From contig NZ_CP019068.1 of NCBI RefSeq assembly GCF_001989615.1, positions 1-64,000 on the forward strand: a stretch of DNA of 64,000 nt, in the 5' to 3' direction. A program made the position numbers and the translations under genes. The notes beneath the pieces are model-generated. The model worked only from the letters and a program-made list of their open reading frames with translations, was not told where the DNA came from and did no database searches. This document shows, piece by piece, positions 1 through 64,000 of the stretch. Source of the DNA: Halorientalis sp. IM1011. GTDB taxonomy: Archaea > Halobacteriota > Halobacteria > Halobacteriales > Haloarculaceae. Each line of letters opens with the position of its first letter. The stretch's first letter is position 1.

Positions 1-384
1 TTCGGCGTAGTCGTCGAGCGGAAAGTACGACTCGTCGATAGCGCTCCGGCCGTCGGCGAGCCCGACACTCCGTTCCTGAATCTCCGCGTGAACGCGTTCG
101 AGGTAGTTCCGATAGTCGGTGACGATCGATGGGACCCCCTCGAAGACGACGTGGGGCAGCGCCGCGAGTTCGGGGATGGTCTGACTCCCGCCAACGTGGT
201 CGATGTGCGGGTGAGTCAGTATCACACGCTCGATATCGGCGAGGGTCCCTCCGGCAAGTGCGTCTGCTATCGCGTTCCGGGAGTCGTCGGTGACGTGGCC
301 GGTATCGACGAGTGTATCTCCGATCCGGTAGACGTTGACCGTCCCATAGAGCGGTTGAGAGAGCTCCCGGCGCTCGTATTCCAT
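1..384 (-). CDS. MBL-fold metallohydrolase, C-terminus cut by window edge
   Basis: Reading the minus strand from the ATG at 384 gives 128 uninterrupted codons that run off the window. Residues 57-63 read THPHIDH, followed by VGG: the HxHxDH metal-binding motif of the metallo-beta-lactamase superfamily. The preceding strand (GDTLVDTGH) fits the first half of that fold. Such enzymes hydrolyse thioesters, lactones or similar bonds with a bound metal pair. The substrate cannot be told from this part. The gene lies downstream of, and on the same strand as, the broken rhodanese/MBL gene at 501-1648. Confidence 0.8.
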   Translation of the reverse strand, partial: MEYERRELSQPLYGTVNVYRIGDTLVDTGHVTDDSRNAIADALAGGTLADIERVILTHPHIDHVGGSQTIPELAALPHVVFEGVPSIVTDYRNYLERVHAEIQERSVGLADGRSAIDESYFPLDDYAE

Positions 385-500
385 ATCGATTGTTGGAATC
401 GCCCCGGCAAAAACATCCGCCCCGTCGTTCACGACGGGGGTTTCCTCCCTGAGAGTCCGGCTATCCGGCGGGTGTGCGACGGGAGAGCGGGCGCTGTCGG

Positions 501-1648
501 CTAGGCGGCACAGTTTGTTCGGCCCCAGTTCGAGTTCCGTCGCCTCCCCCTCGTCGTCGACGGTCTCTTTCCCGGTGTGATGGCGATCACTGTCTCGTAG
601 TTCGGGGGCTTCTCCGGGGCGTCCTCGGACAACCGCTCGACGAACGCGTCGCGGTCGAGGCCGAGATAATCGAGATCACGGCGCAAATCGCCAAGCCGGG
701 CCTCGAGAGGCTTACCCGGCGACCCGTTCTCGTAGCGCCCAGTCGCTCGTGACGGTGAGGTGGCCCGGCAGGACCGTCGTGGCGTCCGGGAGATCGAGAA
801 TCGTCTCGTGCAGGGAGTCGTACAGCAGTTCCGCTCCCCGGGAGGCGTCGTCCTCGCCGAACTGGAGTTCCGTTCGCCCGACGGAGTCGACGAACAGCGT
901 ATCGCCCGTCAACAGGAGTTCCCCGTCGACGAGGTAGTCATCATCTCCGAGGTGTGGCCCGGTGTGTGGAGCGCCTCGATCTCGACGTCACCGACGGTGA
1001 CGACTTCCCCATCCAACAGCGGTTGGTAGTCGTACTCGACCCGCGCTGCCTCGCTGCTTCGCCGAGGTGATAGGGCACGCCGACCTCGTCGGCGAGTGCC
1101 CGACCGCCCGAGATGTGGTCGGCGTGGACGTGCGTATCGAGCACTGCGCGTGATGGAGAGCCCAGCGTTCTGGGCAGCAACTTTGAACTGGTCGGTCTGT
1201 CTGGTCGCATCGACCACGACGGCCTCTTCTGCTTGTTTCGAGCCGACGATATAGCCCAGACACCCCTTCGCTCGGCGCTGGACCTGCCGAACGACGAGGT
1301 CGTCGCTGGCCGTCTCGATTGGGACGACCTCGTACCGTTTGCTCCATTCCTCCATGCCGCCAGAGACGACCGAGAGGTCGTCGTACCCGTGTTCGTCCAG
1401 TTCGAAGACGAACGGCGTCGAGGTCAGCCCCTTCCCACAGATTGCGACGACCGGCCGGCCGTCGGCCAGTGCGTTCACCTCGTTCAGCTGGGCCTCGCTC
1501 AACCCCTCCGAGGGTCGTACGGGACGTTCTCCGCGTCGCGCACGTGCCAGGCCTCGAAACTGTCTTCGGGACGCACGTCGATGAGTGTGAACTGTTCGTC
1601 GGCGTCGATCTTGTCGGCGAGTTGGTCAGCTGTGATGTTGTTGACCAT
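501..1648 (-). pseudogene. Rhodanese/MBL-fold (sulfur dioxygenase-like) gene, multiply frameshifted
   Basis: The start codon is at 1648 (MVNNITADQLADKID). An N-terminal rhodanese half (VRPEDSFEAWHVRDAENVP) is followed by a second rhodanese-like stretch containing VVAICGKGLTS, then an MBL-fold domain with THVHADHISGG, LHTPGHT and LLTGDTLFVDS. These pieces lie in different frames. By eye they can be joined with single-base shifts near 1500, 1155, 1057, 950, 732 and 560, and there are no other stops. The domain make-up matches ETHE1/persulfide dioxygenase-type proteins that oxidise sulfane sulfur. Either the gene is dead or this stretch carries sequencing errors; I cannot decide between them. 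The stop is at 501-503. Confidence 0.75.
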
Positions 1649-2088
1649 GTATCTCACCTCTGTTGTGTCGAGATTGGCGTTCGTCGGCGTCCTCGCGCGC
1701 TTCCGTGGGGTCACACGCCAGCGTATGCCCCGTTCGGGCACCCCTTCCCGCGCGAGATCGCGGACGTCTCTTCCCCTGCGCGACGGCGCGATTGGGGGGT
1801 ACGCCCTCCGGATGTTCATGCATTGTGGCCACTATTCGACATGTCGAACAATACTGGATGGTTGGGGATCGGACCTCCTGTTCGACACGCACTCCTCTGG
1901 AGTTGGATAGGGGTGAAGCGCGTTCTCGGTGGGTACCCAGATTCGTTGCCAGGAACGACCGCTCCCCTTGCAGGGCAATTTGCCGACAGGAAGAGTCCAC
2001 AGTATTGTCCGAATGGATACATACACTCGCTCGGTTGTAGGCAGTGGCGATGACGAGTACCTGGGTGACCGCGGGGGCAGTTCCGCCC
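1649..2088. other. Gene-free interval with one palindrome
   Basis: No convincing gene is seen. The stretch holds a perfect 14-bp palindrome at 1835-1848 (TTCGACATGTCGAA), about 190 bp upstream of the start of the broken rhodanese/MBL gene and downstream of the ArsR-like gene. Longer open frames here are shadows with unlikely composition. Confidence 0.5.
1835..1848. promoter_or_regulatory. Perfect 14-bp palindrome, possible operator
   Basis: TTCGACATGTCGAA equals its own reverse complement. It lies between the rhodanese/MBL gene and the ArsR-like regulator, a typical place for a dimeric winged-helix operator. Binding is inferred only. Confidence 0.35.
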
Positions 2089-2614
2089 TCAGGCGTCTCG
2101 GTGGGCCCGAACGAACGCCCGTCGCAGGACGGTCAGGAGGACGTACGTCTCGTACTTCTGGGTCCGACAGTGCTCGCAGGGGTGCATGTCCGCGACGATC
2201 TGTTCGATCGCGTCGTCGTACTCCGCCGTGAGTGTCCCGAGCGCGTCCGTGATCTGGGGCTGGACGGCGTCGACCATCTCCTCGACGGCGGCGTCGGCCG
2301 AATCCGGCAGCGAGTACGAGAGGACGATCGTGTTCGCGTGATAGTACTTCGTCGTCCCGCCGCCGGCCCTCCTCGAAGCGAACGACGTCGACGAGGCCTG
2401 CGTCCCGTAACTCGTTGATGTGGTGTCGAACCGTGTTCTCCGTGCGGTCGACGCCACGGTCTTCCAGGCGCTCGTGGACTTCGGTCGCAGTCAGGGCTTC
2501 GTCGTCCAGAATATCGAGGATCATCGCCCGCATCGGTTCGTCGATCGCGTCCGAAACCCGGGTGTCTCGCACCGCGATGTCCGCGAGACGGTGGTCGGTA
2601 CCGGAACTATCCAT
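2089..2614 (-). pseudogene. ArsR-like winged-helix regulator with one frameshift
   Basis: From the ATG at 2614 the N-terminal about 85 residues form a winged helix-turn-helix (LTATEVHERLEDRGVDRTEN, then VRHHINELRDAGLVDVVRF). Near 2370 the frame shifts; the other frame continues GGTTKYYHANTIVLSY, includes HPCEHC near the C-terminus and ends at 2089. Restoring one base gives a protein of about 175 residues. Family members repress metal or stress genes and release DNA when they bind a ligand, and the CxxC could bind metal (inference). It is divergent from the metallochaperone/P-type ATPase operon, so it is the likely regulator of that operon. Whether the frameshift is real or an error is unknown. 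Confidence 0.7.
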
Positions 2615-2770
2615 ACGAGAACTGAGCGCGAGCAGGCCTGAAAAGGTGAGGGACGCGAGAAAACAGACGGGCAGTCCAGAAACGGCCTGAACGGACCCGC
2701 GATAGCGAAAGCTCTAGACGACCCGTGTGACTGTTCCAACGACCCATCTTCGTACTCAAACATATCATCT

Positions 2771-2796
2771 AAAAAATACTTATTGGGGTATCCCCC
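2771..2796 (+). promoter_or_regulatory. TATA-like promoter and GGGG/CCCC inverted repeat before the HMA gene
   Basis: An A/T-rich box (AAAAAATACTTATT, 2771-2784) lies about 34 bp before the ATG at 2812, which predicts a very short or absent leader. It is followed directly by GGGGTATCCCC (2785-2795), an inverted repeat with a 3-nt spacer between the TATA box and the expected transcription start, where a repressor could block initiation. Confidence 0.45.
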
Positions 2797-2811
2797 CTAC
2801 CTCGAACTGTA

Positions 2812-3027
2812 ATGAGCGACACGACCCAGTTCCGCGTCCTCGACTTCGACTGCCCGACCTGTGCGAGCACCGTCGAACGCGCCCTCGCGAACGTCGAGGG
2901 CGTCCAGCACGTCGAAGTCCACTACGCGACCGGCCGCGTCGAGATCGAGTACGACGACAGCGTCGCCGACCCCGACGCCTTCGCACAGACCATCGAAAGC
3001 CAGGGGTACACGCCCCAGCCCGCCTAA
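2812..3027 (+). CDS. Heavy-metal-associated (HMA) domain metallochaperone
   Basis: This 71-residue protein is a single HMA domain (beta-alpha-beta-beta-alpha-beta). The metal-binding loop is CPTC at residues 14-17, close to the canonical CxxC of CopZ and Atx1 type carriers of soft metals. The length is normal for a free-standing domain. It ends 4 bp before the P-type ATPase, which itself has no N-terminal HMA domain, so it probably hands the cytoplasmic metal to that pump. Cu(I) is the usual cargo of CxxC HMA proteins, but the ATPase motifs do not settle the metal. A TATA-like box directly upstream makes it the first gene of the operon. Confidence 0.9.
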   Translation: MSDTTQFRVLDFDCPTCASTVERALANVEGVQHVEVHYATGRVEIEYDDSVADPDAFAQTIESQGYTPQPA

Positions 3028-3031
3028 ACCC

Positions 3032-5065
3032 ATGAACGAACGATCGATCACGCAGTACTACCGGAAACACCGGAAGGCCATCGTCACGGCGGCCAGCGGC
3101 CTGCTCTACGGCGGTGGCTGGAGTCTCGGCCACCTCACGGGGTTCGACACGGCAAGCGCCGTCATCCTCGTCCTGGCGACGCTCGTGGGCGGGTACGACA
3201 TCGCCAGGACTGCCTACCACGAAGTCACGAATCGAACGCTCGGCATCAAGACGCTCGTGACGCTCGCCGCCATCGGCGCTATCGTCATCGGCGAGTACTG
3301 GGAGGCCGCCGCCGTCGTCTTCCTGTTCAGCCTCGGCAGCTACCTCGAAGGGCGCACGATGCGCAAGACTCGGACGGCTCTCCAGGAACTGCTGGAGATG
3401 ACGCCCGACACGGCGACCGTCCGCCGCGACGGGGAGAGCGAGGCGCGAAGCGACTCGGATCAACCGAGCGGTGAGGGGACCGAACCGGGAGGTGAGTTCG
3501 TCGAGGTTCCCGCCCGCGAGGTCGAGGAAGGCGAAGTCGTCGTCGTGAAACCGGGTGGGAAGATTCCGGTCGACGGAACCGTCGTCGACGGCGAAAGTGC
3601 CGTCAACCAGGCCCCAGTCACCGGCGAGAGCGCGCCCGTCCACAAGGCCGATGGCGACGAAGTCTACGCCGGGACGGTCAACCAGGAAGGCGCGCTGGAG
3701 ATCCGGACGACGGGTGCGGGTTCTGATACGACACTCGAACGCATCATCCGCCGCGTCGAGGAGGCCCAGGAGGCCCAGTCGCCAACGGAGAGCCTCATCG
3801 ACCGGTTCGCGAAGTACTACACGCCCGCGGTCATCGTGCTGGCCATCGGCGCATACGCGGTCACGCAGAACGCGATCCTGTCGCTGACGCTGCTGGTCAT
3901 CGGCTGTCCCGGGGCGCTCGTCATCGGGCCACCGGTCAGCATCGTCTCCGCTATCGGGAACGCCGCCCGGTCGGGCGTGCTGCTGAAGGGTGGCGAACAC
4001 CTCGAACGCGCCGGCAAGATCGATCTCGTCGCCTTCGACAAGACCGGCACCCTCACGAAAGGTGAGACCACTGTCGCCGACGTCGAGGGATTCGGCGTCA
4101 CCGATGACGAGGTGCTCTCGTTCGCAGCGACCGCCGAGAAGAAGAGCGAACACCACCTCGCCGACGCCATCGTCGACGCCGCTCGCGGCTGGCCGACCGC
4201 CGCAACGGATGGCGGAGCGACGATCACCCAGGTGGACGAGACGAATGCCGGTCTCCGGTCGGTCCCCGATCCGGACGACTTCGACGTGGTCGCAGGCAAG
4301 GGCGTCGTCGCGCACGCTAGCGGGCACGAACTCGTCGTGGGCAACCGCGCACTGCTGGACGACCGCGACATCGACGTCCCCAGTCGGGTCACCGACTACG
4401 TCCGTGAACACGAGGAGCGCGGCGAAACAGTCGTCCACGTCGTGCGGGACGGAGACGTCGTTGGCGCAATCGCCATGCGCGACGAACTCCGAGAGTCCGC
4501 TCCCAGGGTCGTCGCGGCTCTTCAGGACGCCGGCATCGAGACCGTGATGCTCACCGGCGACAACGAGCGGACGGCCGCCGCCGTTGCCGAGGAAGTCGGT
4601 AGGGAGGCCGGTGAAACCGGCCTCCGAAAACGTGGCGGCGACGCCGCCACGCAATTCGACGAGTACCGCGCCGAACTCCTCCCCGAGGACAAACAGTCGG
4701 TCATCGAGGCCTACCAGGCGGACGGGCACGTCGTCGCGATGGTCGGCGACGGCATCAACGACGCGCCGTCGCTGGCGACCGCCGACGTCGGCATCGCGAT
4801 GGGCGCCGCCGGGACGGACACCGCCATCGAGACGGCGGACATGGCGCTGATGGCCGACGACCTCGACCGCATCCCCTACGCGGTCACGCTGAGCAAAGCG
4901 ACGCGCTGGAACGTCATCGAAAACGTCGGGCTCGCGGTGCTGACCGTGACCGTCCTCCTCGCGGGCGTGCTCACCAGTTACGTCACCCTCGCCGCCGGGA
5001 TGCTGGTCCACGAGGCCAGCGTCCTCGCGGTCATCCTCAACGGGATGCGACTGCTTCGACACTGA
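3032..5065 (+). CDS. P1B-type heavy-metal-transporting ATPase
   Basis: The protein has 677 residues from the ATG at 3032, 4 bp after the metallochaperone. The ATPase core is complete: TGES (197-200) in the actuator domain, DKTGT (336-340) as the phosphorylation site, LTGDN near 507, and GDGIND (572-577) in the P domain. Membrane segments lie at about 16-58, 76-106, 262-305 and 628-675. The TM6 motif is CPG (292-294) rather than CPC, CPH or SPC, TM8 carries HEASV (660-664), and the usual SEHP of the nucleotide-binding domain reads SEHHL (372-376). There is no N-terminal HMA domain. It exports a transition or soft metal using ATP; the metal cannot be assigned. Confidence 0.9.
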   Translation: MNERSITQYYRKHRKAIVTAASGLLYGGGWSLGHLTGFDTASAVILVLATLVGGYDIARTAYHEVTNRTLGIKTLVTLAAIGAIVIGEYWEAAAVVFLFSLGSYLEGRTMRKTRTALQELLEMTPDTATVRRDGESEARSDSDQPSGEGTEPGGEFVEVPAREVEEGEVVVVKPGGKIPVDGTVVDGESAVNQAPVTGESAPVHKADGDEVYAGTVNQEGALEIRTTGAGSDTTLERIIRRVEEAQEAQSPTESLIDRFAKYYTPAVIVLAIGAYAVTQNAILSLTLLVIGCPGALVIGPPVSIVSAIGNAARSGVLLKGGEHLERAGKIDLVAFDKTGTLTKGETTVADVEGFGVTDDEVLSFAATAEKKSEHHLADAIVDAARGWPTAATDGGATITQVDETNAGLRSVPDPDDFDVVAGKGVVAHASGHELVVGNRALLDDRDIDVPSRVTDYVREHEERGETVVHVVRDGDVVGAIAMRDELRESAPRVVAALQDAGIETVMLTGDNERTAAAVAEEVGREAGETGLRKRGGDAATQFDEYRAELLPEDKQSVIEAYQADGHVVAMVGDGINDAPSLATADVGIAMGAAGTDTAIETADMALMADDLDRIPYAVTLSKATRWNVIENVGLAVLTVTVLLAGVLTSYVTLAAGMLVHEASVLAVILNGMRLLRH

Positions 5066-5093
5066 CCACCAGAACCGATCACCACACGAATCC

Positions 5094-5747
5094 ATGACAA
5101 CAAACTCGACTTCGACTGAACCGACACACACTGGCACCGACTGGCAGGTCGACTACGACGTCGACCCGATCGAAATCCGCGACCCCGTCGCGGAGGCCCT
5201 CGGCGTCCTCGACCCGGGCGACCCGTTCGTCGTCACCTACACGGACGCTGTGAAAGAGGCGGGGCACTCCTGTCCGACCGCCTCGGGCGCCTACCGGATC
5301 GCCCAGATCGGCCTGGACGCCCTGTATCCCGACGCGGATCCAGTCCGGAGTGAAATCGAGGTGCAGGCGGCCGGCCCGCGAGACGACGCGACATACGGCG
5401 TGATGAGCCGAATCGTCTCGTACGTGACTGGCGCGACCGAAGAGACCGGCTTCAGCGGACTCGCCGGCGGCTACGGCGGCCGACGCGGTCTCCTCGTCTT
5501 CGACGCGTTCGACCCGGCCACCCCGGACCCGACGTTCCGGTTCCGGCGAACCGATACGGACGAGACTGTGCAGGTAACCTACCACGTCGGCGACGTCCCG
5601 GACGGCGGCCCCGAAATCGGGACTCTCCAGCAGATTCTCGACGGGTCGGCGAGCGACCAGCAGCGGGCGGCCTTCGCTGAGGCCTGGCACCGCCGCGTGC
5701 AGGTCGTCCTCGACGACGACTCGCTGTTCACCGTCGAACCGGTGTGA
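5094..5747 (+). CDS. FmdE-like metal-binding protein
   Basis: The protein has 217 residues. Residues 45-75 (VVTYTDAVKEAGHSCP, then ASGAYRIAQIGLDALYP) resemble the N-terminal core of FmdE-family proteins (formylmethanofuran dehydrogenase subunit E), where the GHxCP segment supplies metal ligands. Non-methanogens also carry this fold, so a methanofuran role is not implied. It follows the P-type ATPase by 28 bp on the same strand, so a metal-buffering or metal-sensing role in the same operon is a reasonable inference. No signal peptide or membrane segment is seen. The family call rests on the motif and its surroundings only. Confidence 0.55.
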   Translation: MTTNSTSTEPTHTGTDWQVDYDVDPIEIRDPVAEALGVLDPGDPFVVTYTDAVKEAGHSCPTASGAYRIAQIGLDALYPDADPVRSEIEVQAAGPRDDATYGVMSRIVSYVTGATEETGFSGLAGGYGGRRGLLVFDAFDPATPDPTFRFRRTDTDETVQVTYHVGDVPDGGPEIGTLQQILDGSASDQQRAAFAEAWHRRVQVVLDDDSLFTVEPV

Positions 5748-5780
5748 ACGCGGCGCTGAGCCCCTCGTATTCGAGACCAG

Positions 5781-7031
5781 TCACCCCGATATATTATCGA
5801 TCTCCTCGAGCGCCTCGGTAGCGACGTCACCTAGCTCTCCGGCCTCGATGTGGGAATATCGCTCGCGGACCATTTCTTCGGAGTTATCCAGATATCGGGC
5901 TGCAACCGTGTAGCCAAATGCTCGGACGAGAACCTCACCCATCCCTCGCCGCCCGCCGTGGGGTGCGAGATACTCGTGTCGCGGATGGTCGATCTCGATG
6001 CCGGCGTCGTCGGTGAGTCGCTGGAGGATCGACCGTGCCCCGTCGGTCGTGATCGACTGGGGTCGAATATCCGCCGCCAGTGCGAGCAGGAGATCGCGGA
6101 CGAACTCGTCGCGACGGTCGTCGACGTCATCTGGTTGCAGGCCACGGTCAGCAAGCTCCTCCTGCACGAGGCTCGACAGCGTCCGTTGATCGAAGGTCGG
6201 GAACACCGGCCACCGCTCGGTCGGTGGAGCCAGTAGCTTTCGGTACTGCTGTAGTGGATGGATGACGGGATCGGGCAGGCTGGCGGCGTCCCACTGCTGT
6301 TTCTTCCGGTAGACGTCCATGCTCCCGTCGTCGAGATTGAGGTCCTCCCAGCGGACCCCGCGTCGACGTGGATCGTCCGGATCGCGTAGCAGCTCCCCGA
6401 CTCGAACGGCCGTGTACGCGATGAGGTAGACGAGCGCCCGATCCCGTGTCGCTTTCAGCGCCCTGTAGCGCGCCCGTTGTTTGTCGGCTTGGGCCGTATC
6501 CTGGGGCAGTGTTGTATACGATTCGACGGCGTCACGGGCCTGTTCGTCGACGTAATGGGTCAGTGAATGGCGCTGCTCAGGTGTCCAGGCCTGCTGGTCG
6601 CCAGGTTTGCGACCGTCGTCTTCAGGCAGTGGGGCGGTCGCGCTCGCCCGCTGGGCGTAGTGCGCTTCCAGATACCCTTCGTTGACACACCAGCCACACC
6701 ACGCCGAGATGTACGCGTAGTACGTCTGGACCGTGTTCTGCTTCAGGCCGCGGTCGCCGGCGAGGTGGCGTGCGTACTCACGGAACGTTCGCTCGTCGAG
6801 GTCTCCGAAGGCAGGTTCGCGCCCGGCGTCGGCGGGAACGATCCCAGTCCAGTCGTCGTCGCCACGGTCGCCGGCGGTCCACTCTGCGAACCGCTGAAGT
6901 TCCCGCTCGGCGTTGCGCCGGTAGTTACCGCCGTCTCCCCCGCGACCTTTGCCCTTGTCTTGGAGGTAGCGATCGAACGAGTCGGCAAGCGGGGTCAATT
7001 TCGCTCGTCCTGTAGATGTATTCCGGTCCAT
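5781..7031 (-). CDS. Tyrosine recombinase (phage/plasmid integrase)
   Basis: The protein has 416 residues. The N-terminal about 130 residues form a SAM-like core-binding domain. The catalytic domain shows the expected residues: Arg210 in TAVRVGELL, the HGGR pair (H358, R361) and the nucleophile Tyr392 in RERYSHI. The usual LGH box is replaced by ARYLDNSEEMV. Such enzymes cut and rejoin DNA through a 3'-phosphotyrosine, integrating or excising mobile elements. It marks the left edge of a region rich in toxin-antitoxin genes, IS copies and orphan lipoproteins. No tRNA gene or att repeat could be recognised beside it. Confidence 0.9.
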   Translation of the reverse strand: MDRNTSTGRAKLTPLADSFDRYLQDKGKGRGGDGGNYRRNAERELQRFAEWTAGDRGDDDWTGIVPADAGREPAFGDLDERTFREYARHLAGDRGLKQNTVQTYYAYISAWCGWCVNEGYLEAHYAQRASATAPLPEDDGRKPGDQQAWTPEQRHSLTHYVDEQARDAVESYTTLPQDTAQADKQRARYRALKATRDRALVYLIAYTAVRVGELLRDPDDPRRRGVRWEDLNLDDGSMDVYRKKQQWDAASLPDPVIHPLQQYRKLLAPPTERWPVFPTFDQRTLSSLVQEELADRGLQPDDVDDRRDEFVRDLLLALAADIRPQSITTDGARSILQRLTDDAGIEIDHPRHEYLAPHGGRRGMGEVLVRAFGYTVAARYLDNSEEMVRERYSHIEAGELGDVATEALEEIDNISG

Positions 7032-7058
7032 TGTACTCTATCGAAGTATCTGAGGGGG

Positions 7059-7568
7059 TCAGTCACACAGACAGACACCGCCTTCCCGGATCTGGCTCAC
7101 TGCGAACTGATGGACTGCGCTGGCAAGATCGGTCATTGCTTCTGCTTGTTCTTCAGTTGGACGACCGCCCCCGTAATAACTCTCAGTCCGGTTCTCGCTG
7201 TAGAGGTCCTTCATCGCCGCTGCAGTCTCCCGCTCAAACAGCCCGATCTGGTGGGCACGTTCGTAGCTGAACTGGTGGTCCTGAAAGTCCTGCAGCGTAT
7301 CGTTCGTCATCGCGAGTGCATACGCCTCGATCGACCGTTCGATAGCGCCGAAACTGACCTCGATGACGGCCGTGTAGTACCCGGCCTGTGCCTGGAGCGT
7401 TTCGACGACCTCGAGGAGACGACACGCTTTCGTCAGTTGTGTCTTCCAATCGTCATCAGCACTAATTCCGTCCTCGAACGCTGTCCGACCGCGTCCGACC
7501 ATTTCGAAGGCATCCTGTGCGCGGTCGAGTGCTTCGAGTACAGCAGTCGGGTCCGAGCCGTTACTCAT
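7059..7568 (-). CDS. HEPN-domain protein of an MNT/HEPN toxin-antitoxin pair
   Basis: This 169-residue, all-helical protein overlaps the end of the nucleotidyltransferase gene (ATG at 7568, upstream stop at 7561-7563), the standard order for MNT/HEPN modules. HEPN proteins are RNases that use an R-x4-6-H motif. Here the equivalent place near residues 126-135 reads NRTESYYGGG, with arginine but tyrosines instead of histidine. MNT partners can AMPylate a tyrosine in this region to silence the toxin. It may therefore be a variant or weakened RNase. The integrase gene starts 27 bp downstream on the same strand. Confidence 0.75.
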   Translation of the reverse strand: MSNGSDPTAVLEALDRAQDAFEMVGRGRTAFEDGISADDDWKTQLTKACRLLEVVETLQAQAGYYTAVIEVSFGAIERSIEAYALAMTNDTLQDFQDHQFSYERAHQIGLFERETAAAMKDLYSENRTESYYGGGRPTEEQAEAMTDLASAVHQFAVSQIREGGVCLCD

Positions 7569-8256
7569 CGGTGGCACCTTTCTCCAAGAGGAGGTTCTCG
7601 ACGGTTTCGAAGTCACTCGTCTTGTAGATCGGGATTCCTGAAACGACGATCTCCCGAATGTTCTCGGTGTACGCCGGTATCGCCTGGACGGCCTCGACAT
7701 CGATATCGTAGACGTATCGCTCACCATCGAACTCGGAGTCTTCGAGGTCACGGGCAATGGCGTTCGCTTCTCGTTGGCTTTCGGCCCGCCCAGACCGGGT
7801 TAGCACCCAGAGATCGATATCGCTCCGTCGGTCAGCCTCGCCCCGGGCCACACTCCCATAGAGGATGATGCCCACGACGTCGTTGATGTTTTCACGGAGC
7901 TCTGTAACCGCGGCTTTGACGGGTTGGTGATACTCTGATTGGGGAATCCGGAGGATCGGATCGTCTGGAATCGACAGGCGCTGTCTATTGATCTGGACGA
8001 GTCGCTGGTTGCTCTCGGGCGATTCGATGACTAGGTCGTTCGCGCTGAGAACGTTCACTGCCCGCCGGACGGACTGGTGTGAGTGACCGATCTGTGTCGC
8101 GAGTTCTCGCAGTGAGAAGTCACTGAATCGGTGGTTTGTTAAAAAGAGAAGGGCGTCGCTCGTTGCCTTGTGTTTGAACAAAGTTGGATCTGAAGGGGGT
8201 ATTGAAAGAGAAATAGCTGCTCCAGACGAATTTGTACTATCCGTCTCGCGGTTCAT
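7561..8256 (-). CDS. wHTH-nucleotidyltransferase (MNT antitoxin-like)
   Basis: The protein has 231 residues from the ATG at 8256; a GTG at 8268 is also open. A winged helix at about residues 30-90 (LRELATQIGHSHQSVRRAVN) precedes a minimal nucleotidyltransferase domain with GSVARGEADRRSDID, the GS-x10-DxD signature. MNT proteins AMPylate and neutralise the adjacent HEPN toxin, and the winged helix suggests it also represses its own promoter. The ATG is preferred because a TATA box sits 26 bp upstream, giving a leaderless transcript that starts at this codon. Confidence 0.8.
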   Translation of the reverse strand: MNRETDSTNSSGAAISLSIPPSDPTLFKHKATSDALLFLTNHRFSDFSLRELATQIGHSHQSVRRAVNVLSANDLVIESPESNQRLVQINRQRLSIPDDPILRIPQSEYHQPVKAAVTELRENINDVVGIILYGSVARGEADRRSDIDLWVLTRSGRAESQREANAIARDLEDSEFDGERYVYDIDVEAVQAIPAYTENIREIVVSGIPIYKTSDFETVENLLLEKGATDE

Positions 8257-8277
8257 ATGCCGTATCACGGACCACTA

Positions 8278-8286
8278 CTATAAAAA
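8278..8286 (-). promoter_or_regulatory. TATA box of the MNT/HEPN operon
   Basis: On the minus strand the box reads TTTTTATAG and is centred about 26 bp upstream of the ATG at 8256, the normal archaeal spacing to a transcription start. It therefore predicts a leaderless mRNA. Confidence 0.55.
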
Positions 8287-8645
8287 CATTATACGTGATT
8301 CGGAATTTGCCTAAATAATTCGCGGTCATGAAACCGAGTCGGTGTACTCGGTGGCAACTGGTTCCAGCGCTTGGTGATAATTCGTGATATGGCTTCCGGC
8401 GATGGAGTGAAACCCGGAATCAATACGATATTCAGCGATGATGGTCACTTGCAGCGACTTTCCCCCTGAAAACGTCATCCCGAGCTAGTTCCATGATTCG
8501 TGCTTCCCCGACAGCGGCCGGACGTCCGATTCTGGTCGTGATTATTGGAGTAATCGCGACCAACTGTGTATTGTCCGAGAAAATCAAAATACAGGCGACA
8601 GAGGTTGCACTGCCTAGTTCTACGCACTTACCGAATCTATAAACC
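8287..8645. other. AT-richer interval without a recognisable gene
   Basis: Between the MNT gene and the first IS copy I see no ORF with convincing haloarchaeal composition and no homology I recognise. The stretch is markedly less GC-rich than the flanking core genes, as expected for acquired DNA. Confidence 0.4.
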
Positions 8646-10585
8646 ATATGTTGCCATACAAAATACCGGGCTTGGGAAGATGAGACTACAGCGGGTATAG
8701 CGGGACTCTAATGCGTGGTATCGCCCGAATCGAAAAGGAGAATCTGCGTTAGATCGCTTTCTGAACGACTGTTCTTATTCTACAATTGACTGATTTAGAG
8801 GATTTCCAAGACTCTGGATAGTGTCGCCACTCAGTCGCTGCGCTCTCACGGAGAGAGACCCTCGCTATCCGATTCCCGTTTCTTTCTTTACCAGCGTCAG
8901 CGTGTTATCAGCCGTCACGATCGGCGAGTGCTCGTATTCACCGGTCAACTGTACCTGCACGAGCAAATCAACTGCCCGCCAAATCGAGTACAACAGACAG
9001 GCGAACGCGAAATAGAAGAATCGGAGGCCGAAATCTTTCGAGGTCGTCGAACCCATGAACCGCTTGATCGACTTGTAGCCGCTCTCGATCTCCCACCGGT
9101 AGCCATACTCCGAGAGAAGGCCACTCTTTCGATTCGTCATGAACACCGAATACTGCTGGTGGTCGTCGTGTTCGGAGTCCTCTTTCCGCCGGTAGATCAA
9201 CGTCGTCGAGTGCCACTCGTTATCGCCGAGATGCAACTTCCGATCGGTCTCATACCGATCCTTGTCGCGCTGTAGAAGTCGTTTCGCCTGTGCTTTCTCG
9301 CTGGTCTGCATCCGTTTCGGGACGACGTAGGAGAGCCCACGTTGACTCAGCATCTCCAAGATGTGCTGGCTGTCGAACTCCCGGTCCATCAGCACATTGT
9401 CGACGTGAACGAGGGCCTCACCCGAGTCCAAGAGGTCCTCGACAATCTCCTTGCGCGTATCGCCTTTGCGTACCGGGCGCGCATCTAAGACGATTGGGAC
9501 GGCATTCCCGACCAGCTGGACCGTGGCCCACTGGTAGGCGTACTCGTCGGTGTTCTCCTTCGTCCCGATGATCTCGTCTTCGTGGTTCGTCCTATCGCCC
9601 GTGAAGGGATCGTCCTCGGTGATATCGATGGCGACGATACCAGCTCGGAAGAACTCCTCCGTGTCTGCGACCCGATCCAAGAGTCGACTCACCGCCTGTC
9701 GGTACATTTCACGTATCTGTTCTATGGGGAGGTCGCGTACATGCTCGCGATGGGCGTGGCCGAGTGGTGTCCGATCTCGATTGGACTCGTGAATGAAGCT
9801 CCGAGCGCCCTCATTGGCGGCAAGGTTCTCCCGAAGTCCGAGATAGGTCTGGAGGTCCCAGTAGGCGTTCTCGTGGATCTCACAGCCCTCGCCACGGTCC
9901 AGTGAGAACGCTGGGAACACAACCCGGTTTACGTGCTCAGTGACTGTCTCAGCTTGCTCTAATACGGTCTGATCATCGGGGTCCGATTCTTCATTCTCAT
10001 CATGGTGTCTGGGGCTCTGCCGTTCTGGCTCGCGCGGGACTGTGACGCCCGCGTTTTGGGCTTTGATGAGGATCGTTCGCGCCGCGGTCTCGACAGTATC
10101 TTGGAGTTCAGCAGTGAACCGTTTGTGCCAACTGCGCCAGAGTGTCGACTGATTCGGCACCGAGTCCAGCCCGATCTGTTCGCAGAAATCGGGATGCTTG
10201 GTGAGGTATTCGACGAGGGCTGTCTCGTGGTCCCAGCCATGGCATTCTTTCAGCAGGAACAGGCGAAACAGCGTCTCCATCTCGTAGCTCGTTGACCCCG
10301 CGTACCGGTCGTGGGCATCGAACTGGACGTATGCGAGCGGCACTGCGTGGACGAATGGATCAACGCTCTCGTGATCATCATGCTGGAACCATGGTTCCGC
10401 AACGAGGCGAACATCCGCTTCCAGCGCTGGGAGAGATGAGCGATCGAATAGCGGGCTCGACTCGTACATGGGCCAGTCGGCGTAGGATCGCTGGGCGATC
10501 TGGCGGAAGACAGTGCGGCGAGACTCACGTGTCAGGGCCACGGCGGGATGGTGGCGACGACCCACTCAAGTAGTCGTCCAACTGC
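8646..10585 (-). mobile_element. IS4-type insertion sequence, copy A (full length, left end degenerate)
   Basis: This is one of five related copies in the window. The right end (reverse complement of 10565-10585) starts GCAGTTGGACGAC and resembles the left end of other copies (GCATTGAGACGAC), giving imperfect terminal inverted repeats. About 175 bp of conserved non-coding DNA (GAGACTACAGCGGGTATAGC and onward) separates the left end from the transposase stop. In this copy the first about 25 bp of the left end have diverged from the others. No clear target duplication was seen. Confidence 0.8.
8865..10541 (-). CDS. DDE transposase of IS4 type, copy A
   Basis: The protein has 558 residues from the GTG at 10541, chosen because copy C begins at the same aligned codon and has the same length. 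The C-terminal part carries the IS4 YREK signature: in EYGYRWEIESGYKSIK the residues Y-x2-R-x3-E-x6-K are in register. An upstream aspartate lies in IVAIDITEDDPF and another in NVLMDREFDS. It catalyses cut-and-paste transposition of its own element. A segment at 9847-10220 is identical at nucleotide level to copy C, although the flanks differ by roughly a tenth. The reading frame is intact, so it may be active. Confidence 0.88.
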   Translation of the reverse strand: MALTRESRRTVFRQIAQRSYADWPMYESSPLFDRSSLPALEADVRLVAEPWFQHDDHESVDPFVHAVPLAYVQFDAHDRYAGSTSYEMETLFRLFLLKECHGWDHETALVEYLTKHPDFCEQIGLDSVPNQSTLWRSWHKRFTAELQDTVETAARTILIKAQNAGVTVPREPERQSPRHHDENEESDPDDQTVLEQAETVTEHVNRVVFPAFSLDRGEGCEIHENAYWDLQTYLGLRENLAANEGARSFIHESNRDRTPLGHAHREHVRDLPIEQIREMYRQAVSRLLDRVADTEEFFRAGIVAIDITEDDPFTGDRTNHEDEIIGTKENTDEYAYQWATVQLVGNAVPIVLDARPVRKGDTRKEIVEDLLDSGEALVHVDNVLMDREFDSQHILEMLSQRGLSYVVPKRMQTSEKAQAKRLLQRDKDRYETDRKLHLGDNEWHSTTLIYRRKEDSEHDDHQQYSVFMTNRKSGLLSEYGYRWEIESGYKSIKRFMGSTTSKDFGLRFFYFAFACLLYSIWRAVDLLVQVQLTGEYEHSPIVTADNTLTLVKKETGIG

Positions 10586-10629
10586 ACAGTACAGGGAAAG
10601 CACTTACCAGATGAGGAGAACCCTTAGTC

Positions 10630-11385
10630 ATGGATTCGGGGGTTAAGACCGTGATTTTCGTAGTGGTGGGGTTGCTCGTTGTCGCAATTGCGGCGACGAC
10701 ACTCTCACCGGCGGGAGATCGGACGATGGTTTCGGAAGTCGTCAGTGAAGGGGATACACCACGTGATGCGACAGTGATGGATTATTCAGATCTTCCTCGG
10801 TCTGCTCAATCAGCTGTCGATGAAGTAGTTCAAGAGGGGAGTACGACCCTTTCGACCTATGATGACTACAGAGCCGTCAATGCTCTCGAAGGGTATCGAT
10901 ATATTCGGACAGACGAGGGCGTGTTCTACATCAGAACTACGTCTGCCGATGGTAGCGGAGGGCTTTTCGAGGGAATCGTGCGAGATTCCATCTTGGCCAT
11001 CGGTGGCTTACTGATCGGGGCTGGTATCTTTGTACGGAAACGGAGACACCACCTCCACTCCCTGATCGCACTCCCAACTGGGGCAACTGTCGCACTCTTG
11101 AGTGCAAACGCTTTCTCTGCCCCTACGTTGTCGGTTGTCAACTGGCTTGGGAACATTTCATTTGGTCTCACCGCCGGAGTCCCCGTGCTAACTGGCATTG
11201 CACTTCAACAGCGAGACTACTACATTGGCGTAATGGCGCTGTCCACTTTGATCCTCTCGGTGGTAGTGCTTTTCTCAGGGAACAAGCTATCGGCACTCTA
11301 CCTGCTACTTCCACTACTTTTGCTTGGACTTCCCGGAGTGGGATTCGGCTTGTGGCTCGAAAAACGAAGCGGTGAAAGGTCGTAG
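10630..11385 (+). CDS. Membrane protein, haloarchaeal DUF7979-like
   Basis: The protein has 251 residues. An N-terminal membrane segment (VIFVVVGLLVVAIAATTL, about 7-24) is followed by an exported domain of about 90 residues beginning YSDLPRSAQSAVDEVVQ, which resembles small haloarchaeal domains that follow a membrane anchor. From about residue 118 there are four or five further hydrophobic helices. No catalytic motif is visible and the function is unknown. It starts 45 bp beyond the right end of IS copy A. Confidence 0.65.
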   Translation: MDSGVKTVIFVVVGLLVVAIAATTLSPAGDRTMVSEVVSEGDTPRDATVMDYSDLPRSAQSAVDEVVQEGSTTLSTYDDYRAVNALEGYRYIRTDEGVFYIRTTSADGSGGLFEGIVRDSILAIGGLLIGAGIFVRKRRHHLHSLIALPTGATVALLSANAFSAPTLSVVNWLGNISFGLTAGVPVLTGIALQQRDYYIGVMALSTLILSVVVLFSGNKLSALYLLLPLLLLGLPGVGFGLWLEKRSGERS

Positions 11386-11397
11386 CTCACCAGTTGT

Positions 11398-11420
11398 ACT
11401 GACCGAACTGTTTGGTCAGT
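11398..11420. repeat. Inverted repeat with ACTGACC/GGTCAGT arms
   Basis: ACTGACC and GGTCAGT flank a 9-nt centre just after the stop of the membrane protein gene. The arms match the ends of the 49-nt dispersed repeats found at 15731, 20611 and 22347. It could be a terminator-like hairpin or a remnant of that element. Confidence 0.4.
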
Positions 11421-11557
11421 CCGCATATTCACTGAGCGGTTGTTTCACGGCAAATCCGGTTAGTGAGAACCCGCCTCGATATGGTGAGTGGCTTCGCTCA
11501 GTACCGATGGATTGTCCACCCACAAGAGACATTACAAGTGGTGGCATCCTGCTTGGT

Positions 11558-12019
11558 ATGAATCGACGGGACTGTGTTATTTCAACTGCTTCACTATTTG
11601 CGCTGAGTGGTTGCCTTGGGTTCGGGAACAAAAACGAGGGGGACGGAATCTCTGTAGCCGACTCGTCTTTATCTATTGATAACATCAGCTGTCAATCTTC
11701 GCTAGAAGAACAGGCAACAGTGTCTGTCTCAGAATCTCAGATTACCGTCAACGGTGTTTTTCCAGCAACTGGGGAGTGTACTGACCTGGCGCTCTCGATA
11801 AAGTCTGGAATTGACCAACAGACTGCGGGACACATTGATGTTGAAATCGAAGAGAGACAGACGACAGCGGCCGACTGCCACACATGCGTTCCCCAGATCG
11901 AATATACAGCTACTGTCGACGTGTCACAACGGCCAACCCAGATTACTGTCCAACATTTCCCGCTCGCTGGAGAGCCAACACAGCCTACTCAGTGGCAACA
12001 AAGTACAGATCAAAATTAG
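11558..12019 (+). CDS. Small secreted lipoprotein, unknown function
   Basis: The protein has 153 residues from the ATG at 11558. The N-terminus MNRRDCVISTASLFALSGC is a signal peptide with a lipobox (LSGC, Cys19), so it should be lipid-anchored on the outer face of the membrane. The mature part has two further CxxC-like elements (NISCQSS and DCHTCVPQ) that could bind metal or form disulfides. The rest resembles the beta-rich small lipoproteins common in haloarchaeal islands. An ORF opening at 11324 in the same frame lacks the signal at its start and is not preferred. Confidence 0.7.
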   Translation: MNRRDCVISTASLFALSGCLGFGNKNEGDGISVADSSLSIDNISCQSSLEEQATVSVSESQITVNGVFPATGECTDLALSIKSGIDQQTAGHIDVEIEERQTTAADCHTCVPQIEYTATVDVSQRPTQITVQHFPLAGEPTQPTQWQQSTDQN

Positions 12020-12031
12020 GCAATCAGTTAG

Positions 12032-12538
12032 TCATCGATAGTCCGTAATATTTCGATAGGGAACGTAGTATCCGATTTCATCAATCCAGGTCGAGAGCCA
12101 TTCGTTCGCAGTCTCCTCACTAATCCGTCCAGCATCAATGGCAGCTAGGAGGACGCCGACCGAACCGACAACGGTCACGCCCTGTTCTTTCGCGAATGCT
12201 CTGGCGTCGCCGTCGTCCGTCAGTAACCGACCATCGTGTGCGTCGGCAAGTGCAAACGCCTGTGCTTCTCCGGGATCAAGATGGTCGCTGACAACCGCTT
12301 CTCTATTTGCAACAGTGTCCGAGACCGTTGTGACCGGGATCTCATCATCTAGTATGTCCAATGCCGACTGGAGGTAGGGATGATCGTCGACGCCATTGTG
12401 GAGTTCGTCGCGAACGACCGGTACCGTACAGATTCCCGAGAGTCCAGCCACCACCCACAGCTGGTCGATGTAGGCGAAGTTCGAGAGAACGGTCGTATTG
12501 AGAACGCTTGGATCCGCTGGAAGATCGGCAGTCGTCAT
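12032..12538 (-). CDS. DUF3368-like PIN-fold toxin
   Basis: The protein has 168 residues. It begins with a PIN-like strand (SVLNTTVLSNFAYIDQL), followed by VPVVRDEL and LDPGEAQAFALA, then LLTDDGDARAFA: the order of acidic motifs in DUF3368 VapC-like nucleases. Notably the first motif has N/T where most PIN proteins have Asp. Its start overlaps the stop of the UPF0175-like gene upstream (ATGA), and UPF0175 with DUF3368 is a known toxin-antitoxin pairing. It probably acts as an RNase held inactive by that partner. Confidence 0.8.
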   Translation of the reverse strand: MTTADLPADPSVLNTTVLSNFAYIDQLWVVAGLSGICTVPVVRDELHNGVDDHPYLQSALDILDDEIPVTTVSDTVANREAVVSDHLDPGEAQAFALADAHDGRLLTDDGDARAFAKEQGVTVVGSVGVLLAAIDAGRISEETANEWLSTWIDEIGYYVPYRNITDYR

Positions 12539-12903
12539 TGCGAGTCCGATGTCTCGGTATCAGCAGGCTCATCGTCGAATTCGAGTTCCGTCGCCGCCTC
12601 CGCTTCGTAGGCCGCATCCTCCTCGTCCACGAGCCCGAGTCGGAGTTCCACACCATGCTCACGGAGAATATCCCGCATCGTCCAGCGGTCGACATCAGCG
12701 AGTCTCGCAGCATCACCGAGCGTAATTCGTTCGCGTTCGTAGAGGGCGACTGCAGCAGCGATGCGTTCGTTTTCGTGGTCCTCGAAGTACTCACGCACGA
12801 ACTCTCGCAACGCATCGCTCTTGCCCCCGAACACACCAGCCTTGACAGCACCTTCGATGAGGAGGTCGAGATCGTCTGGATAAGAGCCGGTGATTCGTGC
12901 CAT
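12535..12903 (-). CDS. UPF0175-like antitoxin
   Basis: The protein has 122 residues. Residues about 10-45 resemble a ribbon-helix-helix (GGKSDALREFVREYF), and about 50-90 carry the UPF0175 helix-turn-helix (ERERITLGDAARLADVDRWT, then MRDILREHGV). The C-terminus is strongly acidic (FDDEPADTETSD) and is the likely toxin-wrapping tail. It overlaps the PIN-like toxin gene by 4 nt and is translated first. A TATA-like ATAAATAG on the minus strand about 30 bp upstream of its start suggests its own promoter and autoregulation. Confidence 0.78.
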   Translation of the reverse strand: MARITGSYPDDLDLLIEGAVKAGVFGGKSDALREFVREYFEDHENERIAAAVALYERERITLGDAARLADVDRWTMRDILREHGVELRLGLVDEEDAAYEAEAATELEFDDEPADTETSDSQ

Positions 12904-12960
12904 TGTTCTATCCCAAACTACGTCTTCATACTATTTATGAACTGCGCCAAACTGCCATAT

Positions 12961-13464
12961 GCATTGAGACGACCGGTCTCAACTACAGCCGTCTCTTGGA
13001 AGTTGAGACTACAGCGGGTATAGCGGGCCTGTAATGCGTGGTTTCGCCCGATTTGTAGAACGAAATCTACGCCAAATCGCTGTCTGAACGGCTGGTCATA
13101 TCACTCGGACAACTAATACAGGAGATTTACGAGACTCTGGATAGTGTCGCCACTCAGACGGGGGGCTCTCGCGGAGAGAGTTCCGGTACTATCCGATTCC
13201 GATTTCCTTCTTCACCAGTGTCAGCGTGTTGTCGGCCGTCACAATCGGCGAATGCTCGTATTCACCGGTCAACTGTACCTGCACGAGTAGATCGACCGCT
13301 CGCCAGACCGAGTACAGGAGACACGCGAACGCGAAGTAGAAGAACCGCAGGCCGAAATGCTTCGACGTTGTGGTGGCCATGAATCGTTTGATCGACTTGA
13401 ACCCGCTCTCAATCTCCCACCGGTAGCCGTACTCAGTGAGGTTTCCCCTTCCTCTGTTCGTCAC
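12961..13464 (-). mobile_element. IS4-type element copy B, 3' remnant
   Basis: The left terminus (GCATTGAGACGACCGG) and the conserved non-coding block are intact. The transposase is reduced to its last 92 codons (13189-13464), which include the YREK-bearing EYGYRWEIESGFKSIK. The 5' part is missing and replaced by about 35 bp of unrelated DNA before copy C begins at 13504. Its LTEYGYRWE spelling groups it with copy D rather than with A and C. Confidence 0.8.
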
Positions 13465-13503
13465 TGACCTCTTTGGGATTACCTCGATCTGTTCACACCA
13501 TAT

Positions 13504-15451
13504 GCATTAAGATGACCTGCCTCAACTACTGCCGGGCTTGGAAGTTGAGACTACAGCAGGTATAGCGGGCCTGTAATGCGTGGAATCGGCCGAATCGAAA
13601 AGGAGAATCCGCTTCAGATCGCTTTCTGAACGGCCGCTCTTGTTCCACAGGCAACTATTCCAGCGGATTTCGGAGACCCTGGATAGTGTCGCCACTGTGA
13701 AGACACGCTATCGCGGAGAGAGTCTCGTTACTATCCGATTCCGGTTTCCTTCTTCACCAGTGTCAGCGTGTTGTCGGCCGTCACAATGGGCGAATGCTCG
13801 TATTCACCGGTCAACTGTACCTGCACGAGCAAATCAACCGCTCGCCAGATTGAATACAGCAAACAGGCGAACGCGAAGTAGAAGAACCGCAGGCCGAAAT
13901 GCTTCGAGGTCGTCGCGCCCATGAACCGTTTGATCGATTTGTAGCCACTCTCGATCTCCCACCGGTAGCCATACTCCGAGAGAAGGCCACTCTTCCGATT
14001 TGTCATGAACACCGAGTACTGCCGATGATCGGTGTGTTCGGAGTTCTCTTTCCGTCGATAGATGAGCGTCGTTGAATGCCACTCGTTGTCGCCGAGATGC
14101 AGTTTTCGATCAGTCTCGTAGCGGTCCTTTCCCTTCTTGAGAAGTCGTTTCGCCTGCGCTTTCTCACTCGTCTGCATCCGCTTCGGAACCACATAGGAGA
14201 GGCCACGCTGGCTAAGCATCTCTAGGATGTGCTGGCTGTCGAACTCCCGATCCATCAGCACATTATCGACGTGAACAGCCGCCTCTGCCGAGTCCAAGAG
14301 GTCCTCAACGATCTCCTTACGCGTATCGCCTTTCCGTACCGGCCGCACGTCTAGCACGATTGGGACGGCATTCCCGACCAGCTGGACCGTTGCCCACTGA
14401 TAGGCATACTCGTCCGTTTTCTCTTTCGTGCCAATAATTTCGTCCTCATGCCCGGCTCGATCGCCGGTGAACGGATCAGACTCGGTAATGTCGATGGCGA
14501 CGATGCCGGCCCAGAAGAATTCCTCAGTCTCCGCGATACGGTCCAGCAGTCGACTCACCGCCTGTCGATACATCTCGCGTATCTGCTTGATGGAGAGGTC
14601 GCGTACATGCTCGCGGTGGGCGTGGCCGAGCGGCGTCCGCTTTCGATTGGACTCGTGGATGAAGCTCCGAGCACCCTCGTTGACAGCCAAATTCTCTCGA
14701 AGTCCGAGATATGTCTGGAGGTCCCAGTAGGCGTTCTCGTGGATCTCACAGCCCTCGCCACGGTCCAGTGAGAACGCTGGGAACACAACCCGGTTTACGT
14801 GCTCAGTGACTGTCTCAGCTTGCTCTAATACGGTCTGATCATCGGGGTCCGATTCTTCATTCTCATCATGGTGTCTGGGGCTCTGCCGTTCTGGCTCGCG
14901 CGGGACTGTGACGCCCGCGTTTTGGGCTTTGATGAGGATCGTTCGCGCCGCGGTCTCGACAGTATCTTGGAGTTCAGCAGTGAACCGTTTGTGCCAACTG
15001 CGCCAGAGTGTCGACTGATTCGGCACCGAGTCCAGCCCGATCTGTTCGCAGAAATCGGGATGCTTGGTGAGGTATTCGACGAGGGCAGTCTCGTGATCCC
15101 AACCATGGCATTCTTTCAGCAGGAATAAGCGAAACAGTGTCTCCATCTCGTAGCTCGTCGAACCTGCATACCGGTCGTGGGCATCAAACTGGACGTATGC
15201 GAGGGGCACTGCGTGGACGAATGAATCAACGCTCTCGTGATCATCATGTTGGAACCATGTTTCCGCAACAAGGCGAACATCCGATTCTACTCCGGGGAGC
15301 GACGTACGATCGAACAGCGGGCCAGACTCGTACGTGGGCCAGTCGACGGGGGATAGCTGGGCGATTTTCCGAAAGACAGTACGGCGAGACTCACGTGTTG
15401 GGGCCACAACGAGAGGCTGACTACGACATGCTCAAGTATTCGTCTAACTGC
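13504..15451 (-). mobile_element. IS4-type insertion sequence, copy C (full length)
   Basis: This copy is about 1.95 kb. The left end begins GCATTAAGATGACC at 13504 and the right end (reverse complement of 15431-15451) begins GCAGTTAGACGAATAC. It lies directly beside remnant B in the same orientation, giving a tandem arrangement that could recombine. A hairpin formed by CTCAACT and AGTTGAG lies just inside the left end. Confidence 0.82.
13731..15407 (-). CDS. DDE transposase of IS4 type, copy C
   Basis: The protein has 558 residues from a GTG at 15407 (VAPTRESRRTVFRKIAQ) and is about nine-tenths identical to copy A over its length. It keeps the YREK signature in EYGYRWEIESGYKSIK and the aspartate motifs IVAIDITESDPF and NVLMDREFDS. 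The frame is complete, so it is a possible source of activity for the truncated copies. Nucleotides 14713-15086 match copy A exactly, which is best explained by recent gene conversion or recombination between the two. Confidence 0.88.
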   Translation of the reverse strand: MAPTRESRRTVFRKIAQLSPVDWPTYESGPLFDRTSLPGVESDVRLVAETWFQHDDHESVDSFVHAVPLAYVQFDAHDRYAGSTSYEMETLFRLFLLKECHGWDHETALVEYLTKHPDFCEQIGLDSVPNQSTLWRSWHKRFTAELQDTVETAARTILIKAQNAGVTVPREPERQSPRHHDENEESDPDDQTVLEQAETVTEHVNRVVFPAFSLDRGEGCEIHENAYWDLQTYLGLRENLAVNEGARSFIHESNRKRTPLGHAHREHVRDLSIKQIREMYRQAVSRLLDRIAETEEFFWAGIVAIDITESDPFTGDRAGHEDEIIGTKEKTDEYAYQWATVQLVGNAVPIVLDVRPVRKGDTRKEIVEDLLDSAEAAVHVDNVLMDREFDSQHILEMLSQRGLSYVVPKRMQTSEKAQAKRLLKKGKDRYETDRKLHLGDNEWHSTTLIYRRKENSEHTDHRQYSVFMTNRKSGLLSEYGYRWEIESGYKSIKRFMGATTSKHFGLRFFYFAFACLLYSIWRAVDLLVQVQLTGEYEHSPIVTADNTLTLVKKETGIG

Positions 15452-15509
15452 TCGATACAGGTCGCCGTTTGACCACCAAAGATATAATCAGTCGTAACGA
15501 ATTGAAAGT

Positions 15510-15710
15510 ATGAATTATCGCTGGCTTGCCGGTCAGTTATTAGCGGTTCTCGCCACGGGTTATATCGTGTTTGGTGAGCCAATAGCGGGTGTTGATCCCG
15601 TTTACACTGTCGGGATCATTGCTATAGCAGTATTTACCGGAATTGTCTCATACTACGCATACAAAGGATACCGCTCTCAGCACAATCCGACCGTTGAGTC
15701 CAAACCATAG
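15510..15710 (+). CDS. Two-helix membrane peptide
   Basis: The protein has 66 residues: a helix at about 5-24 (LAGQLLAVLATGYIVFG), a short loop with GVDPVY, a second helix at about 32-50 (VGIIAIAVFTGIVSYYAYK) and a polar tail. This resembles small haloarchaeal membrane proteins without known function. It begins 58 bp beyond the right end of IS copy C. The AT-rich codon use fits the island rather than the core genome. Confidence 0.55.
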   Translation: MNYRWLAGQLLAVLATGYIVFGEPIAGVDPVYTVGIIAIAVFTGIVSYYAYKGYRSQHNPTVESKP

Positions 15711-15730
15711 AACGCTATTTTGCCAGATAC

Positions 15731-15779
15731 ACTGAACAGTCAGAGATTGTGTTTGGTTATTGGTTGAAAGTCGCTCAGT
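15731..15779. repeat. 49-nt dispersed repeat, copy 1
   Basis: It runs from ACTGAACAGTCAGAG to GTCGCTCAGT and has the same length as copies at 20611-20659 (40 of 49 matches) and 22347-22395. The ends form short inverted repeats (ACTGA...TCAGT). It lies between converging genes. Confidence 0.6.
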
Positions 15780-15798
15780 ACAACAGCCACAGCTCGGA

Positions 15799-16377
15799 TC
15801 AAATCTTCTCGTTCGAGCGGTCAATGTCAACGTCTGTTGCCGGGCCAACGACCCAGTCTGTGGGGATGAGTTTCGTATCGACCCCTGTATCGATCTCGAC
15901 TTTCCCCTGGAGTGGCTCTCGATGCTGTTTGTGGATCGGCGGAAGTTCTGTTACAATCGCGTCTGTCGTGTAGCCGTAGACAGTGCTGTCAGGGCCGTCG
16001 ACGTAGTAGGCGATTCTATCCCCCTGTGCATACGGAAGGTCGCTGGTGGCCGTTGCTGGGTCGATAGGCTGGTCGTCCGTATTACTGGTAGCAGAGCCAG
16101 CATCTATGTTTGCGCCTCGCCGAGCAACGTCGACCCGTTGGATCGAGAAACTCGCGAGAGAGGCCACGTCATCACGACGCTCGGTCCACTCCGACAGTGT
16201 CTGTTCGATCCAGTCAATGGTAAGCTCACGCCGCTTGTCCACATCCAGTTGCCACTCATTGCGTCGCCGTTCCCCCGTCGGATCCTCATATTCCACGCGA
16301 ATGTAGAACTGTAACTCAGTATCTGCGGCAATGATCTCAACATCCAAGGTGTCGTCACCGACCGTGATTTCAGCCAT
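15799..16377 (-). CDS. Hypothetical cytoplasmic protein
   Basis: The protein has 192 residues and no signal peptide or membrane segment. The N-terminal half (FYIRVEYEDPTGERRRNEWQ and what follows) looks like a beta-rich domain followed by a helix (LTIDWIEQTLSEWTERRDDV). The C-terminal half contains YAQGDRIAYYVDGPDSTVYG and ends DWVVGPATDVDI, perhaps a small beta barrel. I recognise no family. Codon use and the acidic composition support a real gene. It sits alone in the island, convergent with the two-helix peptide. Confidence 0.6.
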   Translation of the reverse strand: MAEITVGDDTLDVEIIAADTELQFYIRVEYEDPTGERRRNEWQLDVDKRRELTIDWIEQTLSEWTERRDDVASLASFSIQRVDVARRGANIDAGSATSNTDDQPIDPATATSDLPYAQGDRIAYYVDGPDSTVYGYTTDAIVTELPPIHKQHREPLQGKVEIDTGVDTKLIPTDWVVGPATDVDIDRSNEKI

Positions 16378-16581
16378 ACTACCCGTCTACGTCTAAAATC
16401 ACTTAACTCGGACTATCAGACAAGTAAATACACATAGACCCTCATTCTATCACCGGGCCATTTTTCATGATCCACCACAGGCATACCAGCATTCCTTCCT
16501 CTACGATTGGAACACTCTAGTAGTACTGGAATCGATCAATCACAATGATATTTTGTCCCCTCCTGATAGTGAATCGTACAG

Positions 16582-17079
16582 ATGGTCTCCCGCCGAACGA
16601 TCGTGCTCCTCCTAGGAGTGGCGCTTGTGAGTGGGTTTGTCCTGTATGATTCCGTCTCAGGGCCACCAGAACCGACACTCACAGTCGAAAATAACGAAAC
16701 AACATCGTATCAGCTGTCTGCTTACACAGTCGAAAGCAGAGAGAAAGCCATGTACCTGAACTTTGAGGTTACGACCCGAACTGGTGAACGGCGCCTCAAG
16801 ACCCTCTCGCAGTTAGTCTGGCCAGATCAAGATCAAAATGTCACACTCTCTGATGAGGGCATTTCGTCTCAACATGTTACTATTGCCCCTGGCGAGAAAG
16901 TGACCACCACGATCGATGGGTGGGATCGCGGTGACGTGACAGTGTATCTCGCGGAGAAAGTCGATGACAACAACACCCACGTTTATACTACAATAAAGAC
17001 GTGTTCAAGACCCGGGCAAGAACATAGATTAACGTTTGAGGAAGACGGTGGTATCAGCGGCTTCTCAAGGTGTGCCTGA
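16582..17079 (+). CDS. Secreted or membrane-anchored hypothetical protein
   Basis: The protein has 165 residues. An N-terminal hydrophobic segment (TIVLLLGVALVSGFVLYDSV, about 6-25) follows two arginines and anchors or exports the protein. The mature part is beta-rich with two cysteines near the end (KTCSRPGQ and FSRCA), which could pair. It resembles the domain type seen in several lipoproteins of this island, but no family is recognised. An AT-rich stretch with TATAGTGAATCG-like sequence lies before the start. Confidence 0.55.
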   Translation: MVSRRTIVLLLGVALVSGFVLYDSVSGPPEPTLTVENNETTSYQLSAYTVESREKAMYLNFEVTTRTGERRLKTLSQLVWPDQDQNVTLSDEGISSQHVTIAPGEKVTTTIDGWDRGDVTVYLAEKVDDNNTHVYTTIKTCSRPGQEHRLTFEEDGGISGFSRCA

Positions 17080-17130
17080 TCGTGACCTAATCAGAGCAAC
17101 GATGAAATCAACGATATCTGGACGCGATGA

Positions 17131-17947
17131 TCAATCAGATGGCTTCGCATCCAATTCCTTTGTTTTGGCGGAGACAAGTATCCCAAGAACGACAGCGTGG
17201 ACCGGTGCCACCACGGCTGTACTCAAAACCCCACCGACGTGTGGTATTTTTGCGAGCCCCCAGTAAGAGAGTCCAATGACGATGATGAGACCGGCAATGG
17301 TCATACCGTATCCACGGGACCGACGATAGCTTAATCTGAGTGCGGCGAGTAGTTCATTTCCAGTGACTAGATTGGCTGGAAATAAGAAAAGACGGACGGC
17401 GACAACCAAAAATACAGCCAGCAGTCCCAGTCCAAGCAGGAACCGATCGGTCGTGAGGAAAAGAGGAACCTAATAGTTGAGAAAGTATCAGGACTGCAAG
17501 CATCGTGAGTAGGTACCTGCTCAGTCCACCGAGGTGAGGAGATGTATCGAGTGTTCGGGCAATCGTCATCCATCCCGCAATAGCGACTACGAGTACCACA
17601 GCTAGTTCAAGTCCAATTGCCCAGAGAAGATATGGCATCTTCAAATCGATCAATGCGCCCACGTGTCGAACCGTGCGAGCAGTTCCCTGCGGCACCACCG
17701 AATATTGAACACTGATTGTTTGACTGAGTCCATCCGTTGATGCGACTGGGAGGGGGTCGTGAGTGCGAAGCCAGTCGGCCACTGCAACGACGATACCCGC
17801 GACAATGAACGGGACCTCGAGGAACGGATCATGACGGATGCGTCCGGCCGCGGTCTTCAACACACCCAGAGTCGACCGTTGTGCTGACTGGTCTGGCTGC
17901 CCGGACTGCGTGTCCGTATCACAATCGGCACGTTGCTCTCCGGACAT
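17131..17947 (-). pseudogene. Polytopic membrane protein with one frameshift
   Basis: From the ATG at 17947 the first frame encodes a polar N-terminus and four or so hydrophobic helices (VPFIVAGIVVAVADWL, LLWAIGLELAVVLVVAIAG, LLTMLAVLILSQLL). Near 17465 the frame shifts by one base. The other frame continues LFLTTDRFLLGLGLLAVFLV and the remaining helices to the stop at 17131. The joined protein would be about 270 residues with six or seven helices. Its start overlaps the stop of the PQQ-repeat gene (TAATG), so the two were translated together. Function is unknown; the shift may be an error or a real lesion. Confidence 0.6.
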
Positions 17948-19161
17948 TATGCCTCCTCCAGGGCAAGAACTTGGCTACGGTTGGCCAGGTATAGGATCCC
18001 ATCTCCGACGATCGGTGGTGAGAGCGGGACCTCCGATGGATGATACTCAAACTGTTGCTCGCCGGTATTCCTGTCGAACGCTTTCAACGCCCACAGTGAG
18101 TCGACGCAGTAGACACGGTCCTCAGCGACGACAGGTGTTGTCCGCCCATCGAACGGTGCTGTCCACTGTGTTTGCCCAGTTGAGAGGGAGAGTGCATGCA
18201 GTGACTCCTGCTCATCGGCAACAAAGATCGTCCCGTCAGCAACAGCTGGTGTACTGTCAGTCGCATTCCCGTCGAGGGTTCGTTCCCACAGGAGTGCGCC
18301 GTCAGAATGAGCCCGCAACTGGACCGACTCACGCGTTTGAATGACAACACCCTCGTCTGTCGCGACTGGTGGCAAGACCATTTGGTCGCTAATTTCACGA
18401 TGCCAGTGCTGGTCCCCGGTCCTTGCCGAGTACGCTGTTACCTGGTACGGCCAAGCAGTGACAAATACAATTCCGTCGTACACTGCAGGTCTGTTGTACA
18501 TGTTGCTGGAGGCCTCGTCTTTGGGAGAGGATTGCTGCCACTGGATATCTCCACTGTTCGGATTGACCGCAACAAGGTCATTGGTCCCCGGGAGCGCCGA
18601 GTAGATCAACCCATTCGCAGTGATTGGGGTCGCCGCCTCGGTTGGTTCAAAGAATCCGGGCGTCGAAGAGTGTGGTCCCGACCATCGTTGACCGCCGAGT
18701 CTGTGGTCGGTGAAGGGGAGGGCCTGTCCCCCACTGGCATTAAGTCCGTAAATACCAGCGGGGCCAGTTATACCGAGAGTGGCGGTCTGGTAGATCGAGG
18801 TCGACGCAATAGTCGGCGGTGAATGATACGGCCCTGGAACACTGAATTGGCGCTGGCCTGTGTTCTTATCAAGTGCCAGTAGTCCGTTTCCACCGATAAA
18901 AATCGTCTCACCGTGGCGGATTGGCTGGAAGCTTCCCCGGAACCAGTCTGGCGCTTCGTGCTGCCAGGCAACTGCCACGTCATGTTTTGGTCCCGATGCG
19001 TCGGGATTGTATCCAGTGCCGGAGGGGTCATATCTGGCCATGGGCCAGTCGTAGGACGAAGTTGTATCTGATTCTCGCTGTGTGCTAAGAGAGGTCAGGC
19101 CAACTGTCCCGGCTATTCCGATGGCGGATGCACTGAGAAATTGACGTCGTGTGGGGGGCAT
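17947..19161 (-). CDS. Exported PQQ-like beta-propeller protein
   Basis: The protein has 404 residues. The N-terminus MPPTRRQFLSASAIGIAGTV is a twin-arginine (Tat) signal, so it is exported folded. The rest consists of repeats of the PQQ/pyrrolo-quinoline type, each with the ALDxxTGxxxW spacing (ALDKNTGQRQF, AYSARTGDQHW, ALSLSTGQTQW, AFDRNTGEQQF), which predicts a beta-propeller of about seven or eight blades. Such proteins act as extracellular scaffolds or binding proteins; nothing shows an enzyme. It is the first gene of a pair with the frameshifted membrane protein. Confidence 0.85.
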   Translation of the reverse strand: MPPTRRQFLSASAIGIAGTVGLTSLSTQRESDTTSSYDWPMARYDPSGTGYNPDASGPKHDVAVAWQHEAPDWFRGSFQPIRHGETIFIGGNGLLALDKNTGQRQFSVPGPYHSPPTIASTSIYQTATLGITGPAGIYGLNASGGQALPFTDHRLGGQRWSGPHSSTPGFFEPTEAATPITANGLIYSALPGTNDLVAVNPNSGDIQWQQSSPKDEASSNMYNRPAVYDGIVFVTAWPYQVTAYSARTGDQHWHREISDQMVLPPVATDEGVVIQTRESVQLRAHSDGALLWERTLDGNATDSTPAVADGTIFVADEQESLHALSLSTGQTQWTAPFDGRTTPVVAEDRVYCVDSLWALKAFDRNTGEQQFEYHPSEVPLSPPIVGDGILYLANRSQVLALEEA

Positions 19162-19384
19162 CTAGTTACTGGTCTATCACAAACACAATTATTGCTATTG
19201 GTAGTACAGCGAATGGCAGGGCTGCAGATTGTTGTTGCCGGTTTATCCCTGAAGTCCCTCGTAATGAGCATCAGCGTGGAGCCACCACCGTTGACGACTA
19301 CCGGTAATTTCCCGATTTATTGCTGGTTGAGCTGACCATACAATGCAGACAAAGCACTTATCCAGCTGTCCTAATGACAAAGAT

Positions 19385-19834
19385 ATGAACCGGCGGACAC
19401 TCCTTTCTACCATAGGAGCCGGTGTGGTTGCGGTTTCAGGCTGTCTTGATAATCGAACTGCAGGGACAACAACCCCGCTCCAACGAGGAGATATCGACTT
19501 TCCCGATGGACCGAAAGAACGTCCGGAGCGTCCCTCACCAGTCTCCGAAAACACTGTTCGAGAATATGTGAAACGTCACGAGTACCGCTACGTCTACAAC
19601 TCACTGTGGATTGACGAGCATACTGACGTGATTGTTGACTGTCGTGTAGATAGCGTCGAGCAACGACAATGGGGGTACGAGGCTGTCGTTACGTGTACAG
19701 GATACGCGGAGTCTCAGGAAAATCCAACGGCGACGATTGCCCATGCCGACTGGTTCACACAATCGTATCGTTACCGGGTGAGTGAGAACACTACCCAACG
19801 GCTGGAAGCGAAGAACCGCGATCCCGTTTCCTGA
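19385..19834 (+). CDS. Small secreted lipoprotein, unknown function
   Basis: The protein has 149 residues from the ATG at 19385. MNRRTLLSTIGAGVVAVSGC is a Tat-like signal with a lipobox cysteine at residue 20. The mature region contains a basic-aromatic helix (YVKRHEYRYVYNSLW) and a beta-rich part with IVDCRVDSVEQ and VVTCTGYAE, so two cysteines could pair. Charged and aromatic residues suggest an extracellular domain. The earlier in-frame ATG at 19343 would add a polar segment before the signal and is unlikely. Confidence 0.65.
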   Translation: MNRRTLLSTIGAGVVAVSGCLDNRTAGTTTPLQRGDIDFPDGPKERPERPSPVSENTVREYVKRHEYRYVYNSLWIDEHTDVIVDCRVDSVEQRQWGYEAVVTCTGYAESQENPTATIAHADWFTQSYRYRVSENTTQRLEAKNRDPVS

Positions 19835-20014
19835 CTATCACTTGTTCTGACACTTGTGAGTACACGCACTGAGCAGATTTGCGTCCACTTCTCGTATAAT
19901 GGAGTGTTCAGTATAGAGCATGTATTTGTCGGACGTATCAGTTACGAAGAACTGGCCGCAGGTCGGATTTAGTGCAGGGTGTCAGCTGGGACACCGAATG
20001 CTCGGATAACTATT

Positions 20015-20524
20015 TCAGCCATCGGTATCAGCAGAAATCGCGGTTGCGGCGTCCTTACAGGTATCGGAGTTTGTCGTGTACAGTATTGACACATCACCGG
20101 GACGGGACTGGCTGACATCTCCGATGTGGACGTTTAGACCGAGACACGAGGTGGTCTTGTCCTGGAAGTCGAATTTTTCCCACTTCGAGACAGGTTGGCG
20201 ATCCCGCCACGCATACAGGACGGACCCCTCAACCTTGGTCGGGAACCCCTCAAAGGAACCACTGCCTGCCGTTGCGACGTCCGTAGAATCGTCTACTTCT
20301 GGTTTGGCCGCCGCAACGTCCATCTCCGCCGAGTACACTGGTTCCCCTTCGTCGAGTATGAGTACCGAAACTGTGTGTGGCCGAAAGTCAAGATTCGTTA
20401 CACCAATTTCGCCGAGCGTGGGGCTGGGTGTAGAATCTCTATTAAGAACACCACACCCCGCGAGCCCAGCCACGACCGCGCACCCACTTAGTTGGAGGGC
20501 CTGCCGGCGGGTCACATGGACCAT
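20015..20524 (-). CDS. Small secreted lipoprotein, unknown function
   Basis: The protein has 169 residues from the ATG at 20524. The signal (VTRRQALQLSGCAVVAGLAG, then Cys) has twin arginines and a lipobox (LAGC). The mature protein is beta-rich: TNLDFRPHTVSVLILDEGEP, then YSAEMDV, resembling the immunoglobulin-like domain of many haloarchaeal lipoproteins whose ends carry paired cysteines (SCLGLNVHIG and NSDTCKDAA). Function is unknown. The 49-nt dispersed repeat lies about 90 bp upstream, between this gene and the divergent lipoprotein gene at 20736. Confidence 0.65.
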   Translation of the reverse strand: MVHVTRRQALQLSGCAVVAGLAGCGVLNRDSTPSPTLGEIGVTNLDFRPHTVSVLILDEGEPVYSAEMDVAAAKPEVDDSTDVATAGSGSFEGFPTKVEGSVLYAWRDRQPVSKWEKFDFQDKTTSCLGLNVHIGDVSQSRPGDVSILYTTNSDTCKDAATAISADTDG

Positions 20525-20610
20525 ATCCCAGATAACGACAGGACTGTGTTGAAAAGTATGGGTTTTCGGCCAGAACACCCGACAAGTTACTGTAATGAAT
20601 ACGCATACGC

Positions 20611-20659
20611 ACTGAACAGTTAGAGATCGCGTGTGATTACTGCTTGACAGTCGGTCAGT
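20611..20659. repeat. 49-nt dispersed repeat, copy 2
   Basis: It runs from ACTGAACAGTTAGAG to GTCGGTCAGT. Its end and start are imperfect inverted repeats (ACTGAAC and GGTCAGT). It sits in the divergent promoter region between two lipoprotein genes. Confidence 0.6.
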
Positions 20660-20735
20660 GCAGGTGAAGCACAGATTCACTCAGTAGAGAGCAGGCACAG
20701 AAGAGATATACCAATACCGTCGAGAGCTAAACAAC

Positions 20736-21673
20736 ATGTCCCGGCCCTCTCGGAGACAGTTTCTTTCAACCCTCTGTGCAGGCGGTGGCGTCCTCCTCGC
20801 TGGCTGTACGACTGGGTCGAACCAACCGGTCACAGACTTCCCCACAGATACTGCCTCGAACGCGTGCCCACCGTTTGTGGTTCTGAACAGGTTGTCTGCT
20901 ACGAGATGGTCGAAGCCAAGGAGGCACCACTTGTCCTTGTTCCAGAGGCGCAGTCAGTCCAGCCAGGTCAGCCGGCCGACTTCACGCTCAGAAACCAGAG
21001 CAGCCAACGGTTCGATACCAACTTCTATCATTGGCAACTGTACAAGCGCGTTGACGGTGACTGGTACTACATTGCGCCACAGTCCTGGCCGGAACCGCTG
21101 ATGTCGCTGGCGGCCGGTGAAGAACACACCTGGACCCTCTCAGTAGCAACTGGGCGCGTCAGCAATGGCAATCCCATTGACCGGGTTGAGGGAACGAAAT
21201 CGCTCACGATTGCTGGCCTTGGCGGTGGTCACTACGCGTTTGGAATTGACGGCTGGTTCGAAGATGGCTCCCCCAAGGAGAGTATCTCGCTCGCGGCCGG
21301 GTTCGAGTTGAACGCTGACCCACTCCAGGTGACGCCGACGAACGCCATCGCGGAAACAGGATGGGACGACGAGACACTTGTCGCACGTTCGACGCGTGGG
21401 AAGTCTGACGGCGAAAGCAACCAACCTGACACGTTTGTTCTCGAACGGATCGATGGGTCGGAGACCGATGCAACACATGTCATCGCCGAGCAGGTCGTTC
21501 GCAACACCCAGTTACGCGACGCCATCGCATTGAGCCAGAAATACGACGCTGACCGGGTCCGACTGGAGGAGTTTAGCACCTCAGTTCCGCCATTTGGACA
21601 CCAAGATGCTCGCATATACGAATTTCAGGGAGACTACTATCGGGTGACTGTAAGCGAGGGAAGTTCGTCGTAG
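20736..21673 (+). pseudogene. Tat lipoprotein gene with one frameshift
   Basis: The first frame (ATG at 20736) gives a Tat lipoprotein signal MSRPSRRQFLSTLCAGGGVL with lipobox LAGC, then breaks near 20865. The second frame carries on with TVCGSEQVVCYEMVEAKEAP and about 260 more residues to 21673. The mature part contains an Ig-like domain (VQPGQPADFTLRNQS) of the type that describes interaction with water or ligands outside the cell, then a region with SQKYDADRVRLEEFS. A one-base loss joins both parts. It may be a pseudogene or a sequence error; no function is known. Confidence 0.6.
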
Positions 21674-21719
21674 TAGTGGTCATGAATTGTAGATTGCCAC
21701 ACTTAGTACAGGGGACCGG

Positions 21720-22280
21720 CTATTCGCTTCTGAGAGACCGACTATAGAGATACATGGGAAGGCCCACCATCAAACCGACGACGATCTGAGACAGGATATA
21801 GATCAGGGAAAGGCCGGGAATAAATGAATCACTCGCGTAGAGGTTGATGTTGATCATCAGGACAAACACCAGTCCAACGATTACGTTGACCTTCCTCCGT
21901 TGCATACTACTCTCAGCGATCGTGTACGGTGAGAGAAACGCGACGACAAACGAAGCGACTCCATACGGTGCCCAGAGAACAGATGCGAAATCGACGATCG
22001 ACTCTCCATAAAACGAGGCCGCCCACTGAATTGCTTCGAGACTGTACCCGACAACTACCGCCATCAGCGCCACCAACAGTGCGTAGGTGAACGGAATAGC
22101 ATCTCTCGCCCCAAACAGTTCGTACAGGGTGAACATCGCAGCTGTCGTCGCGTAGACCCCACCGATACCGACCGCGAAAATATCCCAGACCACTACGTCT
22201 GGGAAGGCTACAGAAATGGCGATGAGAAGTACGCCCGATCCGAAAACAGCGGCACTTGATCGCTGTGAGGTCCACTCCAT
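21720..22280 (-). CDS. Integral membrane protein, unknown function
   Basis: The protein has 186 residues from the ATG at 22280. About six hydrophobic helices fill most of the protein (AVFGSGVLLIAISVAFP, AVGIGGVYATTAAMFTLYEL, FTYALLVALMAVVVGYSL and others). No catalytic or substrate motif is seen. A TATTTAT box centred at 22314 on the minus strand lies about 34 bp before the ATG, which fixes the start better than the longer frame opening at 22346. It resembles small polytopic proteins in haloarchaeal accessory DNA. Confidence 0.6.
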   Translation of the reverse strand: MEWTSQRSSAAVFGSGVLLIAISVAFPDVVVWDIFAVGIGGVYATTAAMFTLYELFGARDAIPFTYALLVALMAVVVGYSLEAIQWAASFYGESIVDFASVLWAPYGVASFVVAFLSPYTIAESSMQRRKVNVIVGLVFVLMININLYASDSFIPGLSLIYILSQIVVGLMVGLPMYLYSRSLRSE

Positions 22281-22346
22281 CTCAGAGTATTGGACCGTAA
22301 TCCTTGGTTGATAAATACTTTCTGCAGCTAAATGGTTTGCAGGCAC

Positions 22347-22395
22347 ACTTAGTAGTTAGCGATCGTGTTTGATTTCTGGCTGAGGGTCGGTCAGT
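22347..22395. repeat. 49-nt dispersed repeat, copy 3
   Basis: It runs from ACTTAGTAGTTAGCG to GTCGGTCAGT and is the most diverged of the three copies (38 of 49 matches to copy 2). It lies upstream of the membrane protein gene, in a divergent intergenic region. Confidence 0.5.
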
Positions 22396-22522
22396 CTAGG
22401 ACGTCCATTCAATAAACTGGGGGTCGATGCTTTCGGCCACAACGTGATACCGAAGGGCCATAACCTGCTGGCTATGTCATTCGTCGCACAAAACTTTTTG
22501 CTATCGGATTTTCTTTCGAATT

Positions 22523-22933
22523 ATGAGACGAATCAGCAAATCTACAAGCGGGACATTTTGGGGTCTCTTAGCAGTTGTCGTAGGTATCCTCGTAATCGTA
22601 CTGCCGATCCACTTTCTCGGACTGGCATTCTTTGAATCCGGGCCGATTGCAGCCTTCGTAATCATGGTCGAAGTTGTTCTGGGACTTGTCGGACTCGGAA
22701 TAGCTGGCACGGGTATCTATTCGTACCGGACAGGGAATCAATCACCAGCAATAGCAGCAATCGCGATGATTTGCAGCCTCACCATCGTCTTTCGGATCAT
22801 CTGGTATATCGAGATACATCTCTACGGGCTTGTCCCCATCTGGCTCTGGGTCAGTATCGGACTGCTCACCCTAACCGCTTCACTATGGCTCACGTACCAA
22901 TTTACACCTCCTAGAGAGACGACTAGTAGTTGA
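22523..22933 (+). CDS. Four-helix membrane protein, unknown function
   Basis: The protein has 136 residues. Four hydrophobic helices are visible at about 9-35 (TFWGLLAVVVGILVIVLPIH), 40-66, 75-92 and 103-127, with short charged loops. No signal, metal site or enzyme motif is present. It has its own AT-rich upstream region and is followed by about 180 bp before the Fic gene. Confidence 0.5.
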   Translation: MRRISKSTSGTFWGLLAVVVGILVIVLPIHFLGLAFFESGPIAAFVIMVEVVLGLVGLGIAGTGIYSYRTGNQSPAIAAIAMICSLTIVFRIIWYIEIHLYGLVPIWLWVSIGLLTLTASLWLTYQFTPPRETTSS

Positions 22934-23116
22934 ATTTTCTCTCGTTTTGCGGAAGTCTGTGAGCAGGAGTTCCAATCGCAAAACCGGATAAAAAAGTGTC
23001 TCCAAACCTGGCCCAGAGATCCTGAATAGTTGTAACGGTGCAATCGGCCATCCTGCTATTTTGATTTAGTACCAAAAATACCAATAGTGGCGGGCGTATT
23101 CGTAGGGATACCACTA

Positions 23117-24289
23117 ATGGAGCGAGATGACTTCGACGAGGCAGCGCCCGGTGAGATCGTTCCCACGACGACATCGAAGGGGACGTATTCGGCGTTCCGA
23201 CCTGACCCGCTTCCGCCCGCAATCAATACTGAACAGCTCATTACACCGCTGGCAGAAGCGACACAAGCCCTTGGCCGACTCCACGGCATCGGTCCACGTG
23301 TCGGCTCGAGAGAAATCCTTATCGAGCCGTTCATTCGAAAAGAAGCGCTGGAATCCTCCCAAATCGAGGGGACACATGCTACTCTCTCCGATATCTACGC
23401 CTATGAGGCCGGACAGGAAGCTCTTATCGACGAAGACAGACAACAGGGTACCCAAGAAGTTGTGAACTATCTGCACGCTCTGACGCACGGATTGGATGCG
23501 ATCACAGCTGGCGATCCAATCACCGTCGAATTGCTATGCGAGATGCACGACCGGTTGCTTTCGGGTGTCCGTGGAGATGAGGCAGACCCAGGGGAACTCC
23601 GTACGACGCAGAACTTCATCGGCAGTACGCCATACATCCAAGACGCCAGGTACGTCCCGCCACCACCGAACGAAATCCCTGACCTACTCGAAGACTTACT
23701 CGAGTATGCGAACCAAGAGACGAATCTACATCCTCTTCTGCGAATCGGGCTGATCCACTACCAGTTCGAGACGATTCACCCGTTTCTCGATGGGAACGGA
23801 CGACTCGGGCGGCTATTGATCAGTCTCCTCCTGCAACGTGGCGGTCTCTTGCCCGAGCCGTATCTCTACCTGAGTTCCTATTTCAACGCACGCCGGTCAG
23901 AGTACGTTGATCATCTCTTGGCTGTCAGTCAACGCGGTGACTGGGAAGAGTGGCTCCTGTTTTTCCTGCGGGGTGTGCAGTCGCAAGCAGACGAGGCCCA
24001 TCAGCGGGCAAACCTCCTGGTCGACCTTCGTGAGGACTATCAACAGCGCTATCAGAGCGAGCGATCTGAGAATATCCTCGAACTGGTGATGCGGCTCTTC
24101 GAAGATCCGTATCTGGACGTGAATACGGCGGCCGAGTGGTTAGATGTTGAATACAGCACGGCCAACCGACTGATCGGACAGCTCGAAGATGACGGAATAC
24201 TTGAAGAACTCACCGGGAAAGAACGGAATCGGTTCTACCGGGCGAGCGAAGTCTTCCAAATCATCAACAAGCCGATCGACCAACTCTGA
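23117..24289 (+). CDS. Fic-domain protein with N-terminal inhibitory helix and C-terminal winged helix
   Basis: The protein has 390 residues from the ATG at 23117; a GTG at 23087 would add ten residues. The Fic active site is intact: H221 begins HPFLDGNGRLGR, matching HxFx(D/E)GNGRxxR. Residues 80-84 (SQIEG) match the (S/T)xxxE(G/N) inhibitory motif placed before the Fic core, so this is a class II enzyme that blocks its own ATP site. A winged helix follows at about 330-385 (DVNTAAEWLDVEYSTANRLI). Such proteins AMPylate or otherwise modify protein targets and can bind DNA. No separate antitoxin is expected. Confidence 0.88.
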   Translation: MERDDFDEAAPGEIVPTTTSKGTYSAFRPDPLPPAINTEQLITPLAEATQALGRLHGIGPRVGSREILIEPFIRKEALESSQIEGTHATLSDIYAYEAGQEALIDEDRQQGTQEVVNYLHALTHGLDAITAGDPITVELLCEMHDRLLSGVRGDEADPGELRTTQNFIGSTPYIQDARYVPPPPNEIPDLLEDLLEYANQETNLHPLLRIGLIHYQFETIHPFLDGNGRLGRLLISLLLQRGGLLPEPYLYLSSYFNARRSEYVDHLLAVSQRGDWEEWLLFFLRGVQSQADEAHQRANLLVDLREDYQQRYQSERSENILELVMRLFEDPYLDVNTAAEWLDVEYSTANRLIGQLEDDGILEELTGKERNRFYRASEVFQIINKPIDQL

Positions 24290-24318
24290 ACCACTGAGCA
24301 GAGGGGCTTGAGGCATAT

Positions 24319-25251
24319 GCATTGAGATGACCGGTCTCAACTACTGCCGGGCCTTGGAAGTTGAGACTACAGCAGGTATAGCGGGCCTGTAATGCGTGGA
24401 ATCGGCCGAATCGAAAAGGAGAATCCGCTTCAGATCGCTTTCTGAACGACCGTTCCTGTTTTGCAGGCAACTATTCCAGCGGATTTCCGAGAATCTGGAT
24501 AGTGTCGCCACTCAGATGCCGCGCTCCCACGGAGAGAGTCCCGTTACTATCCGATTCCGGTTTCCTTCTTCACCAGCGTCAGCGTGTTGTCGGCTGTCAC
24601 AATGGGCGAGTGTTCGTACTCACCGGTCAACTGTACCTGCACGAGCAAATCAACTGCCCGCCAAATCGAGTACAACAGACAGGCGAACGCGAAATAGAAG
24701 AATCGCAATCCGAAATCCTTCGAGGTTGTCGCGCCCATGAATCGTTTGATCGACTTATAGCCGCTCTCGATCTCCCACCGATACCCGTACTCAGTGAGAT
24801 GCCCGGTTCCCGTATTTGTCATGAACACCGAGTACTGTCGATGATCGGTGTGCTCGGAGTTCTCTTTCCGTCGGTAGATCAGCGTCGTCGAGTGCCACTC
24901 GTTGTCGCCCAAGTGCAATTTTCGATCAGTCTCGTAGCGGTCCTTCCCCCGCTTGAGAAGTCGCTTCGCCTGTGCTTTCTCGCTGGTCTGCATCCGCTTT
25001 GGCACGACGTAGGACAGCCCGCGCTGGCTGAGCATCTCCAGGATGTGCTGGCTGTCGAACTCCCGGTCCATCAGCACGTTATCGACGTGAACAGCCGCCT
25101 CTGCCGAATCCAAGAGGTCCTCGACGATCTCCTTGCGCGTGTCCCCTTTCCGGACTGGGCGTGCATCTAAGACAATTGGGACGGCATTCCCGACCAGCTG
25201 GACCGTCGCCCACTGGTAGGCGTACTCGTCGGTGTTCTCTTTCGTGCCATG
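24319..25251 (-). mobile_element. IS4-type element copy D, 5'-truncated
   Basis: The left terminus (GCATTGAGATGACC) and the conserved block are present, and the transposase runs from its stop at 24547 up to 25251, where similarity stops abruptly within the codons for GTKE. About 235 C-terminal residues remain, including the YREK motif; the N-terminal half and the right end are gone. The break lies directly upstream of the promoter of the ATPase gene at 25351. Confidence 0.82.
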
Positions 25252-25275
25252 AAAACCGCTAAAGCGCGCTCGAAA

Positions 25276-25320
25276 TACGTTAGTCCAAGCTACGTTAGTT
25301 CGAGCTAACTTAGGAAAAGC
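25276..25320. promoter_or_regulatory. Three tandem 15-bp iterons upstream of the DUF234 ATPase gene
   Basis: Units begin at 25276 (TACGTTAGTCCAAGC), 25291 (TACGTTAGTTCGAGC) and 25306 (TAACTTAGGAAAAGC). The first two differ at two positions and the third is degenerate. The TATA-like TTATAC follows at 25322-25327, and the ATG is at 25351. This looks like an operator read by a protein that binds every one and a half helical turns. Confidence 0.6.
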
Positions 25321-25350
25321 GTTATACGTAGCCTCCCCAAAGCAGGGTCA

Positions 25351-26760
25351 ATGACTGGGTTTGTAAACCGGGAGCGAGAATTGGGGCGTCTCGGTACCCT
25401 CTACGAGAGCGATGACGCAACACTGGCCGTGGTGTGGGGACGACGGCGGATGGGAAAAACGACGCTCGCCCTTGAGTCGGTTCGAGACCGCGATGACGCC
25501 GTCTACTACCAGGCGACTCGAGGAACTGCAGACCAACAAATTTCGTCGTTCATCAACGATGCTGCCGAAGTGTATCCAGGAATCACACGGATCCGTGAAG
25601 AGTGGGAGCCGCTCTTCGAATTTCTTGCTGAGCAGAATGCAGTCATCATCATCGATGAATTCCCGTACCTCGTCGAACAGACGGATGCACTCCCATCGAT
25701 ACTCCAGCGTGTCTGGGACCATACCGCTAAAGACACTGCGACAACCTTCGTGCTAACCGGATCCGCTATCGGGATGATGCACGAGTATGCCCTCGACGGA
25801 ACAGCGCCATTGTACGGGCGCGTCGCGAAGAGTCCGAACGGAGAAATCGAAGTTGGCCCGCTCGGATTCGGAGCAGCAATGTCGTTTTTCCCCGCGTATT
25901 CCCCCGTTGAACAGGTAATGACCTACGGTGTCTTCGGTGGGACGCCGGAGTACTTGCGAGCTGTCGAAGACGAAGAGACACTCGAGGAGAATATCACGAA
26001 AACACTGTTACGGCGTGACGGTGGCCTTCACGAAGAGCCCGAAAACGTGCTCCACCGGGAATTGGATGAAGTCGATCGGTATTTTGCGATATTGAAGTCA
26101 CTCGCGGAAGGTAACCGAGCCAAAAACGAAATTGCCCAAGGTGCCGGAATCAGTAACAGTAGTGTCGGCTATTATCTCAACCGGCTGAACGACTTACGTA
26201 TTATCGAGCGGGACTACCCAGTCACCGTTGACCCGGATCGGAGTCGAAAAGGTCGGTATACGATCACAGATCCCTTGTTCCGGTTCTGGTTCAGATTCGT
26301 CTATGGGCGGACAGCGCGGTACGAGGTATATGGTGACGATGCCTACACTGACCTCATTGAGCCAGAACTTCCAGACTTTGTCAGTGGAACATTTGAGCAG
26401 CTGTGTCAGCGCGCTGTCCTGTACGCATTCGGTGATACGTACCGATTTGTGGAGGAACCTGGGAACTGGTGGGATGGGGGCGGAAGCGAGATTGACATCG
26501 TTGCTCCAACAAATGGCGAGACACTCCTCGTTGGTGAGGTAAAGTTCCAACAAGAGGCGGTTGGGTACGAGATCCTCAGTCAACTCGAATCTGAAGCTTC
26601 GAAAGTAGATTGGCAACCAGATGGCGGTGGTGACCCGGAGTACGCGTATGTGCTATTCAGTCGGAGTGGATTCTCATCCGCAGTCAAAGAGGCCGAATCA
26701 GAACGAGATGATCTTCACTTGATCTCGGTCAAGGACGTTGTTGAGTTGATCTCGGGGTAG
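25351..26760 (+). CDS. Archaeal AAA ATPase with C-terminal DUF234 nuclease-like domain
   Basis: The protein has 469 residues. Walker A is at about 31-39 (GRRRMGKTT), and Walker B is in AVIIIDEFPYL at about 95-105. A winged helix follows (AKNEIAQGAGISNSSVGYYL), and the C-terminal DUF234 region carries a PD-(D/E)xK-like arrangement (GSEIDIVAP, then LLVGEVKF). Members of this archaeal ATPase_2/DUF234 family are common on mobile elements, with unsettled roles. The intact nuclease-like acidic residues suggest DNA cleavage or binding (inference). Three 15-bp iterons and a TATA box lie directly before the start; a leaderless mRNA is likely. Confidence 0.85.
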   Translation: MTGFVNRERELGRLGTLYESDDATLAVVWGRRRMGKTTLALESVRDRDDAVYYQATRGTADQQISSFINDAAEVYPGITRIREEWEPLFEFLAEQNAVIIIDEFPYLVEQTDALPSILQRVWDHTAKDTATTFVLTGSAIGMMHEYALDGTAPLYGRVAKSPNGEIEVGPLGFGAAMSFFPAYSPVEQVMTYGVFGGTPEYLRAVEDEETLEENITKTLLRRDGGLHEEPENVLHRELDEVDRYFAILKSLAEGNRAKNEIAQGAGISNSSVGYYLNRLNDLRIIERDYPVTVDPDRSRKGRYTITDPLFRFWFRFVYGRTARYEVYGDDAYTDLIEPELPDFVSGTFEQLCQRAVLYAFGDTYRFVEEPGNWWDGGGSEIDIVAPTNGETLLVGEVKFQQEAVGYEILSQLESEASKVDWQPDGGGDPEYAYVLFSRSGFSSAVKEAESERDDLHLISVKDVVELISG

Positions 26761-26857
26761 CGAGAGAAACTCGTCAGTGTAGTGCGACTCCAGAGCAGCG
26801 ACGTTTCAATTTCATCATCGTCTCCATACTATTATCGAATACGCCAGAATGCCATAT

Positions 26858-27164
26858 GCATTGAGACGATCGGCCTCAACTACCACCGAGCCGGGGAAGT
26901 GGAGACTACAGCGGGTATAGCGGGTCTGTGATGCATAGTTTTGGTCGAATCGGAGAGCGGAAACTGACTCAGGTTGCTCTCCAGACAGCCAATTCTGTTG
27001 AACGTCCAACCATATACGCAAATTTCGGTGACTTTCGAGAGCGTAGCCACTCAGACGAGCGCTATTGCGGGGAGAGTCCCGTTACTATCCGATTCCCGTG
27101 TCCTTCTTCACCAGCGTCAGCGAGTTGTCAACCGTCACGATCGGCGAGTGGTCGTATTCACCGG
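26858..27164 (-). mobile_element. IS4-type element copy E, short left-end remnant
   Basis: The left terminus (GCATTGAGACGATC), the GAGACTACAGCGGGTATAGC block and about the last 25 transposase codons remain. Similarity ends at GTATTCACCGGA near 27164. About 45 bp to the left also resemble the DNA left of copy B, so the pair may share a longer duplicated segment. This remnant marks the right edge of the accessory region beside proA. Confidence 0.72.
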
Positions 27165-27189
27165 AACGGTAACTCAACCGCGATTCTGG

Positions 27190-28521
27190 CTATTCATCAG
27201 CGAGCCGGCCGGGTGTCCACTCGCCGTCGAAGGCCTCGTGAGTGAACGGCGTTGCGTCTTCCCCTGCGTAGGTGGCCACGAGCTGGCCGTCGCCCTCGAG
27301 GTAGTACTTGTAGGTCGTCAACCCCGCCAGACCGACCGGGCCACGAGCGTGGATCTTCCCCGTCGAGATGCCGACCTCCGCGCCAAGCCCGTAGCGATAG
27401 CCGTCGGCAAAGCGCGTTGAGGCGTTGTGGAAGACGCTCGCGGCGTCGATGCCGGTCATGAACAGCTCGGCGGCCTCGGCGTCTTCGGTGACGATCGACT
27501 CGGTGTGTTTCGAGCCGTGGGCGTTGATGTGTTCGACAGCCTCGTACACGTCCGAGACGATCTTGATCGACAGTTCGAGATCCCCGTACTCGCTGTCCCA
27601 GTCGGCGTCGGTCGCTTCGCCCACGTCGACGATCTCGCGAGTCGCCTCGTCTCCGCGGAGTTCGACGCCGGCAGCCTCGTAGCGCTCGACCATGTCCGGC
27701 AGGAACGTCTCGGCGACGCGTTCGTTGACCAGTAGCGTCTCGACGGCGTTACAGACCGCCGGATACTGGACCTTGGCGTCGAAGGCGATCTCCTCTGCCT
27801 GTTCGAGGTCGGCGGCCTCGTCGACGTAGACGTGGCAGATCCCCTCCGTGTGGCCCAGTACGGGAATTTGGGTGTTGTTCTGGATGTAGGAGACGAACTC
27901 CGAGGAGCCACGGGGCATCAGCAGATCCACTTTGTCGTCCATCTCCAGCAGGCGGTCGACCTCCTCGTGTGCTTCGATGAGCTGGACCCAGCCGTCGGGC
28001 AGCTCGGCGGTCGCTTCGCGGATGATCTCGTAGAGGACGCGGTTGGACTCGCTCGCTTCACTGCCGCCTTTGAGGATGACGGCGTTGCCGGATTTGAGGG
28101 CGAGGGCGGCGATCTGGACCAGTGCGTCCGGCCGTGACTCGAAGATGGTGCCGACGACACCGATCGGTACGGCGACCTTGTACAGTTCGAGATCCTCGTC
28201 CAGTTCCCGGGCTTCCAGTGTCTCGCCGAGGGGATCTTCCTGTTCGGCGACGCTCTCGACCATCTCGGCGATGCTCTCCAGTTTCGCGTCGTCGAGTTTC
28301 AGCCGGTCGACGAGCGCCTGGGTGTACTCGCCCTGTTCGAGCATGGCCTCTGCCTCCTCCACGTCGGTCGCGTTCGCCTCGCGGATCTCCGTCTCGTGGC
28401 CGCGAATGGCGTCGGCGATCGATTCGAGCGCCGCGTTGCGCGTCGCTTCGTCGACGTTTGCCAGCTGCAGCGCGGCGTGCTGTGCGTCGGTCACCTGGGA
28501 TTCCGTGTCGTACTCAGTCAT
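27190..28521 (-). CDS. proA: Glutamate-5-semialdehyde dehydrogenase (gamma-glutamyl phosphate reductase)
   Basis: The protein has 443 residues, typical for the family. It reduces gamma-glutamyl phosphate with NADPH to glutamate 5-semialdehyde, the second step of proline synthesis, in the cytoplasm. The aldehyde dehydrogenase fold shows the nucleotide-binding [15 protein letters not shown], the ProA-typical [16 protein letters not shown], and the catalytic cysteine in [13 protein letters not shown]. It is the last gene of the proC-proB-proA operon; its start overlaps the end of proB by 8 nt. The IS remnant E lies 26 bp beyond its stop. Confidence 0.97.
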
Positions 28522-29362
28522 CTGTGGCTCCGTTTATCGGGACGAATAGGGTGCCTACTGATTTGGCAGTAGCGATCCGTTCCAGCACGTCTCGGTCCGC
28601 CGAGCTCGCGATGATCGCGGGCGTGCCGTGCTCGCTCACGTCGCGTGCGCCCTCGACTTTCGTCTGGATGCCGCCGAACTCGGCGGTCGTGCTGTCGTCG
28701 ACGAGCGACTGGACGGCGTCGTAGTTCGCGCCGACTGCCTCGATCAGTTCCGCGTCGGCGTCGTCCTTCGGGTTGCCAGTGTAGACGCCGCCAACATCGG
28801 TCAGCGTCACCAGCAGATCGACGTCGACGCCGATAGCGACTGACGCCGAGAGCATGTCGTTGTCGCCGATCTGGATCTCCTCGGTCGCGATCGCGTCGTT
28901 CTCGTTGATGATCGGGACGATTCCCCAGTCGAACAGGGTCTCGATGGTGTTGCGGACGTTCGTGAACCGCTCGGGGTTGGCCAGATCGTGCTCGGTCAGG
29001 AGAATCTGTGCGACCGTCTGGTCGTACCGGTCGAAACTCTGCGTGTAGTGGCGCATCAGATGGCTCTGTCCGACGGTCGACAGCGCCTGGCTCTCCTCGA
29101 CGGTCTCGGTCTCCTCGTCGATCAGCCCTTTGCCGGCACCGACTGCGCCAGACGAGACCAACAGTACGTCTTTCCCGCGCTCCCGGAGGGCCATGATGTC
29201 GCTGACCAGTTTATCGAGTTTCACGCGATCGAGTTGGGAGTCCGCGTCAGTCAGGGAGTTCGTCCCCGCCTTGACGATCACGCGCTGGGCGTCGGCGGCC
29301 TGCTGGCGTGCCTGCTCGACGGTCGCTTCGTCGATGGCCTCGATTGGTGGCTGCTCACTCAT
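28514..29362 (-). CDS. proB: Glutamate 5-kinase, short form without PUA domain
   Basis: The protein has 282 residues from the ATG at 29362. It phosphorylates the gamma-carboxylate of glutamate to start proline synthesis. The amino acid kinase fold is clear: [12 protein letters not shown] at the N-terminus, [21 protein letters not shown], and [15 protein letters not shown] near the ATP site. The C-terminal PUA domain found in most bacterial enzymes is absent and the protein ends right after the kinase core. It overlaps proC upstream and proA downstream by 8 nt each, so translation is coupled. Confidence 0.95.
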
Positions 29363-30131
29363 CGTCGAACTCCTCGGCGAGTTCGCGGGACCGATCCTCG
29401 GCCGCTTCGACGGCGTCGACGACCGCCGTATCGGCGTCGCTGTCCCACAGCACTTCCATGCCCTCGATGGTCGTCCCGTTGGGCGAGCAGACGGCGTCGA
29501 TGAGTTCCGAGACGTTTCGGTCATCCCGGAGGACTGTCTCGGCCGCGCCTTTGAACGTCTGGGCGGCCAGCGTCTCGGCTTGCTCGGGATCGAGGCCGCC
29601 GTCGACGCCGGCCTCCTTCATCGCGTCGATGAGGTAGAAGACGAAGGCCGGGCCGCTGCCGTTGACTGCTGTCGCCACGTCCATCAACTCCTCGTCGATC
29701 TCGACGAACTCGCCGACCGCATCGAGCATCTCCCGCACGTCGTCGTCGAGTCCCTCGTGGGTGGCTGCAGCGGCCATGTCGCCGGTCTCGGCCGCCAGAT
29801 TCGGCATGATCCGGACGACCGTCGCGTCCGTCTCGCTGGCGACGAACGACCGCGGGACGCCCGCCGCGATGGTGACCAGCGACTGGTCCGGCCGGAGATC
29901 GAGATCCGAGAGGACTGCGGAGACTGCCTTCGGTTTGACCGACAGAACGACGATGTCCGCCTCCCGGGCCGCGTCGATGTCGTCGGTCGTCCTGTCCGCG
30001 TCGTCGGCGACCGACGCCAGCGCCTCGGGATCGAGGTCGATAGCTGTCACTTCGTAGGCTCCGGTCTGGGTGAGCCCCGTCACGAAAGCTCCACCCATGT
30101 TCCCGCAACCGATAACGCTCACGTGTGTCAT
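29355..30131 (-). CDS. proC: Pyrroline-5-carboxylate reductase
   Basis: The protein has 258 residues from the ATG at 30131. It reduces pyrroline-5-carboxylate to proline with NAD(P)H, the last step of the pathway. The Rossmann start is [17 protein letters not shown], followed by [22 protein letters not shown] and the family signature near the C-terminus ([16 protein letters not shown]). It is the first gene of the proC-proB-proA operon. A longer open frame to 30215 adds an unlikely basic extension. Confidence 0.96.
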
Positions 30132-30222
30132 CCTATTCGTACAGCGGTGATTGAGGTACATACCAACTACGGCTTCGTCCGAGCAATCGGCCCGCCGGGG
30201 CGCTGCTCGTTTCACTGGAAGC

Positions 30223-30657
30223 CTACTCCCAGTCGTAGCCGTATCGTTCCGTACGCAGGATATCCGCGACCTGATCCGGGTTCTCGATAGCGGTCTCCAT
30301 CGCTGCTTCGAGCACGTCCGTTTTCGTCACTTCTTCGCCGAGTGCAGCTGCGACTGCGTCAACTAACTCCGGAATGCGAGTCTCGTTGTACTCACGGAGA
30401 TAGACGGGGCGCTGTGAACGGTTTTCCTTGACGGCGTCGCGTTTGTAGATGTACGGGAGCGTCCGAGAGAACGACGTCTCACTGGAATCGTCACGTTCGG
30501 TCCCCGTCCGCTCTGTCTGCGTCGGAACAGACCCACTCTCGCCTCGGTTCGGAGTGTCCTCGGACTGTTCGTCACTACTGTCCGGTTCAGTCGGTTCTGA
30601 TTTGTCACCGGTATCCGGCGCTTCGGCAAACGGATCGTCAGTCGATCCCTGTTTCAT
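30223..30657 (-). CDS. Putative partition DNA-binding protein downstream of ParA
   Basis: The protein has 144 residues. The first about 65 are disordered and acidic (D, E, S, T). Residues about 80-140 show a short strand (RPVYLREYNE) and two helices (TRIPELVDAVAAALGEEV, TKTDVLEAAMETAIENP), a pattern that fits a ribbon-helix-helix dimer. Its ATG overlaps the parA stop (ATGA), which is the usual position of a centromere-binding partner. I infer that it binds the 9-nt array upstream of parA and loads onto ParA. No family name can be given from sequence alone. Confidence 0.6.
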   Translation of the reverse strand: MKQGSTDDPFAEAPDTGDKSEPTEPDSSDEQSEDTPNRGESGSVPTQTERTGTERDDSSETSFSRTLPYIYKRDAVKENRSQRPVYLREYNETRIPELVDAVAAALGEEVTKTDVLEAAMETAIENPDQVADILRTERYGYDWE

Positions 30658-31493
30658 GCCGGCACCTCCTTCTGGCGGCGGATATACGCCGCCAACTCCT
30701 CGAACTTGTCCAGCGTGTCGAGTTCGTGATCCCGCTCGCGATCACGATGTTCGTCTATATAGCGAAATGCGGTACATTGTTTGTCCCAACACCCTTCGAG
30801 GAGCGAGGAGCGCTTCCGGAACGTGACCGGGACCTCCCATCCTTCGTCCTGGAGTTCGACCAGGAACTGATCTTGCGTGTTCAGCCCCTCGAATCGGTTG
30901 GGAACGATCGCCAGGACCCCAACTTCGATTTCCAGGTTCTCTTCGAGTCCGGCGACGATGTCGTCGAGGCCCTGTACCGATTCGTAGCCCTTCCCGCTTG
31001 GCTCGAACGGGATCACCAGGTGTCGGGTGGCGTGAATCGCGTTGTGGAGTTTGATGTCCGGGCTGGCCGGGGGGTCGATGATGAGCGTGTCGTACTGCTC
31101 GTGCACGCCGGCTTCCCGCAGAACCCGGAGGAGTTGTTTGTTGGGGTTGAACGACTCACCGAAATCGGCAGCCTCCTCGGCCCGTCGCTGGAGGTGTTTC
31201 GACGCGTATTCGAGGATGTTGTGTGCGGGGATGATGTCCAGGCCCTCGCTCGTTTTGATCAGATCCGCAAAATCCCCACGCGGGCGGTCGATCATGTGCC
31301 GAAGGAGGCTATCGGCCTCCTTGTTACTCCGATCCTCGTCGACGTCGAGGAGGTACGAAAGCGAGGCCTCCTGCGTGTCGAGATCGATCAGCAGGACCTC
31401 GTTTCCGGCCCGCGCTTCCGCTTTCGCGAGATTCGCAGTGAGCGTCGTTTTCCCGACGCCCCCTGCCTCGCTGTAGACCGTATAGGCCAACAT
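30654..31493 (-). CDS. parA: ParA-family partition ATPase
   Basis: The protein has 279 residues from the ATG at 31493; an in-frame GTG lies at 31502. The P-loop is the deviant ParA type at residues 8-17 (SEAGGVGKTT), although the first conserved lysine is replaced by Glu-Ala. The rest has LLIDLDTQEASLSYLL, LIIDPPASPD and an adaptor-like C-terminus. ParA proteins use ATP to move replicon copies or origins apart on the nucleoid. The start is supported by a TATA box (TTTTATTT on the minus strand) about 27 bp upstream. It is cotranscribed with the small protein at 30223-30657 and shares its neighbourhood with orc1 and origin repeats. Confidence 0.9.
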   Translation of the reverse strand: MLAYTVYSEAGGVGKTTLTANLAKAEARAGNEVLLIDLDTQEASLSYLLDVDEDRSNKEADSLLRHMIDRPRGDFADLIKTSEGLDIIPAHNILEYASKHLQRRAEEAADFGESFNPNKQLLRVLREAGVHEQYDTLIIDPPASPDIKLHNAIHATRHLVIPFEPSGKGYESVQGLDDIVAGLEENLEIEVGVLAIVPNRFEGLNTQDQFLVELQDEGWEVPVTFRKRSSLLEGCWDKQCTAFRYIDEHRDRERDHELDTLDKFEELAAYIRRQKEVPA

Positions 31494-31527
31494 ACCCGAC
31501 ACGTCGGGCCACCACCAAATAAAACTA

Positions 31528-31690
31528 AGTCAGACAATCGACTCAGCTGAGTAAGTTGGTTAAGTTTGCTGGCTAAATAGGCCAACTAATTGAGCTGGCT
31601 GAGTTAGCTGGCTTAGCCAGCTAGCTTAGTTATCTAGCTAAGCCAGTTAGTAGAGTTCTCAGAGTTAGCTATCTGGCCGAGTTATTTGGG
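31528..31690. repeat. Array of 8-9-nt repeats upstream of parA (candidate centromere and operator)
   Basis: About sixteen short units share the pattern YTNNNYNAG or CTGG-like, for example CTGAGTAAG, TTGGTTAAG, TTTGCTGG, CTAAATAGG, CTTAGCCAG, CTAGCTTAG, TTATCTAG, CTAAGCCAG, TTAGTAGAG and TTCTCAGAG. They run almost without gaps with a period of 8-9 nt, some in reverse orientation. The array abuts the TATA box of parA. Its composition is unlike the flanking DNA. Binding by the small ParA partner is inferred. Confidence 0.65.
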
Positions 31691-31870
31691 GAACCGAGAT
31701 GGCTGTCCTGGCTAACGGACTCAGTGGGCCTGGTTATCGAATCGTGACATCTAGGCTGGTTAACTCGCCAGGCCAGACGATTTGGACAGCAGATAGAGAT
31801 TATTTCGTGGGGTGGAGCGGCTGCCACCAGAGAGACGTGACTCGACGCACAGATCTTCACCTCAAAACAG

Positions 31871-32148
31871 ATCGATAGAGGTGTGTGACGGCGCCGTCCA
31901 CGATTCAGAACACTTCGATAGAGGTGTCTGCCCAGACCACGGTTTCGACGACACCACCCTATATCAGCCGGATATGATTATCTCCTAGAATAGAGTAGAG
32001 ATTCCGACACGGGCCAATATCGGCCGTTTTGGCGGCTTGTGGCGACAATCACACATCGATAGAGGTGTGCGATCTGCGTCCGGTGAGACTGGAACTGTAG
32101 ACTGGTTGGGGCTCGGGGATTCTCTGAAACACATCGATAGAGGTGTGG
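31871..32148 (+). repeat. Origin iterons, left cluster (four copies)
   Basis: Four copies of a motif centred on ATCGATAGAGGTGT lie at about 31871-31887, 31911-31930 (CACTTCGATAGAGGTGTCTG), 32051-32070 (ACACATCGATAGAGGTGTGC) and 32129-32148, all in the same orientation, between parA and the 3' end of orc1. They match the repeats on the far side of orc1 and are probably origin recognition boxes. Confidence 0.75.
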
Positions 32149-32199
32149 GATAAACCATGTGGCCGGGCCCGCCGAAGTGGGCGGTCGTCGAGGGGTGTC

Positions 32200-33657
32200 T
32201 CAGGTTTCGTTACGGAGTTGCGCTTTGACCACCGACTGGACTTCGTCGGCGGAGACCATCTCGATTCGAGAGTCTTCGCGTAGCGTATCGAGGATCGTGT
32301 CCGGCCGCTCGGCGAACTGAAATTCGAGGAACATACCTGAACTCGGGCCGTGACTCCGTCGCTCGAAGTCGACCAGCGAGTAGGTCGTCAGCTCTTTCAT
32401 CTTGTTGACGTAGGTTTCCTGGTGGTACTGGTCGACTCCGATCGTGTCGGTCAGGAACTGGTAGACCTGGTACCCAGTCGTACTGCGGGCCGTCCCGTCG
32501 TCGGTTTCGTCCGCGACCGCCGCCGTGGCGTAGAGACAGAGCTTCTTCTGGGTACTGATACCGCGCACGACTTCCAGAACGCGGTTCTTCTCGACTTTCT
32601 CCTGGGCGTTCCGAACGTGTTCTTCACCGACGCTGGAATCGCCCTCCCGTTCGGCCAACTCCCCGGCGACCCGCATGAGGTCGATCGCCTTCCGTGCATC
32701 GCCGTGCGTCTGTGCCGCGAACGCGGCCGCGAGCGGAATGACGTCGTCGCTGAGCACGCCGTCGTAGAACGCGTCCTGTCGGCGACGGAGGATGGCCTGC
32801 AACTGGTTGGCGTCGTAGTCGTCGAAGTGGACGTCCTCCGGGGTGAACGAACTGAGAGCGCGACTCCCGACGGACTCCATCATCTTGGTGTCGTTCGAGA
32901 TGGCGACGACCGAGATGTGTGCGTCGAGATCGTCGATGGCACCGGACCGCGTCAACTGATACAGCAGTCGAGAGAAGGCGGGTTCCTGTTTGTCTCGGCG
33001 GCCGACGAGCATGTCGAGTTCGTCGAGGACGAACACGACCGAATCGAAGTTCTCATCGACGATCCGATACAGGTCGTCCCACTTCTCTTTGGTCGCGACG
33101 CCGTGTTTCGGGACCTGCACTTCCACACCGGCCTCGGTGGCCGCTCGCTCGGCGAGTTCGTACACCGCGATGCCGAGCGTGTTCAGGTCCTGGCAGTTGA
33201 CCTCGATCGTCCCGAACCGGATATCCCGCTGTTCACAGATGTTCGAGATGTTCTCACAGACCGCTTTGGTGATGAGTGACTTTCCGGTCCCGGAGGGCCC
33301 GTAGAGAAAGAGGTTCGGTGGTCGATTGTCGCCCAGCGCGACGCGGAGCATCTTCGTCACCTCCTGGAGCTGTTCGCCACGACCCACGATGCGATCCTCT
33401 TCGACGATGTAATTCGGGTCGAGAAGCGACCGATCGCGGATCAATCCCGCCTGTTCGTCGAACTCGAGCAGCATCTCTTCGATCGACTCGGATCCGGTGT
33501 CGTCGACCGATCCGGAACCGGTAGCGTCGATCTCGTCGGAACCGAAATCCTCGCTGAGATCGTCCGGAACCGGGTCGGCGTCCTCCGACGGCGAGTCCCC
33601 ACCATTGGACCCGGACGAGTCAGTGTCCATGCCCGACCCCTGACGAGGCAGTGCCAT
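32200..33657 (-). CDS. orc1: Orc1/Cdc6 replication initiator
   Basis: The protein has 485 residues from the ATG at 33657; an in-frame ATG at 33630 is possible. The N-terminal about 65 residues are acidic and disordered. Then comes the AAA+ domain with Walker A GPSGTGKS (120-127), Walker B VVFVLDELDML (207-217) and a sensor region (AISNDTKMMESVG), followed by a winged helix at the C-terminus that should bind the iterons. It recognises the origin and opens DNA for MCM loading. The first iteron (33667-33684) lies 10 bp before the start, so the protein probably controls its own promoter. The adjacent repeats suggest it is dedicated to this origin. Confidence 0.93.
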   Translation of the reverse strand: MALPRQGSGMDTDSSGSNGGDSPSEDADPVPDDLSEDFGSDEIDATGSGSVDDTGSESIEEMLLEFDEQAGLIRDRSLLDPNYIVEEDRIVGRGEQLQEVTKMLRVALGDNRPPNLFLYGPSGTGKSLITKAVCENISNICEQRDIRFGTIEVNCQDLNTLGIAVYELAERAATEAGVEVQVPKHGVATKEKWDDLYRIVDENFDSVVFVLDELDMLVGRRDKQEPAFSRLLYQLTRSGAIDDLDAHISVVAISNDTKMMESVGSRALSSFTPEDVHFDDYDANQLQAILRRRQDAFYDGVLSDDVIPLAAAFAAQTHGDARKAIDLMRVAGELAEREGDSSVGEEHVRNAQEKVEKNRVLEVVRGISTQKKLCLYATAAVADETDDGTARSTTGYQVYQFLTDTIGVDQYHQETYVNKMKELTTYSLVDFERRSHGPSSGMFLEFQFAERPDTILDTLREDSRIEMVSADEVQSVVKAQLRNET

Positions 33658-33666
33658 AAGTCTTCT

Positions 33667-34374
33667 CCACCTCTATCGATGTGTAAATCTGCAGTACATC
33701 GATTATTACGTGTGGAAAACCGAACCAGGGGACGGTATCCGGATGGTTCCTACACAGGGACCGACGAAGTGTTTGCTGAACAGCGTAGGGTCGACGATGT
33801 GTTTCGACGGACGAGTCGAGACGGTTCCACACAGACACCCCTCTATCGATGTGTTCGAGTGTTCGAGGGGGCGGGGGGTGAGATTCGGCAGGTTTTGCCG
33901 GATGGAGTTCGTGCAATTCCCGCTACCGTACGATATCCAGTGATAGGCACTATAGTAGTCTTAGAGTCGATCTAGCTGAACCCGTCGAAACCCATCTTTT
34001 CCTTCTTCTTCTAGCTTTCTAGAACGAACACTCACACACACCTCTATCGAAGTGTTCGATGTGTTCGCTAGAATCACGTTTTGCCGCTTTTTCGCTTCTA
34101 GTTACTAGTTCCGCCACTCCTAGCCTATTTCTTCCGGTACAGCTTCTCTATCCGAGACTGATCGGAAATATCCCCCGTCGACACCTCTCGATCGAGACGT
34201 TCCCTCCTGTCCCTACGAACCGAAACACATCGATAGAGGGGTGTCTGTGTGGTCCAATCCCCTTCAGCGACTCGCTCGAAGCGGATCTGTCCACACGGCC
34301 GAGCCGAACCGAACCGAACCGAACTCTCACCTGAAGTCGATAGCGAGGCGGAACACATCGATAGAGGGGTGTGA
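33667..34374. repeat. Origin iterons, right cluster with possible unwinding region
   Basis: Copies at 33667-33684, 33835-33855 and 34035-34055 read CCTCTATCGATGTG-like (minus orientation). Copies at 34224-34245 and 34352-34374 read ACACATCGATAGAGGGGTGT (plus orientation). A weaker copy lies near 34180. The opposed orientations enclose an AT-richer, pyrimidine-rich stretch (about 33940-34140) with seven CTAG tetranucleotides between 33972 and 34123, and four tandem CCGAA units follow at 34304-34323. Opposed boxes around an unwinding element are typical of haloarchaeal oriC regions. Confidence 0.75.
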
Positions 34375-34454
34375 GAGTATCCAGTCGCGCTCGAACAGCG
34401 ATGTCGTTCAGTTGTGGTCCCCGGACGTGTTCTCAGGCTACGGTATCAACCAAT

Positions 34455-34525
34455 CGTCGTCGGGCTTCGCCCGACTGCCTGAGGGAACTTCGCTCCCTCT
34501 CTGTTCACGACGGGGAGGAGGTCAC
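34455..34525 (+). mobile_element. Solitary copy of the TnpB right-end double hairpin
   Basis: This 71-nt segment matches the reverse complement of 50612-50682, downstream of tnpB, at about nine of ten positions. It contains two adjacent stem-loops, GTCGGGC/GCCCGAC and GAGGGA/TCCCTC, and ends in GGAGGAGGTCAC, which overlaps the stop codon of the flippase gene. No transposase or TnpB reading frame remains beside it, so it is a relic of an IS200/IS605-type element or a solo end. Confidence 0.7.
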
Positions 34526-36699
34526 TCAGAGGTCGTCTGCTCGGCCGTCGAATTCGATGTGGCGGTCTCCGTCTCCGACGGCGTCGGAGTCGGTGTCGGC
34601 GTCGGAGTCGATGTCGGAGTTGGCGTGGGCGTCGGAGATGCTGTTTGCGTGGGTGTTGGAGTCGGTGTCGGCGTGGGCGTGGGCGTCGGTGTTGGCGTCG
34701 GCGTGGGCGTGGGCGTCGGTGTTGGAGTGGGTGTCGGCGTGGGGTCCGGTGTCGGCGTCGGTGTCGGCCCGGGAGTTGGCGTCGGCGTCGGCGTTGGTGT
34801 GGAATCCGGTGTCGAATCCGGCGTGGCGGACGGCGTCGAGGCCGACTCGTCGGTCGCCGGTGGCTCGGTCGTGTCGGGCGGACCGGTCCCGGCGTCCGTG
34901 GTCCGATCCGGCGTGTCCGCGCCGGGCGTTCCGGCCGCCGGGTCCGTTCCCTGTCCCGTGCCCGGAGTCGGGGTGTCCGTCCCGTTCCCCCCGACGGGAA
35001 CCGGGGGCGATAGATCGTCGCCGGTCGGCGGACCGTCGTCGTCCATGCCGAACAGCGAACCGTCGGTCGGCAGGCCGACGACCATGCCGAGCCCGCTCAG
35101 GAACAGGACGACGCCGGCAGTGAGCAGGATCGCCCGGAGGACACCGGAGTCGATCGTCCGTGTGATCCGCTGGATCGGTCGCGATTCGTCGACCCGTCGG
35201 ATGGTCCGGTCGGCGCGCTCGTCGAGCGGCGCGGGTAACGAACCCGCCAGTTCGAGGAGTTCGTCCACGTGGACCGCTCCCGTCGTGACCGCGAGGAGGG
35301 AGTAGACCGCCAGCCCGACCGGCGGGACGACGACGAGAGCGATCAGGGGGTTCTTGAGCAGGTAGGATAGTCCCACGATCGGAATGGCCGACAGCGCGAC
35401 TGTCGCGACGAGGCGGCGGGGACGGAAGTCGTTGAACGGCTCGTAACCGAGCTGGTGTGCGCCCCAGACGTGGGCCAGCGGTAACGAGAGATACCCGAGC
35501 GAGGTCGCGACAGCCGCACCGTACATCCCGACGGTCGGGATCAGGATGGCGTTGAGCAGGAGATTCCCGAACGCGGCGACCGCGGTGGCGATGATCATCA
35601 CTCGCATCTCGCCTTTGGCGTAGCTGATGGCGAACACCGGCCGACCGATGGCGAACCCGATGGTCCCCGGGATGAGGAGCAGGACGGGCAGGACCGCCGC
35701 GCCGCCGTCCTCGCCCAGATACAGCGGGACGAAGGCCCAGGCGAGCGCTGCCAGTCCCAGCGAGAGGAGCGTGGTCAGGAGCGCGGTGTAGCGGATCACC
35801 TTCCCGGCCAGGGCGTTGATCTTCTCGATACGGCCCTCGGCCCAGTGGTCCGCGGTCGCCTGTACCATCACGCTCTGGACGGACCGGGGGACGATCCAGA
35901 GCAGTTGCGTGATGACCAGCGCCCCCTTGTAGATACCGACGTTGGCGCTCTCACTGAAAAACTCCAGCATGATGACGTCGACGTGGATCAGCGACATCAT
36001 CAGGAAGTTGTAGACGATGGAGGTGTGGTTGAAGTTGAACAGCTCCCAGCGTGGAAACTCGGTGGGGAGGGGTTTGAGGATCGCCGCCAGTGAGATGTGG
36101 CGAGCTATGGCGACCGTCGCGATCACCGTGACGGTCGTGCTGGCGACGATCTCGCCCAGGAGCACCCCCTGCACACCGTAGCCGAGGAAGGCGAGTGAGA
36201 CGCCGATGATCCCGAACAGGATCTTGTACACGACCTTGAGCGGTTCCGCGATGTGTTCCAGTTTCAGTCCCATCAGCGCCCGGCGGACGTATCCCCGGAA
36301 CTGCGCGGCGATGGTCAACACGGCGAGCAGGTAGAAGTACGGCTTGTACTTCTCGCCGATGGCGGCGGCGACGAGGCCGGTCTCGGCGGCGAGGATCAAC
36401 AGTCCCGCCGCGATCACGGCCAGCACCGCCGCGAGCCGGAAGTAGAAGGCGAAGACGTGATCCTCCCAGCCGTCGTCATCGCGGTTCTCCGAGAGGAACT
36501 TGCGGGACCCGCCGTTGATCCCCGAACTGACGAGGATCATCAGCAATCCGAAGACGGACATCACCGTCCCGTACTCCCCGTAGGCACCCGGCTCGAGGAA
36601 CCGGAACAGGAAGGGCGTGATGAACAGCGAGACGACGAGGATGGCGACCCGCGACCCGATGACCGAGAGAAACGCCGTGAACGTGTTGCGGTTCACCAT
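34522..36699 (-). CDS. Polysaccharide flippase (MATE/Wzx-like) with long Pro-Thr repeat tail
   Basis: The protein has 725 residues from the ATG at 36699. The first about 480 residues form a polytopic membrane domain of the oligosaccharide-flippase type, with 12-14 helices beginning FTAFLSVIGSRVAILVVSLF. Another helix follows at about 530. The last about 180 residues are hydrophilic, starting with P/T/D/G-rich sequence and then long runs of alternating Pro-Thr, encoded by hexanucleotide-like repeats. Such transporters move lipid-linked glycans across the membrane. The tail is unusual for the family and could lie outside the cell, perhaps O-glycosylated (inference). The gene is 48 bp from the sugar nucleotidyltransferase gene. 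Confidence 0.85.
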   Translation of the reverse strand: MVNRNTFTAFLSVIGSRVAILVVSLFITPFLFRFLEPGAYGEYGTVMSVFGLLMILVSSGINGGSRKFLSENRDDDGWEDHVFAFYFRLAAVLAVIAAGLLILAAETGLVAAAIGEKYKPYFYLLAVLTIAAQFRGYVRRALMGLKLEHIAEPLKVVYKILFGIIGVSLAFLGYGVQGVLLGEIVASTTVTVIATVAIARHISLAAILKPLPTEFPRWELFNFNHTSIVYNFLMMSLIHVDVIMLEFFSESANVGIYKGALVITQLLWIVPRSVQSVMVQATADHWAEGRIEKINALAGKVIRYTALLTTLLSLGLAALAWAFVPLYLGEDGGAAVLPVLLLIPGTIGFAIGRPVFAISYAKGEMRVMIIATAVAAFGNLLLNAILIPTVGMYGAAVATSLGYLSLPLAHVWGAHQLGYEPFNDFRPRRLVATVALSAIPIVGLSYLLKNPLIALVVVPPVGLAVYSLLAVTTGAVHVDELLELAGSLPAPLDERADRTIRRVDESRPIQRITRTIDSGVLRAILLTAGVVLFLSGLGMVVGLPTDGSLFGMDDDGPPTGDDLSPPVPVGGNGTDTPTPGTGQGTDPAAGTPGADTPDRTTDAGTGPPDTTEPPATDESASTPSATPDSTPDSTPTPTPTPTPGPTPTPTPDPTPTPTPTPTPTPTPTPTPTPTPTPTPTPTPTQTASPTPTPTPTSTPTPTPTPTPSETETATSNSTAEQTTSE
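34560..34830. repeat. Low-complexity GT/CG hexamer repeats encoding the Pro-Thr tail
   Basis: On the plus strand this stretch is made of GTCGGC, GTGGGC and GTCGGT-type units, the complement of codons for alternating Pro and Thr. Repeats of six bases keep the frame when their number changes, so tail length may vary between strains. Confidence 0.8.
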
Positions 36700-36747
36700 G
36701 GCGGTCGACCCGTGGCTGTCCGTGGGGCACCCACACCCCACGCCATC

Positions 36748-37929
36748 TCAGTCGTCACGACTGACTCGTTCTCCGGGGACTGTGGTCGTGCCGGCCCCGA
36801 GCCGGACGCCCGGATCGAGACTGGTGTTGATTCCGGTGTGGACCTCGTCCCCGAGGACGACACCGAACTTCCGGCGGCCGGTCGAGACCTGTCGTCCCTT
36901 GACTGTGTACCTGATCTCCCGTTCGTCGTGCCGGAGGTTCGCGACGTTCGTCCCGGCCCCGAGGTTCACGTCCCGTCCGAGGACGCTGTCGCCGACGTAC
37001 GTGAGATGTGCGACGGTGGCGCCGCGCATCAAGAGGCTGTTTTTCACCTCCGCGGCGTGGCCGACCGACGCGTCCGGGCCGACGAGCGTCGCGCCTCTGA
37101 CGTAGGCGTTGGGCCCCACCGAGGCACCGGACTGGATCCGGACCGGCCCCTCGACGACGGTGCCCGGGCCGACGGACGCGCCGGGTTCGACGACCACCGC
37201 GCCCTCGAGCTCCGCGTCCGGGTGGACCTCGCCCTCAATCGACCGGCCGGCCGCACCCAGACGTCGCTCATTGGCCGCCAGTAGCTCCCAGGGGCGGCCG
37301 ACGTCGAGCCACTCGTCGAGACGGACCGGGGAGACCTCGTGCGTGTCGACCACGCTGTCGAGGACGTCCGTGAGTTCTCGCTCGCCGCGCTCGCTGGCCT
37401 CGACGTCGAGTTTCGAGCGTGCGGCGTCGGGGAACGCGTACGCGCCGGCGTTGGCGAGGTTCGACGGCGGGTCGTCGGGCTTCTCGCGGACCCCGGTGAC
37501 GCGCCCGTCGTCGGTCGAGAGCACGCCGTAGTTCGACGGCGTGTCGACCCGGACGCACGCGACCGCCGGTGCGGCGTCGAACAGCGTCCGGATGTCGTCG
37601 GCCCGGTAGAGGTTGTCACCGTTCAGCACGGCGAAGGGGCCGTCGAGGTACTCGCCGGCGGCGGCGACCGCGTCGGCGGTTCCCTGCTGTTCGGACTGGG
37701 TGGCGTAGTGGATCGGGACGTCCACGTCGGACGCGTCGAAGTGCGAGCGAATCCGCTCGCCCTCGTACCCGACCACCAGCACGATCTCGGACGCGCCGGC
37801 GCCAACGGCAGCGTCGACGACGTGTTCGACGAGCGGCCGACCGGCTACCGGGAGCATCGGCTTGGGCCGTCGCTCCGTCAGCGGTCGCATTCGCGTCCCT
37901 TCACCGGCCGCGAGGATCACGACTTGCAT
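36748..37929 (-). CDS. Bifunctional sugar-1-phosphate nucleotidylyltransferase/acetyltransferase (GlmU-like)
   Basis: The protein has 393 residues. The N-terminal domain has the pyrophosphorylase signature VILAAGEGTRMRPLT, then KPMLPVAGRPL and FAVLNGDNL. From about residue 235 a left-handed beta-helix of hexapeptide repeats follows (VHPDAELEGAVVVEPGASVG and similar). Enzymes of this type in archaea convert glucosamine- or GlcNAc-1-phosphate to UDP-GlcNAc, or glucose-1-phosphate to a nucleotide sugar; the substrate is not fixed by sequence. It could supply UDP-GlcNAc for the sugar operon at 58.4-64 kb, together with GlmS. Confidence 0.85.
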   Translation of the reverse strand: MQVVILAAGEGTRMRPLTERRPKPMLPVAGRPLVEHVVDAAVGAGASEIVLVVGYEGERIRSHFDASDVDVPIHYATQSEQQGTADAVAAAGEYLDGPFAVLNGDNLYRADDIRTLFDAAPAVACVRVDTPSNYGVLSTDDGRVTGVREKPDDPPSNLANAGAYAFPDAARSKLDVEASERGERELTDVLDSVVDTHEVSPVRLDEWLDVGRPWELLAANERRLGAAGRSIEGEVHPDAELEGAVVVEPGASVGPGTVVEGPVRIQSGASVGPNAYVRGATLVGPDASVGHAAEVKNSLLMRGATVAHLTYVGDSVLGRDVNLGAGTNVANLRHDEREIRYTVKGRQVSTGRRKFGVVLGDEVHTGINTSLDPGVRLGAGTTTVPGERVSRDD

Positions 37930-38148
37930 CGATTATCCGGGGATACCCACCGACCCGGCTTTATTATCTGTCGGCTAAGTTTCACACCGCCGATCCGGCC
38001 GACGTGCGGTGGCCACACCTCGGGTGATCTCTTCCGTGTGAAAACCCGGTTGCGGGAGCCGTGTGGACTTACTGGATCCATAACTAACCGGTACGGGGAC
38101 GCACCCACCGACGACAGAGATGTACACCCCACTACAGGAGGTGACTCG

Positions 38149-38925
38149 ATGGACTGGGAACGTGTTGCTTCTATCGGCGTCGCGGCTCTCTGCATGACTG
38201 CGATCGGCGTCGCCGCGACGACGCTCGATTCGACCGTCTCACAGACGCCCGACGACCTGATCGATCTGGGTGACACGCAACTCCCCATCGGGGACGATTC
38301 GACCGGCGAAATCGACGACCAAATCGAACAGAACAAGCAGTCACAGGGGAGTGATCAGACCGGACAGGTCGCCGATCCGGAGCCCGGCGGCCAGTCACAA
38401 CAGCAGTCGAGCGACGACCCGGGCGAGCGGACTGGAGAGCGCGAGTCGGGCTCGGGCCCGCTGGGGCTCGGTCCCGGGGGGCAGTCGCTGCTCCAGCAAC
38501 TGCTGGATCTCCTCCGGAAACTGCTCCCGTTCCTTCTGGCCCTTGTCGCGCTCGCGCTGGCGTACCGCTATCGCGACCGGTTGCTGGGCATCCTCCTGGC
38601 GCCGCTCGCCGCACTCCCCGAGAACGGGTCCGACGAGCGTGACACGACGGCCCGCGACCCGTGGGTGGACGTCGATCCCGACGACCGGATCGACCGCGCC
38701 TGGTACGCGATGGTCCGGCGACTCGACGTGGATCGACCCTGGGCCAGGACGCCCGACGAGTGCCGCAGTGCCGCCGTCGACGCGGGGCTGGATCCCGATG
38801 CGGTCGGGACGCTGACCCGCCTGTTCCGTCGGAAACGCTTCGCCGCCGAGGGCCTGCCGTCGGAGGAGCGCGAGCGGGCGGCCGAGGTCATCGACCGACT
38901 CGAACTCGGGGGGCGGACGCGATGA
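38149..38925 (+). CDS. Membrane protein of the DUF58/MoxR operon (DUF4129-like C-terminus)
   Basis: The protein has 258 residues from the ATG at 38149, with a good ribosome site (GGAGGTGA) 5 bp upstream. There is a signal-like segment at the start, an acidic, Gln-rich linker, one strong helix (LLPFLLALVALALAYRY, about 126-142), and a cytoplasmic C-terminal domain with RAWYAMVRRLDVDRPWARTP, resembling DUF4129, often found beside transglutaminase and DUF58 genes. It overlaps the next gene by ATGA. It probably works with the DUF58 protein and MoxR ATPase at the membrane. Confidence 0.65.
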   Translation: MDWERVASIGVAALCMTAIGVAATTLDSTVSQTPDDLIDLGDTQLPIGDDSTGEIDDQIEQNKQSQGSDQTGQVADPEPGGQSQQQSSDDPGERTGERESGSGPLGLGPGGQSLLQQLLDLLRKLLPFLLALVALALAYRYRDRLLGILLAPLAALPENGSDERDTTARDPWVDVDPDDRIDRAWYAMVRRLDVDRPWARTPDECRSAAVDAGLDPDAVGTLTRLFRRKRFAAEGLPSEERERAAEVIDRLELGGRTR

Positions 38926-39521
38926 ACGGCGTCCGCAAACTCTTCCTCGCGGCCGGGACGGCCCTGGCCGGGGTGACGCTGCTCGTGTTGACGGTCCCCG
39001 CGGTCGGGAACGCGATCCCGATCGGGACGGTCGTCGAGCGACTCGGCGGCGACTGGGTGCTCGTCGCCGTCTTCGGCGCGGTGGCCGCTGTCTTCCTCCT
39101 GTCGAGTCTGGCCTGGCGCGGCGTCGAGGGACTCGACCAGACGGACCCGCCGACACCCGAAGAGGTCGAGACGGTACCCCGGTTCGGCGGGGACTTCGAC
39201 GACCTGGTCGACCAGCGGTTCGGCATCCGCGACCGGTTCTTCTCCGACCGGCCCGCCGCGGTCCGCGAACACGTGCGCGAGGCGGCCGTCGACGCCGAGA
39301 TGGCCGCTACAGGCTGTTCGCGTGCCGAGGCGGAACGGCGTGTGGCCGACGGGTCGTGGACGACCGACGCCGAAGCGGCGGCGTTTCTGGCGGACGATAC
39401 CGACCCGCCCGTGAGCGCACGCGTGCAGGCCGCCGTCCGGGGACGCGCGTGGTTCCAGCGAGGGGCCCGCCGCGCGGCGGCCGCGGCCTGTGACCGCGCA
39501 GGGGTCGGGGGTGAGCGATGA
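38922..39521 (+). CDS. Two-helix membrane protein of the DUF58 operon
   Basis: The protein has 199 residues. Two membrane helices lie near the start (LFLAAGTALAGVTLLVLTVP, then WVLVAVFGAVAAVFLLSSLA), followed by a soluble domain of about 130 residues rich in Arg and Ala with DRPAAVREHVREAAVDAEMA. It overlaps its neighbours on both sides by 4 nt. In haloarchaea this small protein (DUF7269-like) accompanies DUF58 and MoxR genes; its function is unknown. Confidence 0.6.
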   Translation: MNGVRKLFLAAGTALAGVTLLVLTVPAVGNAIPIGTVVERLGGDWVLVAVFGAVAAVFLLSSLAWRGVEGLDQTDPPTPEEVETVPRFGGDFDDLVDQRFGIRDRFFSDRPAAVREHVREAAVDAEMAATGCSRAEAERRVADGSWTTDAEAAAFLADDTDPPVSARVQAAVRGRAWFQRGARRAAAAACDRAGVGGER

Positions 39522-40783
39522 CGACTGCGACCCACCGCTGGCGTGGCGTCGTCGGCGTCGCGCTGTTCGCCGCCGCCGTCGGGATCCTGTTCAAGCGGTC
39601 CGCCGTCCTGTTGCTCTCGGCGACGGCCGTCGGGTTCGTGGTCTATCCGCGACTCACGAGCGCGCCGGACCCGTCGCTGGCCATCGAGCGCGAGGTCGAC
39701 GTCGACACACCTGCCGACGGCGAGGAGGTCCCGGTCACCGTCACGCTGCGCAACACCGGCAACTCGACGTTGACGGACGTGCGCGTGATCGACGGCGTCC
39801 CACCGATGCTGTCGGTCGCCGACGGGACACCGCGGCACACGGCCGTGCTGCAACCCGGTGCGGAGACGACGTTCTCCTACAGCGTGACGGCACGGCAGGG
39901 AACACACCGGTTCGATCCGGCGACGGTGTTCGTCCGCGACGTGGCCGGCGCACACGAGGTCGAACGGCAGGTCGCGACGGACACGAACATCGAGTGCGGT
40001 GCGGCGGTGCCGGAGATCCCGCTGCGGGACCGGACCGGGCAGCGCGTCGGCGACCTCGTCACGGACGAGGGGGGAACCGGCATCGAGTTCTACCGGACTC
40101 GCAACTACCGCAAGGGTGACTCGTTGAGCCGGATCGACTGGAAGCGGTTCGCCCGGACGGGCGACCTCACGACCGTCGAGTACCGCGAGGAGCGCACAGC
40201 GTCGGTCGTGCTCTGTCTGGACGCCCGGGAGATCGCACACCGATCGAGCGGCCCCGACCAGCCCCACGCGGTCTCCTACGGCCTCGGCGCCGTCGAACAG
40301 CTGTTCGGGACCCTGCTGGAGACGCCCCACCACGTGGGCGTCGCGGCACTGGGGCCGGACTTCTGCTGGCTGTCACCCGGAAGCGGGACCGAACACGCCG
40401 CCCGCGCCCGAAACCTGTTCGCCTCGAACCCGTCGCTGTCGGCCCGACCGCCCGACGAGGAGACCAGCGAGGCCGACCTCGACCGGCAGGTGTCGGAGCT
40501 ACGCAAGCGTCTCGACACCGAGACACAGGTCGTCGTCGTCTCGCCGCTGCCCGACGACGACATCGTCCAGGCGTGTCTCCAGCTCGAATCGACCGGGAAC
40601 CCCGTCACCCTGCTCTCGCCGGACGTGACGACGACCGAGACGACCGGTACCCGGCTCGCCCTGTTCGAGCGCCGGTCTCGCATCGCGACACTGCGTGAAC
40701 GCGACGTTCCGGCCGTCGACTGGGAACCCACCCAGCCGCTCGGGACCGCGCTGGTCGAAGCACAGGAACGGTGGTCGGCGTGA
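39518..40783 (+). CDS. DUF58 domain protein
   Basis: The protein has 421 residues. Two helices at the N-terminus (GVVGVALFAAAVGILF, SAVLLLSATAVGFVVYP) anchor it. An Ig-like segment follows (PVTVTLRNTGNSTLTDVRV), then the DUF58 core with GIEFYRTRNYRKGDSLSRID, then WKRFARTGDLTTVEYREE, and a von Willebrand-like part without a complete MIDAS. DUF58 proteins pair with MoxR AAA ATPases, which are thought to remodel or assemble proteins. The start overlaps the previous stop (ATGA) and the end overlaps the next gene. Confidence 0.85.
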   Translation: MTTATHRWRGVVGVALFAAAVGILFKRSAVLLLSATAVGFVVYPRLTSAPDPSLAIEREVDVDTPADGEEVPVTVTLRNTGNSTLTDVRVIDGVPPMLSVADGTPRHTAVLQPGAETTFSYSVTARQGTHRFDPATVFVRDVAGAHEVERQVATDTNIECGAAVPEIPLRDRTGQRVGDLVTDEGGTGIEFYRTRNYRKGDSLSRIDWKRFARTGDLTTVEYREERTASVVLCLDAREIAHRSSGPDQPHAVSYGLGAVEQLFGTLLETPHHVGVAALGPDFCWLSPGSGTEHAARARNLFASNPSLSARPPDEETSEADLDRQVSELRKRLDTETQVVVVSPLPDDDIVQACLQLESTGNPVTLLSPDVTTTETTGTRLALFERRSRIATLRERDVPAVDWEPTQPLGTALVEAQERWSA

Positions 40784-41460
40784 CGACCAACAGACCTGCG
40801 CCGCTGTCGGCCGTCCTGTCGGTCGTCGCGGCGGCCGCCGCCATCTATCTCGTCGCGACGGGGCCCAACCAGCGGTTCGCGCTCGCAGTCACGATCGGGG
40901 GGCTCGCCGCACTCGCCGTCGGGATCGAACTCTGGCGGCGCGAGCACCGCCTCCTCGGTGGCATCATCGGACTCGTCGGAACCGGCGCGGTCGGTGTGGC
41001 GCTCGTCCTCGGGTACAGTCGGTCGGCCCGGTTCGGCACCGCCGCGGAACTGCTGCCGGGACTGGTCGGGCTGTCCCTCCTGGTCCTCGGGCTGGGCCCG
41101 ATCTGGAAGGGGCGTGAACGCCTCCTGTTCTCCGCCGGCACCGGACTGGTGTTCGTCTCACCGCTCGTCGCCGCCGTCCTCTACGAGACCACCACGGTGA
41201 CGCTGCTGATAGCCGGCGTCTGCACCGTCCTGGCCTGGGACCTGGCCGAACGGGCGGTGAACCTGGGTGAGCAGGTCGGCCGCGAGGCCCGCACTTACTC
41301 CGTCGAACTCCTCAACGGCGGCGCGACGCTCGCCGTCGGCGGTGTCGCCATCGCCCTCGTCCAGGGCGTCGCCGGCGCGAACGTCACGGGCCTCCCGCTG
41401 CTCGCGCTCGCAGGGTTGCTGGCCGCGGCGTTCACGCTGCTCGTGGCGCTGTACAACTGA
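40780..41460 (+). CDS. Polytopic membrane protein of the DUF58 operon
   Basis: The protein has 226 residues from the GTG at 40780 (GTGA overlap with the DUF58 stop). Seven or so hydrophobic helices fill the chain (AVLSVVAAAAAIYLVAT, FALAVTIGGLAALAVGIEL, GGIIGLVGTGAVGVALVLG and more). No enzyme motif is visible. A haloarchaeal DUF7519-like protein at this place in the operon is common; its role is unknown. It ends the operon. Confidence 0.6.
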   Translation: MTTNRPAPLSAVLSVVAAAAAIYLVATGPNQRFALAVTIGGLAALAVGIELWRREHRLLGGIIGLVGTGAVGVALVLGYSRSARFGTAAELLPGLVGLSLLVLGLGPIWKGRERLLFSAGTGLVFVSPLVAAVLYETTTVTLLIAGVCTVLAWDLAERAVNLGEQVGREARTYSVELLNGGATLAVGGVAIALVQGVAGANVTGLPLLALAGLLAAAFTLLVALYN

Positions 41461-41558
41461 GCGGCCGGCGACGCGACCGGGCCACCGGCCACCCCTCGCC
41501 GCGGCGGCTTGCATGGACAAGGTGTGCCCTTACCATCGACGCACCGACAGGTCGTAGC

Positions 41559-41768
41559 ATGGGTGAACTCCGCGCCCCGTTCGGTATCGACATCGCAACG
41601 ACCCTCGTCGGATCGGGGGTGACGCTGTTGTTCTCGGGGCTCTTGCTCCGGTACGGCCACCGCTTCGGCCAGTTCACGAACGGTGAGATGTATCTGTACG
41701 CCGGCGGCGCCCTCTTCGTCGTCGGACTGGTGCTGGGGATCGTCTTCGCCATCGCCCGGATCGACTGA
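41559..41768 (+). CDS. Small two-helix membrane protein
   Basis: The protein has 69 residues. Helices lie at about 9-28 (IDIATTLVGSGVTLLFSGLL) and 43-66 (LYAGGALFVVGLVLGIVFAI), with a basic loop between (YGHRFGQFT). It is separated from the DUF58 operon by 98 bp and faces the MoxR gene tail to tail. Function is unknown. Confidence 0.6.
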   Translation: MGELRAPFGIDIATTLVGSGVTLLFSGLLLRYGHRFGQFTNGEMYLYAGGALFVVGLVLGIVFAIARID

Positions 41769-41846
41769 AAAGAGCGGGGACGAGGCCGGGCCGCGAGTCG
41801 GTCGAGCGACCCCCGAGCGACGGCGAAACCGCGAGTAGCGGCGGCC

Positions 41847-42818
41847 TCAGGCGGAGACGGGGTCCTGATAGTTGATCGTCGGGACCTGCTCCGCGTCGAG
41901 GATGTCCGCGATCACGTCGGTCTTCTCTACCGTGTCGACGCGCGCGTCAGCGGTGAGGACGAGTCGGTGTGCCAGCACGGGGCGGGCGACCGCCTTCACG
42001 TCTTTCGGGGCGGCGAACTCCCGGCCCTGGACGCAGGCCATCGCCCGCGCCGCCTCGAACAGGCGCTGGGTGCCACGCGGTGAGACGCCGCCCTTGACCC
42101 GGTCGTCGGCACGCGTCGCCCGGGTGAGGGCGGCGATGTACTGCCGGAGGTCGTCCTCGACGTGGACGTGTTCGGGTGCCTCCCGGAGCCGTTCGATCTG
42201 CTCGGGCGAACAGATCGTCGAGACCGAGGGCGTCTGGTCGGTCCGGTCGGCACGCCGGTCGATCAACTCCAGTTCGCCCGACAGCGACGGGAATCCGAGG
42301 CTGGTCTTGACGACGAACCGGTCCTTCTGTGCTTCCGGCAACGGGAAGGTCCCCTCCTGCTCGACGGGGTTCTGCGTCGCGATGACGAAAAAGGGCTCGG
42401 GAAGCTGGTACGTCTCGCCGTCGACGGTGACCTGTCCCTCCTCCATGGCCTCTAGCAGTGCGGCCTGTGTCTTCGGCGAGGCGCGGTTGATCTCGTCGGC
42501 CAGCACCACGTTCGCGAACACCGGTCCGGCCTGGAACTCGAACTCGCCGCTTTCCTCGTCGAAGACGTGTGTCCCCGTCACGTCCGCCGGCAGCAGGTCG
42601 GGGGTGAACTGCACGCGGGAGTACGAGAGGCCCAGGGCAGTGGCGAAACACCGCGCCGTGAGCGTCTTCCCGGTTCCCGGCGCGTCTTCGAGGAGGACGT
42701 GTCCCCGCGAGAGAAAGCCCGAGAGAATCGTCTCGAGTACCGCGTCGTCGACGATGACCGCGCGACTGACCTCGTCCAGAATCGATTCACAGTGTGCGTG
42801 CACTCGCTGCTCGTCCAT
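41847..42818 (-). CDS. MoxR-family AAA+ ATPase
   Basis: The protein has 323 residues. Walker A is in LLEDAPGTGKT, Walker B in VVLADEINRASPKTQ, followed by the MoxR-typical VIATQNPVEQEGTFPLPEAQ and an arginine region (KDRFVVK). The C-terminal lid domain runs from about 220. MoxR ATPases act as chaperones for partner proteins, usually the DUF58 or VWA proteins encoded nearby. Here the DUF58 operon lies on the other strand, converging on this gene. Acts in the cytoplasm. Confidence 0.92.
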   Translation of the reverse strand: MDEQRVHAHCESILDEVSRAVIVDDAVLETILSGFLSRGHVLLEDAPGTGKTLTARCFATALGLSYSRVQFTPDLLPADVTGTHVFDEESGEFEFQAGPVFANVVLADEINRASPKTQAALLEAMEEGQVTVDGETYQLPEPFFVIATQNPVEQEGTFPLPEAQKDRFVVKTSLGFPSLSGELELIDRRADRTDQTPSVSTICSPEQIERLREAPEHVHVEDDLRQYIAALTRATRADDRVKGGVSPRGTQRLFEAARAMACVQGREFAAPKDVKAVARPVLAHRLVLTADARVDTVEKTDVIADILDAEQVPTINYQDPVSA

Positions 42819-43028
42819 GTCCCGGTAGTCGTGGGACCGTCCCGTAATTATTCGGCCGATAAGGCGGCCCCGTCCCCCTCGTGTCGCGGGCGGCTCCCTT
42901 CCGGTCGGTCACGCCGCCATCCCTGCATCGCTGGTGTGACCGACGACTCCGCCGGGCCACAAGACCCATATGTGGCTGATTAGCACGCGAATAATTTTTG
43001 GTATATCGGTCTACTGTCCGGGTGACAG

Positions 43029-43340
43029 ATGACTCGTTCGGACAGTTCAGGGGCGAGCGGGCGTCGAGGGGGCGGCATACGAGGACAGACACTGCCCGGT
43101 TCCACGAGCAAGACGACGTCGCTGTCGGGTGTGGAGACGTTGCTACGGGCGGCGGTCGCCGGGAGCGGGTTCGCACTCATCGCCATCGCACTCTGGCACG
43201 TCGCCGCGGAGACCAGCATCCCGGCGGTGATGGCTGTACTGGGCTCGGAGACGACCAAGTGGGTCGTCGTCGTCTTCTACGGCTGTGCGCTCGTCACGGC
43301 CGCGAGAATGAGTCGCGGATCGAACGACCGCCGCTGGTAA
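43029..43340 (+). CDS. Small membrane protein, unknown function
   Basis: The protein has 103 residues. The first about 35 are polar and Ser/Gly-rich, then two helices (AAVAGSGFALIAIALWHVAA and TTKWVVVVFYGCALVTAARM). No recognised family. It stands alone between the MoxR gene and the polysaccharide deacetylase-like lipoprotein. Confidence 0.5.
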   Translation: MTRSDSSGASGRRGGGIRGQTLPGSTSKTTSLSGVETLLRAAVAGSGFALIAIALWHVAAETSIPAVMAVLGSETTKWVVVVFYGCALVTAARMSRGSNDRRW

Positions 43341-43600
43341 CCCGTCCTGACGTGTCGGGCGGGACCCCTGAGCTCCGCGTTTATCACGTCCGTAAGCTCC
43401 CACGACTGGATCGATCCCGGCCCCGTCCCTCGATCTCGGTCGTCGACGGACCGAGCGGTCGAGTCGTCTCATCGATCGGCCTGGCGTTGGCTCGAACGGA
43501 AGTGAGTGTCGCGTCTCCTCGGCCGGGATCACTTACCTCTGTTCTAGATTCATTTATTCTCGACATAATAATGAAGTGATAGATGTAAGCCTGAATCGAG

Positions 43601-44881
43601 ATGAAGCGGACCACAAGCAGGCGAGCGTTCATCGCAGCGGCCGTTACCAGCGGGGTTGCCGTCGCGGGCTGTTCGCAACTGCAGGGCAGCACCGATGGTA
43701 ACGAAACTTCCGCCACCAGTCCGACAGACGACGGGTCCGGAACGCCGAACGGCGGCGGGACGGAAACACAGGACTATCACTACACGGACCGCGGATCCGT
43801 CCTCGACGACTTCGAGGACCTCTCGAACTGGGGGACGATCCGTGGTACCCAGATCGCGGAGACCAACGACGTGTACAAGGGCGACCAGTCGGTTCGCGTC
43901 AAGAACCCGTCCGGGGGCGGGGCCGGTATCTTCAGGGCCTTCCCGGACGGACTGGACCTGACGGATCAGGACCTCTCCATCGCGGGCAAACTGGAGAGTC
44001 CGCGCCCCGGGAAACTGGCCGTCGAGGTCATCGCCCCGGCACGCTCCGACCACCTGGTCTGTCGCCGGTACATCCCCGACACGATGGACGACTGGATGCG
44101 GATCGACCTCGGATACACCGGGAAGCGGGGCGAACCCGACCTCTCGAACGTTCAGGAGATCCGGCTCATCGTCCTGAGTGACGACGAGCCGATCAACTTC
44201 GTGGTCGACGACCTCCGGACGATCCCCAAACCGGTCGACAGCGGTCGCGTCCTCCTGTCGTTCAACAACGTGCGGGCGTCACACTACGACATCGCCTTCC
44301 AGGAACTGCAGCGCCGCGGCTGGTCGGCCATGGAGACGGTCGACCCGGACGAGGTCAACTCGAACAACGCGCTGACGACCGGCCAGCTACGGGAGATGCG
44401 GGACGCGGGCTGGGACATTACGTCCCTGCCATCGCCCAACACGCCCCTGCCGGAGCTGTCCACCAAGGAGCAGCGTCGGGTGATCAAGGACACCAAGGAG
44501 TATCTGGATCTCAAGGGCTTCACGGACGGCAAGCAGTTCATGACGATCGACTCGGACAAATTCGACAGGGAGACGCTGCAGGTGATCCGGGACCACCACG
44601 AGTACGGATTCACGTTCGGGGCATCCCCCAACACCGTGCCGCCCGTCGAGAACGCGACCGTCTCGCAGGTCTACGGAAACGACCTCAACGGCTCCGCTCG
44701 CATGATCAACCTGGCCGCCCAGTACAACCAGCTCGCGGTCATCACCTTCCCCGACATCGGACCGAACTCCCCCGTACCCGAGTCCGAGTTCATGCAACTG
44801 ATGAACATCATCGAGGACTGGGGCGACAATCTCCAGGTGGTGACGCCGTCGGACCTGCTCGAGATGGAACAGAACCTCTGA
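43601..44881 (+). CDS. Lipoprotein with degenerate polysaccharide deacetylase domain
   Basis: The protein has 426 residues. The Tat lipoprotein signal MKRTTSRRAFIAAAVTSGVA, with lipobox AVAGC, is followed by a Thr/Ser/Gly linker, a beta-sandwich at about 60-205 that may bind carbohydrate (DDFEDLSNWGTIRG, FVVDDLRT) and a NodB-like barrel from about 210. In the barrel, motif 1, normally TFDDG, reads LSFNNVRASH, so the catalytic and metal-binding aspartates are missing. It is probably a glycan-binding pseudoenzyme on the cell surface, or has another chemistry. It is 98 bp from the end of the membrane regulator at 44980-46380. Confidence 0.75.
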   Translation: MKRTTSRRAFIAAAVTSGVAVAGCSQLQGSTDGNETSATSPTDDGSGTPNGGGTETQDYHYTDRGSVLDDFEDLSNWGTIRGTQIAETNDVYKGDQSVRVKNPSGGGAGIFRAFPDGLDLTDQDLSIAGKLESPRPGKLAVEVIAPARSDHLVCRRYIPDTMDDWMRIDLGYTGKRGEPDLSNVQEIRLIVLSDDEPINFVVDDLRTIPKPVDSGRVLLSFNNVRASHYDIAFQELQRRGWSAMETVDPDEVNSNNALTTGQLREMRDAGWDITSLPSPNTPLPELSTKEQRRVIKDTKEYLDLKGFTDGKQFMTIDSDKFDRETLQVIRDHHEYGFTFGASPNTVPPVENATVSQVYGNDLNGSARMINLAAQYNQLAVITFPDIGPNSPVPESEFMQLMNIIEDWGDNLQVVTPSDLLEMEQNL

Positions 44882-44979
44882 ACTGACGACTGTTACTGGG
44901 TCATCGGCCCCTGTTTACGACTGAATATTTCGTATACAGCAGGAAGAGTGAGTACTGCGGTTTTCTAGCCGTCGGTCCG

Positions 44980-46380
44980 TCAGTCGAGGCTGGGGCCGAC
45001 ATCGTCCTCGTTCTCGGCCAGGGTGACGACGTTCTCGCGGCCGATCTGGAAGCGGCTGATCGTGCCCTCGTCCTCCATGTTCGAGAGCGTCCGACTCACC
45101 TTCGCTTTCGACCACTCCACGGCCTCCACCATGTCGGCCTGTCGCATTCGGCCGTTTTCGTTCTCCAGCAGGTGTTCGAGCCGTTCTTCGGCCGACATGA
45201 GGTCGGGATCGGGTTCGGGTTCCGACTCGGACTCGGAATCCGCTGTCGCGCCGGGCTCGCCGGTCTGCACCGGATCCGGTCGATCCGCCGCGAAGTCCGG
45301 GTCGGCCGCCGGCTCGTCATCGTCAGACTCTCCGATCTGCCACCGACGCTGGACCAGTACGGAGCTGATTCCGATTAGCAGGACGAGGAGCAACCCTTTG
45401 AGCGCCGTCAGGGCTGCACTCCCCGCGCTCGTTCCGAACGCGACCTCGAAGCCGTCGCTGAAGAAGTCCCCGTCGGTGTCGGAGTCGGTCGGGTCGAGGC
45501 CGAGTTGGACCTCGCGGCTGTCGTTGAGGCCGTCCCCGTCGGTATCCGGTTCGGTCGGGTCGAGGCCGAGTTCGACCTCGCGGCCGTCGTCGAGGCCGTC
45601 GTCGTCGGTGTCGGGGTCGGTCGGGTCGAGACCGAGTTCGACCTCGCGGCCGTCGTCGAGGCCGTCGTCGTCGGTGTCGGGGTCGGTCGGGTTCGTCGGC
45701 CCGTTGACCTCACGGCCGTCGTCGAGGCCGTCGCCGTCCGTATCCGGGTCGGTCGCGTTCGTGCCGTGCCGGTCGATCTCGTCCCCGTCGACCAGGTTGT
45801 CGTCGTCGGTGTCGGGATTCGTCAGGTTCGTCCCCAGTTTTCGTTCCCGCGCGTTGGTGAGCCGGTCGAGATCCAGGTCGCCGTCCTTTTCGGCGAGGAT
45901 GACCGGTCGGGTCACGGTGTCGACCGTCGTCGCACTATCCGACCCGAAGCTGTTACTGACGTTGACGGTCAGCTCGCGTCGCCCCGTCGTCACGTTTCTC
46001 TGGGGCGGCAACTGGATGCTGACGGACGCCGACCCGTTGACGTTGACCGACTCACAGACCGGGGTCCCGCCTCCGTCCAGGGTCACACAGGCGTCGTAGA
46101 TCCATCTCTTGTCGACAGCCGTCTCTACCTCTACAGTGACGTCTATCCCGGCCGATCGCCAGATTACGTGGGATCCGTTGTGGGGGAAGGTTCCGTCACC
46201 GCTGAGAGTGACGTTCGTTATCTGGGCCGAGGACTGGCTGACTGTCTTCGGCTGCTCGGTTGCGGGCGCCGAACCCGCGGCAGGCGTCGCTCCACCCACA
46301 CCCACGAACGTGAGCGCGAGAAGCGTGAGGACTGCCAGCAGTGCCACACGACTCACTGTAGGACGGCTGTCCCCCATCAT
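44980..46380 (-). CDS. Membrane protein with Ca-binding TSP3-like repeats and cytoplasmic winged helix
   Basis: The protein has 466 residues from the ATG at 46380. A signal sequence ([20 protein letters not shown]) precedes an exported beta-rich domain, then about five thrombospondin type-3 repeats with [15 protein letters not shown] spacing that bind calcium. One membrane helix follows ([20 protein letters not shown], about 335-354), then an acidic linker and a winged helix at the C-terminus ([20 protein letters not shown]). The wHTH resembles the haloarchaeal DUF7343 type. The layout suggests a one-piece sensor: calcium or envelope state outside, DNA binding inside. Confidence 0.85.
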
Positions 46381-46743
46381 CTCGTTGTGGAGACGGACGG
46401 TCGTCGACCGACCTCGTCGTGGGAGTCCCGTATGACTGTCGGACGGATAACCGAACTCCCCTTTCTGTAGACGATACGAACCACCTGTCATTAGCATCCG
46501 TTGCGCTTTATTTGATTCTTTCTTCTCGATGTGGGAACCCGATCACAACTTCACTGGCCTCACTCGATGGGCCACTGAGAAACATAATTTGGATTAGTAT
46601 ACCATACGCAGTCCACCGCGCGTCGATCAGGGGTCGAAGCCAAAACCGCCAGACGTGAACGGTTTAAACTGGCTGTAACACGGTGAAACACTCTGTAACG
46701 GCACCCCTAATTTAATACCCGATATCTGATACAGTGGAGTGTG

Positions 46744-47337
46744 ATGAATCAGGACCCGATGTCCGACGACGAACGCCCGAGCACGGGCGAGGCGTCCAGT
46801 GATGAGTGTACGATCGAGACGGACGAGGTCTTTCACCTCCTCCAGAACAGTCGGCGACGTGCAGTGGTCCAATACTTCACGACGCACGACGAGCCGATCA
46901 GCCTCAGTGACCTGGCCGACGAGGTCGCCGCCCGCGAGTACGAGACAACGGTCGAGGACGTAACCGACGACCAACACCAGCGGATCTACATCGCACTCTA
47001 CCAGTCCCATCTCGACAAACTCGACGGGCACAACGTCGTCGAGTACGACACCGAGAACGGGACGGTCGCGCCCGGGCCGGCGCTCCACGAACTGTGTGGG
47101 TATCCCGCGACCGAACCGGTCGAGATACAGGAGACGGCGGAGACGTCGGTTCACTCAGACGAGGACGCCGTCTGGGCCAGTGGGTACCTCGGGATCGCAC
47201 TCGGTGGGTTCATTCCGGTCTCCGGACGCTTCTTCCACGTCCTGCCGAGCGAGGCCATCTCGTTGCAGGTTCTGAACGCGATTCTCATCCTGGCCTGTCT
47301 CGTGATCGCCTCCCTCCACTACTTCACCACCCGGTGA
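46744..47337 (+). CDS. DUF7344-like winged-helix regulator with two membrane helices
   Basis: The protein has 197 residues from the ATG at 46744 (a GTG precedes it). After an acidic N-terminus the domain starts DEVFHLLQNSRRRAVVQYF, with a winged helix to about residue 110 (IYIALYQSHLDKLDGHNVVE). Two helices near the end (GYLGIALGGFIPVSGRFF and AISLQVLNAILILACLVIAS) place it in the membrane. Such regulators are abundant in haloarchaea and most have unknown targets. It is divergent from the TSP3/winged-helix protein with 363 bp between, so it may share control of that promoter region. Confidence 0.8.
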   Translation: MNQDPMSDDERPSTGEASSDECTIETDEVFHLLQNSRRRAVVQYFTTHDEPISLSDLADEVAAREYETTVEDVTDDQHQRIYIALYQSHLDKLDGHNVVEYDTENGTVAPGPALHELCGYPATEPVEIQETAETSVHSDEDAVWASGYLGIALGGFIPVSGRFFHVLPSEAISLQVLNAILILACLVIASLHYFTTR

Positions 47338-47449
47338 TCGACGGACGGATCGCCGCTCACTGAATCGGCTTCGCTACCTGTTCACAGACGTTTGGACGCG
47401 TCTCGCAGTCCCTGTGAGACCGACCGTCGAAGACGGGGCAGGATCGCCG

Positions 47450-47788
47450 TCACTCGTCGGCTTCGAATATCCGGACGATGCCGTCGCTCCGAACGGTGAT
47501 CCGGTATCCCAGCAGGTAGAACGTGAGTCGACCGTCACGTTCGCTCCCGTCCGGGAGCGGGCGGAGGACGCGCTCCATCGCGTCGGGATCGACCGACTCG
47601 TTGATCCGCGGCGCGACTTCCGCCGGCGAGATCCCTTCGATCTCTGCGATCGCGTCGATGAGTATGACGGTCAGTTCGTCGGTCTCCGCCCCGTACTCGT
47701 ACTGGGTTTCGAACACGTGCTCGTCGAAATGCTGCTCATCTCGCACAATTGTGGCCCTCGATTGGACTCGCTCCCTGTCCGTTCCCAT
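47450..47788 (-). CDS. HalOD1 output-domain protein
   Basis: The protein has 112 residues and consists almost wholly of a HalOD1 domain: TVILIDAIAEIEGISPAEVA, then PRINESVDPDAMERVLRPL and RLTFYLLGYRITVRSDGIV. HalOD1 domains are haloarchaeal output modules usually attached to response regulators; here it stands alone. Its partner is unknown. It is convergent with the DUF7344-like gene. Confidence 0.8.
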   Translation of the reverse strand: MGTDRERVQSRATIVRDEQHFDEHVFETQYEYGAETDELTVILIDAIAEIEGISPAEVAPRINESVDPDAMERVLRPLPDGSERDGRLTFYLLGYRITVRSDGIVRIFEADE

Positions 47789-48014
47789 GATCTAGCACCG
47801 ATTTCGGGGGGATCCGCCGCTGCCCATAATACTCGCCACAGAAACCGGCACGCCGGGAAACTGGGGGCCGGTCTCGCTCCCACAGTCCTCGTGTGGATCC
47901 CATTTACGAAAAAAATCAAATCCCGGTACTAATAATTTTCTCCTCTGTATCCGTCTTCGATACTGGAAAACGAGTCGAACGAACTGTTGCTCCGTTGAAC
48001 TGATCCGCCGGGTA

Positions 48015-49742
48015 TCAGCCCGAAATAGCCGCTTCGGGCGTGGTCCACTCGTACCGTTGCGTCGACGGGACGGGGTCCAGCGCCGCGTTTTGCTGCACCC
48101 GGTCGCGCCACACTGCGTAAGTCAGGACGTTCCAGGCCTGTCGCCCGCTCTCTACCACCGTCGACCGATCACCGCTGGGGACGAACGACGGGAGCGGGTA
48201 CCGGTCGAACACCCCCGCGAGTGGCCCGTCCGCGAGGTAGCGTTCGAACGGGAGGACGCCGGCTCCCTTCTCCCGATCCGTCGGGTACTCCGGAAGTCGC
48301 CGGTCGAGCAGTCGTTTGAGCAGGTACTTCGTCGAGAGGTCCCGGCCGGCGGTGGGGCCCTGCACGAACCGTCGGTCGGCCGGGACGGACAGCGCACACT
48401 CGATCAGGCGCCGGGTCTCGAACGGATTGACGAGCGTGTTCCCGTGGGCGAGGGCCATCTGCCGCCAGCGGGAGCCGACGCGGTGGCCGAACACGAGACA
48501 GTGATGTCGCCACTCGGCCTGCCGACCGAAGCGGCCGGCCGACCCGTCGATGGGAGCGCGGTCGCGGACGTACGCGGACTGGGCCCGGCACCGCTCGGCG
48601 ACGAGTTCGTCGTCGAACAGCGTCCCGACCAGCGCTGGATTCGTGTACGTCGAGTACTGCTGGGCGTACGACTGTGGGTCCGCGACCGACCGATCCAGTT
48701 GCTCGTCGAGCGTCCCGAGCCAGTCGATGTAGTCTCCGACCGTGTCCGGTGCGAGCCGACTGGCGACCTTCGCAGGGGGTGTCCCAACCATCGGCGCTGC
48801 CCAGTCCGCGACGCGAGCCCCCTTCGTCCCCGTGTTGCCGAAAATCGAGTCGGCACCGACCGCCATCAGGTACTGCCGGCCCTCGTCGGAGGAGAGCGCC
48901 GTGTTCATCAGGACGGTCTGGAACGGACAGGACGGCGATCCGGTGGCTTCGATCGCGTCTTCGAGGTGGGTCAGCACTCGCGACTCGTCCAGGACGGTCT
49001 GCTCGAAGGGTGCGTCGAAGTACGATGCCCCGTCGCGGGCGTACTCCATCTCGAAGGCGTACTCCGGGGAGTCGATGCCCACGTTCAGCATGGGCGCGTC
49101 CGCGCCCAGCAGGGTCTGGGTCAGCGTCGAGTCGACGCCGCCGGAGTAGCAGTTGACGGGGTCGTCGACGACGCCGTCGAGGCCGAGAATCGACTCGTAG
49201 GCCGACTCGATGGCGTCGGGTGCGGCGGCCGGTTCGACGTGCTCCGTGCCGTCGAGGCTGTCGACGCGCTCGATGCGGCGTTCGTCGGCGGTGAGGTCCC
49301 AGGTGAGCCAGTCGCCCTGCGCCACGCCCGAGACCGGTTCGACGATGCCGTCGGCGCCGACCGGCGCTCGGAAGAGGAGGTGGTCGGCGACAGCCGTGTC
49401 CGACACCGTCCGCGCCTCGACCGGGAGCGCCGCCAGTGCGTTGCGGAGGTGGTCGGTGATCATCGCCGTCCCGTTCGGTTTCCGGAGGTAGTAGAGCCGG
49501 TAGCCACCGGCCACGGATCGGTACGCGTGGACGCGGCGACCGGTGTCGTCGGCGACGTTCACCAGCGCGGCGTCTTCCGCGACCGGTGGGACAGTCGACT
49601 TGACCTCGGCTATGTCGTCGGCGTCGCGAACGCGGGCGACCAGTTCACGGACGTTCAGTCCGGAGACGAACCAGGTGCCCGTGTCGGTGTCGACGACGCG
49701 CACGTCGGGGTCGGCGAGCGAAACGGCGAGCGTCTCGGCCAT
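48015..49742 (-). CDS. Asparagine-synthase-like amidotransferase domain protein
   Basis: The protein has 575 residues from the ATG at 49742. The PP-loop NCYSGGVDSTLTQ, at about residue 200, marks an adenylating asparagine synthase domain, followed by VGADSIFGN and the helical C-terminal part with EKGAGVLPFERYL. The N-terminal about 180 residues are not a glutaminase: there is no Cys2 and no such fold. It probably activates a carboxylate with ATP and joins it to an amine supplied elsewhere. A TATA box (TATAATAA on the minus strand) sits about 30 bp before the start. It may modify glycan uronic acids (inference from neighbours). Confidence 0.75.
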   Translation of the reverse strand: MAETLAVSLADPDVRVVDTDTGTWFVSGLNVRELVARVRDADDIAEVKSTVPPVAEDAALVNVADDTGRRVHAYRSVAGGYRLYYLRKPNGTAMITDHLRNALAALPVEARTVSDTAVADHLLFRAPVGADGIVEPVSGVAQGDWLTWDLTADERRIERVDSLDGTEHVEPAAAPDAIESAYESILGLDGVVDDPVNCYSGGVDSTLTQTLLGADAPMLNVGIDSPEYAFEMEYARDGASYFDAPFEQTVLDESRVLTHLEDAIEATGSPSCPFQTVLMNTALSSDEGRQYLMAVGADSIFGNTGTKGARVADWAAPMVGTPPAKVASRLAPDTVGDYIDWLGTLDEQLDRSVADPQSYAQQYSTYTNPALVGTLFDDELVAERCRAQSAYVRDRAPIDGSAGRFGRQAEWRHHCLVFGHRVGSRWRQMALAHGNTLVNPFETRRLIECALSVPADRRFVQGPTAGRDLSTKYLLKRLLDRRLPEYPTDREKGAGVLPFERYLADGPLAGVFDRYPLPSFVPSGDRSTVVESGRQAWNVLTYAVWRDRVQQNAALDPVPSTQRYEWTTPEAAISG

Positions 49743-50051
49743 CGGCGGCGCTTCGCGACGTGACGACCTTATTATACTGACCACAAGGCAGATTCACCTG
49801 TCTGTCGGGGGGTGCCGGGTACGTATCGAGGGCACGACCGGTCTCACGCCACGATTTCGGCGCTGGGACCGTCGCGCGGCTTCCCATCAGCCGACTGAAT
49901 ACTCATTATCGCGTGGATAATAATGGGCCCGGAACGTCCACGTCCAGATATGAATACCGCTACCTGGGGGTTTCGCCCCGCTCGTGCAGTGTCGGAATCG
50001 GACAGGAACGGAGGGACCAGTGCGGGCAGGACTACGGCCCGGTGACTCACC
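49743..50051. other. Divergent intergenic region
   Basis: This holds the promoter of the asparagine-synthase-like gene (minus-strand TATA box near 49770-49777) and AT-rich sequence near 49900-49920 (ATTATCGCGTGGATAATAAT), an inverted repeat ATTATC/GATAAT with a 7-nt spacer. No gene is seen. Confidence 0.5.
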
Positions 50052-50543
50052 GTGTTGCAACGCGTACTCTTCGTGATCGGTATCGTCCTCTTCGTCGGTG
50101 GTGTGGCAGTGGTCGCCGGCGTCGGCCCACTCGGCTCGATGGTATCGGTGCCGGACTCGGAGGCACCGACGCCAGCGCCGCCCGGTGAGCGGACCGACGC
50201 AGCGACCCCGGCCGCCGACGAAAACGACGACACCGCCACCACCCGGGAACCGATCGCGGCCGTCACGGACACGCCGGAAACCCAGCCGATACCGCAGCCG
50301 CCGACGACGGAGCAAAACACCAGTCGACGGACCACGCAGTCGGGCACCACCGCCGGGACGCCCGTCCAGAACCAGACACGCACGGCCCGGCAGACTCGCA
50401 CGCCGATTCAGACCGACACGCCCCGGGAAACCCAGACGACGACTCGAACCGACACACGGACGCGCACCCCGATCAACGGGACGGAGAACGGAACGACCGA
50501 CACGTCGACCGAAGAGACCTACGACAACCCGTTCGGCTTCTGA
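50052..50543 (+). CDS. Membrane-anchored Thr/Pro-rich protein
   Basis: The protein has 163 residues from the GTG at 50052. A helix at residues 5-26 (VLFVIGIVLFVGGVAVVAGV) is followed by about 130 residues almost wholly of T, P, E, R, Q and D (for example TRTPINGTENGTTDTSTEET), a typical outside-facing, possibly glycosylated stalk. It has two NGT sequons. No domain is recognised. It begins a short transcription unit next to the TnpB element. Confidence 0.5.
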   Translation: MLQRVLFVIGIVLFVGGVAVVAGVGPLGSMVSVPDSEAPTPAPPGERTDAATPAADENDDTATTREPIAAVTDTPETQPIPQPPTTEQNTSRRTTQSGTTAGTPVQNQTRTARQTRTPIQTDTPRETQTTTRTDTRTRTPINGTENGTTDTSTEETYDNPFGF

Positions 50544-50611
50544 GACGACGCGGGACGGGATCCGCCCGGTGACCACCCACCTGCCCCTTCGTTGTCGCTT
50601 CTGACCACCCG

Positions 50612-50682
50612 GTGACCTCCTCCTCGCCGTGAACGGAGAGGGAGCGAAGCTCCCTCAAGCAGTCGGGCGTAGCCCGACGACG
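50612..50682 (-). ncRNA. TnpB right-end double hairpin (candidate reRNA/omegaRNA 3' part)
   Basis: Downstream of the tnpB stop on the same strand, 71 nt fold into two adjacent stem-loops: GTCGGGC/GCCCGAC and GAGGGA/TCCCTC, then end in GGAGGAGGTCAC. TnpB proteins carry a guide RNA whose 3' scaffold is formed by this element end. A near-copy lies at 34455-34525 without any tnpB. The RNA role is inferred from position and structure. Confidence 0.55.
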
Positions 50683-50728
50683 GCGAGGCTTCCCGAACCG
50701 CACCGCAAGCGTTGGGATATTTGCTGGT

Positions 50729-51982
50729 CTACGGGCAGACCTGTTCTTGTGGGGCTACTCTCCCCGTTGATTTATCGAACAGGCGCACCGATGGCTGGGC
50801 CAGACAGCCGTTACTCCTATCCTCAGCAGGACTCGGAGTTACCGTCGCACGCATATTCTCCGCCGCATTCAGGTCGCTATTAGCGACCAGTTTGCAGTTC
50901 TCACACACGTACAAGCCACGCTCGACACGGTTCGAATCGGCTTTCATCCCGCACGCACAGCAGGTTATTGACGTGGCCAACTCGTACTCATCAACTCGCT
51001 CTACCTCGATACCACGTTCTTCGGCCTTGTACTCGATGTGACTCAGCACCGTTTCAAACGCCCAGTCGTGCAGACGCTTGTTTCCGTGTCGTCCCCAGTC
51101 TTCATCCGCACGAATGTCCTTCGGGTGCCCGACAGCTATCGTCTCCACGCCACGGTCTGCACAGTGCTCTACAATGTCTTTCGAGAGTGCGTGCAGGTAG
51201 TGGGTCTGCCGCCGGGATTTCTTCTGGCGTGCCCACTCAGCATGGGTGCTTGGACCGTTTTCGCCTTCCGTGTCGTATTCTTCCTGGCGGAAGTAGTGCG
51301 CGTCTTCTTTCAAGGCGTTTCCTGGATACAACAGTGTCTCGTCACCAACAGAGACAGCCGCCGTGTTGCAGATACCGAGGTCAACACCAGCCGTCTTCTC
51401 GCCAGACGAGTCGGCGGCATCGATGGCGACTTTACAGACGAAGTGCAGTTCCCAGTGGTCGCCAGTCCAGACGATGCGGACCTGTTGTACGTCTTCTACG
51501 GCACCCAGGTCTGCATCTAGACCGGTGTCGTACTCACAGAGGATGAAGTCACTCCAGCCGTCTTTCAGGTTCTTGCCTTTCGAGAGACGGACTTGCTGGT
51601 GCTTGGTGTCGAGTTTGAAGCCGTCTTCTTTGAACGTGATTGTTGAGCGTGGTCGTTGGTCGCCGTGTTTGCGGTAGCCCGGTGGGTTGGCGTCTGGGTT
51701 GTCTTGTTCGAACCAGGACTGGAAAGCGCCAGCCAATTCTTCGATGATTGCCTGGCTTGATTGGGCGTTCAAATCTTTCCAGCACGGTTGGTTCTTCATG
51801 TAGGACTTAAGCGGTCCTTCATCGGGTATCTCACCGGTTTCGTCCCAGATGCGGCCAGCAGTCCATCGAGCTACATTCCAGATTTTACTGCCGGAACGAG
51901 CGAGTGAATCAAGGTCACGCACAACGCCCTCACGGTCGTTGGCGAGTGCCGCTGTAATGGTGCGGGTCGTGACCAGATTCAC
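50729..51982 (-). CDS. tnpB: TnpB-like RNA-guided nuclease of an IS200/IS605-type element
   Basis: The protein has 417 residues from a GTG at 51982, chosen because MNLVTTRTITAAL resembles starts of related proteins. The RuvC-I aspartate is D201 in AGVDLGICNT, and RuvC-III has D370 in NSDLNAAENM. A zinc ribbon has C341, C344, C360 and C363. The position that normally carries the RuvC-II glutamate (about 285) reads VGHPKDI, so the glutamate is missing or shifted. No tnpA is seen beside it. It would cut DNA under the guidance of the RNA from its right end if the active site still works. Confidence 0.85.
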   Translation of the reverse strand: MNLVTTRTITAALANDREGVVRDLDSLARSGSKIWNVARWTAGRIWDETGEIPDEGPLKSYMKNQPCWKDLNAQSSQAIIEELAGAFQSWFEQDNPDANPPGYRKHGDQRPRSTITFKEDGFKLDTKHQQVRLSKGKNLKDGWSDFILCEYDTGLDADLGAVEDVQQVRIVWTGDHWELHFVCKVAIDAADSSGEKTAGVDLGICNTAAVSVGDETLLYPGNALKEDAHYFRQEEYDTEGENGPSTHAEWARQKKSRRQTHYLHALSKDIVEHCADRGVETIAVGHPKDIRADEDWGRHGNKRLHDWAFETVLSHIEYKAEERGIEVERVDEYELATSITCCACGMKADSNRVERGLYVCENCKLVANSDLNAAENMRATVTPSPAEDRSNGCLAQPSVRLFDKSTGRVAPQEQVCP

Positions 51983-52352
51983 TATACATAGCCTATGACA
52001 GTACAATGACTTAATGATTTCGTGTCGACGTTGAATATACAGCCGAGCGAAGCAGTGACGGCCCTTCACCGGAGCTTACGCGATTCACTCCCGCCCTGTT
52101 CGCTCCTCGGTTCCGACCTGAGCGGTCGGAACACTCGTCACTCACGGGAAGGGCGGAATTCTCTCGCTGTATCAAGATAGAAAACTACCCGGGTCGACTG
52201 GCCCTGATCGACGAGTGCCGCTGGTCTGCGGTCGTCAGCATCCGTCGTGGAACCGGTGTCCGTCGCAGTCGTCCCGGTGGTCGACGGCTGGATGTCTCTG
52301 GTGCGTGTGGTGATGCGTTGAGAAGGCCTCACACGTTAACACAGCGTGGAAG
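51983..52352. other. Left end of the TnpB element with a strong hairpin
   Basis: No gene is seen. A perfect 9-bp hairpin lies at 52110-52132 (GTTCCGACC, loop, GGTCGGAAC). About 20 bp further, GGAATTCTCTCGCTG may belong to the left end of the element. The rest is GC-rich and separates the element from the asparagine-synthase-like gene. Confidence 0.45.
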
Positions 52353-54041
52353 TCAAAGAACGGCCTTGGGATGGAGGACGTCGGTGGGGTCGACGGATTC
52401 GGCGAGGACGCCGTCGAGCCAGCTCGACACGTCGTTGATGCGGAGCTTGAGCCGCGGGGAGAGACGATGTAGCGACTCGTGATCAGGGAACAGCTGTTCG
52501 TCCATATCGTTGTCGTTGTAGATCCGCGCCCGGTCCGGGAGCGGTCGATCGAACGGCGTCAGTCCCGGGACGGTTCGTCGGAGGAACTTCTCGACCTGAT
52601 TGAGCTTGTAGGAGTCGTGGGGTCGGTCGGGCGGGCGGTGGCTGAGGATGTCGCCGTCGATTCGTTGCAGCGCGGCCCGGTACACCTCGTCGGTCCGGTA
52701 GGCCGGCGGCGTCATCAAATGCCACTCCAGCAACTCGGCGTCGCAGGCGACGAAACTCTCGACGTAGTTGTCCGCGAGGTGCGTCCGGAACGGGAGCGTC
52801 GGCTTGAGCTTGATCCCCAGCAGGTCAATGGCGTTGTGGATCGAGTCGGCCCGGTCGCGACAGTTCTCGATGGCCGGTTCGATGGTCTCGCGGGCGTAGG
52901 CCGTCCATCCCTCGTCGGAGAGTCCGGCCCGATCCCGGGGAGCGCCGGGGCCACCGGGGAAACACCCGATCAGGTCGGCGAAGTGTGTCGCGGGGTCGGG
53001 GTCGTCCTCCAGTCGGCCCCGCGGAAACGTGTGGCCGAACAGGTCGACGCCGTCACGCGGGAGGAAAAACCCGCGACAGAGCGTATCGAAGAACATGCCG
53101 TGGAGGATGGCGTCGGCGTCGATCTCGGCGTCGTTGCCGCGGTGGTGGATGTGCAACGACTCGCGCTGGCCCTGGGTGTACCGGACGATCGACGGCGAGG
53201 TCCGGAGGTAGCCGTCGTCGGTCTCCAGCACCTCGTGACTGGTGTCGTACTGTTCGGTGAGTCGCTGGGCGACGGCCACTTCGTCACCGTCGGGCTGGCC
53301 GAGGGAGTAACAGCGGTCGATGCCGTCGATCTGTGAGAGGATGATCCGGGAGTCATAGCCCGCACTGAGCAGGAGACCGACCTCGCCGGGGAGACCGCTG
53401 CGGCGGTCGAGCGCGCGCTCGAGGCGCTCGGCCAGTTCGGCGACGTGGTCGAACTCGCGGGGCCGGTAGACGAACCGCCGGAGTTCGCCCGTCTCGTCGG
53501 GGCCGAGATAGCCGTCGAACGGGATCCGGTCGACCTCCTCGATCACCGTGTCGGTCCCGAAGACGTTCCCGAAGTGGACGAACTGCCGGATCGAGGGCCA
53601 GTCGGGGGTCGGATCGGACACGGTCTGGGCCACCTGTGCCGCGTCGGTCCCGAACACGCGGACGCCGGGCGCGTCGGTGTAGTAACACTCCCAGCTCCGG
53701 ATGCGGTCCGTGTAGACGCGCGCCTCGCCGTCGTGGTCGACGTAGACGAGGTACGAGCCGTTCAGGTCGGCCAGTGCGGCCTCGCCCCGCTCGCAGTAGG
53801 CGTCGAAGAACGGCGCCGCCGCTTTGCGGTCTCCCTGACCGCGGAAGAACGCCTCGCCCCAGACGACGCAGTGTCCGCGGTCGTCGCGGTGGACGGACGT
53901 TCGGCCGGCGACGCCCAGTCCCTCGTCGGCCACGCCGACGGTCCCGTTCGGGCCGTCCAGCACCAGATCGAACTGGTCCGGATCTGCGAACGACGCGAAG
54001 GTCTCTCGGTCGCCGGCGACGCCGAACAGCGTCGTGTTCAT
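52353..54041 (-). CDS. Asparagine-synthase-like protein with inactive glutaminase domain
   Basis: The protein has 562 residues from the ATG at 54041. The N-terminal half has the Ntn-amidotransferase fold (ADLNGSYLVYVDHDGEARVY), but the start reads MNTTLFGVAG: the required Cys2 is absent, so it cannot release ammonia from glutamine. The PP-loop reads LLLSAGYDSRII rather than SGGxDS, a change seen in relatives that make amides or lactams on unusual acids. It begins 28 bp after the glmS stop on the same strand and is likely cotranscribed, which suggests use on an amino-sugar acid of a surface glycan (inference). Confidence 0.75.
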   Translation of the reverse strand: MNTTLFGVAGDRETFASFADPDQFDLVLDGPNGTVGVADEGLGVAGRTSVHRDDRGHCVVWGEAFFRGQGDRKAAAPFFDAYCERGEAALADLNGSYLVYVDHDGEARVYTDRIRSWECYYTDAPGVRVFGTDAAQVAQTVSDPTPDWPSIRQFVHFGNVFGTDTVIEEVDRIPFDGYLGPDETGELRRFVYRPREFDHVAELAERLERALDRRSGLPGEVGLLLSAGYDSRIILSQIDGIDRCYSLGQPDGDEVAVAQRLTEQYDTSHEVLETDDGYLRTSPSIVRYTQGQRESLHIHHRGNDAEIDADAILHGMFFDTLCRGFFLPRDGVDLFGHTFPRGRLEDDPDPATHFADLIGCFPGGPGAPRDRAGLSDEGWTAYARETIEPAIENCRDRADSIHNAIDLLGIKLKPTLPFRTHLADNYVESFVACDAELLEWHLMTPPAYRTDEVYRAALQRIDGDILSHRPPDRPHDSYKLNQVEKFLRRTVPGLTPFDRPLPDRARIYNDNDMDEQLFPDHESLHRLSPRLKLRINDVSSWLDGVLAESVDPTDVLHPKAVL

Positions 54042-54069
54042 CGATCGTCGTCCGGGTGCTTCCTCCGAA

Positions 54070-55884
54070 TCACTTGACGGTGACGCTCTTTGCAAGGTTA
54101 CGGGGTTTGTCGATGGGTCGGTCGAGTAGTCGGGCGGTGTAGTACGAGATCAGCTGGAGCTGCACGTTGGCGAGCAGCGCCGCGAGGTCCGGGTGTGTCT
54201 CGGGGATCGACAGCCTGCGGTCGGCGAAGTCGTCGATGCCGGACCGCTCGGTCGCGATGCTGACGACCTTGGCACCCCGAGCCTGGGCCTCCTTGGCGTT
54301 GGTCCGCGTCTGCTCGGGGTTGTTGCCGGTGAACACGGCGAAGACCGTCGTCTCGGGCGTGACCAGTGCCAGTGGCCCGTGTTTGAGTGCGCCAGACGCG
54401 AATCCCTCCGCGTGTTCGTACGTGATCTCCTTGAACTTCAGCGCGCCTTCCAGCGCCACCGGGTGTGCGAGTTCGTGCCCGATGAAGAAGTACGACTTCT
54501 CGTCGCGTACTTCCCGACTCAGCGTCTCGGCCTGGCTCCGCTTGAGGAGGCGGTCCACGTCGGAGGGGAACGACTCGAGGGCTTCGAGGAACGCCTGCAT
54601 ATCCTCACGCTGACTGCCGTCGGGGTGTGCGGCTGCCATCCGCTCGGCGAACAGCGCGAGCGTGATGGCCTGCGAGGAGAACGTCTTGGTCGCGGCGACG
54701 CCGATCTCCGGCCCGGCGCGGATGAACACCGATCGGTCGGCCTCGCGGGCGGCCGTCGAGCCGACGACGTTGGTGACGGCCACCGTGTCGGCACCGGCGG
54801 CCGTCGCACGCCGGAGCGCGTTCAGGGTGTCCGCCGTCTCGCCGCTCTGGGTGACGGCGACGACGAGGTTATCCTCGTCCAGTGGGATGCCGTCGGTGTA
54901 TTCGTTGGCCCGGTGGGCCGTCGCCTCGATACCTCGCCGGTTCAGCTGGATCGCACCGTACATCGCCGCGTGATAGGACGTCCCGCACGCGACGACGTGG
55001 ACCGACGACACGGACGCCAGGTCCACGTCGTCGAACTCCTCCAGATCGATGGTGCCCGACGACGCGTCGACCCGACCGCTGATCGTGTTGCTGAGCGCGT
55101 CCGGCTGGGAGTCGATCTCCTTCAGCATGAAGTGGTCGTACTGGCCCTTGCCGGTTTCCTCGGGGTCCCAGTCGACGTGCTCCATCTCGCGCGTGACCGG
55201 TTCGCCGTCGGTATCGGTGATTTTCGCCGTGTCGGAACTGACCTCGACGACGTCGCCGTCTTCGAGGTAGCGAACACGGCTGGTGAACTCGAGGAACGCG
55301 GGCACGTCGCTCGCGAGGTAGTACTCGTCGTCGTCGACGCCGAGCACCAGCGGCGAGTCGTTCCGGGTCGCGTACACGGTGTTCTCGCCTCTGACCAGCG
55401 CCGCGATGGCGTAGCTACCCTCGAGCAGGTCGATCGTCTCGACGAACGCCTCCCGGGGAGCCATCCCGTCGTCGAGTTTCGACTCCACGAGGTGGGGGAT
55501 CACCTCCGTGTCGGTCTCGCTAGTGAACTCGTGTCCACGTGCGCGGAGCTCCCGTTTCAGTTCCTCGTAGTTCTCGATGATGCCGTTGTGGACGACCGCG
55601 ACCGCACCGTTCTCGGCGGTGTGGGGGTGGGCGTTCCTGTCGGTCGGCGGGCCGTGGGTACTCCAGCGCGTGTGCCCGATACCGACAGTCCCCTCCGGCA
55701 CGCCGTCGACGATCTGGGATTCGAGTTCGCTGATCTGTCCGGACTGCTTGCAGACCGTGAGTTCGCTCCCGCTCTCGACGGCGATCCCGGCCGAATCGTA
55801 GCCGCGGTACTCCAGATTCTGGAGCCCGGTCACGACCCGCCCGACGGCGTCGTCGGAACCGATGCAGGCGATGATCCCGCACAT
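54070..55884 (-). CDS. glmS: Glutamine-fructose-6-phosphate aminotransferase
   Basis: The protein has 604 residues, the usual length. It makes glucosamine-6-phosphate from fructose-6-phosphate and glutamine, the first step to UDP-GlcNAc. The N-terminal nucleophile is Cys2 (MCGIIACIGS), with GHTRWSTHG in the glutaminase domain. Two SIS domains follow (ACGTSYHAAMYG, VAVTQSGETADTLNAL, TKTFSSQA), and the C-terminus ends DKPRNLAKSVTVK as in other GlmS. It is upstream of the asparagine-synthase-like gene. It can supply amino sugar to the nearby uronic acid pathway. Confidence 0.96.
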   Translation of the reverse strand: MCGIIACIGSDDAVGRVVTGLQNLEYRGYDSAGIAVESGSELTVCKQSGQISELESQIVDGVPEGTVGIGHTRWSTHGPPTDRNAHPHTAENGAVAVVHNGIIENYEELKRELRARGHEFTSETDTEVIPHLVESKLDDGMAPREAFVETIDLLEGSYAIAALVRGENTVYATRNDSPLVLGVDDDEYYLASDVPAFLEFTSRVRYLEDGDVVEVSSDTAKITDTDGEPVTREMEHVDWDPEETGKGQYDHFMLKEIDSQPDALSNTISGRVDASSGTIDLEEFDDVDLASVSSVHVVACGTSYHAAMYGAIQLNRRGIEATAHRANEYTDGIPLDEDNLVVAVTQSGETADTLNALRRATAAGADTVAVTNVVGSTAAREADRSVFIRAGPEIGVAATKTFSSQAITLALFAERMAAAHPDGSQREDMQAFLEALESFPSDVDRLLKRSQAETLSREVRDEKSYFFIGHELAHPVALEGALKFKEITYEHAEGFASGALKHGPLALVTPETTVFAVFTGNNPEQTRTNAKEAQARGAKVVSIATERSGIDDFADRRLSIPETHPDLAALLANVQLQLISYYTARLLDRPIDKPRNLAKSVTVK

Positions 55885-56196
55885 TTAGCTCCCACCTCCG
55901 GCGCGCCGTTCGGGGTGCTGGCACCTCTCGTCTCGGTCTATGCCGGTTCGGCGCCATGCGGAAAGTCGATGGTGAATCATGATCGGGTGGATGTAGCCTC
56001 TGAACCACACGTCAACCGGAGTACGCATAACTATACGTTGGCTAACCGTCCGGCCTGTACCACGGGTCGCGGCGTCGCTACCTGATACCCGGCAGAATCG
56101 GACACAGAGGCCACAGACCGCCCGTTTCCGTGTTCGACCGCTCACGTAGTGTCCGGGCGGGGACTTATCGGATCGATAAATTTGCCGCGATCACGC
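55885..56196. other. Upstream region of glmS
   Basis: No gene is seen. A TATA-like element near 56025-56035 (minus strand CGTATAGTTATGC) would leave a leader of about 120 nt before glmS, which is long for haloarchaea and could hold a control element. No known riboswitch fold was recognised by eye. Confidence 0.4.
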
Positions 56197-57183
56197 CTAT
56201 CGCCGGAGGACGATGATATTCTGCCGTCCGTCCTGATGTTTCTCGATGTGGCCGCGGTCGGACATCCGCGAGAGGAGGCGGCTCACTTTCGCTTTCGACC
56301 AGTCCGTTCGCTCGACGATCTCGGACTGTTTCAACTGGCCGCCGTTCTCCGCCAGGAGGCGGACGATTCGTTCGGTGTCCGTCGGCGACTCGCCGGCCGA
56401 CTCGACGACGATCGGTCCGGGCTGGTCGGACTCGGTACCACGACGCCGCTGGACGACCAGCAGTCCGAGCAGCGCCAGGACACCCCCACTCCCCAGCAAC
56501 ACGACCAGCCCGAACGACCCCATCGGGACGTCCGGGAGTCCGGGCGCCGGGACTGCCTCGCTAGCTGACTCCTGGCCGCCGATGGCACCACGACGGTCGG
56601 CTCCACCGCTCCCGTTCTCGGCCGCTTCCGATCCGTTCGGGAGGCCGATAGACGAGAAATAGCTGGCGAACTGGCTCCCGTTGAGCGCGCTCCAGTTGGT
56701 GATCTGGACGATCCGGCGGGAGTCCGCGCTCGCCACCACCTGGCCACTCTCGTCGTGGACACGGGCTTCGATCCGATACACCATCGGTCCGCCGGTGCTG
56801 TAACCGACGTCTTCGAACGTGATCGGAGTGGTCGTGGTCCCGGGTTCGATCCGACGACAGTGGGATTGTGACGAATCGTTCGCGAGACCGGACCGATACA
56901 GACAGACGCGTTCGCCCCCGCGGTCGCGCGCGCCCCGGACGAGTACGTCGAGTTGTTCACGACGCCAGACGAACAGAATCTCGCCCTCGTGTGCGACCGC
57001 GTCGCCGCGGTAGGTGAACGAGAGCGAGTCGTTGGCAGCGTCCTGTACCGACCGTGTCGGTGTGTCCGCCGCGGTGGCTGCGACAGGTGCGGCGAACCCC
57101 GCCACGACGACGGCGAACAGACAGGCGGCTAGCAGGCGTCGGCGGCACACTTTCCTCGCGACCGTTCGGTGAATGTCTATCAT
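56197..57183 (-). CDS. Membrane protein with cytoplasmic winged helix
   Basis: The protein has 328 residues. A signal sequence (LLAACLFAVVVAGFAAPVAA) precedes an exported domain of about 190 residues with two cysteines (ERVCLYRSG, QSHCRR). One membrane helix follows (GLVVLLGSGGVLALLGLLVV, about 223-242), then a polar linker and a winged helix ([20 protein letters not shown]). The winged helix is clearly related to that at the end of the 44980-46380 protein, while the outside domains differ. It is a candidate one-piece membrane sensor-regulator. Confidence 0.85.
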   Translation of the reverse strand: MIDIHRTVARKVCRRRLLAACLFAVVVAGFAAPVAATAADTPTRSVQDAANDSLSFTYRGDAVAHEGEILFVWRREQLDVLVRGARDRGGERVCLYRSGLANDSSQSHCRRIEPGTTTTPITFEDVGYSTGGPMVYRIEARVHDESGQVVASADSRRIVQITNWSALNGSQFASYFSSIGLPNGSEAAENGSGGADRRGAIGGQESASEAVPAPGLPDVPMGSFGLVVLLGSGGVLALLGLLVVQRRRGTESDQPGPIVVESAGESPTDTERIVRLLAENGGQLKQSEIVERTDWSKAKVSRLLSRMSDRGHIEKHQDGRQNIIVLRR

Positions 57184-57384
57184 CCAAGTGGCTCTCGACG
57201 TCCGTCGCTCACGGGCCGGCGCTGGTCTTCGACTCTCCCTTGAGGACTATCGGACTTAGTTTACATCATCCTAATCGAGGTCAGCTCGGGAGCACGCCTG
57301 TGGCGTTCGCCTCGACTACCGGTAAAACAGCGTCTCGTGGCGGACCGCTACTGGTCACTAGTCGTCGTCAGTCTCGGTGAACAC

Positions 57385-58047
57385 TTACGCGTCGGTCGTC
57401 CGTCCCTGCCGCCACAGCATCGCACCGCCGGTGGCAGCGAAGATCCCGATCACGACCAGCGTCAGGCCGACGGCACCGAGGGCTGCCCCCGGGATCAGGT
57501 TCGCCCAGCTACCCGCCGTCAGCGCGAGGCTGAGTAGTGTCGCGCCCGCGAAGTACCCCATCTCTCCTCTGTCGGCTCCCGCGGGGACGAACGGGAGCGT
57601 CTCGTCGACGGTCTCCTGGTCGTCGGCCGAGTCCGCGTCGTTTTCGACGCCGTCGATGTGGGGGACGACCACGTCGATCATGTCGGTCACTTCCACGATT
57701 CCGCGGCTCTGCTGGTACTCGATCAGCCCCGCGTCGTCGAGCTTCGAGAGGTGTGACTGGTAGAGCGCGATGTACACGCGCTGGCGCTGGTCGGATGTTA
57801 GCCGCTGGACCGTCGTGTCGTGTTCCCACGCCGCCACCTGTTCCGCGATAGATCGCATCTCGAAGGGGCCCTCGCGGTTGACCACGTATCGCAGGACCTG
57901 TCGCCGCCGCTCGTTCTGGAGGATGTGGAAGAGCTCGTCTTTCGAGATTTCGTCCGTATCCGTGGCCTCGTCGTCCGCCGTCGTGTTCGTCTGGTCGTCA
58001 CTCGTCATCGTCGTCGTCGTGATCTCGTTCTGGTTTGCAGACGCCAT
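57385..58047 (-). CDS. DUF7344-like winged-helix regulator with membrane helices
   Basis: The protein has 220 residues from the ATG at 58047; an in-frame TTG lies at 58065. An acidic Thr-rich start leads into the domain DELFHILQNERRRQVLRYVV and IYIALYQSHLSKLDDAGLIE. Two helices near the end (YFAGATLLSLALTAGSWANL, LGAVGLTLVVIGIFAATGGA) anchor it. It is a close relative in layout of the 46744-47337 protein. It lies upstream of the other membrane winged-helix protein on the same strand, so each of the two membrane wHTH genes has a DUF7344-like gene beside it. Confidence 0.82.
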   Translation of the reverse strand: MASANQNEITTTTMTSDDQTNTTADDEATDTDEISKDELFHILQNERRRQVLRYVVNREGPFEMRSIAEQVAAWEHDTTVQRLTSDQRQRVYIALYQSHLSKLDDAGLIEYQQSRGIVEVTDMIDVVVPHIDGVENDADSADDQETVDETLPFVPAGADRGEMGYFAGATLLSLALTAGSWANLIPGAALGAVGLTLVVIGIFAATGGAMLWRQGRTTDA

Positions 58048-58425
58048 GTTCCTCGACTGGGTCAACTCACTGGGGGTGTAAAATGATGAGAGACGCTTTC
58101 GGACAGTTGCAAACAGTTCAGAATAATTCCGATTTCGACTCGGTAAAACATCATATCCTAACGGGGCTATTAAGCTGATAGTAGCGCTCGGGCTGAAATG
58201 GACTGTGCATGTACAAATCTCGGGTCTAATCGGTTTTTGAGGGGGATTAAAGACCGATATGCAACTGCGTTGTTGTCGGGATATCGTACAAATAAAACCG
58301 ATCTGATGGTTATTATATGGTTGTATTGTCGCTGAATAAACTGGTCTGGTTTCGGGGAATCGGGCGGTCAGTTGGCGTGTCCAACCGCGGGCGCGCCCCC
58401 GACCAGAGAGAAACTCCTGTGGAGT
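58048..58425. other. AT-rich intergenic region
   Basis: No gene is seen. The DNA is clearly AT-richer than its surroundings (for example AATAAAACCGATCTGATGGT near 58292) and holds the promoter of the DUF7344-like gene. It ends the sugar operon that comes from the right. Confidence 0.5.
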
Positions 58426-59713
<1,288 letters not shown>

Positions 59714-59721
<8 letters not shown>

Positions 59722-61105
59722 TGATTCCGATTCCGCGATAGATGACGCCGTCGTCGTTTCGCAGCTCCGGCAGGAGCTGGTGTCCGTCCAGTACGACGAG
59801 CGGGTGCTCGTCTGTCGCGAGCGCTCCCAACGTGTCGCCGGCCGGCGGCTCGATCGAGGGCGACGCGAAGGCGATGCCGTCGTACTCCTGATCCACCGCC
59901 GTCTCGACCGTCACGACCGACACGCCGTCCCGCTCGTCGACGTCGGCTGCCCGCGTGAACCGCCCGGTCACGTCGACGGTCACGCCGTCCTCGGCCAGCG
60001 ATCGGCCGATCGCGGGCGCCGGCGTCCCTCGCTCGTCGTCGAACCCGGACTGCCGGTCGAGACCGACCACGAGCACCCGGGCGTCGGCGGGGTCGAGGTC
60101 GATCCCTCTGAAGGCGTCCAGCACGGCGATGGTGGCGTAGGTCGGCATCAGACCGTTGCTCACGCGAGCGGCGTCCAGGAGACGCGTGTCCGACTCGAGT
60201 TCGTCCCGAAGCAGCGTCAGCGAGCCGGGCGGGTGACAGGTCGCCGCGCCGAGATTCGGGGGCGGCAGCTGACAGTCCGCGCGCTCGCTGGCGGCCGCGA
60301 CCACTTCGGTCGCGTCCACGTCCAGGTCGGCCGCGTGCCGGGCGAACTCGTTGGTCAGCGCCGTCGTGACGGTCCGGTACGCGGCGGTGACCTGACCGGC
60401 GAGCTCCGCCGTCGCGAGATCCGACACCCGGGTCGTGTCCGCGCCCGTCAGTGACTCGAACACGGCCGCGACGACGCGTTCGCTGTCGGCGTCGCGACCC
60501 GCGACGAGCCGGGTGTGGTCCTCCTCTAACCCCGACAGCCCGCTCGCGGGCGGGCGCTCGGGTGCGAACCCGAACCCGAACTCCGAGCGGTCGAGGTCGC
60601 TCGCCGCCACGAGGTGGGGTTCGAGTTCGTCGCGGCAGGTGCCCACCGGAAGAGTGCTCTCGACGACGACCGTGTCGCCGGCCGATAGCCCGTCGGCGAC
60701 GGCCGAGAGGTGGTCCCGGAGCGGTTCGAGGTCGGCACCGTCGGTGATCGGCGTCGACGCGCTGACGACGTGGACCCTCGCATCGTCGGCCGCCTCCCGG
60801 AGTGACGACGTGACCCGGAGCTGGTCCGCGGCGGTCGTGTCCGCGAGCAGCGCCTCTAGCGCCGGGCTGTCGGCGTACGGGAACTCGCCGGCGTCGACGG
60901 CGTCGACCAGTGTCGGGTCCGTGTCGGCCGCGACGACGGTCCCGGCGGTGGCCGCGGCGGTCGCCGCGAGCGGAATCGCCGTCCGGTCCAGTCCGTACAC
61001 CGTGACGGGGACGTGCCCGTCCTGAAGCCGCGAACGCAGCGTCGCCGCGTCGTCGTCGGTGCCGTAGACCGCCTCGGCCGACCCGCGAGCGTCCAGTTCG
61101 CTCAT
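59714..61105 (-). CDS. Degenerate nucleotide-sugar dehydrogenase paralogue
   Basis: The protein has 463 residues. It follows the same three-domain plan as the next gene (VVVESTLPVGTCRDEL, FGFAPERPP, VLVVGLDRQSGFDDERGTPA). The NAD-binding turn, normally GLGYVGLPL, reads GLDRTAIPLA and has lost the glycines. The catalytic motif GGHCIPVDP reads AATCHPPGSL, with the cysteine kept but the surroundings changed. It may have changed cofactor or have become a structural partner. It overlaps the true dehydrogenase by 8 nt and the acetyltransferase by 4 nt. Confidence 0.75.
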
Positions 61106-61686
61106 GCGATCCGGTTCCCTCCGGTGAGCGGGTCCGGCAGGGGTTCCGTCTCCGCGGGCGTTCCGACGGCGAGTCGACCCGGCGGCACGTCGTCGGTGAC
61201 GACCGCACCCGCCGCGACGAAGGCTCGCTCGCCGACGGTCACGCCGGGCAGGACGGTCGCGTTCGCGCCGATCGAGGCCCCGGACTCGACGGTCGGTCCG
61301 TCGAGTTCCACGTCCTGTCGGACCGGATAGTGGTCGTTCGTCAGGACGGCTCCCGGACCGACGAACACGTTGTCCCCGAGCGTGGTCTCGCGGGGGACGT
61401 AGACGCCGGTCTGGAGGCTGACGTGCGATCCCACCTCACAGGCGCCGTCGATGACGGTGTCGGTCCCGACGACCACGTCGTCACCGAGCGTCGTCTCCTC
61501 TCGGACCAGAGCGTTGTGCCCGGTCGTGAAGTCGTCGCCGGCGACCACGTCGGCGTAGACGATGGTTCCGGCCCGGACCGTCGCTCGGTCGCCGAGACGC
61601 GTCGGTGCGGCGTCGGCGTCGTGTTCGTAGCCGACCGTCGCGTCGTCGTCGATCTCACAGTCCGCGCCGAGTCGCACGTCGGGCAT
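61102..61686 (-). CDS. Hexapeptide-repeat N-acetyltransferase (WbpD-like)
   Basis: The protein has 194 residues. Nearly the whole chain is a left-handed beta-helix of hexapeptide repeats (LGDRATVRAGTIVYADVVAG, VVVGTDTVIDGACEVGSHVS), with the typical GPGAVLTND and a closing VGTPAE. WbpD-like enzymes acetylate the 3-amino group of UDP-2-acetamido-3-amino uronic acid with acetyl-CoA. The two dehydrogenase genes, the aminotransferase and the oxidoreductase in the same operon support this substrate. It overlaps its downstream neighbour by 4 nt. Confidence 0.85.
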   Translation of the reverse strand: MPDVRLGADCEIDDDATVGYEHDADAAPTRLGDRATVRAGTIVYADVVAGDDFTTGHNALVREETTLGDDVVVGTDTVIDGACEVGSHVSLQTGVYVPRETTLGDNVFVGPGAVLTNDHYPVRQDVELDGPTVESGASIGANATVLPGVTVGERAFVAAGAVVTDDVPPGRLAVGTPAETEPLPDPLTGGNRIA

Positions 61687-61687
61687 C

Positions 61688-61804
61688 CTATTGAGCCTCG
61701 TCGTCGGCGTTCGCCTCGTCGCTGCGACCGGCCGAGACCCGGCCTGCGAGTGCGATCAGCGTCACGATTCCCGCGGCAGCAGCCAGTACAGTAGTCCGTT
61801 TCAT
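61688..61804 (-). CDS. 38-residue membrane peptide in the sugar operon
   Basis: A complete frame starts at the ATG at 61804 and stops at 61688-61690, one base before the start of the acetyltransferase gene. The peptide starts MKRTTVLAAAAGIVTLIALA, a single membrane or signal segment after two basic residues, and ends in an acidic tail (RSDEANADDEAQ). Its position and codon use suggest it is translated and coupled to the acetyltransferase. Related short peptides may be missed by annotation. Function is unknown. Confidence 0.55.
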   Translation of the reverse strand: MKRTTVLAAAAGIVTLIALAGRVSAGRSDEANADDEAQ

Positions 61805-61931
61805 GATCGTCGGTTCTGCGGAACCGTCGGTCCCGCAGCCTACCCAACGGTCGTCGTGGCAGTCTGTTTATTATAAACGCGGTAAATTGTCAGTTACCGT
61901 CAGGATAATGCGCGGACAGTCGCCGACGGGA

Positions 61932-62921
61932 TCACTGGACGGCGGGCCGGGCTGGTTCCTCCTCGCTGCGTTCGGCGAGGCGCTCGATGGTGTCGGTCAG
62001 TTCGAGGGCTTCGATGCCGTCTTCGCCCGTGACTGGCGGATCCTCGCCCGTCCGGGAGGCCGTCACGAACGCGTCGAGTTCCGCTTTCAGCGGCTCCCGG
62101 TTCTCGATGCTGAGTTCTTCGACGACCCGCTCGTGACGGTGGGTCACCGATCCGTCTTCCCGGACGTACTCCGGGGCGGAGCGGCGGGTGATCTCGATGC
62201 ACTGGTCGATGTAGTCGAGGGTCACCCGGCAGTCCGTCGCCGAGACGGTGAGCTCCCGGACCTTCTCCTGGGTGATGCGGCTGGCGGTGAGCTGGCCGAC
62301 GACGCCCGACTCGAACCGGACGTTCGCGCTCGCGTAGCGCGCGTCGCGGTTGCCGACCGCGTCGACGTGTGCCACGTTTTCGTCGAACATCGCCAGCAAC
62401 ACGTCGATGTCGTGGATCATCAGGTCGAGGACGGCGCTCTCGTCGATCTGGCGGTCGACGGGCGGGCCGAGCCGGTGGGCGTCGACGGCGATCACGTCCA
62501 GATTCGACACCAGATCGAGCAGCGCCTGCACCGCCGGGTTGAACCGCTCGATGTGACCGACCTGCAACACCACGTCGCGCTCGTCGGCGTAGTCGACCAG
62601 GCGGCGGCCGTTCTCGATCTCCTCGACGAACGGTTTCTCGACGAGGACGTCCACGTCCGCCTCGATACACTGTCTGGCGACCTCGTAGTGGTAGGCCGTC
62701 GGAACGGCGACGGAAACGGCGTCACACACCGACAGGAGGTCCGGCAACTCGCGGTAGGTCGTGTCGTACTCGGCCGCCAGCTCCCGGGCCCGGGACGCGT
62801 CGGCGTCGGAGACGCCCATCAGTTTCGTGTCGGGCAGTTCGCGGTAGGCCCGCGCGTGATTCTGCCCCATGCTGCCGACGCCGACGACGCCGACACGTCG
62901 TGGTTTCTGTTCTCCCGTCAT
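61932..62921 (-). CDS. Gfo/Idh/MocA oxidoreductase (UDP-GlcNAcA 3-dehydrogenase, WbpB-like)
   Basis: The protein has 329 residues. The NAD-binding start is RVGVVGVGSMGQNHARAYRE, followed by the family EKP motif (VLVEKPFVEEI) and HIERFNPAV, then the H-x3-D-like MIHDIDVLL of the active site. In the WbpB route it oxidises the C3 hydroxyl of UDP-GlcNAcA to the 3-keto sugar, for which the next enzyme supplies the amine. It overlaps the aminotransferase gene by 4 nt. The neighbours support this role more than the sequence alone does. Confidence 0.85.
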   Translation of the reverse strand: MTGEQKPRRVGVVGVGSMGQNHARAYRELPDTKLMGVSDADASRARELAAEYDTTYRELPDLLSVCDAVSVAVPTAYHYEVARQCIEADVDVLVEKPFVEEIENGRRLVDYADERDVVLQVGHIERFNPAVQALLDLVSNLDVIAVDAHRLGPPVDRQIDESAVLDLMIHDIDVLLAMFDENVAHVDAVGNRDARYASANVRFESGVVGQLTASRITQEKVRELTVSATDCRVTLDYIDQCIEITRRSAPEYVREDGSVTHRHERVVEELSIENREPLKAELDAFVTASRTGEDPPVTGEDGIEALELTDTIERLAERSEEEPARPAVQ

Positions 62922-64000
62922 ACTGTGGTGTGGAGTGCAGTGAGTTCCGTGGCTATCTCGTCGATATCGTCCTCGTCGACGTTCGGGTGTACGGGCAGCG
63001 AGAGCACCTCGTTCGAGGCCTGCTCGGCTCGCGGCGCGTTCGCGGCGAACCCGTCGTAGGCGTCGAGTTGGTGGATCGGCGTCGGGTAGTAGATCCCCGT
63101 TCCGATCCCCCGGGATTCGAGCGCGGACGCGAGCCCCTCCCGGTCGTCACAGCGGACGGTGTACTGGTGGTAGACGTGTCGCCGGCCGTCGGGTTCGGTC
63201 GGCGTCTCCACGTCGCTCCCGGCCAGTCGCTCGGTGAGGAGCCGGGCGTTCTCGCGCCGCTGGCGGTTGAACTCCGGCAACCGTTGGAGCTGAACGCGGC
63301 CGATGGCGGCTTCGAGGTTCGTCATCCGGAAGTTGTGCCCGAGTTCCACGTGTTCGTACGTGTCCGTCCCGCGGCCGTGGTCGATGAACCGCTCGGCGGC
63401 GTCCGCGATGTCCTCGCGGTCGGTGGTGATCATCCCACCCTCGCCCGTGGTCATGTTCTTCGTCGGGTAAAACGAGAACGACGAGACGTCGGCGAGCGAG
63501 CCGACGCGCTGTCCGTCGATCTCGGCCCCGTGTGCCTGGGCGGCGTCCGCGACCAGAGCCACGTCGTAGGTGTCCGCGATGTCTCGCAGGTGGTCCATAT
63601 CCGCCGGACACCCGTACAGGTGGACCGCGAGGATGGCTGCGACCTCCTCGTCCGTCGCCCGGATGCGCTCCTCGACGCTGTGTGGGTCGAGGTTGTAGGT
63701 CTCGGGGTCGATGTCCGCGAACAGCGGGATGCCTCCTGCGAACCGGACGGCGTTGCCCGTCGCGACGAACGAGAACGGCGTCGTCACGACGGCGCGTCCA
63801 GGTTCGACGCCGGCGGCTTCGAGCGCCGTCTGGAGGGCCGTCGTCCCGTTGGTCGTCGCCACGGCGTGGTCCGTCCCGCAGTAGTCCGCGAACTCCGACT
63901 CGAACGCGCGGACGACGTCGCCGTCCGCCAGCTGGCCGGAGTCGAGTACGGAGAGCACGCGCTCGCGCTCTTCCGGCCCGAGTTCGGGGTCCGCGATGGA
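62918..64000 (-). CDS. DegT/DnrJ/EryC1 sugar aminotransferase (WbpE-like), N-terminus beyond the window
   Basis: About 361 codons are visible; the gene continues to the right beyond 64000. It is a PLP enzyme of fold type I: ATTNGTTALQTAL binds the phosphate, VADAAQAHGAEI holds the aspartate, and the Schiff-base lysine is in SFYPTKNMTTGEGGM. The C-terminal end has YYPTPIHQLDAY, typical of the family. In this operon it would convert the 3-keto sugar to the 3-amino sugar using glutamate. It is the first gene seen of the operon and overlaps the oxidoreductase (ATGA). Confidence 0.9.
   Translation of the reverse strand, partial: SIADPELGPEERERVLSVLDSGQLADGDVVRAFESEFADYCGTDHAVATTNGTTALQTALEAAGVEPGRAVVTTPFSFVATGNAVRFAGGIPLFADIDPETYNLDPHSVEERIRATDEEVAAILAVHLYGCPADMDHLRDIADTYDVALVADAAQAHGAEIDGQRVGSLADVSSFSFYPTKNMTTGEGGMITTDREDIADAAERFIDHGRGTDTYEHVELGHNFRMTNLEAAIGRVQLQRLPEFNRQRRENARLLTERLAGSDVETPTEPDGRRHVYHQYTVRCDDREGLASALESRGIGTGIYYPTPIHQLDAYDGFAANAPRAEQASNEVLSLPVHPNVDEDDIDEIATELTALHTTV

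Follow-up and report, generated by a model that had tools for sequence, protein, structure and literature searches.

Replication and probable partition genes of the plasmid

The window, by which we mean the whole stretch of 64,000 nucleotides analyzed, covers the first 64 kb of the 276,813-bp contig C2, a plasmid; the same haloarchaeal genome also comprises a chromosome of 3.38 Mb and another plasmid, C3, of 120.6 kb. Three genes of interest, all on the minus strand, and a repeat array follow one another in the order orc1 (32200-33657), array, parA (30654-31502), and gene B (30223-30657), with the array situated past the 3' end of orc1. The product of orc1 is an Orc1/Cdc6 replication initiator (TIGR02928, 1e-127), and nine ORB-type repeats with the core ATCGATAGAGG flank the gene on both sides and mark the origin (31867-34367). 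The genes proA, a proB-like kinase, and proC are located beside the origin (27190-30215); the replicon is chromid-like, since these copies of proA and proC are the only ones in the genome. A coding tandem repeat at 34579-34802 is the threonine-proline-rich C terminus of a polysaccharide-flippase-like protein encoded on the minus strand.

The parA gene encodes a ParA/MinD-type ATPase of 282 aa without an N-terminal HTH, translation of which probably begins at the ATG at 31493. The Pfam families AAA_31 (1.8e-19) and CbiA both exceeded the cut-off, and the P-loop comprises residues 13 to 19. The Walker A box reads SEAGGVGKT, without the signature lysine, and does not fit the deviant motif KGGxxK[ST] of type Ib ParA proteins. 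Our survey of Walker A boxes among relatives found this lysine replaced by alanine or serine at 98 of 101 ParA loci (SEAGGVGKT or close variants), the motif being unreadable at the other three. Lys171 was invariant in the survey and could serve as a substitute. The sequence relatives in the PDB include entries 5u1j and 5k5z, which we take to be pNOB8 ParA. No close ParA relatives were present in IMG/VR viral contigs, and the phage matches were confined to a 29% ParA in ChaoS9 and a 31% match in an unannotated phage record.

Gene B overlaps the end of parA by 4 bp and encodes a candidate centromere-binding protein of 144 aa, with the N-terminal sequence MKQGSTDDPFA, an acidic linker, and a C-terminal strand-helix-helix-like domain. 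The two genes are closely associated: gene B follows parA at 100 of 101 loci, usually with the 4-bp overlap, and parA is present at all 30 gene B loci examined. In a 393-genome sample of the phylum, gene B was confined to the window's own order. All 97 readable copies begin with an N-terminal K-x-G, usually in the form M-K-x-G-x-x-x-D-P-F, followed by a linker with a median of 33% D/E. In the C-terminal domain of 85 residues, the motif LPY..R..VK..R is accompanied by two helices and an FLR segment that resembles a strand. An AlphaFold2 model of the monomer, built from 10 sequences, has a disordered N terminus and helices at residues 86-106, 112-125, and 127-135.

The first-pass annotation had likened this layout to that of ribbon-helix-helix (RHH) proteins. 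The strand-helix-helix-like pattern is indeed present, but the RHH fold was not confirmed. Sequence searches against Pfam and PDB families returned no match, nor did a Foldseek search of structures with the 10-sequence monomer model as the query, and an HHalign comparison with haloarchaeal RHH_1 was not significant; an RHH fold for gene B is for these reasons possible but unproven. No ParB domain was found in the protein. Searching the PDB sequence set with a profile built from 41 gene B domains retrieved no SegB entry, even at an E value of 10, although SegB may be absent from that set.

A 13-bp array upstream of parA

A dense repeat array between parA and the origin repeats had been reported from the sequence, and its presence is far above chance. 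Repeated 6-mers on either strand numbered 54 in the segment from 31528 to 31690, compared with 15 ± 5.5 in dinucleotide shuffles, none of which matched the observed count. The repeat unit, previously given as 8 to 9 nt, had to be revised: autocorrelation of the segment peaked at lags of 13, 26, and 52 (z of about 8) and 39 (z of 6.5), giving a period of 13 bp, and the periodicity score at 13 was z = 12.8. Secondary lags at 9/22/35/48 and 4/17/30/43 indicate that the 13-bp unit holds sub-spacings of 9 + 4, which explains the apparent shorter units. The array core (31544-31688), as defined by autocorrelation and phased layout, contains about 11 contiguous dyad-symmetric units, with rows at 31546, 31559 and so on to 31676; examples in phase are GCTGAGTTAGCTG, GCTTAGCCAGCTA, GCTTAGTTATCTA, and GCTAAGCCAGTTA. 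A degenerate continuation of about eight weaker units extends in the same phase from 31689 to 31798, the phased PWM covering -296 to -42 from the parA GTG. The unit consensus, approximately CTNAG-YYAGCTRR, equals its own reverse complement. Palindromic symmetry was also measured across arrays, with a median r at the best centre of 0.66 versus 0.43 for column-permuted motifs, and 36 of 69 arrays were individually significant at p < 0.05. On the parA side, the array adjoins a TATA-box-like element (TTTTATTT, 31519-31526, minus strand) recognized by direct reading of the sequence, and a TCTGAC..TTTTAT block near this element also occurs upstream of close relatives.

We examined whether the period is conserved by scoring 26 periods (5 to 30) alike in the 300-bp region preceding each parA gene among ParA homologues of the Halobacteriales, with the ParA proteins thinned to 34 representatives. 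The top period was 13 or 26 at 94 of 100 loci, in 91 of 96 distinct upstream regions, and for 33 of the 34 representatives, with z above 5 in 27 of the 34; a period of 7 was never on top. The first-pass annotation had named missing conservation of the period among relatives as an outcome that would count against its reading; the period was conserved once corrected to 13 bp. The arrays consist of 8 to 45 contiguous units. They include those of H. salinarum pNRC200 and H. mediterranei pHME132 and that of a paralogue on C3, whose ParA is 45% identical and whose array is spelled ACTGATCAGTATT. As a control, we scored 437 ORF-upstream regions of C2 and C3, and only three had z13 above 5 with 13 as the top period, namely those of the two parA loci and one satellite array (described below). 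Most Haloarcula arrays are weak (z13 of about 2.5 to 4.8). Within 300 bp upstream of parA, an array was undetectable at two identical Halobellus loci (L017 and L027) and at L077, where both parA and gene B are present; the centromere may lie elsewhere at these loci, or the loci may have decayed. At the other extreme, the array of locus L212 (G187:C4, 97,635-98,222) is unusually long, with about 45 units over some 590 bp.

These comparisons bear on the reading of the array as chance, as a low-complexity AT-rich spacer, or as an encoded RNA structure element. The segment is AT-rich (45% GC versus 62%), and its strand folds better than shuffles (z of -3.3), as would suit such a reading. However, the period is preserved exactly throughout the order even though the sequences differ, and the array is situated upstream of the parA promoter, so that we give this explanation next to no credence. 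The RNA element in particular was rejected, as the palindromic nature of the repeats accounts for the fold.

Nor does the array appear to consist of replication iterons, bound by Orc1 or another initiator and belonging to the origin instead of a partition system. Its location between orc1 and parA, beside the nine ORB repeats, would be compatible with that role, as would the proximity of satellite arrays to other orc1 genes. However, the array differs from the ORBs in both sequence and period, and we rejected its identification as ORB repeats or iterons; the ORB core does not occur within it, the ORBs starting at 31,867. In addition, the array of relatives stays with parA without a nearby orc1 (orc1 was present at 3 of 13 loci with wide flanks, always on the far side), and its motif varies with gene B. 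We therefore regard an origin iteron function as very unlikely.

Motif specificity and satellite arrays

The array motif differs from one replicon to the next, also within a single genome, as C2 and C3 show, while the period is constant. On its own plasmid the C2 motif PWM reaches 47 bits, and its best score on C3 is no more than 20; for the C3 motif, the figures are 53 bits on C3 and no more than 21 on C2. In the four pairs of plasmids from a shared cell that were tested, the motifs were dissimilar, at the 48th to 86th percentile of all pairs. Motif distance increased with gene B distance (rank correlation rho of 0.41), with a median of 0.24 for nearly identical gene B proteins versus 0.49 for distant ones. 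When ParA distance was controlled for, a step that does not fully remove shared ancestry, the partial correlation was 0.33 and was reached in 0 of 2000 permutations.

We additionally scanned eight whole or nearly whole plasmids with the PWM of each plasmid's own parA array against a Markov null. The strongest 13-bp array was in every case the one at parA, and three of the eight plasmids had one cognate satellite each that was well above the null. The satellite of C2, the only other strong 13-bp array on this plasmid, is small (232,205-232,268; L119:8205-8268); it scored 35 bits at 232,209 (null, 14) and is 2.1 kb from an orc1 gene. N. pharaonis pL131 (NC_007427; L198) has a satellite at 97,732-97,783 with 36 bits (null, 18), 0.4 kb from orc1, and the third is at 192,369 on G187:C4, with 31 bits (null, 21.5), 0.8 kb from orc1. 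The second orc1 of C2, about 2 kb from the satellite, is itself flanked by ORB-like repeats (CACCCCTCGTCCAGAGTGTA), which suggests a second origin on the plasmid. On pL131 the array directly follows the four ORBs of orc1 and is 25 kb away from parA, with a weaker third site at 108,049. Weak 13-bp segments at 40,445 on C3, 17,152 on pL131, and 123,716 on G187:C4 gave no score with the cognate motif, and we disregarded them. By our own estimate from orc1 counts and plasmid lengths, with the distance chosen post hoc, random placement of all three satellites within 2.1 kb of an orc1 has a p near 1e-4.

The satellites are also informative with respect to a purely transcriptional role, in which the array would be the operator of parA and gene B, serving autorepression by gene B without a cis function in partition. 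Such a role would account for the array adjoining the parA TATA box and running in phase up to it, and for the parA array always being the strongest on a plasmid. However, 8 to 45 units far exceed the need of an operator, and the cognate satellites on three plasmids are near orc1 and not parA, at distances from parA of up to 76 kb. A position beside orc1 is predicted for an origin-near centromere and would not be predicted for a parA operator alone. An operator without a partition role is consequently improbable in our assessment, if less so than the iteron and chance readings.

A candidate centromere of haloarchaeal plasmids

Sequence comparison strongly supports the earlier suggestion that these short repeats act as the centromere of a ParA system, through the conserved period, the replicon-specific motif, the covariation with gene B, and the satellites at origins. 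We consider it quite likely that the array is both a parS/parC-like centromere and the parA operator in a haloarchaeal plasmid partition module made up of array, ParA, and gene B. Each 13-bp unit would take one gene B dimer, and the dimers would coat the array. The N-terminal K-x-G-x-x-x-D-P-F peptide on the acidic linker would then touch ParA and stimulate ATP hydrolysis, and plasmid copies would be positioned by nucleoid-bound ParA. Lying right beside the TATA-like element, the coated array may also repress parA and gene B. The differences in spelling from replicon to replicon would let plasmids coexist in one cell without incompatibility.

In its working, the system may resemble both bacterial type Ib partition and the archaeal chromosome segregation system SegAB of Saccharolobus. 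With type Ib systems (TP228 ParF-ParG-parH; pSM19035 delta-omega-parS) it shares a small ParA without an HTH, a small downstream partner gene, a short-repeat centromere at the promoter (predicted here), and a presumed N-terminal activating tail; the conserved K-x-G peptide on the acidic linker of gene B would be consistent with such a ParA-stimulating tail. However, the gene B family is unrelated in sequence to type Ib partners, and ParA lacks the signature lysine. The pSM19035 repeats are 7 bp and non-palindromic (PMC9499535), in contrast to the 13-bp palindromes here. In that system ParA activation needs at least four contiguous repeats (PMC9499535), and a similar requirement would explain why contiguity is kept in the 13-bp arrays.

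SegAB is similar in gene order and site position: its ParA-like gene is overlapped downstream by a small archaea-specific gene for a DNA-binding protein, as parA is by gene B here, and its binding sites are upstream of segA, as the array is upstream of parA. The site that SegB recognizes there is a 13-bp palindrome (PMC12284271, PMC5120986), TCTAGA-S-TCTAGA (PMC12284271), a size that fits one site per protein unit; the units here are also 13-bp palindromes, in tandem and with another spelling. However, SegB sites occur singly or in pairs, dispersed around a chromosome, whereas 8 to 45 contiguous units with replicon-specific spelling are found on the plasmids. Gene B has no detected sequence similarity to SegB, and the signature lysine is again a difference. 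Since ParA lacks this lysine and an RHH fold was not confirmed for gene B, we assign the system to neither type Ib nor SegAB.

Other ParA-related systems are more distant. McdA, the carboxysome positioning ATPase, is likewise ParA-like and functional with a Walker A box that lacks the signature lysine (PMC8262871, PMC9178275), but its cargo is an organelle and no centromere is involved, whereas the ATPase here is paired with a DNA repeat array. The Sulfolobus plasmid pNOB8 also has a ParA system, AspA-ParB-ParA, but this consists of three genes with ParB- and AspA-type proteins, neither of which is present here. ParABS systems have a ParB-type CTPase with an HTH and a 16-bp parS, in contrast to the 13-bp repeat and the lack of a ParB domain at these loci. 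It is conceivable, and we propose it tentatively, that the modules constitute a new partition class common to Halobacteriales plasmids. This class would combine a ParA lacking the signature lysine with a novel centromere-binding family unrelated to RHH or ParB proteins and with contiguous 13-bp palindromes that mark the parA promoter and replication origins and whose spelling sets compatibility groups.

The inheritance of low-copy haloarchaeal megaplasmids is poorly understood, and in the open-access literature searched, which leaves out most subscription journals, we found no description of their centromeres or of such 13-bp arrays. The 13-bp rule gives most Halobacteriales plasmids with such a parA a candidate centromere that can be tested directly, among them two from model species, pNRC200 of H. 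salinarum and pHME132 of H. mediterranei, and points to the product of gene B (homologue VNG_RS11710 on pNRC200) as the protein to purify. The spelling of the array would offer a sequence-based route to defining compatibility groups, and the array itself may serve as a stable-maintenance element for archaeal vectors. That the site size agrees with that of SegB suggests that plasmid and chromosome segregation in archaea may follow a shared logic.
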